A DNA stretch of 41,298 nt. Origin: Nitrospirota bacterium (lineage in GTDB: Bacteria; Nitrospirota; UBA9217). The number at the start of each line of letters is the position of its first letter. The stretch's first letter is position 1. The DNA lies in the NCBI GenBank assembly GCA_029858565.1, contig JAOUEV010000030.1, forward strand, positions 1 to 41,298. Direction: 5' to 3'. This document shows, one piece after another, positions 1 to 41,298 of this stretch. The position numbers and the translations under genes are program-made. Below the pieces are notes generated by a model that saw only the letters and a list, made by a program, of their open reading frames with translations, searched no databases and was not told where the DNA came from.

Positions 1-1
1 A

Positions 2-391
2 TTCAAGAACCTGAAAGATGCATCAAAGGTTCTGGGCATCAGCCCTGAACTGTTGCGGGTGACGATCAACAAGGGCCATATACCCAAGGATAAAACGCTC
101 ATCATGATCGCCAGCAAGCTGGGTATAGATAAATCCGTCCTGATCCTTGCAGCGCATCAGGAAAAGGTCCCTTCGGAGGTAAAGGGGTTCTTTCTCTCAC
201 CCTCCACGACGAAGTACCGCCGGGGCAAAAGAAAATACCCGCTTTCCGAGGAACAGATCAACTACCTGGAAAAGATCCTGACCGTGGATGAGATCATGAT
301 GCTGAGGAAGTATCGTCAGGTGACCGAAGAAGGGAAGACCCAGATCAACGGGTATGTAGAGTTCATGTTCGCCAGCAAGAGGAACGTCTGA
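2..391 (+). CDS. Helix-turn-helix (XRE-like) protein, 5' end missing
   Basis: The reading frame is open from base 2, so the gene begins before the window; about 129 codons are seen. The first residues (FKNLKDASKVLGISPELLRV) and the following stretch up to LGIDKSVLILAAHQ look like a DNA-binding helix-turn-helix of the lambda-repressor/XRE kind, with the second half of the fold around 'KDKTLIMIASKLG'. The rest is basic and then helical (residues LSEEQINYLEKIL), with no recognised effector domain. It ends in TGA immediately before the TTG start of the next gene, in the same frame, so the two are probably cotranscribed. Role inferred: transcription regulator; target unknown. Confidence 0.6.
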   Translation, partial: FKNLKDASKVLGISPELLRVTINKGHIPKDKTLIMIASKLGIDKSVLILAAHQEKVPSEVKGFFLSPSTTKYRRGKRKYPLSEEQINYLEKILTVDEIMMLRKYRQVTEEGKTQINGYVEFMFASKRNV

Positions 392-1702
392 TTGCTTTCA
401 CCGTCTACCGTACTTCCAGGAAGTGTTTTCGCCCGCGCGGGAGTTGTTCCCGGTGATCGCCTGGTATCTATCAACGGGAACGAGATACGCGACGTTATCG
501 ATTATCAGTTCTTTGCTGCCGACGAACGGTTGAAGGTCGTTGTCGAGGACGCGCAGGGACACCGCAGGTCTATCCGGTTGACCAGGCATCCCGATGACAT
601 GCTCGGTCTTGAGTTCACCCCGTTCCCTGTCCGCAGATGCAGGAACAACTGTATATTTTGCTTTGTCGATCAAATGCCTGCGGGATGTCGCAAGAGCCTC
701 TATGTGAAGGATGACGACTACCGGGCATCCTTTCTGTTCGGGAACTATATTACCCTCAGCAACCTGAACGAAGCTGACTGGGAGCGTATTGTTGACCAGC
801 GGTTAAGCCCGCTCTATCTATCAGTCCATGCTACGGAGCCTGAACTCAGGAAATTCATGATCAGGAATCCAAAAGCTCCGGATATCCTGTCTCTTCTGAG
901 ACGGCTGGCTGATAATAATATCCGCATGCATACCCAGATCGTTCTCTGTCCGGGGATAAATGACGGGACCCATCTGCTGAGAACGATTGAGGACCTTGCA
1001 TCACTCTTTCCACTGGTGCAGTCCATTGCAGCTGTCCCGGTCGGACTAACCGCGCATCGAGAGGGTCGCTATCCTTTACGGACCTATCGACGTTCGGAAG
1101 CAGGCAGGGTGATCGATGCACTGGAGCGATACGGTGCCGGGCATAAGCGTCGCAATGGAACTCGGCTTGTTTATCCGTCTGATGAGTTCTATTTGCAGGC
1201 AGGGCGCGGAATTCCGTCACCTTCGTTCTATGAGGATTATCCGCAGATCGAGAACGGTGTGGGAATGGTCTCCTCGTTCCTGGTTGAGGCTGCAGCGGCC
1301 CGACTTCCCAAGAAGCTTCCCAAATCTGCGATAACCGCTGTCACAGGGGTGTCCTTCAGCAGCGTTCTGAAAGAGTCCCTTGGGAAGCTCACAGGCCGAT
1401 CACAACTATCAGTGCGATTGGTTACTGCGAAAAATCATTTTTTCGGTCCATCAGTAACAGTTGCTGGTCTGTTGACAGGCGGGGACATCCTCCGGGCCAT
1501 CAAGGGCAAGCGGCTTGGTTCTGCGCTGCTTATTCCGGCGGCCTGCATCAAGGACGACCGGGCCGTTTTTCTTGATGATATGGGGATCGACGAACTTGAG
1601 CACGCAGCCGGCGTTCCCGTGCGTCCGGTGGACGGTTTGACGGACATTGTCAGGGTGGTGAATGAGCTGTTCCCGCCAGAGAGCCAAAAGGAGACGGCAT
1701 GA
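392..1702 (+). CDS. DUF512-family protein: PDZ domain plus radical-SAM-like FeS domain
   Basis: 436 residues. The N-terminus (about 5-70) is a PDZ-like domain (VLPGSVFARAGVVPGDRLVS). Next comes a radical-SAM-type cluster motif C83-x3-C87-x2-C90 (CRNNCIFC), followed by the family hallmarks FVDQMP, LYVKDDDYR and SFLFGNYITL. The C-terminal half is the DUF512 region, with TGVSF, NHFFGPSVTVAGLLTG and a final FLDDM motif. This matches the widespread FeS/radical SAM DUF512 family, whose biochemical role is not established. The start is TTG directly after the upstream stop codon; an AGAGG about 12 bases upstream, inside the preceding gene, can serve as ribosome site. It overlaps aroE by ATGA, so coupling to aroE is likely. 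Confidence 0.88.
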   Translation: MLSPSTVLPGSVFARAGVVPGDRLVSINGNEIRDVIDYQFFAADERLKVVVEDAQGHRRSIRLTRHPDDMLGLEFTPFPVRRCRNNCIFCFVDQMPAGCRKSLYVKDDDYRASFLFGNYITLSNLNEADWERIVDQRLSPLYLSVHATEPELRKFMIRNPKAPDILSLLRRLADNNIRMHTQIVLCPGINDGTHLLRTIEDLASLFPLVQSIAAVPVGLTAHREGRYPLRTYRRSEAGRVIDALERYGAGHKRRNGTRLVYPSDEFYLQAGRGIPSPSFYEDYPQIENGVGMVSSFLVEAAAARLPKKLPKSAITAVTGVSFSSVLKESLGKLTGRSQLSVRLVTAKNHFFGPSVTVAGLLTGGDILRAIKGKRLGSALLIPAACIKDDRAVFLDDMGIDELEHAAGVPVRPVDGLTDIVRVVNELFPPESQKETA

Positions 1703-2559
1703 TATCAGGCAAGACCGCAATTTATGGCATATTCGGACATCCCGTGGAGCACACGTTCTCTCCAGGCATGCACAACAGCGCGTTCCGGAAATTAGGCCTG
1801 AACGCATGCTATGTCCCTTTTGCCGTAAGGCCGGAATCGCTCGGCGACGCTGCGCGGTCGATCATCCCCTTGGGACTTCGCGGCCTGAACATCACGGTTC
1901 CCCACAAACAGAATGTGATCCCTTATCTGGACGAACTGACAGAGGACGCAAAACTTATCGGTGCGGTCAACACCATAGAGGTCAAGGGAGGACGGCTTAT
2001 TGGACATAATACCGATGGACGCGGTTTCATAAGATCCCTTCGTTTGGAAACAGGGATCAGTCCAAAGGGGAAGAGCGTTCTCATCCTTGGAGCGGGAGGG
2101 GCATCGAGGGCGGTATCGTTCAGTCTCGCCCTGGCCGGAGCAAGGAATATCGCGCTCTATGATGTAGATCGAAAGAAGGCCAATGCCCTAGCGAAGGACA
2201 TACGGTCCCGCGCTGGAGCAGCTTGCTCCGCCGTAGACCGTGATTCGCTCAGCGAAGCTGCATATGGTGCTCATATCATTGTAAATGCGACCCCCCTGGG
2301 GCTGAAAAAAGGAGATCCGCTTCCACTGCCCCGGGAAGTGATTAATAAAACGCATCTGGTCTGTGATCTTGTTTATAATCCAGCAAGGACCGCTTTGCTG
2401 AAGACGGCCGCGACCCGCGGGGCTTCTACACTGCAGGGGATCGGTATGCTGTTATATCAGGGTGTTATTGCTTTTGAGATCTGGACAGGAATGAAAGCAC
2501 CTGTCGGGACCATGCACGCGGCACTCAAGCTGCAAATGGCTCATCGTAAAAATAACTGA
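1699..2559 (+). CDS. aroE: Shikimate dehydrogenase (NADP+)
   Basis: 286 residues, usual length for AroE, which reduces 3-dehydroshikimate to shikimate in aromatic amino-acid and chorismate synthesis in the cytosol. Seen: the substrate-binding N-terminal motif GHPVEHTFSPGMHN (the usual S-x-S becomes T-x-S), the catalytic-lysine motif NITVPHK, NTDGRGF, the Rossmann NADP loop GAGGASRA, NATPLG, and the C-terminal GIGMLLYQG. ATG overlaps the stop of the DUF512 gene (ATGA), so translation is probably coupled. It is followed by an 84-base gap that carries the pil promoter. Confidence 0.96.
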   Translation: MISGKTAIYGIFGHPVEHTFSPGMHNSAFRKLGLNACYVPFAVRPESLGDAARSIIPLGLRGLNITVPHKQNVIPYLDELTEDAKLIGAVNTIEVKGGRLIGHNTDGRGFIRSLRLETGISPKGKSVLILGAGGASRAVSFSLALAGARNIALYDVDRKKANALAKDIRSRAGAACSAVDRDSLSEAAYGAHIIVNATPLGLKKGDPLPLPREVINKTHLVCDLVYNPARTALLKTAATRGASTLQGIGMLLYQGVIAFEIWTGMKAPVGTMHAALKLQMAHRKNN

Positions 2560-2575
2560 AAAATCAGTGTGATGC

Positions 2576-2604
2576 TTGACAGCGTCTGTGTGTTTCAGTA
2601 TTAT
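2576..2604 (+). promoter_or_regulatory. Sigma70 promoter of the pilBTCSR operon
   Basis: TTGACA (2576-2581), a 17-base spacer and TATTAT (2599-2604): a perfect -35 and a five-of-six -10. Transcription should start near 2611, giving a leader of about 30 bases that ends in AAGGAG (2633-2638) ahead of the pilB ATG at 2644. I see no sigma54 -24/-12 element here, although the operon encodes a sigma54 activator. Confidence 0.8.
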
Positions 2605-2643
2605 TAATACATTCTTAGTCTTGATGTTCAGCAAGGAGTAGCT

Positions 2644-4500
2644 ATGGCAATGTCCGGCAGGCTGGGCGCCATGCTGGTGTCATCTGGTCTGATCACCGAT
2701 GAACAACTGAAGAAGGCGCTCGCAACGCAGAAGAACGAAGGAGGACGGCTCGGTTCGATCCTCGTGAAGCTTGGTTTTGTCCAGGAAGACAAGCTCATGA
2801 CGTTTTTGAGCAAACAGTATGGCGTACCCTATGTTGACCTGGGCAAATTCCAGATCAATCCCGCAGTGATCAAGCATATCCCCCCTGATGTGGCGCAAAA
2901 GTACCGGATCATGCCGATCAACCGCTCCGGTGCCACGATCACCATCGCCATGGTGGACCCGTCAAATATCTTTGCCATCGATGATATCAAGTTCATGACC
3001 GGGTATAACGTCGAAGCGGTCGTGGCCACGGAAGGGGCCATTGTTGAAGCAATAAAAAAATATTACGGTGGAACAAAGTCCCTGGTTCCTTCGAAGCCAG
3101 GCGCCGCCCCCGCTGCGACTGGTGGCGCGGCCGCTCCGGGGAAACCCGCCTTTGACACCAAGGACTACAGCCTCGACGGATTGAAAGATGATGAGAGTGA
3201 AGACCTTGTCGAGGAATCACAGGTAGTTGATGTGGAAGACTTTGACAATCTTGTATCAGGCGCTGTTGACGATCTCGAGGTTGTTGAGGAGCAGGAAGAC
3301 AAACTGAGCGCGGAAGTCGATGCACCGATCGTGAAGCTCGTGAACGGCATCTTGCTGCGGGCGGCAAAGATGGGCGTCAGCGATATCCATATCGAGCCTT
3401 ATGAAAAGAGCTTCCGCGTTCGCTATCGTCTCGATGGATCGCTGCACACGGTCATGGGGCTCCCGCTCAAGATCAAGAATGCTGTCATTTCCCGCGTGAA
3501 GATCATGTCATCATTGGACATCGCTGAGCGCCGGCTTCCCCAGGACGGACGCATAAAGCTTAAGATGGGTCCCAAAAAGGCCATGGACTTCCGCGTTTCC
3601 GTGCTGCCCTGCCTTTTTGGGGAAAAGGTCGTCATGCGGCTGCTTGACAAGTCCAACCTGCAGCTTGATATGACCAAGCTCGGTTTTCTCGTGGACCAGC
3701 TCAAGGATTTCAAAGATGCGCTGGACAGACCCTATGGAATGGTGTTGGTCACCGGGCCGACGGGAAGCGGAAAAACAACAACGCTTTATTCAGCCCTGTC
3801 GGATCTGAACAAGGAAGATACGAACATCATGACGGCCGAGGACCCGGTGGAGTTCAACCTCGCGGGTATCAACCAGGTGCAGATGAAGGACGATATCGGC
3901 CTGAACTTCGCCGCGGCACTCCGCTCGTTCCTCCGGCAGGACCCTGACGTGATCATGGTCGGTGAGATCCGCGATTATGAGACTGCCGAGATCGGCGTGA
4001 AAGCGGCGCTGACCGGCCACCTGGTGCTCTCCACGCTGCATACAAATGACGCACCGGGAACGATCAACCGGCTTTTAAACATGGGTGTTGAACCGTTCCT
4101 TGTTTCGTCAGCGGTCGTGTTGATCATGGCACAGCGGCTCGTGCGCAGGGTTTGCCAGAACTGCAAGCAGCCGGACATTGTTACGCCGCAAGTACTTGTC
4201 GACGCAGGTTTTTCTGCCGAAGAAGCGCCTTCGATCAAACCCATGAAGGGGAAAGGGTGCGATGTCTGCAACAGCACCGGATACAAGGGCCGTGTCGCAC
4301 TCTATGAAGTGATGCCGATAAAAGATGAGATCAAGGAACTCGTCCTGCAGGGAGCCTCGGTCCTGGAAATAAAGAAGAAAGCCGTTGAACTCGGCATGAA
4401 GACCCTCCGCATGAACGGACTGATCAAGATCAAAGAAGGCATGACCAGCTTGGACGAAGTTCTTGAAAATACATTTCCGGACAATATTCAGACGTCATAA
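2644..4500 (+). CDS. pilB: Type IV pilus assembly ATPase PilB
   Basis: 618 residues. PilB is the cytoplasmic hexameric motor that powers pilus extension. The N-terminal 150 residues form an MshEN (T2SSE_N) domain. An Ala/Pro-rich linker and an acidic stretch follow, and the ATPase starts near residue 215. Seen: Walker A GPTGSGKTT (371-379), the Asp-box region, Walker B DPDVIMVGEIRD (433-444), a His-box (TGHLVLSTLHTND), and the four zinc cysteines typical of GspE/PilB (C504, C507, C539, C542). The start ATG has an ideal AAGGAG site. It is the first gene of pilBTCSR, the gene order known from Geobacter-type genomes. Confidence 0.97.
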   Translation: MAMSGRLGAMLVSSGLITDEQLKKALATQKNEGGRLGSILVKLGFVQEDKLMTFLSKQYGVPYVDLGKFQINPAVIKHIPPDVAQKYRIMPINRSGATITIAMVDPSNIFAIDDIKFMTGYNVEAVVATEGAIVEAIKKYYGGTKSLVPSKPGAAPAATGGAAAPGKPAFDTKDYSLDGLKDDESEDLVEESQVVDVEDFDNLVSGAVDDLEVVEEQEDKLSAEVDAPIVKLVNGILLRAAKMGVSDIHIEPYEKSFRVRYRLDGSLHTVMGLPLKIKNAVISRVKIMSSLDIAERRLPQDGRIKLKMGPKKAMDFRVSVLPCLFGEKVVMRLLDKSNLQLDMTKLGFLVDQLKDFKDALDRPYGMVLVTGPTGSGKTTTLYSALSDLNKEDTNIMTAEDPVEFNLAGINQVQMKDDIGLNFAAALRSFLRQDPDVIMVGEIRDYETAEIGVKAALTGHLVLSTLHTNDAPGTINRLLNMGVEPFLVSSAVVLIMAQRLVRRVCQNCKQPDIVTPQVLVDAGFSAEEAPSIKPMKGKGCDVCNSTGYKGRVALYEVMPIKDEIKELVLQGASVLEIKKKAVELGMKTLRMNGLIKIKEGMTSLDEVLENTFPDNIQTS

Positions 4501-4543
4501 TAAAAATCGACAGAGATGTAAATGTGTCGAATGAGGTGAGTGC

Positions 4544-5647
4544 ATGGCGAATCTACATGATCTGCTGAAATATATGATCGAAAAAGGCGCATCTGACCTG
4601 CATGTGACCACGGGATTGCCGCCTTCCATCCGGGTCGACGGGAAGATCAAGCCGATTCCCGGCCTTGAATCGCTGACCGCAACGCAGACCAAGGATCTGT
4701 GCTACAGCATTCTTACGGACGCACAGAAGCACAAGTTCGAGGAGAACAATGAACTGGACCTGTCGTTCGGCGTCAAGAACCTGTCGCGCTTCCGCGCGAA
4801 CATATTCGTCCAGCGTGGTGCTGTCGCTGCCGCGATCCGTACGATCCCCTTCAAGATCAAGACCTTTGCCGAGCTGGGTTTGCCCGACGTTGTTTCCGAT
4901 CTTTGCAAAAAGCCGCGCGGTTTGATCCTGGTTACCGGGCCCACGGGAAGCGGTAAATCGACAACACTTGCCTCGATGATCGATAAGATCAACAGCGAAC
5001 GCCAGGAGCATCTCATCACGATCGAGGACCCGATCGAATACCTCCATCCACATAAAAAATGCCTGGTGAACCAGCGTGAGGTGAATGCTGATACAAAGTC
5101 TTTCAAGGACGCCCTGAAATACATCCTTCGCCAGGACCCTGACGTTGTGCTCATCGGAGAAATGCGCGACCTGGAAACCATCGAGGCGGCCCTGACCATT
5201 GCGGAAACCGGTCACCTGACCTTCGCGACCCTGCATACCAACTCGGCAGCGCAAACCATGAACCGTATCATTGACGTGTTCCCGCCTCATCAACAATCCC
5301 AGGTGCGCGCACAGTTGTCCTTTGTCCTGGAGGGCGTTGTTTCGCAGCAGCTTATCCCGAAGGTCGGGGGCGGTCGCGTACTGGGCATGGAAGTCATGAT
5401 CCCCAATTCCGCGATCCGCAATCTGATCCGGGAAGATAAGATCCACCAGATATATTCCATCATGCAGACCGGACAGACAAAGTTCGGCATGCAAACGCTT
5501 AACCAATCGCTCTATGAACTCTATGTGAAAAAACAGATAACCTATGAAGACTGCGTCGGCAGATCCTCGGTTGTGGAAGAGCTGATCCAGATGCTGGGAC
5601 GTTCCGGTCTTGCGGCGACACAAAATGTTCCGAAAGAATATCGTTAA
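4544..5647 (+). CDS. pilT: Type IV pilus retraction ATPase PilT
   Basis: 367 residues, standard PilT length. PilT is a cytoplasmic hexameric ATPase that depolymerises pili. Seen: an N-terminal PAS-like part (DLHVTTGLPPSIRVDGK), Walker A GPTGSGKST (132-140), Walker B DPDVVLIGEMRD (198-209), the His-box ETGHLTFATLHTNSA, and the PilT-specific AIRNLIRE motif (VMIPNSAIRNLIREDK), which separates it from PilB. No zinc cysteines, as expected. It lies 43 bases after pilB; GAGGTGAGTGC before the ATG gives a ribosome site. Confidence 0.97.
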   Translation: MANLHDLLKYMIEKGASDLHVTTGLPPSIRVDGKIKPIPGLESLTATQTKDLCYSILTDAQKHKFEENNELDLSFGVKNLSRFRANIFVQRGAVAAAIRTIPFKIKTFAELGLPDVVSDLCKKPRGLILVTGPTGSGKSTTLASMIDKINSERQEHLITIEDPIEYLHPHKKCLVNQREVNADTKSFKDALKYILRQDPDVVLIGEMRDLETIEAALTIAETGHLTFATLHTNSAAQTMNRIIDVFPPHQQSQVRAQLSFVLEGVVSQQLIPKVGGGRVLGMEVMIPNSAIRNLIREDKIHQIYSIMQTGQTKFGMQTLNQSLYELYVKKQITYEDCVGRSSVVEELIQMLGRSGLAATQNVPKEYR

Positions 5648-5728
5648 GAACGGGAAAAATGAATTGCATCGAGTGCTGTCGGTGACAGGTAGATAGAGCT
5701 GATTCATCGATAAAGGGTGAGGTGACCA

Positions 5729-6943
5729 ATGGCGGCTACGGTATTCGTCTGGGAAGGGAAAACCCGGCAGGGAGCAATGCAGAAAGGCGAGATCTCCGCG
5801 AGCAACAAGGAAGAGGTCATGGTGCTTCTGCGAAAGCAGAACATTACCCCTGTCAACGTGACAGCCAAACCCAAGGAGCTTACGCTCAAGTTCGGCGCTC
5901 AAAAGATCACCGATAAGGATATCGTTATTTTTACGAGGCAGTTGGCTACCATGATCGACGCGGGATTGCCGCTTGTGCAGTGTCTCGAGATCCTCGGCAG
6001 CCAGACAGAGAATAAGACCCTTGCGCAAACCATCAACCAGGTTCGTTCGGATGTGGAGAGCGGCGCGACATTTGCCGATGCCTTGAAGAAGCATCCCAAG
6101 GCATTTGACAATCTCTATGTGAACATGGTCGCGGCTGGAGAGGCCGGCGGTATCCTTGACACGATCCTGGGTCGGCTTGCTGCATATATGGAAAAATTCG
6201 CACGGATCAAAAAACAGATCAAATCTGCCATGGTCTATCCCGCGGTAATTTTGTTCGTTGCTATTGCTGTGGTCAGCCTTTTGTTGGTCGTTGTTGTCCC
6301 GATGCTCGGGAATATGTTCAAAGAAGCGGGGCAGGCGCTCCCGCTGCCGACCAGGATCGTCCTTGCTTTCAGCGATTTTCTCAAGGGCTGGGGCGGCTTG
6401 TCTGTGATCGTTGGTTTTGTCGGCTTTATCGTAGGAATTAAACAATCGAGAAAGACAGAAGCAGGCCTTAAAATGACCGATAGAATTGCATTGAAGATAC
6501 CGGTGGTGGGCATGCTCATTACCAAGGTGTCTGTTGCAAAGTTCACACGCACGCTGGGGACGCTCATGACCAGCGGCGTCCCTATCTTGGAGGGTCTTAT
6601 TATTGTTGCCAGAACAGCGGGAAACAAGATCGTTGAAGAGGCGATCATGATGACCCGTCAGAGCGTAAGCGAAGGTAAAACGCTTGCCGAGCCTTTGACC
6701 AAGTCAAAGGTCTTTCCGGCCATGGTCAACCAGATGATCGCGGTTGGTGAGGCGACAGGCGCGCTGGACAATATGCTGAACAAGATCGCCGATTTCTATG
6801 ATGAGGAGGTGGATGCGGCCGTAGGTACGCTCACCTCCATGCTCGAGCCGATGCTGATGGTGTTTCTTGGCACGACCGTCGGTTTCGTGATCGTTGCCAT
6901 GTATATGCCGATCTTCCAGATGGGGGCAATGGCGGGCAAGTAG
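5729..6943 (+). CDS. pilC: Type IV pilus inner-membrane platform protein PilC
   Basis: 404 residues, normal for PilC/GspF. It is the polytopic inner-membrane platform that couples PilB and PilT to pilin movement. Two T2SF domains are visible (about residues 70-195 and 270-395), each starting with an IFTRQLATMIDAGLPL-type helix (second copy FTRTLGTLMTSGVPI), and each followed by membrane segments (about 170-195, 220-240, 370-395). The N-terminal 60 residues (VFVWEGKTRQG) are the usual soluble cap. GGTGA precedes the ATG. An 81-base gap separates it from pilT, with no terminator seen. Confidence 0.96.
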   Translation: MAATVFVWEGKTRQGAMQKGEISASNKEEVMVLLRKQNITPVNVTAKPKELTLKFGAQKITDKDIVIFTRQLATMIDAGLPLVQCLEILGSQTENKTLAQTINQVRSDVESGATFADALKKHPKAFDNLYVNMVAAGEAGGILDTILGRLAAYMEKFARIKKQIKSAMVYPAVILFVAIAVVSLLLVVVVPMLGNMFKEAGQALPLPTRIVLAFSDFLKGWGGLSVIVGFVGFIVGIKQSRKTEAGLKMTDRIALKIPVVGMLITKVSVAKFTRTLGTLMTSGVPILEGLIIVARTAGNKIVEEAIMMTRQSVSEGKTLAEPLTKSKVFPAMVNQMIAVGEATGALDNMLNKIADFYDEEVDAAVGTLTSMLEPMLMVFLGTTVGFVIVAMYMPIFQMGAMAGK

Positions 6944-6948
6944 ATCAC

Positions 6949-8646
6949 GTGGAATCCATGCATGCAAGAGAGGAACTGCCGAGCAGGATAAAATGGCTGA
7001 TGGCGAGCAGGGTCGTACTTGTGATGTTCCTGCTCGGCAGCCTGTTCTTCTTCCAGTATCAGTATCAGATCTATCATGTGCGGATTCAGCACCTTGTCTA
7101 TTTTGGCATAGCAGTATGTGTGCTGGCGGCGATCTATTCCTATCTTTTTTTAAAGACCTCTCTTCGTCCCTCTATCCAGGCATATATACAGATTGCCGGG
7201 GATATTGCTCTGATCACCTGGTTGGTGTCATTGACCGGCGGCATTGACAGTACTTTCTCGATCCTCTATCACATAACGATCATATCAGCAAGTATCCTGC
7301 TTGCCCGTCGCGGTGGTTATTTTGGCGCGTCCCTTGCGAGCATTTCCTATGGAGGGCTCCTTGATGTCCAGTATTACAATGCGCTGGGTTTTCTCAGGAG
7401 CCAGGCGTTCACCGCAGGGCAGGTCCTTTTTCTCCTGTTCGTCAATATCATCTCATTCTATGTTGTTGCGTTCCTGAGCGGATATCTTTCCGAGCGTCTC
7501 AGGAGAACGAGACAGGAGCTGCAGGAGAAGAGCAGTGATTTTGATGATCTTCGCGTTCTCCAGGACCATATCCTTCGCAGCGTCGGAAGCGGGATCACGA
7601 CCATGGATATGTCGGGAAAAATCACGTCATGGAACAACGCTGCAGAAAACATTACCGGCTACGGCCTCGATGAGATCCGGGACCTTTGGACGCAGGTGTT
7701 CGGGGAAAGCATCAAAGGACTTTTTGGGAGAACCGAAGATCTCCGGGCAGGTCCGGTTCGTTTCGAAGGAAAGATCCCGAAGAAGAACGGTGTTGAGGCG
7801 GTCCTGGGCTTTACTGCATCGCTCCTTAAAGATGAATCAGATGATGTCCGGGGTATTATCCTGACCTTTCAGGATATAACCCGACTTGTGCAAATGGAAG
7901 AGAAGATCAGAAGGCAGGAGCGCCTGGCGACCGTTGGAAGCCTTGCGGCGGGAATCGCCCATGAGATCCGGAATCCCTTGGCGTCCCTGAGCGGGTCCAT
8001 TCAGATGCTCCGTGAAGAGCTGGTTCTGAGCAATGAGAACCGCAACCTCATGGATATTGTTCTTCGCGAGACAGATCGTCTCAATACGATCATAACGGAA
8101 TTTCTGGACTATGCGAGACCGAAGACGAGCTCGATGACGACGATCCCGATCGCAACGCTTATGCAGGATACCGTCGTGCTCTTCCGAAACAGCAGGAATT
8201 TCAGTGACTCGATCACGATCCAATGTGATATTGATGAGTCGGTGAGCATCCACGGCGACCCTTCTCGCATACGACAGGTGCTTTGGAATCTGCTCATCAA
8301 TGCGTCGCAGGCGATCGAGCCGCCGGGGACGATCACTCTCACAGCTGCTTGCGCCAGGCAAAATGAGTCGGATGCCGTTGTTATAACTGTCGCTGATACA
8401 GGCACAGGCATCGATCGAGAAAGCCTTCCCATGATCTTTGATCCTTTTTTCACTACGAAGAGCGATGGCACCGGTCTTGGACTAGCCATTGCTTATCGGA
8501 TCATTGAAGATCATCAGGGAACTATTGACGTGAAAAGCGTCGTGGGGAAGGGGACCATATTCACAATGACGCTGCCGATCGAAGAGGCCTCCGACATGTT
8601 CAAGGTCCGTTTGCAGAAGGCTAACCCTGGGGATGAGAAAGAATGA
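6949..8646 (+). CDS. pilS: Membrane sensor histidine kinase PilS
   Basis: 565 residues. About six membrane helices occupy residues 20-185, followed by a short coiled coil (SERLRRTRQELQEK), a PAS domain (about 200-315), HisKA with phospho-acceptor H338 in AAGIAHEIRNPLASL, and a HATPase_c domain (NLLINASQA, DTGTGI, GTGLGLAIAYRI). This is the layout of PilS, which phosphorylates PilR to drive sigma54-dependent pilin expression. Start GTG is 5 bases after pilC; an ATG three codons later is an alternative. Its stop overlaps the pilR ATG (ATGA). The kinase might instead serve another sigma54 regulon, but its place after pilC favours PilS. Confidence 0.92.
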   Translation: MESMHAREELPSRIKWLMASRVVLVMFLLGSLFFFQYQYQIYHVRIQHLVYFGIAVCVLAAIYSYLFLKTSLRPSIQAYIQIAGDIALITWLVSLTGGIDSTFSILYHITIISASILLARRGGYFGASLASISYGGLLDVQYYNALGFLRSQAFTAGQVLFLLFVNIISFYVVAFLSGYLSERLRRTRQELQEKSSDFDDLRVLQDHILRSVGSGITTMDMSGKITSWNNAAENITGYGLDEIRDLWTQVFGESIKGLFGRTEDLRAGPVRFEGKIPKKNGVEAVLGFTASLLKDESDDVRGIILTFQDITRLVQMEEKIRRQERLATVGSLAAGIAHEIRNPLASLSGSIQMLREELVLSNENRNLMDIVLRETDRLNTIITEFLDYARPKTSSMTTIPIATLMQDTVVLFRNSRNFSDSITIQCDIDESVSIHGDPSRIRQVLWNLLINASQAIEPPGTITLTAACARQNESDAVVITVADTGTGIDRESLPMIFDPFFTTKSDGTGLGLAIAYRIIEDHQGTIDVKSVVGKGTIFTMTLPIEEASDMFKVRLQKANPGDEKE

Positions 8647-10007
8647 ACAGGATCCTTATTGTAGACGATGAAAAGAGCATGCGCGAACTTCTTTCCATCC
8701 TGCTGAAGAAGGAAGGCTACGATGTGGCGACCGCTGACAATGGTGATAGTGCACTGCAGGCGGTGCAGCAGGAGATCTATGATCTGGTTATCACGGACAT
8801 TCGGATGCCGAAGATCGACGGGATCGAGCTTTTGAAAGCAGTTAAGGAACTGTCCCCTGAAACGGTGGTGATCGTGATCACTGCTTTTGCCTCAACTGAA
8901 ACAGCTGTCGACGCGATGAAGCTGGGCGCCTATGACTATATCACTAAACCATTCAAGAACGAAGAAATACGGCTTGTTGTTCAAAAGGCACTTGAAAAAA
9001 GGCTTCTTCGCAAAGAAAATATCCTGCTCCGTCGGGAGATCGAGTCGCGGGCGGGGTTCGACAACTTTATCGGAAAGAGCGAGGCGATGCAGCAGATCTT
9101 TTCGCTTATACGGCAAGTTGCAGATACAAGAAGCACGATCCTCATTAACGGGGAAAGCGGCACAGGGAAGGAACTGGTGGCCCGGGCGATTCACTACAGC
9201 GGAAGCAGGAAGAATAGCCCCTTTGTTACCGTGAATTGTGGCGCACTGCCGGAAACACTCCTTGAGAGCGAGCTGTTCGGCTATATGAAAGGCGCTTTCA
9301 CAGGAGCGGTCGCAAACAAACAGGGACTTTTCGAGGCTGCGAATGGCGGAACGCTGTTCCTTGATGAGATCAGCACGACAACGCCTGCGTTGCAGATTAA
9401 ACTGCTGAGGGTGCTGCAGACCAAGGAGATAAAACGCGTCGGCGGGACCGCGGACATAAAGGTGGATGTCAGGATCATTGCCGCAAGCAACCGGGACCTG
9501 CTGCAGGAAGTTAACAAAGGCACTTTTCGCGAAGACCTGTATTATCGACTGAACGTGATCCCGATCCTGGTCCCGACGCTTCGCGGGCGCAAGGAGGATA
9601 TCCCCCTGCTGATAGACCACTTTCTGGGAAAACTGGGCTCAGAAGGACAAAAGAAAAGAATGTCCGAAGAGGCAAAGGACCGGCTCTCCGGTTATGGCTG
9701 GCCGGGGAATGTCCGGGAACTGGAAAATGCCGTCGAACGACTCTATACGCTTGTCCCCGGAGAGGTTATTCTTCCGGAACACCTGCCCGCCACGATCCTG
9801 CCCGGGTCACCGTTCCTGGAAATCGTGCCGTCCGAGATACCCAATGAAGGCATCGATCTGGAGAGCATCCTGCAAACAGTCGAAAAGAACCTCTTGAAAA
9901 AGGCCCTTGATAAGACCGGGGGGGTAAAGACTGAAGCTGCCCGTCTTTTGGGACTGACGTTCCGCTCTTTTCGGCATCGCCTCCAAAAATTCGATCAGTC
10001 ATCCTGA
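8643..10007 (+). CDS. pilR: Sigma54-dependent response regulator PilR
   Basis: 454 residues in the NtrC order. Receiver domain (1-120) with acidic pair DD in VDDEKSM and phospho-acceptor D52 (ITDIRMP). AAA+ domain with Walker A GESGTGKE (170-177), the sigma54-contacting GAFTGA loop (217-222) and the GTLFLDEI Walker B. The Fis-type C-terminal helix-turn-helix is NLLKKALDKTGGVKTEAARL. It activates sigma54 promoters once phosphorylated by PilS; pilA is the classical target but no pilA is present in the window. Translationally coupled to pilS through ATGA. No terminator is recognisable after it. Confidence 0.93.
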   Translation: MNRILIVDDEKSMRELLSILLKKEGYDVATADNGDSALQAVQQEIYDLVITDIRMPKIDGIELLKAVKELSPETVVIVITAFASTETAVDAMKLGAYDYITKPFKNEEIRLVVQKALEKRLLRKENILLRREIESRAGFDNFIGKSEAMQQIFSLIRQVADTRSTILINGESGTGKELVARAIHYSGSRKNSPFVTVNCGALPETLLESELFGYMKGAFTGAVANKQGLFEAANGGTLFLDEISTTTPALQIKLLRVLQTKEIKRVGGTADIKVDVRIIAASNRDLLQEVNKGTFREDLYYRLNVIPILVPTLRGRKEDIPLLIDHFLGKLGSEGQKKRMSEEAKDRLSGYGWPGNVRELENAVERLYTLVPGEVILPEHLPATILPGSPFLEIVPSEIPNEGIDLESILQTVEKNLLKKALDKTGGVKTEAARLLGLTFRSFRHRLQKFDQSS

Positions 10008-10031
10008 TAATGCGGAGCTATGAGTTTTTCA

Positions 10032-10060
10032 TTGAAATAACTCCTTGTTTCCGCTAATAT
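10032..10060 (+). promoter_or_regulatory. Promoter of ubiD, very close to the start codon
   Basis: TTGAAA (10032-10037), a 17-base spacer and TAATAT (10055-10060). Transcription would start about 2-3 bases before the ATG at 10070. No Shine-Dalgarno sequence lies between, so the mRNA is probably leaderless or nearly so. Confidence 0.5.
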
Positions 10061-10069
10061 TTACCTTCT

Positions 10070-11539
10070 ATGGCATACGAAAATATCAGGGATTTCATAA
10101 CGCAGCTGGAACAGCGGGGGGAACTCGTCCGCATCAAGGCCGAGGTCGACGCGGTACTCGAGATTGCGGAGATAACAGACCGTGTTTCCAAGGAGCAGGG
10201 AACTGCGAACAAAGCCCTCCTGTTCGAACGGGTACGGGGATCGGCATTTCCTGTCCTGACGAATGCCTTTGGTTCCATGGAGCGGATGTGTCTTGCACTT
10301 GAGGTCGGTAGTCTCGACGAAATCGGTAAACGGATACGGGACATCGTAGACCCGGTCAGCCTGTTTCCTGCACCGGGAGCCGGTCTTATGGACAAGCTCC
10401 AGATGCTGCCGAAACTGGCGGAACTTTCCAACTTCTTTCCGAAAACCGTGAAAAAAGCGCCTTGTCAGGATGTGGTCCTTACCGGCGACAAGGTGGACCT
10501 GGGGATGATACCGATCCTGCAGTGCTGGCCGGGGGACGGAGGGCGGTTCATAACTCTGCCGATGGTCTGCACGGTCGATCCAGGTACTAGGATAACCAAT
10601 GTCGGCATGTATCGCATGCAGGTCTTTGATAATCGGACGACCGGCATGCACTGGCATAAGCACAAGGACGGAGCGCGTCATTACCAGCACTACGAAGCCG
10701 CGGGAAAGAGGATGGAGGTTGCTGTGGCCATCGGAGGTGACCCGTCGATCATCTATGCCGCGACCGCGCCCCTTCCTCCTGCCATTGGCGAATATGTGTT
10801 CGCAGGGTTCCTGCGACAGCGTCCGCTTGAGGTCGTGCAGTGCAAAACAGTCGACGTCCGTGTTCCGGCTGAGGCGGAGTTCGTGCTTGAGGGTTATGTT
10901 GAGCCGGGAGAACGGCGGGTGGAAGGGCCTTTTGGAGACCATACCGGCTACTATTCCGAGGCAGATGAGTATCCGGTCTTTCATCTTACCGCAATCACAC
11001 ATCGCAAGGACGCTCTTTATCCCGCAACGCTTGTGGGAAGGCCTCCTCAAGAGGATGCATATCTGGGCAAGGCTACGGAGCGTATTTTTCTCCCGCTCCT
11101 GCAGATGGTTGCGCCGGATATCCTGGATATGGACATGCCGGTTGAAGGGGTCTTTCATAACAATGTGATCGTCAAGATCAGGAAGCGCTATCCCGGCCAC
11201 GGAAAGAAAGTCATCCACACGATCTGGGGTACGGGCATGCTGATGCTCTCCAAGTTCGTCATCGTCTGCGATGAAGACGTGAACATCCATGATTATTCCG
11301 AGGTTACCTGGAAGGTCATGAACCACGTTGATCCGCAACGTGACGTTGTCATTACCGACGGTCCACTGGACATCCTGGACCACTCCTGTCCGCAGATCGG
11401 ATTCGGCGGCAAGATGGGGATCGACGCAACGCGCAAAGGTCCTGGTGAGGGATTTTCACGACCATGGCCGGGAGAGGTGATCATGGACCCGTTGGTGCGG
11501 GCAACTGTCGACGCGCGGTGGAGGGAGTATGGATTTTAA
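10070..11539 (+). CDS. ubiD: UbiD-family prenyl-FMN-dependent decarboxylase
   Basis: 489 residues, standard UbiD length. UbiD enzymes use prenylated FMN made by UbiX to decarboxylate aromatic or alpha,beta-unsaturated acids; in quinone synthesis the substrate is 4-hydroxy-3-polyprenylbenzoate or the menaquinone-route equivalent. Seen: N-terminal NIRDFITQLEQRGELVRI, the metal/prFMN region MYRMQVFDNRTTGMHWHKHKDGA, the glutamate-containing active-site stretch LEGYVEPGERRVEGPFGDHTGYY, and C-terminal KMGIDATRKGPGEGFSRPWP. Whether it serves menaquinone or another substrate cannot be read from the sequence; no ubiX is present here. It follows pilR by 62 bases with its own promoter. Confidence 0.9.
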   Translation: MAYENIRDFITQLEQRGELVRIKAEVDAVLEIAEITDRVSKEQGTANKALLFERVRGSAFPVLTNAFGSMERMCLALEVGSLDEIGKRIRDIVDPVSLFPAPGAGLMDKLQMLPKLAELSNFFPKTVKKAPCQDVVLTGDKVDLGMIPILQCWPGDGGRFITLPMVCTVDPGTRITNVGMYRMQVFDNRTTGMHWHKHKDGARHYQHYEAAGKRMEVAVAIGGDPSIIYAATAPLPPAIGEYVFAGFLRQRPLEVVQCKTVDVRVPAEAEFVLEGYVEPGERRVEGPFGDHTGYYSEADEYPVFHLTAITHRKDALYPATLVGRPPQEDAYLGKATERIFLPLLQMVAPDILDMDMPVEGVFHNNVIVKIRKRYPGHGKKVIHTIWGTGMLMLSKFVIVCDEDVNIHDYSEVTWKVMNHVDPQRDVVITDGPLDILDHSCPQIGFGGKMGIDATRKGPGEGFSRPWPGEVIMDPLVRATVDARWREYGF

Positions 11540-11664
11540 TGCCCGATGACAGGTCCTGCAGTCCATATGATGAGCGCTTCATGCTGAAAATCCGGACCAT
11601 TGAAAAAATGTCCTATGCTGCATGCCGGCAGGTCGTAATCAGGTCTGAGCGTCTATGCTGTTGA
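11539..11664 (+). CDS. Possible 41-residue ORF between ubiD and the CNNM gene
   Basis: An ATG shares its A with the ubiD stop (TAATG), and a 41-residue frame ends in TGA 10 bases inside the next gene (start 11655). The overlaps at both ends are what a coupled small gene would show, but the peptide (starts MPDDRSCSPYDER, ends RSERLCC) matches nothing I recognise and has no clear ribosome site. It may be chance or a remnant of a larger protein. It could act only by carrying ribosomes from ubiD to the CNNM gene. Confidence 0.25.
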   Translation: MPDDRSCSPYDERFMLKIRTIEKMSYAACRQVVIRSERLCC

Positions 11665-12992
11665 TCGAACTTAGCGCGATCGTACTTCTGATCTTGGTGA
11701 ACGGATATTTTGCCGCAACCGAGATCGCGCTTATCTCTCTGAGAAAAAGCCGCGTGCGGCACTTGGTCAAGGCCGGTAATCGCACGGCGAAGCGCGTACA
11801 GAGGCTGCAGGAGCAGCCCGAGCGTTTTCTCGCTACCGTACAGATCGGGGTCACCCTGGTCGGCACCTTGGCCTCGGCTCTCGGAGGCATCATCGCAGTC
11901 GAGCAGTTGTCTCCGCTCCTGAGAGAGTTGCCGTTCGAAGCAGTCAGCAAGGCATCGGAAGCCATCTCCGTCGGTATCATGGTGACGGCCATCACGTACC
12001 TGTCCCTCGTCGCGGGCGAACTGGTGCCGAAATCCCTCGCCATGCGATATTCTGAGCAGATCGCATTTTTTACCGCAGCTCCGATAGACAGCATGTCGCG
12101 TTTGTTCAGGTATGTCCTGCGGGTTCTGGAAGCTTCGAACAACGCTGTCCTCCGTCTCTTCAAGGTAACATCGGAACATGAACCTGTGCTGGTTTCGGAA
12201 GATGAAGTAAAGTATCTGATCCGCGAGGGCCGGAATTCCGGAGTTTTCGAATCCTCTGAGGAGGACCTGATCCATAGTGTTTTCCGGTTCACCGATACGG
12301 TCGTCCGGGAGGTCATGGTGCCGAGGACCGATATCGTCGCGGTCGAGATGGGAAGCGACCTCGATACGGTCCTCAAGGTGATGAATGAACGCGGCTTCTC
12401 GCGTCTTCCGGTGACAGCGGGGTCAGTCGACAATGTGGTAGGGATCGTGTATCTTAAGGATCTTCTTGCGGTCCACGTTGCGCGCCAGCCGTTCCAGTTG
12501 GAGCAAGTCCTTCGGAAGCCTTACATTGTGCCGCCAAACAAGAATGTCAATGTCCTGCTGAAGGAAATGCGCGAACGACGTATACATCTCGCGTTGGTAG
12601 GGGATGAATACGGCGGCATAGACGGTCTGGTAAGCATGGAAGACCTGATCGAAGAGATCGTCGGGGATATCCGTGACGAAAAGGAAAAGGACCTGCGGGA
12701 GATCGATGAGGTCGCGGCGAACAGATATGTCATAGACGGCAAGACAGATATCGGGAAAGTGAATCGTAAGCTCGGCGTCACGATACCGGAAGATGAATTT
12801 GAGACGCTGGGAGGTTTTGTTCTGGGTCTTTTCGGACGTCTTCCGGCGGAAGGCGACCAACTCCGTTATGACAACCTCATGATAACGGTACTGCGGCTCA
12901 GAAAGAACCGTATCGCCCGTGTCCGGGTGCTGAAATACGTGGAAGAGCCAGAAAAGCAAGGAGATGATGATGATCACGACGAACATACTTGA
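11655..12992 (+). CDS. CNNM/CBS-domain membrane protein (HlyC/CorC family)
   Basis: 445 residues. An N-terminal CNNM (DUF21) membrane domain with three to four helices (about 1-190) opens with [20 protein letters not shown] tandem CBS pair follows (about 200-335: [40 protein letters not shown]), then a C-terminal CorC_HlyC domain (345-430). Family members are linked to Mg2+/Co2+ efflux or to membrane integrity; the old 'hemolysin' label is misleading. The C-terminus is Asp/His-rich (DDDDHDEHT), a possible metal-binding tail, and is also the stretch that overlaps purC. Inner membrane. Exact ion uncertain. Confidence 0.9.
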
Positions 12993-13854
12993 AACGAATA
13001 TTCCCGGTTTGCCTGCTCCCAAACGCGGCAAAGTGCGGGATATATATGATGTCGGGGATGGCCTGCTGATCGTGGCGACTGACCGCATATCTGCTTTTGA
13101 TGTGATACTTCCCAACGCGATCCCTCACAAGGGAAGGGTCCTGACCGAGATATCGAGCTACTGGTTCTCGCGGACAACGGACATTGTCAGGAACCATTTG
13201 ATCTCCACGAACGTGGCTGATTTTCCCGAGTCCTGCCGCCGTCACGCTGATGTCCTTGCCGGTCGGAGCATGTTCGTCAAGAAAGCGAAGCCGCTTCCCG
13301 TGGAGTGCATTGTTCGGGGGTATCTTACCGGCTCCGGTCTGAAAGAGTACCGCTCCTCCGGTGCGGTATCGGGCATCAAGCTTCCTTCCGGATTGACAGA
13401 AGCATCAAAGCTTCCTGAACCGATATTCACGCCGTCCACAAAAGCGGAGGTCGGTGAACACGACGTGAATATCGATTATGCAGGAGTTGTGAACCTGGTC
13501 GGCGCGGAGACCGCCGGCAAAGTGAGGGATCTGACCCTGGCGGTGTATAAACGGGCATGCGAGTTGGCTGAACCAAAGGGGATCATCATTGCGGACACCA
13601 AGCTCGAATTCGGCATTTTTGATGGCCAGGTTATGCTCATTGACGAAGTGCTCACGCCTGATTCATCCCGGTTCTGGCCAAAGCAGGGCTACACCGTAGG
13701 GGTGTCCCAGAAGAGCTTTGACAAACAGTTTGTTCGTGACTATCTCATAGCACTTAACTGGAACCAAAAACCACCGGCCCCGGTACTGCCAGACGATGTC
13801 GTCGCAAGAACGTCCGAGAAATACCTGGAAGTCCTCGCGCTTCTGACCGCCTGA
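12970..13854 (+). CDS. purC: SAICAR synthase (purine biosynthesis)
   Basis: About 294 residues. It joins aspartate to CAIR with ATP to make SAICAR in purine synthesis. Seen: GKVRDIYD near the N-terminus, the ATP-binding region [10 protein letters not shown], the hallmark [27 protein letters not shown], and DTKLEFG. The length fits the ~300-residue type rather than the ~240-residue type. Three ATGs stand in tandem at 12964, 12967 and 12970. AAGGAG (12958-12963) touches the first and is best spaced for the third, so I choose 12970. It overlaps the end of the CNNM gene by about 23 bases. Confidence 0.95.
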
Positions 13855-13909
13855 TCGTTATGTTCCGATACCGTTGTGTATTGTTCGCAATGTCCTGAAA
13901 GGAAGTTTC

Positions 13910-15388
13910 ATGGAAGATTACAATGATCTGATACAGCAGCGCTTTAAAAAGCTCGAAGAGATCGGAGCGCTGGGCGTAAAGGCCTATGCCGGCCGCTTCG
14001 ATGTGACCGCAACAACACAAACAGTAACCGAGGTTCACGGCAAACGGACCAAGGAAGAGCTGGAGGCGAACAAGGTCACGCTGTCCATGGCTGGGCGTAT
14101 CGTTGCGCTCAGAAGCTTTGGAAAGGCCTGTTTCGCCCACATTCAGGATGGCCATGGCAGGGTGCAGTTGTACTTCCAGAAAAATACCATCGGCGAGGAA
14201 CGGTACGGGCTGTTCAAGAAGCTTGATATCGGCGATTTTGTCGGTGTTTCCGGTTTCTTGTTTCGTACGCGGACCGATGAACTTACTCTGGACGTCCAGG
14301 AGTTCGTTCTCCTTGCCAAGTCGCTCCGCCCGCTTCCGGAAAAGTGGCATGGCCTAACCGACGTCGAGATCCGGTATCGCCAGAGGTATGTGGACCTCAT
14401 TGTCAATCCGGAAGTGAAGAATGTCTTCATTTTACGCAGCAAGATCGTCCAGTCGATACGGTCTTTTCTGAACAGCCGCGGATTTCTCGAGGTCGAGACG
14501 CCGATGATGCAAGGGATACCAGGCGGCGCAACCGCGAGACCTTTCAAGACCCACCATAACGCACTGAACATGGAACTCTTCTTACGTATCGCGCCAGAGC
14601 TTTATCTGAAGCGACTGCTGGTGGGCGGATTCGAACGCGTGTATGAGATCAACAGGAACTTCAGGAATGAGGGGATTTCAACTCGGCACAATCCTGAATT
14701 CACCATGCTCGAGTTCTACATGGCCTATGCTGATTATAAAGATCTGATCGCCATGACAGAACAAATGATCAGCACCGTCGCGCTCGAGACCATCGGTACC
14801 ACGACGGTTCAGTACGAAGGCCATACGATAAGCCTTGCGGCGCCCTGGAAACGGCTGACCTACCTGGATTCTCTTCGAGAGGCAGGGGTCCCTGAAGAGG
14901 TCATCTCGGACAGTGAGAAAGCGCGGACCTATGCACGCTCGCTTGGCGCATCCTTGAAGGGCGGGGAGCCGCTGGGAAAGGTCCTGAATGAGATCTTTGA
15001 AGCAAAGGTCGAGCCGAACCTGATCCAGCCCACCTTTATCACCGATTATCCCACGGATATCTCGCCATTGTCGAAGAAGAAAGATGATGACCCGAACTTC
15101 GTTGAGCGGTTCGAGCTCTTCGTGCTCGGCCGGGAGATGGCGAACGCTTTTTCAGAGCTCAATGATCCGATTGATCAAAAAGAACGGTTCCTTAAGCAGG
15201 TCTCGGAAAGGGAGTCCGGCGACGAGGAAGCCCACCAGATGGACGAGGATTTCATTCGTGCTCTGGAATACGGTATGCCGCCTGCGGCAGGGGAAGGCAT
15301 CGGTATCGACAGGCTTGTCATGCTCTTGACCGGATCGTCGTCCATACGAGATGTCATTCTTTTCCCGCAAATGAAGAAGGAAAAATAG
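13910..15388 (+). CDS. lysS: Lysyl-tRNA synthetase, class II
   Basis: 492 residues, normal for bacterial class II LysRS, which charges tRNA-Lys. An N-terminal OB-fold anticodon-binding domain (about 55-165, AGRIVALRSFGKACFAHIQD) precedes the catalytic core. Motif 1 is near SFLNSRGFLEVETPMM, motif 2 is FRNEGISTRHNPEFTMLE, and motif 3 is GIGIDRLVMLL at the C-terminus. The frame is open 12 codons further upstream to a TTG at 13874, but the ATG at 13910 has AAGGAA at the right distance and the homologous N-terminus begins there. No terminator is obvious downstream. Confidence 0.96.
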   Translation: MEDYNDLIQQRFKKLEEIGALGVKAYAGRFDVTATTQTVTEVHGKRTKEELEANKVTLSMAGRIVALRSFGKACFAHIQDGHGRVQLYFQKNTIGEERYGLFKKLDIGDFVGVSGFLFRTRTDELTLDVQEFVLLAKSLRPLPEKWHGLTDVEIRYRQRYVDLIVNPEVKNVFILRSKIVQSIRSFLNSRGFLEVETPMMQGIPGGATARPFKTHHNALNMELFLRIAPELYLKRLLVGGFERVYEINRNFRNEGISTRHNPEFTMLEFYMAYADYKDLIAMTEQMISTVALETIGTTTVQYEGHTISLAAPWKRLTYLDSLREAGVPEEVISDSEKARTYARSLGASLKGGEPLGKVLNEIFEAKVEPNLIQPTFITDYPTDISPLSKKKDDDPNFVERFELFVLGREMANAFSELNDPIDQKERFLKQVSERESGDEEAHQMDEDFIRALEYGMPPAAGEGIGIDRLVMLLTGSSSIRDVILFPQMKKEK

Positions 15389-15512
15389 AGATCAAGACCG
15401 GAGTGCAGCGCGTATTCACGATGCTGCAGCCGATTCTGATAATAGTGCAATCTCATTACGGCAGTGTTTTTACTTCGGGTTTCGGCATCGTCAAGAAAGA
15501 CCAGGGACTATA

Positions 15513-16748
15513 TTGAAATTACCCTTTGAAATATTCGTCAGTCTCCGGTATCTCCGGAGCAAGAAGCGCTATGGGACGGTATCGCTGAACACCTTTATTT
15601 CCGTCGCAGGAGTCATGATAGGAGTTGCTACGTCAATTATAACCCTGTCGGTCATGACCGGATTTCAGGGGTATTTTCGGGACAAGATCCTCTCCGCGAT
15701 CTCTCATGTGGTTGTCATGGACTTTTCCGGACAGGGAGTCAAGGACGCGTCGGCGCTTCAGGCGCAGGTTGCAAAGGTCCCCCATGTTACGGCGACGACA
15801 CCTTTCATTATCAACCAGGTCATGCTGGCTGCGAACGAGCGAGTGCAGGGTGTGGTCGTGCGCGGGATCGATCCGAGGACCGAGGGAAATGTCACTGACC
15901 TGAAAAAGAATATGAAGGAAGGTTCGCTCGAAGCGCTGGAGGTGGAAGGGAAACTCCTGCCAGGGATCATTGTCGGTGAGGATCTCGCGAGGAAGTTCGG
16001 CGCGACAACAGGCGACACGATCACCATGGTGAATCCCATTGGCGAGGAAAGTGTCATGGGGATGGTTCCCAAAATGAGAAAATTCCAGCTCGTCGGAATT
16101 TTTGACGCCGGCATGTACGATTACAATACAGGATTTGTCTATATAGCATTGCCGGAGGCCCAGAAGTTCTTCAATATGCCGGGCAGGGTCAGCGGCATCC
16201 AGGTAAGGGTCGACGATATCTACCAGGCGGCGCAGACCGCTGATGCTGTTCAGGCTTCCGTGGGATATCCCTATTATACGAGGAACTGGATCGAGATGAA
16301 CAAGAACTTCTTCTCGGCACTGAAGCTCGAAAAGATCGGCATGTCGCTGATCCTTGCGGTCATCATCATCGTTGCATCGTTCAATATCATCGGCACACTG
16401 ACGATGATCGTAATGGAAAAGAGCCGGGAGATAGCGATACTCAAATCAATGGGCGCCACTGAACGGAGTATCATGAATATATTCATGATCAGCGGTCTGA
16501 TCATCGGTCTCGTGGGCACGGTGATCGGGGCCGTGCTCGGTTATGGCGCGGTCACGGTCATTTCCCGTAGCGGTCTGATAAGCCTGCCCAAAGATGTCTA
16601 TCAGGTAGGGCATCTGCCGCTGGCGATAACCGGGTACGATATTCTTTTCATATCGTTGATGGCACTTGGCATCAGTTTTCTGGCAACCATCTATCCTGCG
16701 TGGCAGGCCGCGCGTCAGGACCCGGTAGAGGTCCTGAGGTACGAATAA
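15513..16748 (+). CDS. lolC: Lipoprotein-releasing ABC transporter permease, LolC/LolE family
   Basis: 411 residues. One N-terminal membrane helix (about 25-48), a large periplasmic domain (about 50-265) and three C-terminal helices (about 270-300, 320-348, 372-400) give the MacB/LolCE topology. The opening FEIFVSLRYLRSKKRYGTVS and the FtsX-like end (MEKSREIAILKSMGATERSIMNIFM, YPAWQAARQDPVEVLRYE) are characteristic. The complex extracts lipoproteins from the inner membrane for transfer to the outer membrane. Only one permease is present, so a homodimer is likely. The start is TTG with AGGGA upstream. Its partner lolD is two genes downstream. Confidence 0.93.
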   Translation: MKLPFEIFVSLRYLRSKKRYGTVSLNTFISVAGVMIGVATSIITLSVMTGFQGYFRDKILSAISHVVVMDFSGQGVKDASALQAQVAKVPHVTATTPFIINQVMLAANERVQGVVVRGIDPRTEGNVTDLKKNMKEGSLEALEVEGKLLPGIIVGEDLARKFGATTGDTITMVNPIGEESVMGMVPKMRKFQLVGIFDAGMYDYNTGFVYIALPEAQKFFNMPGRVSGIQVRVDDIYQAAQTADAVQASVGYPYYTRNWIEMNKNFFSALKLEKIGMSLILAVIIIVASFNIIGTLTMIVMEKSREIAILKSMGATERSIMNIFMISGLIIGLVGTVIGAVLGYGAVTVISRSGLISLPKDVYQVGHLPLAITGYDILFISLMALGISFLATIYPAWQAARQDPVEVLRYE

Positions 16749-16780
16749 ACAATTTATCATCCAATATGCGGAGGGACGTT

Positions 16781-17032
16781 ATGGCACAAAAGAGCGGTAA
16801 GTTCAAGAAGTTTGTCCTCACTATTCTATTGCTTGCTCTGCTAATACTTGTCTTTATCCTCGCCGGCGGCGGTGATCTGCTCAAGTCGGCAGGAAAGAAG
16901 ATGGAAGGTGCAGGACAGCAGGCGGATCGGCTGAAACAGAAGGTTGAGGAAAAGGCATCAACGGTCGAGAAAACAGTTGAAAAGACCGTTGAAAAAGGGA
17001 TCGATACCTTAAAACCGGGAGAAAAGAAATAG
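16781..17032 (+). CDS. Small membrane-anchored coiled-coil protein inside the lol operon
   Basis: 83 residues, unrecognised. A basic N-terminus (MAQKSGKFKKF), one membrane helix (about 11-29), a small Gly patch (AGGGD), then a charged helical tail with VEKTVEKTVEKG repeats suggest an inner-membrane anchor with an amphipathic or coiled-coil domain, probably facing the periplasm. GCGGAGGG gives a strong ribosome site. It sits 32 bases after lolC, and its TAG stop overlaps the proposed lolD start, so it belongs to the Lol transcript. A structural or accessory role in lipoprotein release is only a guess from position. Confidence 0.7.
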   Translation: MAQKSGKFKKFVLTILLLALLILVFILAGGGDLLKSAGKKMEGAGQQADRLKQKVEEKASTVEKTVEKTVEKGIDTLKPGEKK

Positions 17033-17709
17033 ATACGTCTGTCATATCTCTACAGCAGGTCAGGAAGTCCTTTAAAAGCGGCGCTGAAATACTGCATGTC
17101 CTGAGCGGTATCGACCTTGAGATCGCCAAAGGCGAGATGCTTGCTATTGTCGGAGCCTCTGGTGTCGGCAAAAGCACCCTGCTGCACATTGTCGGAGGGC
17201 TGGAGCGGCCGACGAGCGGCACCGTCCATTACGGAGATGACGATCTCTACGCCTTATCGCAGGAGGCTTTGGCCGGATTCCGCAACAAGAGGGTAGGGTT
17301 CGTTTTCCAGTTCCATCATCTGCTTCCGGAGTTCACGGCGCTGGAAAATGTCATGATGCCTGCGTTGGTGCGCAGAATGGACCGGGAACTGGCACTGGAA
17401 GCGGCAAGGAAGGTTCTTGGGCAGGTGGGACTCGGCAGTCGCGGACATCATCGGCCTGGAGAACTGTCAGGAGGGGAGCAGCAGCGTGTTGCCGTTGCAC
17501 GCGCCCTGATTCTCGAGCCTGATGTCGTCCTGGCCGATGAGCCCACGGGAAATCTGGACTCGCATACCGGGGAAGCGATCCATGAGCTGATCAAAACGCT
17601 GAACCGCGAGAAGAAGACCACCTTCATCATTGTGACCCATAATGACAAGCTGGCAATGAGGGCTGATCGTGTGTTCAGGATGGCTGAAGGGATGTTGACG
17701 CTCCAGTAA
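17029..17709 (+). CDS. lolD: Lipoprotein-releasing ABC transporter ATPase LolD, apparent AUA start
   Basis: About 226 residues. ATPase of the LolCDE complex. Seen: Walker A GASGVGKST, Q-loop (FVFQFHHLLPEFTALENV, the LolD-type sequence), signature LSGGEQQRVAVARAL, Walker B VVLADEPTGNLD and switch His in VTHND. The first ATG (17137) lies just before Walker A and would delete the first beta strands. Homology runs on upstream (SLQQVRKSFKSGAEILHVLSGIDLEIAKGE) with no ATG, GTG or TTG before the frame closes. The only well-placed candidate is ATA at 17029, seven bases after GGGAG and overlapping the upstream TAG. CTG codons at 17092 and 17101 are less likely. Convergent with prmA, overlapping by 35 bases. 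Confidence 0.88.
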   Translation: MDTSVISLQQVRKSFKSGAEILHVLSGIDLEIAKGEMLAIVGASGVGKSTLLHIVGGLERPTSGTVHYGDDDLYALSQEALAGFRNKRVGFVFQFHHLLPEFTALENVMMPALVRRMDRELALEAARKVLGQVGLGSRGHHRPGELSGGEQQRVAVARALILEPDVVLADEPTGNLDSHTGEAIHELIKTLNREKKTTFIIVTHNDKLAMRADRVFRMAEGMLTLQ

Positions 17710-18547
17710 CCGTGAGGGTTATCCACTTCCCATCGGTCAAGGTGTCTGACAGACTGAGACCGGAGATCTTCATGGCATTGATAACTTCCGTCTCCTGGCC
17801 TTTCAGTATGCCTGAAAGAATGGCGATCCCGCGCGGCTCCAGAAGTCCGGCGATCTCCTTCGCAAGTGCTACGAGCGTTCCGGAGATGAGATTCGCTGCG
17901 ATCATATTATAGCGTCCTGTTGCATAACTGATATCTCCCTTGATAAGTTTTACCGCACCTGCCTGGTTTAACTCAAGGTTCCCTCTGGCAGCCTCGATCG
18001 CCAGCGGATCCGTATCAATCCCATCTATCGAGCGAAAACCTAATTTCAACGCCGCGATGGCCAGGAGTCCTGTCCCCGTTCCGATGTCCAGGAACCGGTC
18101 ATGCTCAACACGGTCGGCATGTTTTTCCATGAGGATCAGGCACGACCTGGTCGTTTCGTGATGACCGGTGCCGAAGGCCATGCCGGGGTCTATGATCAGG
18201 GCGATGCGGTTCTCTGTGTGCCGGTCCCATGGTGGGCGGATGCTGAAATGATGACCGATATCTACAGGAGGAAAGTTCTTTTTCCAGTCGATGTTCCAGT
18301 CTTGGTCGCCAAGGACCGCGTAATCAAAAGAAAGGGCGGAGTCTGGAACTGTTCCACCAATGTCAAGGAGCGATCGCATCACTGAAAGCTCTGTTGCAAC
18401 GGCCTGTCGGTCCGCTGAAAGAGGGAAAAAGGCGATCAGCGAACCTTCTTCTTCTATGACGCCAAGGCAACCTTTGGTGTTAAGGTGCCTGGTAAGCGCC
18501 TCATGATAGCGGTCATGTAGCTTTATGGTGAATTGGTGATAAGGCAT
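17675..18547 (-). CDS. prmA: Ribosomal protein L11 methyltransferase
   Basis: 290 residues, usual for PrmA, which trimethylates lysines and the N-terminus of L11 using SAM. Seen: an N-terminal ferredoxin-like substrate domain, the hallmark PGMAFGTGHHETTRSC, the SAM loop DIGTGTGLLAIAALKLG, DIDTDP-like GIDTDPLAIEAA, and AANLISGTL at the catalytic loop. It runs opposite to lolD and its last 12 codons overlap the end of lolD. The ATG at 18547 has no Shine-Dalgarno sequence and lies 12 bases after a -10 element, so translation from a very short leader is likely. Confidence 0.94.
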   Translation of the reverse strand: MPYHQFTIKLHDRYHEALTRHLNTKGCLGVIEEEGSLIAFFPLSADRQAVATELSVMRSLLDIGGTVPDSALSFDYAVLGDQDWNIDWKKNFPPVDIGHHFSIRPPWDRHTENRIALIIDPGMAFGTGHHETTRSCLILMEKHADRVEHDRFLDIGTGTGLLAIAALKLGFRSIDGIDTDPLAIEAARGNLELNQAGAVKLIKGDISYATGRYNMIAANLISGTLVALAKEIAGLLEPRGIAILSGILKGQETEVINAMKISGLSLSDTLTDGKWITLTVTGASTSLQPS

Positions 18548-18558
18548 AATTGATGGTC

Positions 18559-18587
18559 ATTGTAGCAGATTTACTCACGGAGGTAAA
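18559..18587 (-). promoter_or_regulatory. Promoter of prmA
   Basis: On the minus strand TTTACC (18587-18582), a 17-base spacer and TACAAT (18564-18559). Transcription would start near 18552, leaving a leader of about five bases before the ATG. Confidence 0.45.
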
Positions 18588-18651
18588 CATAGCTCTTTGT
18601 GAAATCTGCTCGTGTGGGATTGTTTCGCAGTGCCGGATAGAAGCCAACGTG

Positions 18652-18680
18652 TTGACAGGCAGTTCCCGGTATGATAGATT
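18652..18680 (+). promoter_or_regulatory. Promoter of the globin-sensor gene
   Basis: TTGACA (18652-18657), a 17-base spacer and TAGATT (18675-18680). A GAGGA ribosome site follows just before the ATG at 18699. It diverges from the prmA promoter. Confidence 0.55.
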
Positions 18681-18698
18681 CACTATGCGAGGATAACT

Positions 18699-19595
18699 AT
18701 GAGGACATTTAAAGAGATAAAACAGGATTACCGCTTCACGCCTGATGACGAACGTCGTCTTGCCGACCTGAAGCCGCTCATGGACGAGCACGCGGAGGAG
18801 ATTCTGAGCACGGTTTCTCTCTGGTTCAAGGGCACGAAAGGCGCTGCTAAATTCTTTACCGAGGAAACTCTGCAGAAGCACGTATTTGATTCTCAGAAGG
18901 AATGGTTCCTGCTGCTCTTTTCGGGGAAATACGATAATACGTATTATGACAAGCTGATAAAGATCGGCATGGCGCATATGCGCCGGAACGTTGATGTGCA
19001 TTATCTTCACCGCATGGCGAACATTATTAAGAATTCCTGTACCGGCGCGCTGTCGAAGACAGACGACAGCAGGGAAGAGATGACGAGCAATATAGTCGTG
19101 CTCGGCAAGATCATCGATATGAGCCTCAATGTCATCACTAATGCCTATATTGAGGAAGAGATGCGGGTCTACTCGCCGGTATACAAGGTGCGCAGCGCTC
19201 TAATCAGCTTCTCCGAGCGATTTTCCCAGACGACGAACTTCATCCTGGTATTTGCGCTGATCGGCCTGACGCTTGGAGTGGTATGGCTGTTCTTGCGCGA
19301 CGTCATGCATATTTTCGAAGGTGATGTCGAGCGTGGTATCATATCAGCGCTTGGTTCCATGCTCCTCCTCTGGCTCATGATAGAGCTCATGAGCACGGAA
19401 ATTGCCCATTTGAAAGGCGGCAAGTTCCATATCAGCGTTTTTGTCGGTGTCGCTCTTGTCACGATGATCCGCGAGACGATGATCGCCACGCTTCGCCATG
19501 AGAAGCCTGAATCGATCTATTATCTTATCGCGGCCATTCTGGTCATCGGTTTTGTTTACTGGATCGTGACCAGGGCTGAAGACCGGTCCAAGTAG
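18699..19595 (+). CDS. Globin-coupled membrane sensor: protoglobin domain plus PsiE-like membrane domain
   Basis: 298 residues. Residues 1-160 look like a sensor globin/protoglobin (YRFTPDDERRLADLKPLMDEH start). The likely proximal haem histidine is H93 in KIGMAHMRRNVDVHYL, and H61 is a candidate distal ligand. Residues 180-295 hold four membrane helices resembling the PsiE (phosphate-starvation-inducible) family: a long helical pair, then ELMSTEIAHLKGGKFHISVFVGVALVTMIRE. This is the architecture of the globin-coupled sensor described from Geobacter sulfurreducens (GsGCS), whose output is unknown. It probably binds O2, NO or CO, or senses redox state, at the cytoplasmic face. It has its own promoter and no partner in the same transcript. 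Confidence 0.85.
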   Translation: MRTFKEIKQDYRFTPDDERRLADLKPLMDEHAEEILSTVSLWFKGTKGAAKFFTEETLQKHVFDSQKEWFLLLFSGKYDNTYYDKLIKIGMAHMRRNVDVHYLHRMANIIKNSCTGALSKTDDSREEMTSNIVVLGKIIDMSLNVITNAYIEEEMRVYSPVYKVRSALISFSERFSQTTNFILVFALIGLTLGVVWLFLRDVMHIFEGDVERGIISALGSMLLLWLMIELMSTEIAHLKGGKFHISVFVGVALVTMIRETMIATLRHEKPESIYYLIAAILVIGFVYWIVTRAEDRSK

Positions 19596-19754
19596 CCATG
19601 GTTGACCTTATATCCCGTCAGCGGCATCTCTATCGCGGCTATTCCCACATTATTCGTCACTTCGTCACAGCCCTGTAAGTTCGTTCCTCGTATTTCAGTC
19701 GTGCAATGGCTTGATCCCGGTGCGTCGGGTCGATCTGTCTTGCGCGGCTCAATT

Positions 19755-19798
19755 CTATGATCCAGATCATAGTCGTATCAATTGCGAAAGCAGATAAT
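19755..19798 (+). promoter_or_regulatory. FNR/CRP-type box and -10 element of the CBS-HPP operon
   Basis: CTATGATCCAGATCATAG (19755-19772) is a perfect 8-base inverted repeat with a 2-base centre. Its core TGAT-N4-ATCA is the FNR half-site pattern. Twenty-two bases after the 14-base box (19757-19770) comes GATAAT (19793-19798), a five-of-six -10. That puts the box at about -41.5 from a start near 19805, the class II activator position for FNR/CRP proteins. The start codon of the CBS gene is at 19816. Confidence 0.7.
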
Positions 19799-19815
19799 GA
19801 TCATGCAGGATCAGG

Positions 19816-20419
19816 ATGCCTGAGGATAGTGGCCATGTCGAAAGATGCGTGTGCAGAAAAAACGACCTGAAGGACGAAGACTTCAGGGCGGCTCTCGTAG
19901 CTCTGAGGAATCATGTCGACATTACCGAGGAGGACCTTCTCAAGATCTATGAACTGGCGCTCAGGCATGTGCGGGAACGCCTTGTGGGACGCGTACCGGT
20001 CAGGGACGTCATGAGCACCAACGTCGTGACAGTGCAAAAGGGGATTGACGTACACGACGCCGCGCAACTTCTATCTGAACATCATATAAGCGGCATGCCC
20101 GTTGTCACCGATGAAGGCGCCGTGGCAGGTGTGCTTTCTGAGGATGATATTCTGGCCCTCATGGTCTTCCCGCGGGTGACATCGTTCCGGGACATCCTGC
20201 GGCATCTTTTAGGCGAACCTGTTCGCGCGAAACAAAACAGCGGATTAGTGGAGCATGTCCTCGCTGGCAGTCACCATTTCCCAGGATCGGGATGTTCGGG
20301 ATGCCGCTGAAGTGCTTCATGCCCGAAAGACCAAACGCCTTCCCGTGGTCGATCAAAATGGCAAGCTTGTAGGGATCATAACGCGCCCGGATATTGTGCG
20401 GGTGATCGGAAAGCTATGA
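19816..20419 (+). pseudogene. CBS-domain protein, interrupted by one frameshift
   Basis: The first frame (19816-20310) gives an N-terminal helical region, a complete CBS domain (VRDVMSTNVVTVQKGIDVHDAAQLLSEHHISGMPVVTDEGAVAGVLSEDDI) and then nonsense to a stop. The second CBS domain continues in another frame from about 20249 (MSSLAVTISQDRDVRDAAEV ... RLPVVDQNGKLVGIITRPDIV) to TGA at 20419. A shift of +1 (one extra base or two missing) between about 20240 and 20260 joins them into a normal protein of about 200 residues. The second frame's stop overlaps the ATG of the HPP gene (ATGA), showing the intact gene was the first of a coupled pair. CBS pairs bind adenosyl nucleotides. Real decay or an assembly error cannot be told apart here. 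Confidence 0.8.
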
Positions 20420-20961
20420 AACTGGCGGAGTACCTGGGGAAAATGGGTGGAAGCGCAAAAGCGCCGCCCGGCGTAGGGCCTTGGGAGCTGTTCTGGTCCT
20501 GGATCGGTTCGGTCATCGGGATCGGTCTCTGCGGATATCTGTCAGCGAAGTACTTTGAGCCTTCGGACCGGACGCTCTTGATCGGGTCCTTTGGAGCTTC
20601 GGCCGTGCTGGTCTACGGAGCGATAAAAAGCCCGCTCGCCCAGCCTAGGAATCTGGTAGGTGGTCACTTCATCTCAGGCATAGTAGGCGTGGCATGTTCG
20701 TTGCTTTTCGGCGATACTCCCTGGATTGCCGGAGCGCTGGCAGTATCAATTGCAATTGTGGCGATGCTGGCAACTAAGACCCTCCATCCGCCGGGAGGCG
20801 CCACTGCGCTCATCGCGGTCATTGGAGGCCCAAAGATCCACGCCCTGGGCTTCACCTATGCCCTTGTTCCTGCAGGAGCAGGCGCAGTGATCCTTCTAGT
20901 CGTCGCGCTGGTGGTCAATAATCTGTCGAAAGATCGGCGATATCCCGAGTATTGGTTCTAA
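20416..20961 (+). CDS. HPP-family integral membrane protein
   Basis: 181 residues with about four to five membrane helices (about 28-47, 54-70, 82-100, 104-122, 145-168). The name-giving motif LHPPGGATAL is at about residues 122-131, preceded by the usual SFGASAVLVYG and QPRNLVGGHFISGIVG blocks. Cyanobacterial and plant HPP proteins have been linked to nitrite transport across membranes; bacterial members fused or coupled to CBS domains are common and mostly uncharacterised. The ATGA overlap with the CBS gene implies that the CBS protein regulates this one. A strong terminator follows. Confidence 0.9.
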   Translation: MKLAEYLGKMGGSAKAPPGVGPWELFWSWIGSVIGIGLCGYLSAKYFEPSDRTLLIGSFGASAVLVYGAIKSPLAQPRNLVGGHFISGIVGVACSLLFGDTPWIAGALAVSIAIVAMLATKTLHPPGGATALIAVIGGPKIHALGFTYALVPAGAGAVILLVVALVVNNLSKDRRYPEYWF

Positions 20962-20990
20962 AGCGGTTTATCGGCAAAAGGGAACCGGAA

Positions 20991-21033
20991 ACAGCAAAGC
21001 CGGGCAAACGGGTGCCCGGCTTTGCTGTTTTGC
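20991..21033. terminator. Rho-independent terminator, likely bidirectional
   Basis: A perfect 16-bp stem (20991-21006 with 21013-21028), a six-base loop, and TTTTGC on the plus side. It lies between the convergent HPP and Rrf2 genes and can end transcription of the HPP operon; the minus side lacks a strong T run. Confidence 0.85.
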
Positions 21034-21049
21034 AGACAAACGCCAGGTT

Positions 21050-21454
21050 CTAGCGTTTCTTCTTGGTGAGGTCTTTGATCGTTTTCTTCAAAAGGCGTTT
21101 TTCCACTTCCTGCCGGATCTCGACCCAAAGAGGATGGACAACGCACGTGCTGCTCATCCTGCACAATCGTTTGTCTGTAGCGCAGATGTTTATCCCCGTA
21201 TCTCCCTGTATCGATTCCATAATGGCGAGGAGGCTGATATGCTCGGGTTTCCTGGCCAGGCGAAATCCTCCGGCCACGCCGCGTATGGACGAGAGTATCC
21301 CGCTCTTCACGAGGCGCTGTACGATCTTGGCAAGGAAGCTTTTCGGAATATGCATCGCTTTAGCGATCTCCGATACGCTGGCGAGCGGTTTTGATTCTCC
21401 TGCAAGAAAGAGAACCGTTCTGATCGCATAGTCGGTCTCACGAGTAACAAGCAT
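21050..21454 (-). CDS. Rrf2-family iron-sulfur transcription regulator
   Basis: 134 residues. An N-terminal winged helix-turn-helix (METDYAIR-type start MLVTRETDYAIRTVLFLA, SVSEIAKAMHIPKSFLAKIVQRLVKSGILSSIRGVAGGF) is followed by three cysteines C91, C98 and C104, which should hold a [2Fe-2S] or [4Fe-4S] cluster. The spacing C-x6-C-x5-C is closer to NsrR (NO sensing, C-x5-C-x5-C) than to IscR (C-x5-C-x7-C) but equals neither. The C-terminus is very basic (KKTIKDLTKKKR). A palindrome over its own -10 suggests autoregulation. Neighbours (NapH-like polyferredoxin, cupin, globin sensor) fit a role in NO or redox sensing. Confidence 0.9.
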   Translation of the reverse strand: MLVTRETDYAIRTVLFLAGESKPLASVSEIAKAMHIPKSFLAKIVQRLVKSGILSSIRGVAGGFRLARKPEHISLLAIMESIQGDTGINICATDKRLCRMSSTCVVHPLWVEIRQEVEKRLLKKTIKDLTKKKR

Positions 21455-21532
21455 GGGTTTGGTACACCGCCTCTCGGGCCGCGCCTGTGCGCTCGATGTT
21501 CAGGTAAATGAGCTCAATCAGGTACATCCAGC

Positions 21533-21569
21533 CTGCTATTTATTAACCAATAGCAGCAGTGTTTGTCAA
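21533..21569 (-). promoter_or_regulatory. Promoter and likely operator of the Rrf2 gene
   Basis: On the minus strand TTGACA (21569-21564), a 17-base spacer and TTAATA (21546-21541). An inverted repeat with perfect 8-base arms (CTGCTATT 21533-21540, AATAGCAG 21549-21556, 8-base centre) covers the -10. AATAGCA occurs again at 21568-21574. A regulator bound here would block the promoter, so autorepression by the Rrf2 protein is plausible. Confidence 0.55.
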
Positions 21570-21663
21570 TAGCATTTTCCCTAACAGGGAGATGTCTGGT
21601 CCGGAATAGTCCTACGAGCTGTGTGCAGCGTCACATGAGTTCCTCTGCGAGCAGCAGGAGCCG

Positions 21664-21978
21664 TCACTCTACCGGAGTCACAACGGCCATGACCACGAGC
21701 TGCTCTCCCTGATCAGCGGCAAATCCATGGAGAACATTTGGGTCACAGGGAATACAGGTCTTTGCATCTGCCACGATCTTCTCATCTCCCACGGTAAAGG
21801 TTCCCTTTCCTTCAACACAGTACATGAGCAGGCGAAGAGGTGCCTTGTGGGGCTCAAGTTTCTGCCCCGGACTGAGGCACATCAAGGCGATGCGCATTTC
21901 CGGACTGTCCTTCAGCATTTCCCGGGAGATGCGATCAGGGTAGAACTTTGCGACTTTCTTGAGATCGATGGTTTCCAT
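21664..21978 (-). CDS. Small cupin-domain protein
   Basis: 104 residues, a single cupin (beta-barrel) domain: LSPGQKLEPHKAPLRLLMYCVEGKGTFTVGDEKIVADAKTCIPCDPNVLHGF. The usual metal ligands are partly present (H in EPHKAP, H in VLHGF; the Glu of the first motif is not in its normal place), so metal binding is uncertain. AAAGGAG lies five bases before the ATG at 21978, which decides the start over a GTG five codons upstream. It lies 97 bases after the NapH-like gene on the same strand and may share its FNR-controlled transcript. Function unknown; a sensor or storage role in redox stress is a guess. Confidence 0.8.
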   Translation of the reverse strand: METIDLKKVAKFYPDRISREMLKDSPEMRIALMCLSPGQKLEPHKAPLRLLMYCVEGKGTFTVGDEKIVADAKTCIPCDPNVLHGFAADQGEQLVVMAVVTPVE

Positions 21979-22075
21979 AGAAACTCCTTTCACGAACAGC
22001 GATTAGTAACACGTATACAGCTGATCAGTCATGATATCGCGGCAGAAACACAGCATGCATCATAGAGTATCAGCA

Positions 22076-23011
22076 TCACTGGACAACTGTCTTCGGTTGT
22101 AAGTTTTTGCAGTTTTCCTCGGGCAGGGAACATTGCCCGCTTCCCAATCCCAGATGGAACAATCCGTTGCCCCGTCCCAGTTCCTTGTTGCAGGCAACAA
22201 TACAAGCGCCGCAATTTACACAAGATATGTCCCGCTTGTTTTTACGAGGCGAAACTTTCATGAAGCAGGCCCGGTCGCAGCCTTTGCAATCAGTGCACGC
22301 CGATATGCGCGAAACGTCCATGTTGAGCCGCAGCGAACGGGAACTGAGCCATCCGAAGAGCATCTGCATGAGTCCTGCCGCGCAGACAAATCTGCAGAGC
22401 ACATGACGGACGACGATCGACGTGATGAGCATGTAGATCGCCACGCCGATGATGCCGGCCTTGACGCCGAAGGTAAATTGCCAGTTCACGATCTGGCTCC
22501 AGATTGTTGCCGGAGCCACGAAATACCCGGTGAGCGCCACGCCGCCGGCAAGAGGGATGATGAGTGCGCTCGCCAGGGCGATGGTTCCATACACAGGTCT
22601 GTTTCCTTTTGCCTGCGGCGGATCATTCGGATGAGCGTTGAAGAGATCTCTCCGGCCGATCAGTTTGAGAGTGAGGAAATCAGAGAGTTCGAACAGGGCG
22701 CCTTCAGGACAGGCCCAACCGCAGAACAACCGGCCGGTAAAGTAGCCAAGCAGCGGAAAGACCGCAAGGAACACGAGCCAGGGCAGTATGCCCTTCAGGA
22801 AGACCTGCAGCGCTATATGAAATGCAGAGGATGCGCCCCTGTCGGCATACAATTCCGGCTGGATGCCGAAACTCCATGACGTTCCGAACAGGATAAGCTC
22901 ATGGGTGTCCGAGTCGATCCTCAGGATGTTCAACACCGGCATCAGGAAAACGAGCAGGATGAATGCTATCTGTGATAAGCGACGATACGTGGTCAGGCGA
23001 TCGGTTCCCAT
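22076..23011 (-). CDS. NapH/CcoG-like membrane polyferredoxin
   Basis: 311 residues. About five membrane helices (12-30, 66-90, 141-165, 182-204 and a short one near 207-222). Two membrane-proximal CxxxC motifs, C97/C101 (FCGWACPEG) and C206/C210 (CRFVC), and two [4Fe-4S] ferredoxin motifs, C239-x2-C-x2-C-x3-C249 and C264-x2-C-x2-C-x3-C274, place it with NapH, NosR C-terminal and CcoG/RdxA proteins, which move electrons from quinol across the membrane to periplasmic or cytosolic partners. No nap, nos or cco genes are near, so its partner is unknown. The ATG has no ribosome site and lies six bases past a -10, with an FNR-type box upstream. Confidence 0.88.
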   Translation of the reverse strand: MGTDRLTTYRRLSQIAFILLVFLMPVLNILRIDSDTHELILFGTSWSFGIQPELYADRGASSAFHIALQVFLKGILPWLVFLAVFPLLGYFTGRLFCGWACPEGALFELSDFLTLKLIGRRDLFNAHPNDPPQAKGNRPVYGTIALASALIIPLAGGVALTGYFVAPATIWSQIVNWQFTFGVKAGIIGVAIYMLITSIVVRHVLCRFVCAAGLMQMLFGWLSSRSLRLNMDVSRISACTDCKGCDRACFMKVSPRKNKRDISCVNCGACIVACNKELGRGNGLFHLGLGSGQCSLPEENCKNLQPKTVVQ

Positions 23012-23017
23012 GGTCTA

Positions 23018-23060
23018 TTTATACCATGTCTGCGCTAGGGGCGATATGACATGGGTCATA
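23018..23060 (-). promoter_or_regulatory. FNR/CRP-type box and -10 element of the NapH-like gene
   Basis: TATGAC-ATGG-GTCATA (23045-23060) is a perfect inverted repeat with 6-base arms and the 4-base centre typical of FNR/CRP sites, here with TGAC instead of TGAT halves. On the minus strand 22 bases separate the 14-base box (23059-23046) from TATAAA (23023-23018). This is the same spacing as at the CBS-HPP operon, so the box again sits at about -41.5. Transcription would begin at about the A of the ATG (23011). Confidence 0.65.
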
Positions 23061-23089
23061 AGCCGGATACGGCCGGATCAAGGGTCTGT

Positions 23090-24286
23090 TCAGAGCCAGT
23101 AGCGGACGATGCCGACAAGGAGGACGAGCGCAGTAGGAAGATACAGCAGCCGGTAGGTCGCTCCGATATCCGCATGGAAGTACCGAATGGTCAGGAGCAG
23201 GCAGAGATGGGTCGGGGAGAGCATGACGCCGGCGAATCCGCCGGCAAAAGCAAGTGTAACTACCCCGGGATCGGGCACACCGCCGGTCATGGCGACGATA
23301 ATGGGAAAGGTCGCACCCACAAAGGCAACGGTGAGACCGGTCAAAAGTCCGACCATGAACGGGAGAGCCAGAAAGATCAGAGCAGGAGGCATCCCGCTGC
23401 GAGCAAAGGTGCGGGGCAGTGCGTCGATCGCGCCGGAGGCATCGAGCATACCCTTGAAGACCATGACCCCAAGCACCATCAAGAGTACTTTCAGAGAAAC
23501 GCTCTCTTTGAGCGTGGTTCCCAACTCAGCAGGACTGTACCGGTAAATGAGGAACAAGGACGACACGACCAGAGCCATGGCCAGGGACAGGCTCATTTTG
23601 AACACCAGTACCAGGACGATCGACGCAGCGATCGGAAGCAGCGATACGGCCAGGTCGCGGAGGTCGCGGGTCCTGCGCGTATCCGGCACCTGGTGGCCTT
23701 CCACACCCTGAAAACAGAGCAGCGCGCCGGAAACAACGACCGCGACGGCAAGTGGGGCCTGGGAATGCATGAGAGTGTTGAGCGGCAGGCCGGTCACTGC
23801 CGCGGTGAGCACCACGCCGGGATAGAGCGGGGAAAGGTACTCCCATATATGCCTGAACCAGTAGTTGATGAACGCCCTGCGTTCCGGCGTTATGGAGAGA
23901 TCTCCTGCTGCCTCCTGTACCATGGGTGCGGAAAAGGCGGCTCCCCCGGCAGATGGAAGCAGGCCGATAACGCCGGGGAGAATGGCCATGGTAACACGCC
24001 GGTCCCTGGCAACTCGCGAAAGCGACTCGGTCATCTGTTTCAAAAGCCCTCGTTTTCTGATTATGTTCTCCAGCATCATGATCAATACCAGGCCTCCCAC
24101 AAGGTTCAGCGTGACCGGATCGATTGATGCGCGGGACGCTATTGCCAGTTGCCGCACGGGGCCGATACCGTAAAGCCCGCCGAGCGTCGCGGCGGCGAAT
24201 AGCATCACCGCGCCGAGATTCCAGCGGAATCTAAGCAAGAGCACGATCAGCAGGAATGAAACGCCTATGCGAAGGATGTCGGTCAT
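23090..24286 (-). CDS. DUF401-family multi-pass membrane protein
   Basis: 398 residues with about ten to twelve hydrophobic segments. The family stretch SAGGAAFSAPMVQEAA and the following YWFRHIWEYLSPLYPGVVLT, plus the C-terminal GGFAGVMLSPTHLCLLLT, are typical of DUF401, a family distantly related to anion or gluconate-type permeases (ArsB/IT superfamily). Substrate unknown. Its ATG overlaps the stop of the upstream TonB-family gene (ATGA), so the two are translated together. Inner membrane. No terminator seen before the end of the frame at 23090. Confidence 0.85.
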   Translation of the reverse strand: MTDILRIGVSFLLIVLLLRFRWNLGAVMLFAAATLGGLYGIGPVRQLAIASRASIDPVTLNLVGGLVLIMMLENIIRKRGLLKQMTESLSRVARDRRVTMAILPGVIGLLPSAGGAAFSAPMVQEAAGDLSITPERRAFINYWFRHIWEYLSPLYPGVVLTAAVTGLPLNTLMHSQAPLAVAVVVSGALLCFQGVEGHQVPDTRRTRDLRDLAVSLLPIAASIVLVLVFKMSLSLAMALVVSSLFLIYRYSPAELGTTLKESVSLKVLLMVLGVMVFKGMLDASGAIDALPRTFARSGMPPALIFLALPFMVGLLTGLTVAFVGATFPIIVAMTGGVPDPGVVTLAFAGGFAGVMLSPTHLCLLLTIRYFHADIGATYRLLYLPTALVLLVGIVRYWL

Positions 24287-25071
24287 CGAATATAAGCCTC
24301 GCTGAGATAAAAAAGAACTGCCGCACGTATTGAATACCGTTCCATCTTCCAGTCGTCAGGAAGGGGCTGAAAGGGGGCCGCGTTCCGTATGGCGCGAAGG
24401 GCCTCATCATCCAGGATCTTGTAGCCCGAAGATTTGAGGAGCTCAAGCCCCGCAAGGGAACCGTCTTTCATAATATCGAACTTGATGTACAGCGTACCCT
24501 GAAGACCGGAGACAGCGGCCAATTCCGGGTATTTCAGGATGCTCTCCACCTTGATCTTCAGCCAGCGGTTGTAGGATATGAATTTAAACTCATCCGTATC
24601 CAGAGTGACCGATTCGTCGCCGGGACGCTTTTCCGGCATTCCCTTGCGGGCAAGCGTATCGATATCGGCTTGCGAGAGGAACGGTAGCGGATTTACGCGG
24701 TCCTGCGAGCTGCCTTCGCCCTTGCCCGACGGAGCGGTGCCGCGATCGCTTCCGTCAGGCAGGCCTCGATCGTGGGTCGTTCGGGGCAGGTCCACGGCAT
24801 CGGATTCACCGAACCGGGAAGGAGTTGGTACTGCCGAAGGCGGTACAGGACGGGGCGGTACAACCGGGGACAGGGGTGCGGGAACGGCTGCGGGACGCTC
24901 AAGGCGCGGAAGATCCTTCAGGACCTCCCGGGGAAGCTCTACGACATTGACCGGCGTTATCTCCAGAGGCTGCTGCCGGATATGTGCAAAATATACCGCT
25001 GCTGCTATGATCAGGACATGCATCCCGAGCGAAGCAGTGATGAACCGGATGACGTGCAGGGAGCGTTGCAT
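24283..25071 (-). CDS. TonB-family energy-transducer-like protein
   Basis: 262 residues. One N-terminal membrane helix (about 10-30), a Pro-rich spacer (60-95: PAPLSPVVPPRPVPP), then a low-complexity Gly/Ser region and a C-terminal TonB domain (about 170-255: YNRWLKIKVESILKYPELAAVSGLQGTLYIKFDIMKDGSL, DDEALRAIRNAAPFQPLP). TonB proteins link the proton-driven ExbBD motor to outer-membrane receptors. No exbB, exbD or receptor is in the window, and it is coupled to a DUF401 permease instead. The start lacks a good ribosome site. Could also be an envelope protein with a TonB_C fold rather than true TonB. Confidence 0.85.
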   Translation of the reverse strand: MQRSLHVIRFITASLGMHVLIIAAAVYFAHIRQQPLEITPVNVVELPREVLKDLPRLERPAAVPAPLSPVVPPRPVPPSAVPTPSRFGESDAVDLPRTTHDRGLPDGSDRGTAPSGKGEGSSQDRVNPLPFLSQADIDTLARKGMPEKRPGDESVTLDTDEFKFISYNRWLKIKVESILKYPELAAVSGLQGTLYIKFDIMKDGSLAGLELLKSSGYKILDDEALRAIRNAAPFQPLPDDWKMERYSIRAAVLFYLSEAYIR

Positions 25072-25199
25072 ATGCGTGGTTGAAAATAGCCGCTACATGG
25101 CAGAGGCCGATCGCGGCAATGGACATGAAAGAACGGAATTGTGAACATCGACGTCTTCCGAGTGTCCGCGCACGACGTGGGTCATTTCATTTCCCTGGT

Positions 25200-26246
25200 T
25201 CAGATCTTCTTCTGCATGCGATCGGACACGTTCCGCAGAAGCTTCAGGATCGCTTCGGATTGATCGGGAGTAAGGCTCCCCATTCCGCAGGACGGTGTCA
25301 TCAGGGATTGCCGCAGAAGAGCTGCGCGGTCAATGCCGGCATTCTGCAGGCGATGCATGCTTTCATCAAGGATGGAGATAAGCTGGTCTGCTGTCTCGTT
25401 CCCGGTAAATGCTCCTGTTGGCACGATGCCCCATGCGAGCGCGCCGCCTCGTGCGATGAACCGCTTGATATCCTCCGGGTAGAGGAACACCTTGTCCCGG
25501 TAGCCGAAGGCGTCGAAGTTGACGATATCGACCTTTGTGTTGAAGATCATTGGCCAGTCAGCGTTTCCGCAGCAGTGGATGCCGGCGATACCACCCCGTT
25601 CGTGGATCACATCGATGATCTCGTTCAGTTTCTCAGCCACCATTTCCGGTGAAGCTGCGGAAAAGGCAGAGCCCAGTGACTCCATGGCCGGCTCATCAAG
25701 AAAGATGATGACCGGGAGACCGAAGCCTTTCAACTGGCTGATCTGCCATGCCGCTTTCATTGCAAGGCCCTTGACTACAGCGTCAAAGAGCAGTTCGTTA
25801 TGAATGATGTCCTTGCCCGTCTCATCCTTGAACGAGATGCCGGCGGTGAGCGGGCCGGTGATGTGGCCTTTCAGGAACCGGGCGCCTTTTGGGAGCCCGT
25901 TCTTTGCGAGCTGCCGGAGAAAACCGAAAAAACCGGCGGCATAGGTCTCGGAGATAGCGAAAAAAGAGTCGTCCTTGTCCAGGTAATGCTGGAAGAACCG
26001 CTCCAACTCCGGGGTCAGGTCCCGGGAACTGTCAAAGGAGAACCGTTTCTTGCCCTCGTCGACAATGATGCCAGGCAGGGATTCGCTGTACTGGCCATCC
26101 ATGTGCTCGCGAAAATCGCGCTTCGGGAGCTGAGGCCAAATGGGCGCCTCGGACAGATACCGGAGAGATAATGACGCCGCCTGGTCAGGATCGACGACCG
26201 GCAGACTGCCGATGCCGGTGGCAATACAGTTGAAATTATAACTCAT
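25200..26246 (-). CDS. MetE-C / UroD-superfamily methyltransferase-like protein
   Basis: 348 residues, a single TIM-barrel domain. GIGSLP at the N-terminus, GHITGPLT, FLDEPAM, a zinc-type HCCGN motif (IHCCGNADWP) and a C-terminal TPSCGMGSL are shared by the catalytic half of cobalamin-independent methionine synthase and by corrinoid-dependent methyltransferases such as MtaA. The MetE N-terminal half is absent, and the Glu zinc ligand of MetE (in ITIETS) appears as Asp in VNFDAFG. A stand-alone core methionine synthase using a methyl-corrinoid donor is plausible; the uroporphyrinogen decarboxylase label is less likely. GAAAGGA precedes the ATG. Confidence 0.75.
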   Translation of the reverse strand: MSYNFNCIATGIGSLPVVDPDQAASLSLRYLSEAPIWPQLPKRDFREHMDGQYSESLPGIIVDEGKKRFSFDSSRDLTPELERFFQHYLDKDDSFFAISETYAAGFFGFLRQLAKNGLPKGARFLKGHITGPLTAGISFKDETGKDIIHNELLFDAVVKGLAMKAAWQISQLKGFGLPVIIFLDEPAMESLGSAFSAASPEMVAEKLNEIIDVIHERGGIAGIHCCGNADWPMIFNTKVDIVNFDAFGYRDKVFLYPEDIKRFIARGGALAWGIVPTGAFTGNETADQLISILDESMHRLQNAGIDRAALLRQSLMTPSCGMGSLTPDQSEAILKLLRNVSDRMQKKI

Positions 26247-26284
26247 GGTACACGGATCCTTTCGGAATCAGGAAGATGAACCGA

Positions 26285-26313
26285 ATTATATATTCATGGT
26301 CATGAAAATACAA
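26285..26313 (-). promoter_or_regulatory. Promoter of the MetE-like gene
   Basis: On the minus strand a perfect TATAAT (26290-26285) with a weak -35 TTGTAT (26313-26308) at 17-base spacing. The transcript would have a leader of about 30 bases containing AAAGGA before the ATG at 26246. I see no room for a riboswitch. Confidence 0.45.
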
Positions 26314-26409
26314 CTTAATCTTGCAAGTTCCATTCTGGGACTTGATGCCGGACAGAGATCCATGAACCGTCGAAGAACCGTAATGCAGCGTTGATCAAGT
26401 AATTTCCGC

Positions 26410-26438
26410 TTGATTGACCCTTCTTAACCTGCTACTAT
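26410..26438 (+). promoter_or_regulatory. Promoter of queF, at the start codon
   Basis: TTGATT (26410-26415), a 17-base spacer and TACTAT (26433-26438). The transcript would start at about 26445, directly at the ATG (26446). No ribosome site precedes the ATG, which fits a leaderless mRNA. There is no preQ1 riboswitch, since there is no leader. Confidence 0.45.
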
Positions 26439-26445
26439 CACCCTT

Positions 26446-26804
26446 ATGAAATACGGAACAAAAGCAATCAAGGAAGCTCAGCTGGAGATCTGGGACAATC
26501 CTAATCACGACAGGGATTACACGATCGAAATAGCCTACCCGGAGTTCACCTGCCTTTGCCCCCGGTCGGGGTATCCGGACTTCGCCAGCATCGTGATCAC
26601 CTATGTCCCGAACAGGAAGATCGTTGAACTCAAGGCGTTGAAACTCTGGCTTAACAGCTTCCGGGACAGGAGCATTTCCCATGAGCCGTCACCAACCTCA
26701 TATTCGACCGGCTCAAGAAGGACCTGCGCCCCCGCAAGCTCGAGGTCGTAGGCGACTTCAACGCCCGGGGCAATGTAAAAACGGTCATTCGCGTTAATCT
26801 TTGA
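26446..26804 (+). pseudogene. queF: NADPH-dependent preQ0 reductase QueF, one frameshift
   Basis: QueF reduces 7-cyano-7-deazaguanine (preQ0) to preQ1 for queuosine in tRNA. The first frame gives the catalytic region [16 protein letters not shown] with the active-site Cys, then [16 protein letters not shown] and [10 protein letters not shown]. After SHE (26685) the frame fails, but the expected end continues in the -1 frame: [30 protein letters not shown] and so on, to TGA at 26804. One missing G (GAG-GCC read as GAG-CC) explains it. Repaired, it is about 119 residues, the short unimodular QueF type. The gene is either recently broken or carries an assembly error. Confidence 0.85.
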
Positions 26805-26892
26805 ACGTATTCAGCCGCCTGATATCCTGAAAGCCCTTGACTCCAGAAGTACGCCGTGTTATGTAGTGACGCACTTTGCATCGGAGGTCATC

Positions 26893-27752
26893 ATGCGCTC
26901 GGCATTGATGGTCATTTTCTTCCTGATTGTCGCTCCCAGCCTATCATCGGCGCAGCCTGCGCCGGAGTCATTCGCCCCGCTCGTCAAGAAACTGAACCAT
27001 GCTGTTGTGAACATCTCGACCAAACAGGTGATCAAGGTCCGGCCGCAATCGCCTTTCGGCGATCCATTGATGGATGAATTCTTCAGCCGCTATTTCGCTC
27101 CACCGCAGCGCGAACAGGTCCGGCAAAGCCTTGGATCCGGTGTTATCATCAGCACCGATGGGTACATCCTGACGAACAACCATGTGGTCGATAAGGCGCG
27201 GGACATAAAGGTCGCTCTGACCGATGGTCGTGTGCTCGACGCCAAGCTTGTGGGCAAAGCCGCGGAGATCGATATTGCTCTCATCAAGGTGAACGCTGAT
27301 AGTCTGCCGGTCGTTGAGCTGGGAGATTCCGATGCCATCGAGGTCGGGGACTGGGTCGTGGCGATAGGCAATCTTTCGGACTTTCCCATACAGTGACCAA
27401 AGGAATCGTTTCCGCGAAGGGAAGGGTCATTGGCGCGGGACCTTATGATGATCTCATTCAGACCGATGCCGCCATCAATCCGGGGAACAGCGGGGGCCCG
27501 TTGTTCGATCTCCGGGGAACGACCGTAGGGATCAATACCATGATCCTGACCAAGGGTGGTCCGGCTGCGAAAGCCGGTCTTGTCCGCGGCGATGTGATCC
27601 TGGAACTGAACGGGAAAAAGATCATGGACCCGGCCGAACTTCCGAGAATGGTCGCATTCGGACACATCGGCAAGACCGTCGTGTTCAGCGTGGTCAGGCA
27701 AGGAAAGACCATGGAGAACCGAGCGACAATAGAGCCGCGTCCGGAAAAATAG
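26893..27752 (+). pseudogene. HtrA/DegP-type periplasmic serine protease, frameshift and internal deletion
   Basis: A signal peptide (MRSALMVIFFLIVAPSLSSA) and the trypsin-like domain with His in TNNHVVD, Asp in AEIDIALIK and Ser in NPGNSGGPL are all recognisable. Two defects: (i) the frame breaks at about 27373 (GN then TTCGG), where one missing C would restore the expected [16 protein letters not shown], the rest being in the -1 frame from 27393; (ii) VGINTMIL joins directly to [15 protein letters not shown], so about 65 residues (end of the protease domain and start of the PDZ) are missing in frame. GGAGG at 26883-26887 marks the start at 26893. Almost certainly non-functional as a protease if the deletion is real. 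Confidence 0.82.
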
Positions 27753-27817
27753 TCTTCCGGTACACAGTGGTTGCACCGGTTCCGCGTAGTTGAAATTATA
27801 AAGCGAGGTACTAAAGC

Positions 27818-28147
27818 ATGTTTGGTCTCGGAATACCGGAGCTGATCGTCATTTTCGTGATCGCCTTGGTCGTATTCGGACCCAAAAAGCTGCCCGAGCT
27901 GGGGAAAGCGTTGGGTAAAGGGATCGCCGAATTTAAGCGTGCATCCCAGGAAGTCAAGGATTCCATCGAGTCGGAGGTTCGGGCGGCGGAGCATTCCATT
28001 GATACGGCGAAGTTGAAGGCCGACGTGGAAGGCGTTGTCCGTGATGCGGAAAAAACAGTGACGGATTCAACGAACCTTTCAGGGAATAGTGCCAGCGATG
28101 ATCTGGGCGGGCCGCGCAAGGAGCCGGAGGCATATGGCAAGTCCTGA
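27818..28147 (+). CDS. tatA: Twin-arginine translocase subunit TatA/TatB
   Basis: 109 residues. A short N-terminal membrane helix (about 5-20) is followed by the hallmark FGPKKLPELGKALGKGIAEFKRA amphipathic helix and a charged tail (about 45-109). TatA forms the pore of the Tat system, which exports folded cofactor-bearing proteins. Only one TatA/B-type gene is present before tatC; a TatAC-type system or a separate tatB elsewhere is possible. GCGAGG precedes the ATG. The end overlaps tatC. Confidence 0.92.
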   Translation: MFGLGIPELIVIFVIALVVFGPKKLPELGKALGKGIAEFKRASQEVKDSIESEVRAAEHSIDTAKLKADVEGVVRDAEKTVTDSTNLSGNSASDDLGGPRKEPEAYGKS

Positions 28148-28940
28148 AGAGCCAACCATGTCGTTCTGGTCCCATCTGGACGAACTGCGAAAGCGGCTCG
28201 TGGCAATGTCCATAGCGATAGGGATCGGTTTTGTGATCTGTTTTGCCAACTCGGAGAAGATATTGGGGCTCCTGCTGCTGCCTCTGAACGCGACTCTTTC
28301 TCTTTCCCGTGAATTCCCGTATCTCGTCTTCACACAAAATGCAACAGCCTACACGCTGCATTTCACAGCCCTCACCGAGCCGTTCATGGCTCACCTTAAG
28401 ATCGGATTCATATCAGGTATTATACTCACCATTCCGTTCTTGCTGCGTCAGGTGTGGATCTTCATATCGCCGGGCCTGCTTCCCCGTGAACGCCGGTATG
28501 CAGGGCAATTCGTGTTCTTCGCAACGGTCTTTTTCGCGATCGGCGTCATTTTCTGCTTTGTCGTTCTCCTACCGGTAGCCATCCCGTTCCTTGTTACGTA
28601 CAAGACCGATCATCTGACCCCGATCATAAAGATAGGCGACTATATAGATTTTACTCTCAAGTTCATGCTCGCGACCGGTGCTGTGTTCGAACTGCCGCTT
28701 ATTATGATACTGCTGGGACGGATGGGTATCATCAATACCGGCGGCCTGACCAAATTTCGAAAATACGCGTTCCTGATAGCCTTTATCATCGGCGGCATGC
28801 TCACACCAACACCCGATGCTTTCAACATGACGATCATGTCTATCCCTATCTATCTCTTATATGAGCTGGGAATCCTGGGCGTGAGGGTGCTTGGAAAGAG
28901 GAAACCTGATCCGGATCCAACGTCGCTCACTGAGATCTAA
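28134..28940 (+). CDS. tatC: Twin-arginine translocase subunit TatC
   Basis: About 268 residues with six membrane helices. Seen: the N-terminal MSFWSHLDELRKRL signal-binding motif, FTALTEPFMAHLKIG, PFLLRQVWIFISPGLLPRERRY, and the late FELPLIMILLGRMGII / GGMLTPTPDAFNMTIMSIPIYLLYELGI blocks. TatC recognises the twin-arginine signal. The frame opens earlier (28089), but GGAGG lies just before the ATG at 28134, which overlaps tatA by 14 bases; a later ATG at 28158 is possible. A likely client, the TRRNFLK ferredoxin at 32188, lies downstream. Confidence 0.95.
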   Translation: MASPEEPTMSFWSHLDELRKRLVAMSIAIGIGFVICFANSEKILGLLLLPLNATLSLSREFPYLVFTQNATAYTLHFTALTEPFMAHLKIGFISGIILTIPFLLRQVWIFISPGLLPRERRYAGQFVFFATVFFAIGVIFCFVVLLPVAIPFLVTYKTDHLTPIIKIGDYIDFTLKFMLATGAVFELPLIMILLGRMGIINTGGLTKFRKYAFLIAFIIGGMLTPTPDAFNMTIMSIPIYLLYELGILGVRVLGKRKPDPDPTSLTEI

Positions 28941-28949
28941 GAGGCAATA

Positions 28950-29441
28950 GTGAAGGTACTATCGTTCGTAGCCGCCGCATCGAACAGCGGGAAAACGACG
29001 ATCATTGAAAAGGTCGTGCGTCTCCTGAAAAAGCGGGGTCTGCGCGTGGCCGTGGTCAAACATGCGTCAAAAGGATTCGAGCTTGACCGGGCAGGGAAGG
29101 ATTCCTGGCGGTTTCGCCAGGCGGGCGCTGATGCCGTGGTCCTTATCGGGCCGGGGCAGACCGCCGTCATGAAGAACATGGACCGTCAACCCGATGACGC
29201 TGAACTCGAGCGGCTGATCGGGTCTGTTGACGTGGTCATTAAAGAGGGATTCAAATCAGATCCGGGACCAAAGATCGAAGTGTTCCGTTCTAAAGTAACT
29301 GCCGGGCAGCCGCTTTGCGTTAATGACAACTCCTTTCTGGCGTTGGTGAGCGACATTGAGATTAAGATACAAATACCATGGTTTGAACTCGATGATGTCG
29401 AGGGTGTTGCGTCCTTCATTGCAGCTAAATTTGAATTGTAA
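28950..29441 (+). CDS. mobB: Molybdopterin-guanine dinucleotide synthesis adaptor MobB
   Basis: 163 residues. The P-loop variant AAASNSGKTTIIEKV near the N-terminus, the KHASKGFELDRAGKDSWRFRQAGADAV block and VDVVIKEGFKSDPGPKIEV are the MobB signatures. It is a GTP-binding partner of MobA in making the bis-MGD cofactor for molybdoenzymes. The start is GTG, nine bases after tatC. Its pairing with tat genes fits Tat export of molybdoenzymes, though none is encoded in this window. Confidence 0.92.
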   Translation: MKVLSFVAAASNSGKTTIIEKVVRLLKKRGLRVAVVKHASKGFELDRAGKDSWRFRQAGADAVVLIGPGQTAVMKNMDRQPDDAELERLIGSVDVVIKEGFKSDPGPKIEVFRSKVTAGQPLCVNDNSFLALVSDIEIKIQIPWFELDDVEGVASFIAAKFEL

Positions 29442-29484
29442 GATGTTGTTCACCTGTGGTTATCCCTTAGTTCGTTGATTTTTA

Positions 29485-29513
29485 TTGATTTTTAAAGGTG
29501 CTTAATTTATAAA
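29485..29513 (+). promoter_or_regulatory. Sigma70 promoter of hemL
   Basis: TTGATT (29485-29490), a 17-base spacer and TATAAA (29508-29513) in an AT-rich stretch. Leader of about 50 bases, ending in GAAAGGAG before the ATG at 29569. Confidence 0.65.
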
Positions 29514-29568
29514 TCTCAGAACGCACTGCGGCGCTCAATTCGGGGACGCAGGGGCGAAAGGAGCCGGC

Positions 29569-30852
29569 ATGGCAGGGAACAGGTCCAGGAAATTGTTCGA
29601 TGAGGCAAAGAAGCACATACCAGGCGGCGTGAACAGTCCGGTCCGTGCTTTCCGTTCCGTTGGCGGTGAACCACTGTTCATCAAAAGGGCCAAAGGCTCG
29701 AAGATCTACGACGCAGACGGCAAGGCATATATCGATTACGTGCTCTCCTGGGGGCCGATGATCCTCGGCCACGGTCATCCGAAGGTCAACAGTGCTCTCA
29801 AGAAGGCGATAGATGGCGGAACAAGCTTTGGCGCTCCCACGGAGCTGGAGATCACGCTTGCAAAAATGGTAAAGAAGGCGGTGCCGTCCATCGAGATGGT
29901 TCGGATGGTGAGCTCGGGCACCGAAGCCACGATGAGCGCTATCCGGGCGGCACGCGGTTTTACCGGCAGGGACAAGATCCTGAAGTTCGACGGCTGTTAT
30001 CACGGCCATGGCGACAGCCTCCTGGTCAAGGCCGGGAGCGGTGTGGCCACATTCGGACTTCCGGACAGCCCGGGTGTGCCAGCTGATCTGGCAAAACACA
30101 CGTTGACCGTTGCTTTCAATGATCTCGCGGCTGTCAAGGAACTCTGCAGAACCACGGGTGAGCAAATAGCCTGCATCATCGTAGAACCGGTTGTCGGCAA
30201 CATGGGTTGCGTACCGCCCCTGCCGGGTTTTCACGAAGGACTCCGGAAGATCTGCGATCAGTACGGGATCGTCCTGATCTTCGATGAGGTGATGACCGGT
30301 TTTCGCGTCGCCTTCGGCGGTGCCCAGCAGCTCTATAAGATCAAACCGGATCTCACGACGCTCGGCAAGGTGATCGGCGGCGGATTGCCGGTGGGCGCTT
30401 ACGGCGGCAAACGGGAGATCATGGAGCGGATCGCGCCCCTTGGTCCGATCTATCAGGCGGGGACCTTGTCCGGCAATCCGCTGGCCATGACCGCGGGCAT
30501 TGAAACGCTGAAGCTTCTGGGAAAACCGGGCGTGTATAAGTCGCTGGAGAAGAGCTCTGCTGATCTCGAGGCCGGGTTGCGCGCTGCGGCCAATGAGGCC
30601 GGTGTTCCGACGACGATCAACCGGGTCGGATCCATGTTCACCACGTTCTTTACTGATAAAAAAGTTACGGATTTCGCCAGTGCCAAGACCTCGGACACTG
30701 CAAAGTTTGGGAACTTCTTCCGTTCCATGCTCAAGAACGGCGTGAACCTTGCCCCGTCGCAGTTCGAGGCTGCGTTCCTATCACTTGCCCATTCAAAAGC
30801 CGATATCGCGCGAACGATCGAGGCTGCACGGAAGAGCCTGAAGGGTCTGTAA
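29569..30852 (+). CDS. hemL: Glutamate-1-semialdehyde 2,1-aminomutase
   Basis: 427 residues, standard length. A PLP enzyme that converts glutamate-1-semialdehyde to 5-aminolevulinate (C5 route of haem synthesis). Seen: [51 protein letters not shown] (PLP Asp), [17 protein letters not shown] with the PLP lysine, and [20 protein letters not shown] precedes the ATG. Supplies haem for the many cytochromes encoded after it. No terminator before atpZ. Confidence 0.97.
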
Positions 30853-30945
30853 GGGCAGAAAACAGGAAGGAAGATCGTACGAAGGATTGCGGAGCGGCGG
30901 GAATATGCGGTTCGATCTGCCGCGTGCAAACAGGATTTCCGCTTC

Positions 30946-31218
30946 GTGCGTTCAGGTCCCTACGTGGAAGAGAAAGACCGTAGACTGCTCAGGCTTGTGG
31001 GCTCTTTGAGCACTGTGGGAATAGCCATGGTGGCCTCGACAGTGATCGGGTATTTTATCGGCCTGTACCTGGACCGGTTCTTTTCCACATCGCCATGGTG
31101 TACCATCATCTTCCTGGTACTGGGGATCATTGCGGGATTCAAGAACCTCTTTGATCAGGCAAGAAAGATACAGAATCTCGACAGGCCGGACGGCAAAGGG
31201 AGTCATGAGGGATCCTGA
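30946..31218 (+). CDS. atpZ: AtpZ/AtpI-type ATP synthase accessory protein
   Basis: 90 residues. A charged N-terminus (EEKDRRLLRLVG) and two membrane helices (about 20-42 and 50-68) with the family features GYFIGLYLDRFFSTSPWCTIIFLVLGIIAGFKNL. AtpZ/AtpI proteins assist F1Fo c-ring assembly or Mg2+ supply. The start is GTG at 30946 or GTG at 30964 (VEEKDRR); neither has a strong ribosome site. It overlaps atpI by 14 bases. Confidence 0.82.
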   Translation: MRSGPYVEEKDRRLLRLVGSLSTVGIAMVASTVIGYFIGLYLDRFFSTSPWCTIIFLVLGIIAGFKNLFDQARKIQNLDRPDGKGSHEGS

Positions 31219-31645
31219 TCAGCATGGAGAGCATTCAGCCCGCACGGTAGTGACCGGCGTGACCAGAAAGACCGCACTTCTTACCGCCGCAGGCGCAGTT
31301 GCCGCGTTGGCCCTTCAACTGACCATACGGCCCGATCTCCCTGTATGGGTCATGCCGGCCGGTGTGACCGTCGGAGGGGCGCTTGGGGCCGTGAATTTCC
31401 GCTGGCTCGCTTATGCTGTGGAACGGGTCTATCTCAAGCAGGGTTCTACCAGCCTGCTTTCCAACATAGCAGCAGCCATTATTTCTATTCTGAAGCTATC
31501 CGTCATCTTTATAGTCCTTTTCATCGTCATAAAGTGGAACGTCGTACACCTCCTTGGACTGGTATCAGGATTATCACTCTGCTTTTTGGCGATCCTCTGG
31601 CAGGGATTCGGTGTTCTCACTGACGGTGTAAAGCAGAACCACTGA
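31205..31645 (+). CDS. atpI: ATP synthase subunit I (AtpI family)
   Basis: 146 residues with four likely membrane helices (about 23-40, 45-65, 80-100, 105-125). The pattern of a polar N-terminus, GGALGAVNFRWLAYAVERVY and SILKLSVIFIVLFIVIKWNVVHLLGLVSGLSLCFLAI matches PF03899-type subunit I. GGGAG precedes the ATG at 31205; the frame is open to 31130, but that stretch lies inside atpZ. In most genomes atpB and atpE follow, but here a cytochrome operon follows. Confidence 0.78.
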   Translation: MRDPDQHGEHSARTVVTGVTRKTALLTAAGAVAALALQLTIRPDLPVWVMPAGVTVGGALGAVNFRWLAYAVERVYLKQGSTSLLSNIAAAIISILKLSVIFIVLFIVIKWNVVHLLGLVSGLSLCFLAILWQGFGVLTDGVKQNH

Positions 31646-31707
31646 TAAACAGTAGTTGAGCATGCTGCGAAACGGCATGCGTAATTTGGGAAAGGGGAGG
31701 CAGCTAT

Positions 31708-32184
31708 ATGAAAAACCATGTTTTTCGGCCGCTGATCGTCGTCATAGGCATCGTTTTGCTTATCCTCGCGGCCCGCTTTGTTTATGTGCCAAAGGATTTT
31801 GGCTCCTACGAACGCGGGTACATTTACAGTTGGCACCGGCAGGGTGATGAGAACTTCTGGAACAAGTTCACGATCAAATATCAGGGAAAGGAATACTGCA
31901 AGGATTGTCATGAAAAGAACTTCACCTCCATTAATAAATCACCGCATCGAATCATCATCTGTGAGAATTGTCACGGACCGGCTATAGACCACCCTTCCGA
32001 GGCCCGGTCCAAACTGGTCATAGACAAATCGCGCGAGCAGTGCTACCGCTGTCATGTGAAATTACCCTATCCCGATACGGCCCGCGGCCGCATCAAGGGA
32101 TTCCTGGACCCCGAGCAGCATAATCCGGGAATGGAGTGCGTGACCTGCCACGATCCTCATGATCCGAAACTGGGAGGTGCCTGA
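31708..32184 (+). CDS. Membrane-anchored tetraheme cytochrome c
   Basis: 158 residues. One N-terminal membrane helix (about 7-25), uncleaved in appearance, then a periplasmic domain with four CxxCH haem sites: CKDCH, CENCH, CYRCH and CVTCH. Extra histidines (SPHRI, AIDHPSE, EQHNPG, HDPHD) can be axial ligands. It opens a three-gene set with a Tat-exported ferredoxin and an NrfD protein, an arrangement comparable to DsrJ-DsrO-DsrP or Nrf/Psr-type quinol-linked complexes, in which the cytochrome is the periplasmic electron port. GGGGAGG precedes the ATG. Confidence 0.88.
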   Translation: MKNHVFRPLIVVIGIVLLILAARFVYVPKDFGSYERGYIYSWHRQGDENFWNKFTIKYQGKEYCKDCHEKNFTSINKSPHRIIICENCHGPAIDHPSEARSKLVIDKSREQCYRCHVKLPYPDTARGRIKGFLDPEQHNPGMECVTCHDPHDPKLGGA

Positions 32185-32187
32185 GCC

Positions 32188-32964
32188 ATGCTTACAAGAC
32201 GGAACTTCCTCAAATATTCCCTTGCCGGTGCTGCCGGGTTGGCCGTGCCTGCAACGATAAAGGCTTCGACGGGAACAGCTCCAGCGGCCGGGACAGCGAC
32301 TGATAAACGCTGGGTGTTCCTCGTGGACTCAACCAAATGCGTCGGCTGCGGCATGTGCGTCAAAGCGTGCAAGAACGAGAACGAGGTGCCCTATGACGCG
32401 AACGTCTCGAGGACCTGGGTGGAGCGCTATGTGGTGACCAAGGACGGAAAGGTTCATGCCGATTCGCCCAAGGCCGCGCGCGACGGATTTACGACACAGA
32501 CGATCGACCAGGGGCATCACGGCAAGGAGATCATCAAGCCTGCTGATATCTCCAAGGCCTTCTTCGTCCCCAAGCTCTGCAACCACTGCGAAAACCCGGC
32601 CTGCGTACAGGTCTGTCCGGTGGGCGCGACCTACCAGACCAAGGAAGGAGTTGTTCTGGTAGACCGCACCTGGTGCATTGGCTGCGGATACTGCATCATG
32701 GCCTGCCCTTATGGTGTCAGGTTCTTCCATCCTGTTTACCATACCGCGGAGAAATGCACATTCTGTGTCCACAGGCTGCATGCGGGACTCAAACCGGCCT
32801 GCGTGGAGGCGTGCCCCTTCGGCGCACGGCAGATCGGCAACCGGAATGATCCCAATGACCCGGTGACGAAGACCATCTTGAACAACAAGGTGCAGGTCCT
32901 GAAGGAAGAGTATGGAACGAAACCCCAGGTCTACTACCTAGGCCTGAGCATGGAGGTGAAATAA
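32188..32964 (+). CDS. Tat-exported four-cluster ferredoxin (DsrO/HybA/NrfC type)
   Basis: 258 residues. N-terminal Tat signal (LTRRNFLKYSLAGAAGLAVPA), then 16 cysteines in four ferredoxin-type groups: CVGCGMCVKAC, CNHCENPACVQVC, CIGCGYCIMAC and CTFCVHRLHAGLKPACVEAC, the standard layout of DmsB/NrfC/HybA/DsrO subunits. It should sit at the periplasmic face and pass electrons between the NrfD quinone subunit and the tetraheme cytochrome. The ATG is three bases after the cytochrome stop, with GGGAGG just upstream. Confidence 0.95.
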   Translation: MLTRRNFLKYSLAGAAGLAVPATIKASTGTAPAAGTATDKRWVFLVDSTKCVGCGMCVKACKNENEVPYDANVSRTWVERYVVTKDGKVHADSPKAARDGFTTQTIDQGHHGKEIIKPADISKAFFVPKLCNHCENPACVQVCPVGATYQTKEGVVLVDRTWCIGCGYCIMACPYGVRFFHPVYHTAEKCTFCVHRLHAGLKPACVEACPFGARQIGNRNDPNDPVTKTILNNKVQVLKEEYGTKPQVYYLGLSMEVK

Positions 32965-32966
32965 CC

Positions 32967-34217
32967 ATGGTACACGGCGAGATATGGACCATGAAAGAGC
33001 TGTTCACCTATCCCAATGAGTACATCTATTGGAGCGTGCAGATCGTGATGTACCCGTTCATGACGGGATTGGTCGCGGGAGCATTTGTGTTATCGTCGCT
33101 CTATCACGTATTCGGGATCAAGGAGCTGAAGGACATCGCCCGTTTCGCTTTGGTATTTTCCTTCGCGCTCCTGTTCGCGGCGCCCATGCCGATCATGCTG
33201 CACCTGCAGCATCCGTTCCGCGGCATCAATGTGATGATGACCCCGCATTTCACTTCGGCGATCGCGGCGTTCGGCATTGTGTTTTTTACCTATGGCGCCA
33301 TTGTTGCGTCGGAACTATGGTTCTTGTACCGTAAACACTTTGTAGACAAGGCGTTGGCGCTCAGAGAGAAACAGGACAAGTCCTTTGTCGAACAGCTTTG
33401 GTACCTTCTGTACGGCACTTTGACGCTGGGGTCCTATGATGTGAGCGACGAAGCGCTCCACCGGGACGAGAAGGCCATCAAGGTCCTGGCTGGTATCGGT
33501 ATTCCGGTGGCCTGCTTCCTGCACGGATATGCCGGATTCATCTTCGGTTCCGTTAAGGCGAACGCTCTTTGGATGACGCCGCTCATGCCGGTGATCTTCA
33601 TCATGTCCGCCATTGTGTCCGGCATCGCCCTCTGCATGCTCACCTACATCGTGGTGATGGAGATACGGAAGTTCATGATGAAGCGGTCCCGGAAAACCTG
33701 GCAGCAGTCCTTGGAAGAAGTAAAGGGTGCCGAGATGCATGTGGTAAAGATGACCGCCAAGTATCTGGTCCTGTTCCTGGTACTTGCCATCACGCTGGAA
33801 TTTCTGGACCTGATCTTCCGAGGGTATACGGCGGTCAAGTCCTGGGACGTGCTCCGGAGCGTTATCTATGAGCGCGATTTCTACGATATTTTCATCATGC
33901 AATACGGCATAGGCAACCTGGTACCGCTGCTGCTCTTCCTTGTCCCGGGGCTGACGATCCGCAGAACGATCCTCGGCGTGCTCCTTGTCCTGTTCGGCGT
34001 ATTCATGATGCGCTGGAACGTGGTCATCGGCGGGCAGGCATTCTCGCTTACTTTCGCGGGCTATATGCACTATCTGCTTCCTATTGTCCCCCATGACTGG
34101 GAAACTGCGAAGGAAGGCTTGGTAGGAGCGGTCGGAATTTTTGTTATGCCTTTTGTGCTGTTCTGGTTCATTGCGAAAGTGTTCCCGGTCTTCGGCGAGA
34201 CCAATAAAGCACATTGA
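32967..34217 (+). CDS. NrfD/PsrC/DsrP-type quinone-binding membrane subunit
   Basis: 416 residues with about ten membrane helices. YPNEYIYWSVQIVMYPFMTGLVAGAFVLSSL at the N-terminus, FAAPMPIMLHLQHPFRG and SIGLPxxF-like GIPVACFLHGYAGFIFGSVKANALW are typical of the NrfD/HybB superfamily, which oxidises or reduces menaquinone in the membrane. It begins two bases after the ferredoxin. Direction of electron flow (menaquinol oxidation or menaquinone reduction) cannot be read from sequence, and no catalytic molybdo-subunit is encoded next to it, so the terminal partner may be one of the multiheme cytochromes downstream. Confidence 0.93.
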   Translation: MVHGEIWTMKELFTYPNEYIYWSVQIVMYPFMTGLVAGAFVLSSLYHVFGIKELKDIARFALVFSFALLFAAPMPIMLHLQHPFRGINVMMTPHFTSAIAAFGIVFFTYGAIVASELWFLYRKHFVDKALALREKQDKSFVEQLWYLLYGTLTLGSYDVSDEALHRDEKAIKVLAGIGIPVACFLHGYAGFIFGSVKANALWMTPLMPVIFIMSAIVSGIALCMLTYIVVMEIRKFMMKRSRKTWQQSLEEVKGAEMHVVKMTAKYLVLFLVLAITLEFLDLIFRGYTAVKSWDVLRSVIYERDFYDIFIMQYGIGNLVPLLLFLVPGLTIRRTILGVLLVLFGVFMMRWNVVIGGQAFSLTFAGYMHYLLPIVPHDWETAKEGLVGAVGIFVMPFVLFWFIAKVFPVFGETNKAH

Positions 34218-34342
34218 TCGAAAAAGTGCGGACCCGCCGGGTCCTGGGCTAAAAGTTGAATGAATTACCGTTCGGTAGCTCAATGGCCGATAATTGTTTC
34301 CATATTAGATAAACTTTTAGGCCTGTGCAGTGTCCAAAATAA

Positions 34343-34371
34343 GCGGGGAAGGGCTCAAAAGCCTTCCCCGC
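34343..34371 (+). terminator. Terminator hairpin after the NrfD operon
   Basis: GCGGGGAAGG-GCT pairs with AGCCTTCCCCGC (12 pairs, one bulged G, loop CAAA). The following T-run is short (ATTTCC), so termination may be partial. It lies about 130 bases past the NrfD stop. Confidence 0.65.
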
Positions 34372-34478
34372 ATTTCCATTATCACAGGACCTGATCACTG
34401 CTGCTAACCCTTTGTTTTATGGAGCTCCCATCAGTTTTTTTAGTTGTGCGCAGGATCTTTTTTTCGAGTTGATATCTA

Positions 34479-34507
34479 TTGACTTATGAAACTTCCTGTG
34501 ATATAAA
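34479..34507 (+). promoter_or_regulatory. Sigma70 promoter of the 11-heme cytochrome gene
   Basis: TTGACT (34479-34484), a 17-base spacer and TATAAA (34502-34507). The start would be near 34514. The short leader ends in AAAGGGGAGGA right before the ATG at 34555, favouring this ATG over the one at 34525. Confidence 0.75.
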
Positions 34508-34554
34508 CTCGGGCTTAGTGAAAGATGCTTGAAAGGGGGCACCAAAGGGGAGGA

Positions 34555-35568
34555 ATGAAGGTTTTTAGTTGGTTTACTGATAAGTTAAACTGGGCCAAAG
34601 AGAGGATCCAGGAACCCCTTACGCTCAAGGCCAAGATCCTGATCGTTGTCATGTTGCTCGTTATTGTAGGCGGCGGCGGATTCGTAGCTTACAAGTTCTA
34701 TGATTTCACGCAGAATAACCCCAAATTCTGCGTAGGGTGCCACCTTATGCAGGAAGCATATGACAGCTGGGCTAAGAGCGAACACAAAGCCCTGAACTGC
34801 CATGATTGCCATCATCTGACTATCCCGGAGCAGAACCAGCTGCTGATCAGTTTTGTCATGCATCGGCCTACAAAGGTTCCAGACCGGCATGGTAAGGTGA
34901 TCATCGGTTCCGAGATATGCAATAAATGTCATACCTCGGAAAAAGCGCCGCGCATCAACACGTCGCTCTTTCATGCAAAACATGTGTACATGGAGCAGCT
35001 TGAGTGCACCTACTGCCATGGCGAGGTAAAGGCTGACAAGTCTGGGCTGCATCGCTTCCTTCCCACAGAGAAGTTCTGCCTCAAGTGTCATGAAGGCAAG
35101 TCGGTGCATGGAGAAGGCATGGGTGGACTAGCCTGCCTGAACTGTCATACTGACCGGACCAAGGACCTGAAGCCGGGAAGAAGGAAATGCCTGTATTGCC
35201 ATAGCAATGACGAAGGACTGCGGAAGCTGCTTCGTGACGATTCCACCATGGACGTACGGTACTTTGCCCCTGATGCTGCGACGCTCCGCAAAGCGACAAA
35301 GATCGTCTATGACGAGTCAGCGCCCATGCAGTTCTACTGCTATGAATGTCACAAGCCGCATACCCAGGGAAAAGTACGGCCGAACAGCACTTATTGTTTG
35401 AGCTGCCACGGTAATATCCAGAAGATCGGAAAACATAAGGTCCATCTGGCCATGGATATGCAGTGTAAGGATTGTCACAAGCCCCACGTGTGGAAGGTCA
35501 CTGAGGCTTCGGCCAAGAAGGACTGCACACAATGCCATGAGTATCGCAGTCCCAAAGCGTTCATATAA
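34555..35568 (+). CDS. Membrane-anchored 11-heme NapC/NirT-like cytochrome c
   Basis: 337 residues. A membrane helix (about 26-48) with an amphipathic lead-in, then eleven CxxCH sites: CVGCH, CHDCH, CNKCH, CTYCH, CLKCH, CLNCH, CLYCH, CYECH, CLSCH, CKDCH and CTQCH. The first (NPKFCVGCHLMQEAYDSWAKSEHK) has the NapC/NrfH signature, implying menaquinol oxidation at the membrane; the remaining hemes form a long periplasmic wire. No catalytic residues for nitrite or hydroxylamine reduction (such as CxxCK) are seen. It is probably a quinol-to-periplasm conduit. The c7 cytochrome follows 103 bases later. Confidence 0.9.
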   Translation: MKVFSWFTDKLNWAKERIQEPLTLKAKILIVVMLLVIVGGGGFVAYKFYDFTQNNPKFCVGCHLMQEAYDSWAKSEHKALNCHDCHHLTIPEQNQLLISFVMHRPTKVPDRHGKVIIGSEICNKCHTSEKAPRINTSLFHAKHVYMEQLECTYCHGEVKADKSGLHRFLPTEKFCLKCHEGKSVHGEGMGGLACLNCHTDRTKDLKPGRRKCLYCHSNDEGLRKLLRDDSTMDVRYFAPDAATLRKATKIVYDESAPMQFYCYECHKPHTQGKVRPNSTYCLSCHGNIQKIGKHKVHLAMDMQCKDCHKPHVWKVTEASAKKDCTQCHEYRSPKAFI

Positions 35569-35671
35569 AAGCGCTTAGCTCTGGTTTTCTTAGAAGGTGG
35601 CCACGAACGCAGCAGCTTTGATACCTGTTTTTCTTGGAGTTTACTCTGATAACGAAAGGGGGTGAAACTAA

Positions 35672-35995
35672 ATGAAGAAAGTTATCGTGATGTCTCTCGT
35701 TGTTGTTCTGTCCTTCGCCATGGCGGCGACCGTTTTCGCGGTCCCGGCTGGCAAGACCGTTGAGTTCGACGGCAAGGGTGGCGGCAAGGTTGTATTTGAC
35801 GGCAAGATCCACGCTGACAAGGGTGCCAAGTGCGCCGATTGCCATCAGTCCGGTCTGTTCAAGATGAAGAAGGGCGGCGACGTCATCACCATGAAGGACA
35901 TGGAGGCCGGCAAGAACTGTGGTGCTTGCCACAACGGCACCAAGGCCTTCTCGGTGAAGGATGCAGCCAGCTGCGCAAAGTGCCACAAGAAGTAA
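35672..35995 (+). CDS. Periplasmic triheme c7-type cytochrome
   Basis: 107 residues with a cleavable signal peptide (cleavage likely after ATVFA, residue 23). The mature part of about 85 residues has three CxxCH motifs (CADCH, CGACH, CAKCH), HADKGAKCADCH, and Lys/Gly-rich loops, the layout of c7-type cytochromes that shuttle electrons in the periplasm of metal-reducing and related bacteria. A second set of histidines (KIHADKG, NGTKAFSV region) may complete bis-His ligation. GAAAGGGGGTGA gives a strong ribosome site. A strong terminator follows, so it is the last gene of its unit. Confidence 0.92.
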   Translation: MKKVIVMSLVVVLSFAMAATVFAVPAGKTVEFDGKGGGKVVFDGKIHADKGAKCADCHQSGLFKMKKGGDVITMKDMEAGKNCGACHNGTKAFSVKDAASCAKCHKK

Positions 35996-36017
35996 GTCGC
36001 ACGCTTTCATTCGCAGT

Positions 36018-36053
36018 AAAAACCCTCACGGTATTTCCGTGAGGGTTTTTTTA
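36018..36053 (+). terminator. Rho-independent terminator after the c7 cytochrome
   Basis: A 14-bp stem (36018-36031 with 36037-36050), a five-base loop TATTT and a run of T to 36052. It separates the cytochrome operon from the tRNA-Sec gene on the opposite strand. Confidence 0.9.
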
Positions 36054-36056
36054 TTG

Positions 36057-36155
36057 TGGCGGGAGAGCATGAGAATCGAACTCACCTTTCCTGACCCAAG
36101 CCAGGAACCACCGGATTTGAAGTCCGGGACGGGCACCAGCTCCGTAACCTCTCCC
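36057..36155 (-). tRNA. selC: tRNA-Sec (selenocysteine), anticodon TCA
   Basis: 99 bases including an encoded CCA. On the minus strand the acceptor GGGAGAG pairs with CTCTCCC, followed by discriminator G and CCA. The anticodon arm CCGGA-CTTCAAA-TCCGG gives anticodon TCA. A long variable arm has a six-pair stem (TTCCTG with CAGGAA), and the T-arm has the loop TTCGATT. The long variable arm, long acceptor, G73 and TCA anticodon identify tRNA-Sec, which inserts selenocysteine at UGA with SelA, SelB and SelD (not in this window). No selenoprotein with an in-frame UGA was recognised here. Confidence 0.95.
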
Positions 36156-36208
36156 AATTGTGCGTTGAATTATACGGAACAGGGCAGCCAGCCGCAAGCT
36201 TTTTTTCT

Positions 36209-38212
36209 TTACTCTGACGTTCCTTTTTCAGGATTCCCTGTACGGGTGAGCAAATCCAGCGCGCTATCGAGTTCCTGATGGCTGCCGAGCAGCACCAGGA
36301 TGTCATCCGCCTGGAGAACGAGGTCCGGGCCGGGGTTGGTCAGGGCTTCTCCTGCGCGGACAATTGCGATCATCGTGGCTCCGGTCGATTTCCGAAGGTC
36401 CAGTTCACGGAGAGATCTGCCTGCAGCGGGATGCTCCTCGAGTATTTGGACGTTCTCGACCGTTGCAGCTGCGAACAATGCGGCGATCTTCTCGATCTTG
36501 CTCTGGTCAAGCGATATTCCCCGAAGCATTTTATACCCGTCAAATCGTACCAAGCTGATCTGGCTGCTGATGATATTTGCGGGTACATGGTACAGGTGCA
36601 GTACCCGGGAAAATATCTCAATAGAGGTCTCAAATTCCTCGGTGATGACCTGGTCAGCGCCGAGGGCGAGCAGGGCGTCGACATCGGCTGCGTATCTTGT
36701 ACGCACCAGGATAAATATCGAAGAATTGATCCTGCGGACATGCTTGATGGCGACGCGAGTCGCACCGAAATCCGATATGGCAAATACGATAGCGCGGGCG
36801 CAGGGCGCTCCGGCGCGGACAAGAACATCCTCACGCGTGATGTCTCCGTAGATGATGGGCTCGCCATCATCCCGTGCCTTGCGGATGGTATCAGCGTTCA
36901 CTTCGAGGACCGTATAGGGGATGTGGGTCGCCTTGAGCGTGCGAGCCAGGTTCTTCCCGTTCAGGCCGTATCCTGCGATGATGGTGTGTCCGGTGAGGGC
37001 ACAGATCGCAGGCTGATCTACAGATTCTGAAGCAACCAAGCGAAGCCGGTCGGCCATCCAAGGGGAGGCTTGAATGATGAACGGAGTTGCCACCATGGTC
37101 AGGATGGACGTATTTATGAAGGCCTGATAGGTGGTCCCTTCGATAAGTCCGAGAGCTGCCCCCTGCTGCGCCAGGAGGAACGAGAACTCTCCGGCTTGCG
37201 ATAGGGCCAATGCCGCTAGTAGAGCAGAACGGAACGGATACTTGAGCAGGAAGGCCGTTCCTGCGACCAGAGTGGTCTTGAGAATGATCAGTGCGGCGGT
37301 CAGGGAAAGCAGCAGGGGCCAATGATCGGCAAAATAACCGGTCTGAAGAAGCATCCCCATGGAAATGAAAAATATGCTGGCAAAATAATCACGAAAAGGC
37401 AGTATGTCGGCAACAATATGATGGCTGTATTCCGATTCGGCAATGATGAGGCCGGCCAGGAAGGCGCCAAGCGCAAGGGAAAGCCCGAGGCTGAAGGTCA
37501 CCCATGCCGTACCAAGGCAGAGCAGAACAACCAGGAGAAAGAACATTTCCCTGTTCCGCAGCCGGATCACCTGATGCAGCAAAAAAGGAACGATACGGCG
37601 GGCGGCAAGAAAGACCGCGGCCAAGCCGAGGAATGCTTTGCCCAGGCTGATTATCACGGACAGGATGGTGATCCCTCCAGCCGATCGTGCCTCCCCGAGC
37701 ACCGGCAGCAACAGAAGAAGCGGGACGACCGCCATGTCCTGAAACAGGAGGATGCCTGTGGACAATCGGCCGTGAGCTGAATCAAGCTCCGCACGGTCCG
37801 TATACATCTTCAGTACGATGGCCGTGCTGCTGAGGGAAGCCAGGAACCCGAAAAAAACCGCCTGATGAAAAGGATAGTGGAACAGCATCGCGATCCCGGC
37901 GACACACATGATCGTCAGCCCGACCTGGAAGCTTCCTCCGATGAGGAATTGCCTCCCGAATCGCATGATATCGGCAATGGAGAACTCCAGTCCCACAGTG
38001 AAGAGGAGGAGCACGACTCCTATCTCGGACAGTCGTTCGACTGCGTGGGTCTCCGTAATGAACGATGCACCGTAGGGACCGATGATCACGCCGGTGATCA
38101 GGAAGCCTACCAGAGCAGGAAGGCGGATCTTGTGGAAGAGGAACGTAATGGGAAGTGAAACGGCGAGTAGGATGATGAGTTCGCGGAGTATGGTTATTTC
38201 CTGATCGTGCAT
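36209..38212 (-). CDS. KefB/CPA2-type monovalent cation:proton antiporter with RCK domains
   Basis: About 667 residues. About twelve membrane helices (1-385, typical blocks LPALVGFLITGVIIGPYG, LLLFTVGLEFS, SLSSTAIVLKMYTD, ALGAFLAGLIIAESEYSHHI), then a TrkA-N/RCK nucleotide-binding domain (about 410-530, HTIIAGYGLNGKNLART) and a TrkA-C domain (about 560-650). It exports K+ or Na+ in exchange for protons, gated by NAD(H) or similar ligands. The frame opens 33 codons further upstream, but the antiporter homology begins near MHDQEITILREL at 38212, where an extended -10 lies just upstream. Stop lies 53 bases before tRNA-Sec, same strand. Confidence 0.9.
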   Translation of the reverse strand: MHDQEITILRELIILLAVSLPITFLFHKIRLPALVGFLITGVIIGPYGASFITETHAVERLSEIGVVLLLFTVGLEFSIADIMRFGRQFLIGGSFQVGLTIMCVAGIAMLFHYPFHQAVFFGFLASLSSTAIVLKMYTDRAELDSAHGRLSTGILLFQDMAVVPLLLLLPVLGEARSAGGITILSVIISLGKAFLGLAAVFLAARRIVPFLLHQVIRLRNREMFFLLVVLLCLGTAWVTFSLGLSLALGAFLAGLIIAESEYSHHIVADILPFRDYFASIFFISMGMLLQTGYFADHWPLLLSLTAALIILKTTLVAGTAFLLKYPFRSALLAALALSQAGEFSFLLAQQGAALGLIEGTTYQAFINTSILTMVATPFIIQASPWMADRLRLVASESVDQPAICALTGHTIIAGYGLNGKNLARTLKATHIPYTVLEVNADTIRKARDDGEPIIYGDITREDVLVRAGAPCARAIVFAISDFGATRVAIKHVRRINSSIFILVRTRYAADVDALLALGADQVITEEFETSIEIFSRVLHLYHVPANIISSQISLVRFDGYKMLRGISLDQSKIEKIAALFAAATVENVQILEEHPAAGRSLRELDLRKSTGATMIAIVRAGEALTNPGPDLVLQADDILVLLGSHQELDSALDLLTRTGNPEKGTSE

Positions 38213-38219
38213 GGACACT

Positions 38220-38228
38220 ATGATACCA
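38220..38228 (-). promoter_or_regulatory. Extended -10 promoter of the antiporter gene
   Basis: On the minus strand TGGTATCAT (38228-38220): TG-N-TATCAT is an extended -10 with five of six matches. No good -35 is present. The transcript would start at about the ATG (38212), so it would be leaderless; no ribosome site is seen. Confidence 0.4.
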
Positions 38229-38260
38229 CATTTACCAGAAAAGAGCTCCGTTGACGCGTG

Positions 38261-38318
38261 AATGAACCCGACAATGAACCCGAAACTCCTTGACAGTCTC
38301 CGCGCCTGCATGTTAATG
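38261..38318 (+). promoter_or_regulatory. resB promoter region with a 12-base tandem repeat
   Basis: TTGACA (38290-38295) with a weak -10 (GTTAAT 38312-38317, 16-base spacer). Just upstream AATGAACCCGAC is repeated (38261-38272 and 38273-38283, the second copy ending in A instead of AC), a possible regulator site. TGTCAA at 38319-38324 makes an inverted repeat with the -35. Confidence 0.4.
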
Positions 38319-38361
38319 TGTCAACCCAGGCAGCCATGTGGATTAGCGGAGGTTCCGAGCG

Positions 38362-39870
38362 TTGGAAACAAAAGGCCAGCAAGGCATCGTTGAAGTCGTT
38401 TCTGAAAAGATCTGGAAATTCTTTGCATCAGTCAAGCTAGCAGTTGTTCTGCTGATCATACTCGCCGCTGTATCCATTGTCGGAACGGTCATCCAGCAGA
38501 ACCAGGCTCCGGAGGATTATCTCCGTGAATACAGCCAGTCAACGATAGATCTTTTCGAGTCGATCGGGCTGTTCGACCTCTATCACACCTGGTGGTTCGT
38601 CCTGCTCCTGCTTCTTTTCACGGCAAACCTCACCATTTGCACGCTCGATAGATTCCCGTCAGCGTGGAAAGCCATTCGCGCTCCGCTCCGTCCCATGTCG
38701 GAAGAGGGTTTTAAGGCATTGCCCTGCAAAAAGGAATTGACGATCAAGGGAAGCACGGAGGAGGCCGAGGCAGTTGTCATCAGGGCACTAAGCTCGGGGC
38801 GCTATAAATACGCGCTTTCCAAAGAGCAGGGGATGACCCACATAGCATCTCAGCGAGGTGCATACAGCCGGTTGGGAGTATATATAACCCATGTAAGCAT
38901 ACTGCTCATTTTCACAGGTGCGATCATTGGCGCATTTTTCGGATTCAAGGGATTCCTGAACCTGCCGGAAGGCGAAGCATCCTCTGTGGTATATCTTCGC
39001 AATGAGCCCATCTGGGACAAGATCATGGACGGTTTCGGCATCAGCAAAAGCCAGGTCATCCTGGACCCGCGCATCGGCGTGCCTGCCATGCCGCTGGGCT
39101 ATTATGTCCGTTGCGACAATTTTGAGGTCGATTATTATACGAACCAGGGCCGACCCACAGGAATGCCTTCCGAATACTGGAGCCAGCTTTCGGTTTTCGA
39201 TATGGAACGGCAGAAGGTCCTGGATAAACGCATCCGCGTAAATGACCCGCTCACCCATCACGGGATCACCTTCTATCAGTCGAGCTACGGCACCATACCG
39301 AATGCAAGCGGCAAGGTCGTTTTGACCGTCAAGATGAAGAACTCTGCCGACGCCGGAGAAAAAGTGGTCGCGGAGCTCGACGGCACGGTCTATGTTCCGT
39401 CCATTGATCGGACGATCCGCATCCTGGGGGTATCTCCTTACGGGGTTCGAGATCCCATGAGCGGCCAGATCCAGTACTATCGTTCTCAGAATGGAGAGTT
39501 CGTGAATCCCGTTGTTGAGCTTGAGGTCCTGCGTGGCTCAAAACCGGTCTATCGAACCCAGGTCATGAAAGTGGACCCAGGGGAACCGTCGATGCCGGAG
39601 AACTATACGATCAGCTATTCGGATTATTGGGGTGCGCGATATACCGGTCTCCAGGTAACCAAGGATCCCGGTGTTCTGGTAGTGTACTCGGGATTCATCC
39701 TGCTGTGCATCGGACCGATCATTGCATTTTTCGGGTCCCACCGCAAGATATGGGTGCGCTTGCAGGACCGCAAGGGCCAAACCGCCGTGATGGCGGGCGG
39801 TTCGTCGAACCGGAACCGCATCGGCTTTGAGCGTGAGTTCGCAGGCATATTTGAAAAGATTGCGAAGTAA
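38362..39870 (+). CDS. resB: Cytochrome c maturation protein ResB/Ccs1 (system II)
   Basis: 502 residues. Three N-terminal membrane helices (about 23-42, 75-95, 170-195), a large periplasmic domain (200-440) and a C-terminal helix (about 450-470). Seen: KIWKFFASVKLAVVLLIILAAVSIVGTVIQQ, SRLGVYITHVSILLIFTGAIIG, DPLTHHGITFYQSSYG and VTKDPGVLVVYSGFILLCIGPIIAFFGSHRKIWVRL, all ResB hallmarks. With CcsA it delivers haem and attaches it to CxxCH motifs in the periplasm. Start TTG with GGAGG upstream. ccsA follows after 18 bases. Confidence 0.94.
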   Translation: METKGQQGIVEVVSEKIWKFFASVKLAVVLLIILAAVSIVGTVIQQNQAPEDYLREYSQSTIDLFESIGLFDLYHTWWFVLLLLLFTANLTICTLDRFPSAWKAIRAPLRPMSEEGFKALPCKKELTIKGSTEEAEAVVIRALSSGRYKYALSKEQGMTHIASQRGAYSRLGVYITHVSILLIFTGAIIGAFFGFKGFLNLPEGEASSVVYLRNEPIWDKIMDGFGISKSQVILDPRIGVPAMPLGYYVRCDNFEVDYYTNQGRPTGMPSEYWSQLSVFDMERQKVLDKRIRVNDPLTHHGITFYQSSYGTIPNASGKVVLTVKMKNSADAGEKVVAELDGTVYVPSIDRTIRILGVSPYGVRDPMSGQIQYYRSQNGEFVNPVVELEVLRGSKPVYRTQVMKVDPGEPSMPENYTISYSDYWGARYTGLQVTKDPGVLVVYSGFILLCIGPIIAFFGSHRKIWVRLQDRKGQTAVMAGGSSNRNRIGFEREFAGIFEKIAK

Positions 39871-39888
39871 GTCATCCGGGAGGATTAG

Positions 39889-41133
39889 ATGGAAAGTTCC
39901 CTGTTGTTCAATTTAGCCACCCTAGCCTATCTGGCAGCCATGGTTCTCTATGTTGCTTTTCTTGTTCTTAAAAAGGAAAACGTAGGAAAATCTGCTTCCG
40001 TCCTGGCTTATGCCGGCCTTGCTGTACAGACCGTAGCATTGATCATGCGCTGGGCGGAATCCTATCAGATGGGTATCGGCCGTGTTCCCTTGTCCAACCT
40101 GTATGAATCGCTGGTGTTCTTTACCTGGTGTACCGTGCTGATCTATGTGGTTGTCGAATGGAAGTACAAGACCAGGGCCTTCGGCGCTTTTGTGATGCCC
40201 GTAGCATTCATGGCACTGGCCTTTATCAACGTGGCAGGCATCAGCAATGACATTACGCCTCTTGTGCCTGCGCTGAAGAGCAACTGGCTTTTATACCATG
40301 TTCTGCTCAGCTTCATCAGCTACGCCACCTTTGGTGTAGCTTTTGCGGTAAGCATAATTTACCTGCTGCAGGATACCGAAGAGCGTGGTTCGGCAGGTTA
40401 TCTTGCGGCGGCGCTCGGCATATCGACGGTGCTCATCGTCCTGGGGTATGTTCTCAACTCCGCGGGCATGAAGGTCCAGTTCTGGATGGGACTGGGAATC
40501 CTTGCTATGGTCTGGTTCACCTATATGGTCGTGAAGGGCGCGCTCAGCAGACCTCAAGTCTATCTGTTCATCACCTTTTGCACAACCCTTGCCTCTGGCA
40601 TGCTCATTTTCATGGGTATTGATTTTTTGATCTTCAAAATGCTGCATCAGACGTCGGCTGCCGATGACGGCTTCAGAAAGCACATGTTTGAATCGACGTT
40701 CATCAGCAACTCCATACCGGTCATCGCGATCTCCTGGGCCGGTGTTTTGGCTCTGTTCGCGGTCATATGGTCTTCTGGATTAAAGATCAAGGTGATGCTC
40801 AAACAGTTCCTCCCAGCGCAGGAAATTCTCGACGATCTGAACTACCGCATGATCGCCATCGGCTGGCCATTATTCACAGCAGGAGGGCTTGTCATGGGAG
40901 CCATCTGGGCGAACAGCGCATGGGGAACGTACTGGGGCTGGGATCCCAAAGAGACCTGGTCGCTCATCACGTGGTTCGTCTATTCCATCTATCTTCACGC
41001 GCGCTATGTGCGGGGGTGGAAAGGCACCCAGATGGCGGTCATCTCTTCAATTGGCTTCCTGTCCGTGATCTTCACCTATCTCGGTGTGAACCTGGTCCTG
41101 TCAGGACTGCATTCCTACGGCGGCATGAACTAA
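39889..41133 (+). CDS. ccsA: Cytochrome c haem lyase CcsA/ResC with an extra membrane insert
   Basis: 414 residues. The tryptophan-rich haem-binding motif (WANSAWGTYWGWDPKETWSL, residues 340-359) and flanking histidines (H137 in LLYHVLLSFISYA, H370 in YLHARYV) identify CcsA of system II. The usual protein is about 280-320 residues. Here residues 165-306 are an extra segment with about four membrane helices (171-190, 199-217, 223-250, 275-298), placed between the first core half and the DDLNYRMIAIGWPL helix. ATG follows GGGAGGA. Works with ResB; a hairpin terminator follows. Confidence 0.94.
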   Translation: MESSLLFNLATLAYLAAMVLYVAFLVLKKENVGKSASVLAYAGLAVQTVALIMRWAESYQMGIGRVPLSNLYESLVFFTWCTVLIYVVVEWKYKTRAFGAFVMPVAFMALAFINVAGISNDITPLVPALKSNWLLYHVLLSFISYATFGVAFAVSIIYLLQDTEERGSAGYLAAALGISTVLIVLGYVLNSAGMKVQFWMGLGILAMVWFTYMVVKGALSRPQVYLFITFCTTLASGMLIFMGIDFLIFKMLHQTSAADDGFRKHMFESTFISNSIPVIAISWAGVLALFAVIWSSGLKIKVMLKQFLPAQEILDDLNYRMIAIGWPLFTAGGLVMGAIWANSAWGTYWGWDPKETWSLITWFVYSIYLHARYVRGWKGTQMAVISSIGFLSVIFTYLGVNLVLSGLHSYGGMN

Positions 41134-41155
41134 GTCAGATACAGGAGTAATAACG

Positions 41156-41190
41156 AAGGCCGGCATCCTGGTGATGCCGGCCTTTTCTTT
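41156..41190 (+). terminator. Rho-independent terminator of resB-ccsA
   Basis: AAGGCCGGCAT (41156-41166) pairs with ATGCCGGCCTT (41174-41184), loop of seven bases, then TTCTTT. It directly precedes the intron-like sequence starting at 41192. Confidence 0.88.
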
Positions 41191-41191
41191 T

Positions 41192-41298
41192 GTGCGCCCA
41201 GCATGGGCGCACTCTTGTGGGTGTGAGTCCCACCGTAAGCTGATCACAGCGAACGAAGCGAAGCGCAACTGCATGAGGGCGACCAAGTGTGGGAAGGA
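41192..41298 (+). mobile_element. 5' end of a group II intron, class C type (truncated by the window)
   Basis: The sequence opens with GTGCGCCCAGCATGGGCGC followed by GGGTGTGAGTCCCACC. This is the pattern at the 5' end of group IIC introns (for comparison, the Oceanobacillus iheyensis intron opens GUGUGCCCGGCAUGGGUGC and continues GGGUGAGAGUCCCG). The first 21 bases form a 9-bp hairpin (41192-41200 with 41204-41212). Its position right behind a terminator stem and T-run is the preferred target of class C introns. The reverse transcriptase ORF and 3' end would lie beyond the window. Confidence 0.75.

Follow-up and report, generated by a model that had tools for sequence, protein, structure and literature searches.

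The island of globin, CBS, HPP, Rrf2, cupin, and NapH-like genes found in the window, the 41,298-nucleotide stretch analysed here from a groundwater-type Nitrospirota bacterium, probably belongs to a genuine nitrogen-oxide defence or respiration network, since in relatives it lies beside NO reductase and nitrite reductase genes and has an unusual operator in common with them. We favour, with a probability of roughly two in three, a reading in which the window is the local part of a dispersed NO/nitrite regulon of Nitrospirota governed by a CRP/FNR activator acting on the palindrome TATGAY-N4-RTCATA. Nitrospirota play an important part in the nitrogen cycle of groundwater, and the prediction of an N-oxide regulon with an operator of its own provides testable functions for the NapH-like/cupin, CBS-HPP, and globin-PsiE families, which have no assigned ones.

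Domains were assigned by Pfam and NCBIfam profile matches on the window ORFs. The matches recovered every gene family named in a preliminary description of the sequence: a protoglobin-PsiE fusion, a frame-broken CBS gene, HPP, Rrf2, a cupin, and a NapH-like polyferredoxin. The genes occupy at least three transcription units spread over both strands, and the island is not one operon. The observation made in that description is confirmed, and its interpretation as a whole is partly supported.

Table 1 Features of the island and the proposed regulator. Coordinates refer to the window unless a host-genome locus is given.
Feature	Position	Strand	Evidence
Globin-gene promoter, sigma-70-like (TTGACA-17-TAGATT with extended -10)	18652..18680	+	Consensus match only
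Protoglobin fused to a four-helix PsiE membrane domain, of globin-coupled sensor type	18699..19595	+	Pfam, PDB 2w31, invariant His93
Operator 1, CTATGATCCAGATCATAG, 44 nt before CBS start	19755..19772	.	Operator scans
First CBS domain of the CBS protein; reading frame interrupted near 20255	19816..20310	+	Pfam, comparison with relatives
Second CBS domain, different frame; single protein in relatives	20255..20419	+	ORF list, Pfam, relatives
Putative nitrite transporter of the HPP membrane family	20416..20961	+	Pfam TM_HPP
Rrf2-family regulator, C-x6-C-x5-C; island member in some relatives only	21050..21454	-	Rrf2 superfamily profile
AT-rich inverted repeat CTGCTATT-N8-AATAGCAG, 5' of rrf2; possible operator or terminator	21533..21556	.	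Sequence inspection
Small cupin, probably in an operon with the NapH-like gene	21664..21993	-	Pfam Cupin_2, neighbourhoods
NapH-like membrane polyferredoxin, linked to norCB in relatives	22076..23011	-	Fer4_5, motifs, neighbourhoods
Operator 2, TTATGACCCATGTCATAT on the - strand, 33 nt before NapH-like start	23044..23061	.	Operator scans
CRP/FNR-family regulator C97, host genome	G000:C97:1993-2703		PF00027, PF13545

The 16-letter palindrome TATGAY-N4-RTCATA lies upstream of norC, of the CBS-HPP unit, and of the NapH-like gene, both window sites included, and its core, ATGAY-N4-RTCAT, ranks as the top palindrome in an unbiased half-site scan. This core was found upstream of norC in 35 of 42 cases, of CBS in 15 of 19, and of the NapH-like gene in 29 of 63, with 0.1 expected for each (counts not corrected for phylogeny), and before none of the operon-internal genes norB (0/48) and CopD (0/25). 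A pattern search of the host genome identified the regulon members there, yielding 11 sites versus 0 for the reversed control. These sites precede norCB, hcp, an octahaem cytochrome (HAO-like), a cytochrome c'-like protein, a second polyferredoxin, and a gene adjoining that of a CRP/FNR regulator; two of the 11 lie beside this CRP/FNR gene.

The supposed FNR-type sites of the window, at 19756-19771 and 23045-23060, are real palindromes but mismatch the FNR consensus TTGAT-N4-ATCAA. When the window was scanned for that consensus under relaxed rules, 32 occurrences came up against 22 expected, not above chance, which led us to reject it as the window operator, and the FNR/DNR form occurred 0 times in all upstream sets. 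HcpR/CRP-type palindromes were likewise discarded as the island operator, as neither TTGAC-N4-GTCAA nor TGTGA-N6-TCACA lies upstream of the genes tested (TTGAY-N4-RTCAA, 0); hcp in the host genome carries TATGAY-N4-RTCATA, not an HcpR-type site. In the known nitrogen-oxide regulons of HcpR, DNR, NnrR, and NsrR (Rodionov 2005, PMC1274295), regulators of the CRP/FNR family act on hcp, nor, and further redox genes via 5-4-5 palindromes, as predicted here. The present operator is distinct from TTGAT-N4-ATCAA, TTGAC-N4-GTCAA, TGTGA-N6-TCACA, and GTAAC-N4-GTTAC, the targets extend to CBS-HPP and the NapH-like/cupin unit, and the host phylum is Nitrospirota.

The candidate operator-binding protein is C97, a member of the CRP/FNR superfamily with a cNMP-type domain (PF00027, 2.4e-25), a Crp HTH (PF13545, 5.8e-18), and the recognition helix V-E-T-[STA]-I-R. 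An operator site occurs within about 1.5 kb at 17 of 30 regulator loci, and genomes with a close regulator orthologue average 6.3 sites (control 0.5) versus 1.6 in those without. This activator would turn on norCB, hcp, the cytochromes, and the CBS-HPP and NapH-like/cupin units jointly, presumably in response to NO or nitrite. Counted against the main reading are the average of 1.6 sites in genomes without a close regulator, one family (f17) in which a regulator with the same helix is present yet sites are not in excess, and the composition of C97 itself, which has one Cys (Cys134) and no His. C97 does not have the FNR Cys set for an O2-sensing 4Fe-4S cluster.

Conservation of the neighbourhood, suggested earlier as a check, holds in relatives while the flanks vary. 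Globin-PsiE, CBS, and HPP are adjacent in 13/13 assessable genomes of the host family (not corrected for phylogeny), and the globin is inverted in G002 and G005 with its adjacency to CBS-HPP kept; the prmA, DUF401, TonB, and metE flanks are unconserved among the family genomes compared. The relatives' version of the island includes norCB, encoding cytochrome c NO reductase (cNOR), and, in three relatives, nrfA. G003 presents the order norC-norB-NapHl-nrfA-HPP-CBS-globinPsiE-second norBC within about 11 kb. The view that these genes are not tied to a known system is not supported: the island is linked to cNOR, with NrfA joining in three relatives. The description of one module fares better in part: two units carry an operator common to norCB and hcp and the neighbourhood is conserved, but the transcription units are separate and Rrf2 linkage is patchy. 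In the host genome, norCB lies on a different contig from the island and full nrfA was not found; like the patchy Rrf2, the missing proper site at the window globin, and the CBS frame break, these points speak against the main reading.

Where the window copy is broken, relatives have an uninterrupted gene whose product, about 200 aa long, carries both CBS domains. The adjoining HPP protein carries a TM_HPP domain (E 1.4e-60, 203.8 bits). Passages in PMC7438415 and PMC4137279 cite Maeda 2014 for a nitrite role of this family. The window protein shares the HPP four-helix membrane family with the nitrite transporters of cyanobacteria and chloroplasts, as cited in PMC4137279 (Maeda 2014), but has a separate CBS partner and a presumed N-oxide operator, and its transport function is predicted. 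HPP may move nitrite across the membrane, gated by the CBS partner; a literature search for CBS-HPP with nitrite returned nothing relevant.

The globin gene product combines a Protoglobin domain (Pfam, E 2.8e-23) with a PsiE membrane domain (E 6.5e-23) as output, the architecture of a globin-coupled sensor. The Geobacter globin-coupled sensor, whose globin domain is PDB 2w31, also has a membrane domain at full length. The window globin domain matches that structure with E 1.6e-23 and shares with it the Protoglobin domain and the invariant proximal His93, whereas residue 66 is His in PDB 2w31 and Gln in the window globin. In an AlphaFold model the globin half was usable; the PsiE half had a confidence too low for a fold search (pLDDT about 55). 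In the window, this gene has its own sigma-70-like promoter instead of a proper TATGAY-N4-RTCATA site. Globin-PsiE may act in the membrane as a haem-based sensor for NO or O2, retained beside the island genes; a literature search for globin-coupled PsiE gave nothing relevant.

Rrf2 exceeds its superfamily cut-off (113.5 versus 73.3 bits). Its reported NsrR-like cysteines stand in so far as C91, C98, and C104, the Fe-S cysteines of the NsrR/IscR group, are invariant in four orthologues, but the protein misses the NCBIfam NsrR equivalog cut-off (54.1 versus 182 bits) and scores below those of IscR and RirA. It is linked to the island in 3 relatives only, and its upstream inverted repeat did not turn up in the few relatives with which it was compared. 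A master-regulator role for Rrf2 in the island was rejected on this patchy linkage, its cytochrome-oxidase neighbours elsewhere, and the missing common repeat in those few relatives.

In three relatives those neighbours are cbb3 or bd oxidases, which is consistent with a general anaerobic/redox FNR-like regulon, whose regulator would answer to oxygen or redox with the N-oxide genes as a subset of targets. The 5-4-5 operator geometry, the FNR-like V-E-x-x-x-R helix, and the haem-copper-like and other membrane targets point the same way. We consider this improbable: N-oxide genes make up most of the host-genome targets (norCB, hcp, octahaem HAO-like, c'-like), and the N-terminal Cys set that would hold an oxygen-labile cluster is missing from the regulator. 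The island could also comprise independent pieces, namely a NOR accessory unit (NapH-like, cupin) and a nitrite unit (CBS-HPP), with unrelated globin-PsiE and Rrf2 as chance neighbours. Globin-PsiE sits between purH and purD in other families, the NapH-like gene occurs with norCB at loci without globin, and Rrf2 and globin have no operator sites in the window; yet every assessable family member keeps the globin beside CBS-HPP, even where its orientation is reversed, and several also have it next to a second norBC, which makes this explanation possible but unlikely. Inherited synteny alone, without functional meaning, accords with the closest genomes belonging to one family. Operator evidence and the comparison across families largely refute it: operators are in common, links recur in other families, and the genes are rearranged yet together amid unconserved flanks. 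It retains very little probability.

The NapH-like protein (Fer4_5) shares with NapH/CcoG membrane polyferredoxins the FCGWxCP membrane motif, here FCGWxCPEG, and two C-terminal 4Fe-4S sites, here formed by eight Cys; the Cys of one cluster are nearly invariant, being masked in one MAG. It differs in falling far under the NapH and CcoG equivalog cut-offs (51.5 and 43.7 bits against 213 and 234 for NCBIfam NapH) and in its linkage, in relatives, to norCB rather than nap or cco genes. Among 84,980 species we found 63 such loci, essentially all in Nitrospirota. NorB is encoded at 45 of the 63, co-directional in 45/45 and upstream in 44 (not corrected for phylogeny). The relatives' NorB matches PDB 3o0r with E 2.2e-113 and has the NorB fold and FeB ligands of cNOR (His/Glu of HLWVEG..E, HH of HHYY), which overturned weak NCBIfam matches to cbb3 oxidase subunit I.

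In the norCBQD operon of Paracoccus, norC and norB encode the subunits of the cytochrome c-dependent NO reductase (PMC9976466). The Nitrospirota loci have norC and norB in common with it, but norB is followed by the NapH-like gene, often with a cupin and a CopD-cytochrome b5 protein, and 13 of the 15 genomes that carry this type of norB have no NorQ- or NorD-type genes. With norQD missing from most of these genomes, the NapH-like and cupin genes form a candidate accessory unit for NOR, one that may serve cNOR via electron supply or metal-site maturation. No relevant literature was found on norB together with NapH and cupin. We offer as a tentative proposal that, in Nitrospirota cNOR without NorQ/NorD, the NapH-like protein and cupin (with CopD-cytochrome b5) might mature the FeB site or feed electrons, under a CRP/FNR regulator whose operator would be new to N-oxide regulons. 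A cNOR without NorQD makes alternative FeB iron insertion testable.

All of the gene families that a preliminary description had placed in a possible nitrosative and redox-sensing cluster are present in the window, and the whole is most likely a nitrogen oxide-responsive network under a CRP/FNR-family regulator (G000:C97:1993-2703, in the same genome). The NsrR-like cysteines ascribed to the Rrf2 protein stand in part: three are conserved, with a C-x6-C-x5-C spacing that is invariant across four orthologues, but the protein scores under the NsrR cut-off. Rrf2 is a facultative member of the neighbourhood (hereafter the island), and in three relatives it adjoins genes for a bd- or cbb3-type cytochrome oxidase. 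The NapH-like polyferredoxin of the window scores under the NapH cut-off. Globin-PsiE has an invariant proximal His93, and its residue 66 is Gln, versus His in the Geobacter protein 2w31; globin-PsiE is most likely the natural haem sensor beside the network. The CBS gene has a frame break near position 20255 and is a single intact two-CBS gene in relatives; the break reflects a mistake in the assembly or else the recent loss of the gene.

The grouping itself recurs in related genomes. The comparison of the window covered 117 more genomes from the phylum. In 13/13 assessable same-family genomes (a 14th ends at a contig end), globin-PsiE, CBS, and HPP are adjacent, and in two of the 13 the globin is divergent from CBS-HPP while still adjoining it. 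Cupin and NapH-like genes accompany this trio in several family members, and a genome of another family (G103) holds NapH-like, cupin, and HPP genes together. The genes that border the island in the window are prmA, DUF401, TonB, DegP, and one that is methionine-synthase-like; none of them lies beside it in relatives, so the grouping is more than plain background synteny.

Additional island genes in relatives (norB, norC, and nrfA) tell the island's purpose. Their NorB belongs to a cytochrome c-dependent NO reductase (cNOR), with Pseudomonas cNOR 3o0r as best PDB match (E 2.2e-113) and the active-site motifs HLWVEG and HHYY; NorC adjoins. An NrfA-type cytochrome c552 directly adjoins HPP in three genomes (G003, G006, G007), and ~11 kb of G003 contains norC-norB, NapH-like, nrfA, HPP, CBS, globin-PsiE, and a second norB-norC. 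The genome of the window itself has norCB on a separate contig (C74) and lacks full-length nrfA. Next to globin-PsiE, G003 (G003:C52:35166-36476), G002, G005, G010, and G013 carry another cNOR type, which is divergent and shares 44-51% identity with the first.

The upstream regions of norC, CBS, and the NapH-like gene have in common a palindrome, TATGAY-N4-RTCATA, whose core precedes norC in 35/42 cases, CBS in 15/19, and the NapH-like gene in 29/63 (expected, 0.1 per set), and was found before neither the operon-internal norB (0/48) nor CopD (0/25). When every five-base half-site was scanned without bias, with spacers of 0 to 12, the same palindrome came out top in exactly these three sets. 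A looser copy at 18503-18516 is not credited to the globin because it lies inside the prmA coding sequence. The 16-base pattern has 11 matches in the 3.9-Mb genome to which the window belongs, and the reversed control has none.

Island genes of the window and operator sites in its genome
Feature	Position	Strand	Remark
Protoglobin domain fused to PsiE membrane domain	18699-19595	+	
Two-CBS-domain protein	19816-20310 and 20255-20419	+	split by frame change into two halves
TM_HPP	20416-20961	+	
Rrf2-superfamily regulator	21050-21454	-	
Cupin, small	21664-21993	-	
NapH/CcoG-like polyferredoxin	22076-23011	-	
Operator copy 1	19756-19771		44 nt upstream of CBS start
Operator copy 2	23045-23060		33 nt upstream of NapH-like start
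Site upstream of norCB	own genome		
Site upstream of hcp (hybrid cluster protein)	own genome		Prismane E 8.8e-21
Site upstream of octahaem HAO-like cytochrome	own genome		8 CxxCH
Site upstream of periplasmic protein	own genome		C-terminal CxxCH, weak cytochrome c' match
Site upstream of second NapH-like polyferredoxin	own genome		
Site upstream of 82-aa zinc-ribbon protein	own genome		
Two sites upstream of small haem-copper-like membrane protein	own genome; gene at G000:C97:2773-3180 (L247)	-	adjoins CRP/FNR-family regulator gene
One site within probable rtcB gene	own genome		

The recognition helix of the regulator, V-E-T-[STA]-I-R, is invariant in 30 orthologues but for the bracketed position, and a site occurs within ~1.5 kb at 17 of these 30 loci. 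The mean number of sites is 6.3 per genome (control 0.5) where a close orthologue is present and 1.6 (control 0.2) where there is none, values that are uncorrected for phylogeny; family f17 is the exception, where the regulator is present and sites are not in excess. We infer that the regulator binds these sites. It would thereby switch on NO reduction through norCB, hydroxylamine/NO scavenging by hcp and cytochromes, nitrite movement via CBS-HPP, and the NapH-like/cupin unit. The HPP family includes nitrite transport members, according to passages of PMC7438415 and PMC4137279 citing Maeda 2014. The small membrane protein next to the regulator gene has 135 aa and a partial COX1 (haem-copper oxidase) match.

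A NapH-like profile scan of 84,980 species genomes yielded 63 loci, Nitrospirota throughout except for one record labelled just 'uncultured bacterium'. norB flanks 45 of them, co-directional in all 45 and upstream in 44; the remaining 18 are mostly truncated by contig ends, and six have no norB despite at least 9 kb of upstream sequence. In Paracoccus, FeB insertion into cNOR requires NorQ and NorD (PMC9976466). In 13/15 genomes with the island norB type, we found neither a NorQ of the CbbQ_C type nor a homologue of a genuine Nitrospirota NorD that served as query, though other MoxR-type AAA proteins may be present; G006 and G112 have both genes, on contigs apart from norCB. norCBQD does occur, with a different norB, in two genomes from another family. 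Because NorQ and NorD are missing from 13 of the 15, a candidate cNOR accessory is the NapH-like gene after norB, which is often accompanied by a cupin and a CopD-cytochrome b5 protein. This last protein is membrane-bound and CopD-like, has a single CxxCH plus a cytochrome b5 domain, and is encoded between norB and the NapH-like gene (L110:8823-9824, L146:8947-9858, and ~20 further loci). An AhpC/TSA peroxiredoxin gene lies between cupin and HPP at ~8 loci, such as L110:11857-12240(+).

CRP/FNR-run nitrogen oxide regulons are already well known, as the available text of PMC1274295 describes; the Nitrospirota operator is unlike those given in that text, and the regulon differs from known ones in its new target genes and in a NOR operon without NorQD. 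A search of open-licence papers returned none on the island gene set. The available text of an aquifer Nitrospirota survey reports norBC for Thermodesulfovibrionia and norBCDQ for a single further lineage, and contains no description of the island arrangement. In other Nitrospirota families, globin-PsiE is distant from NO genes and forms part of a tight operon, with purH on one side and purD on the other (loci L058, L059, L061-L066, and L090; e.g. L065:5710-9396).
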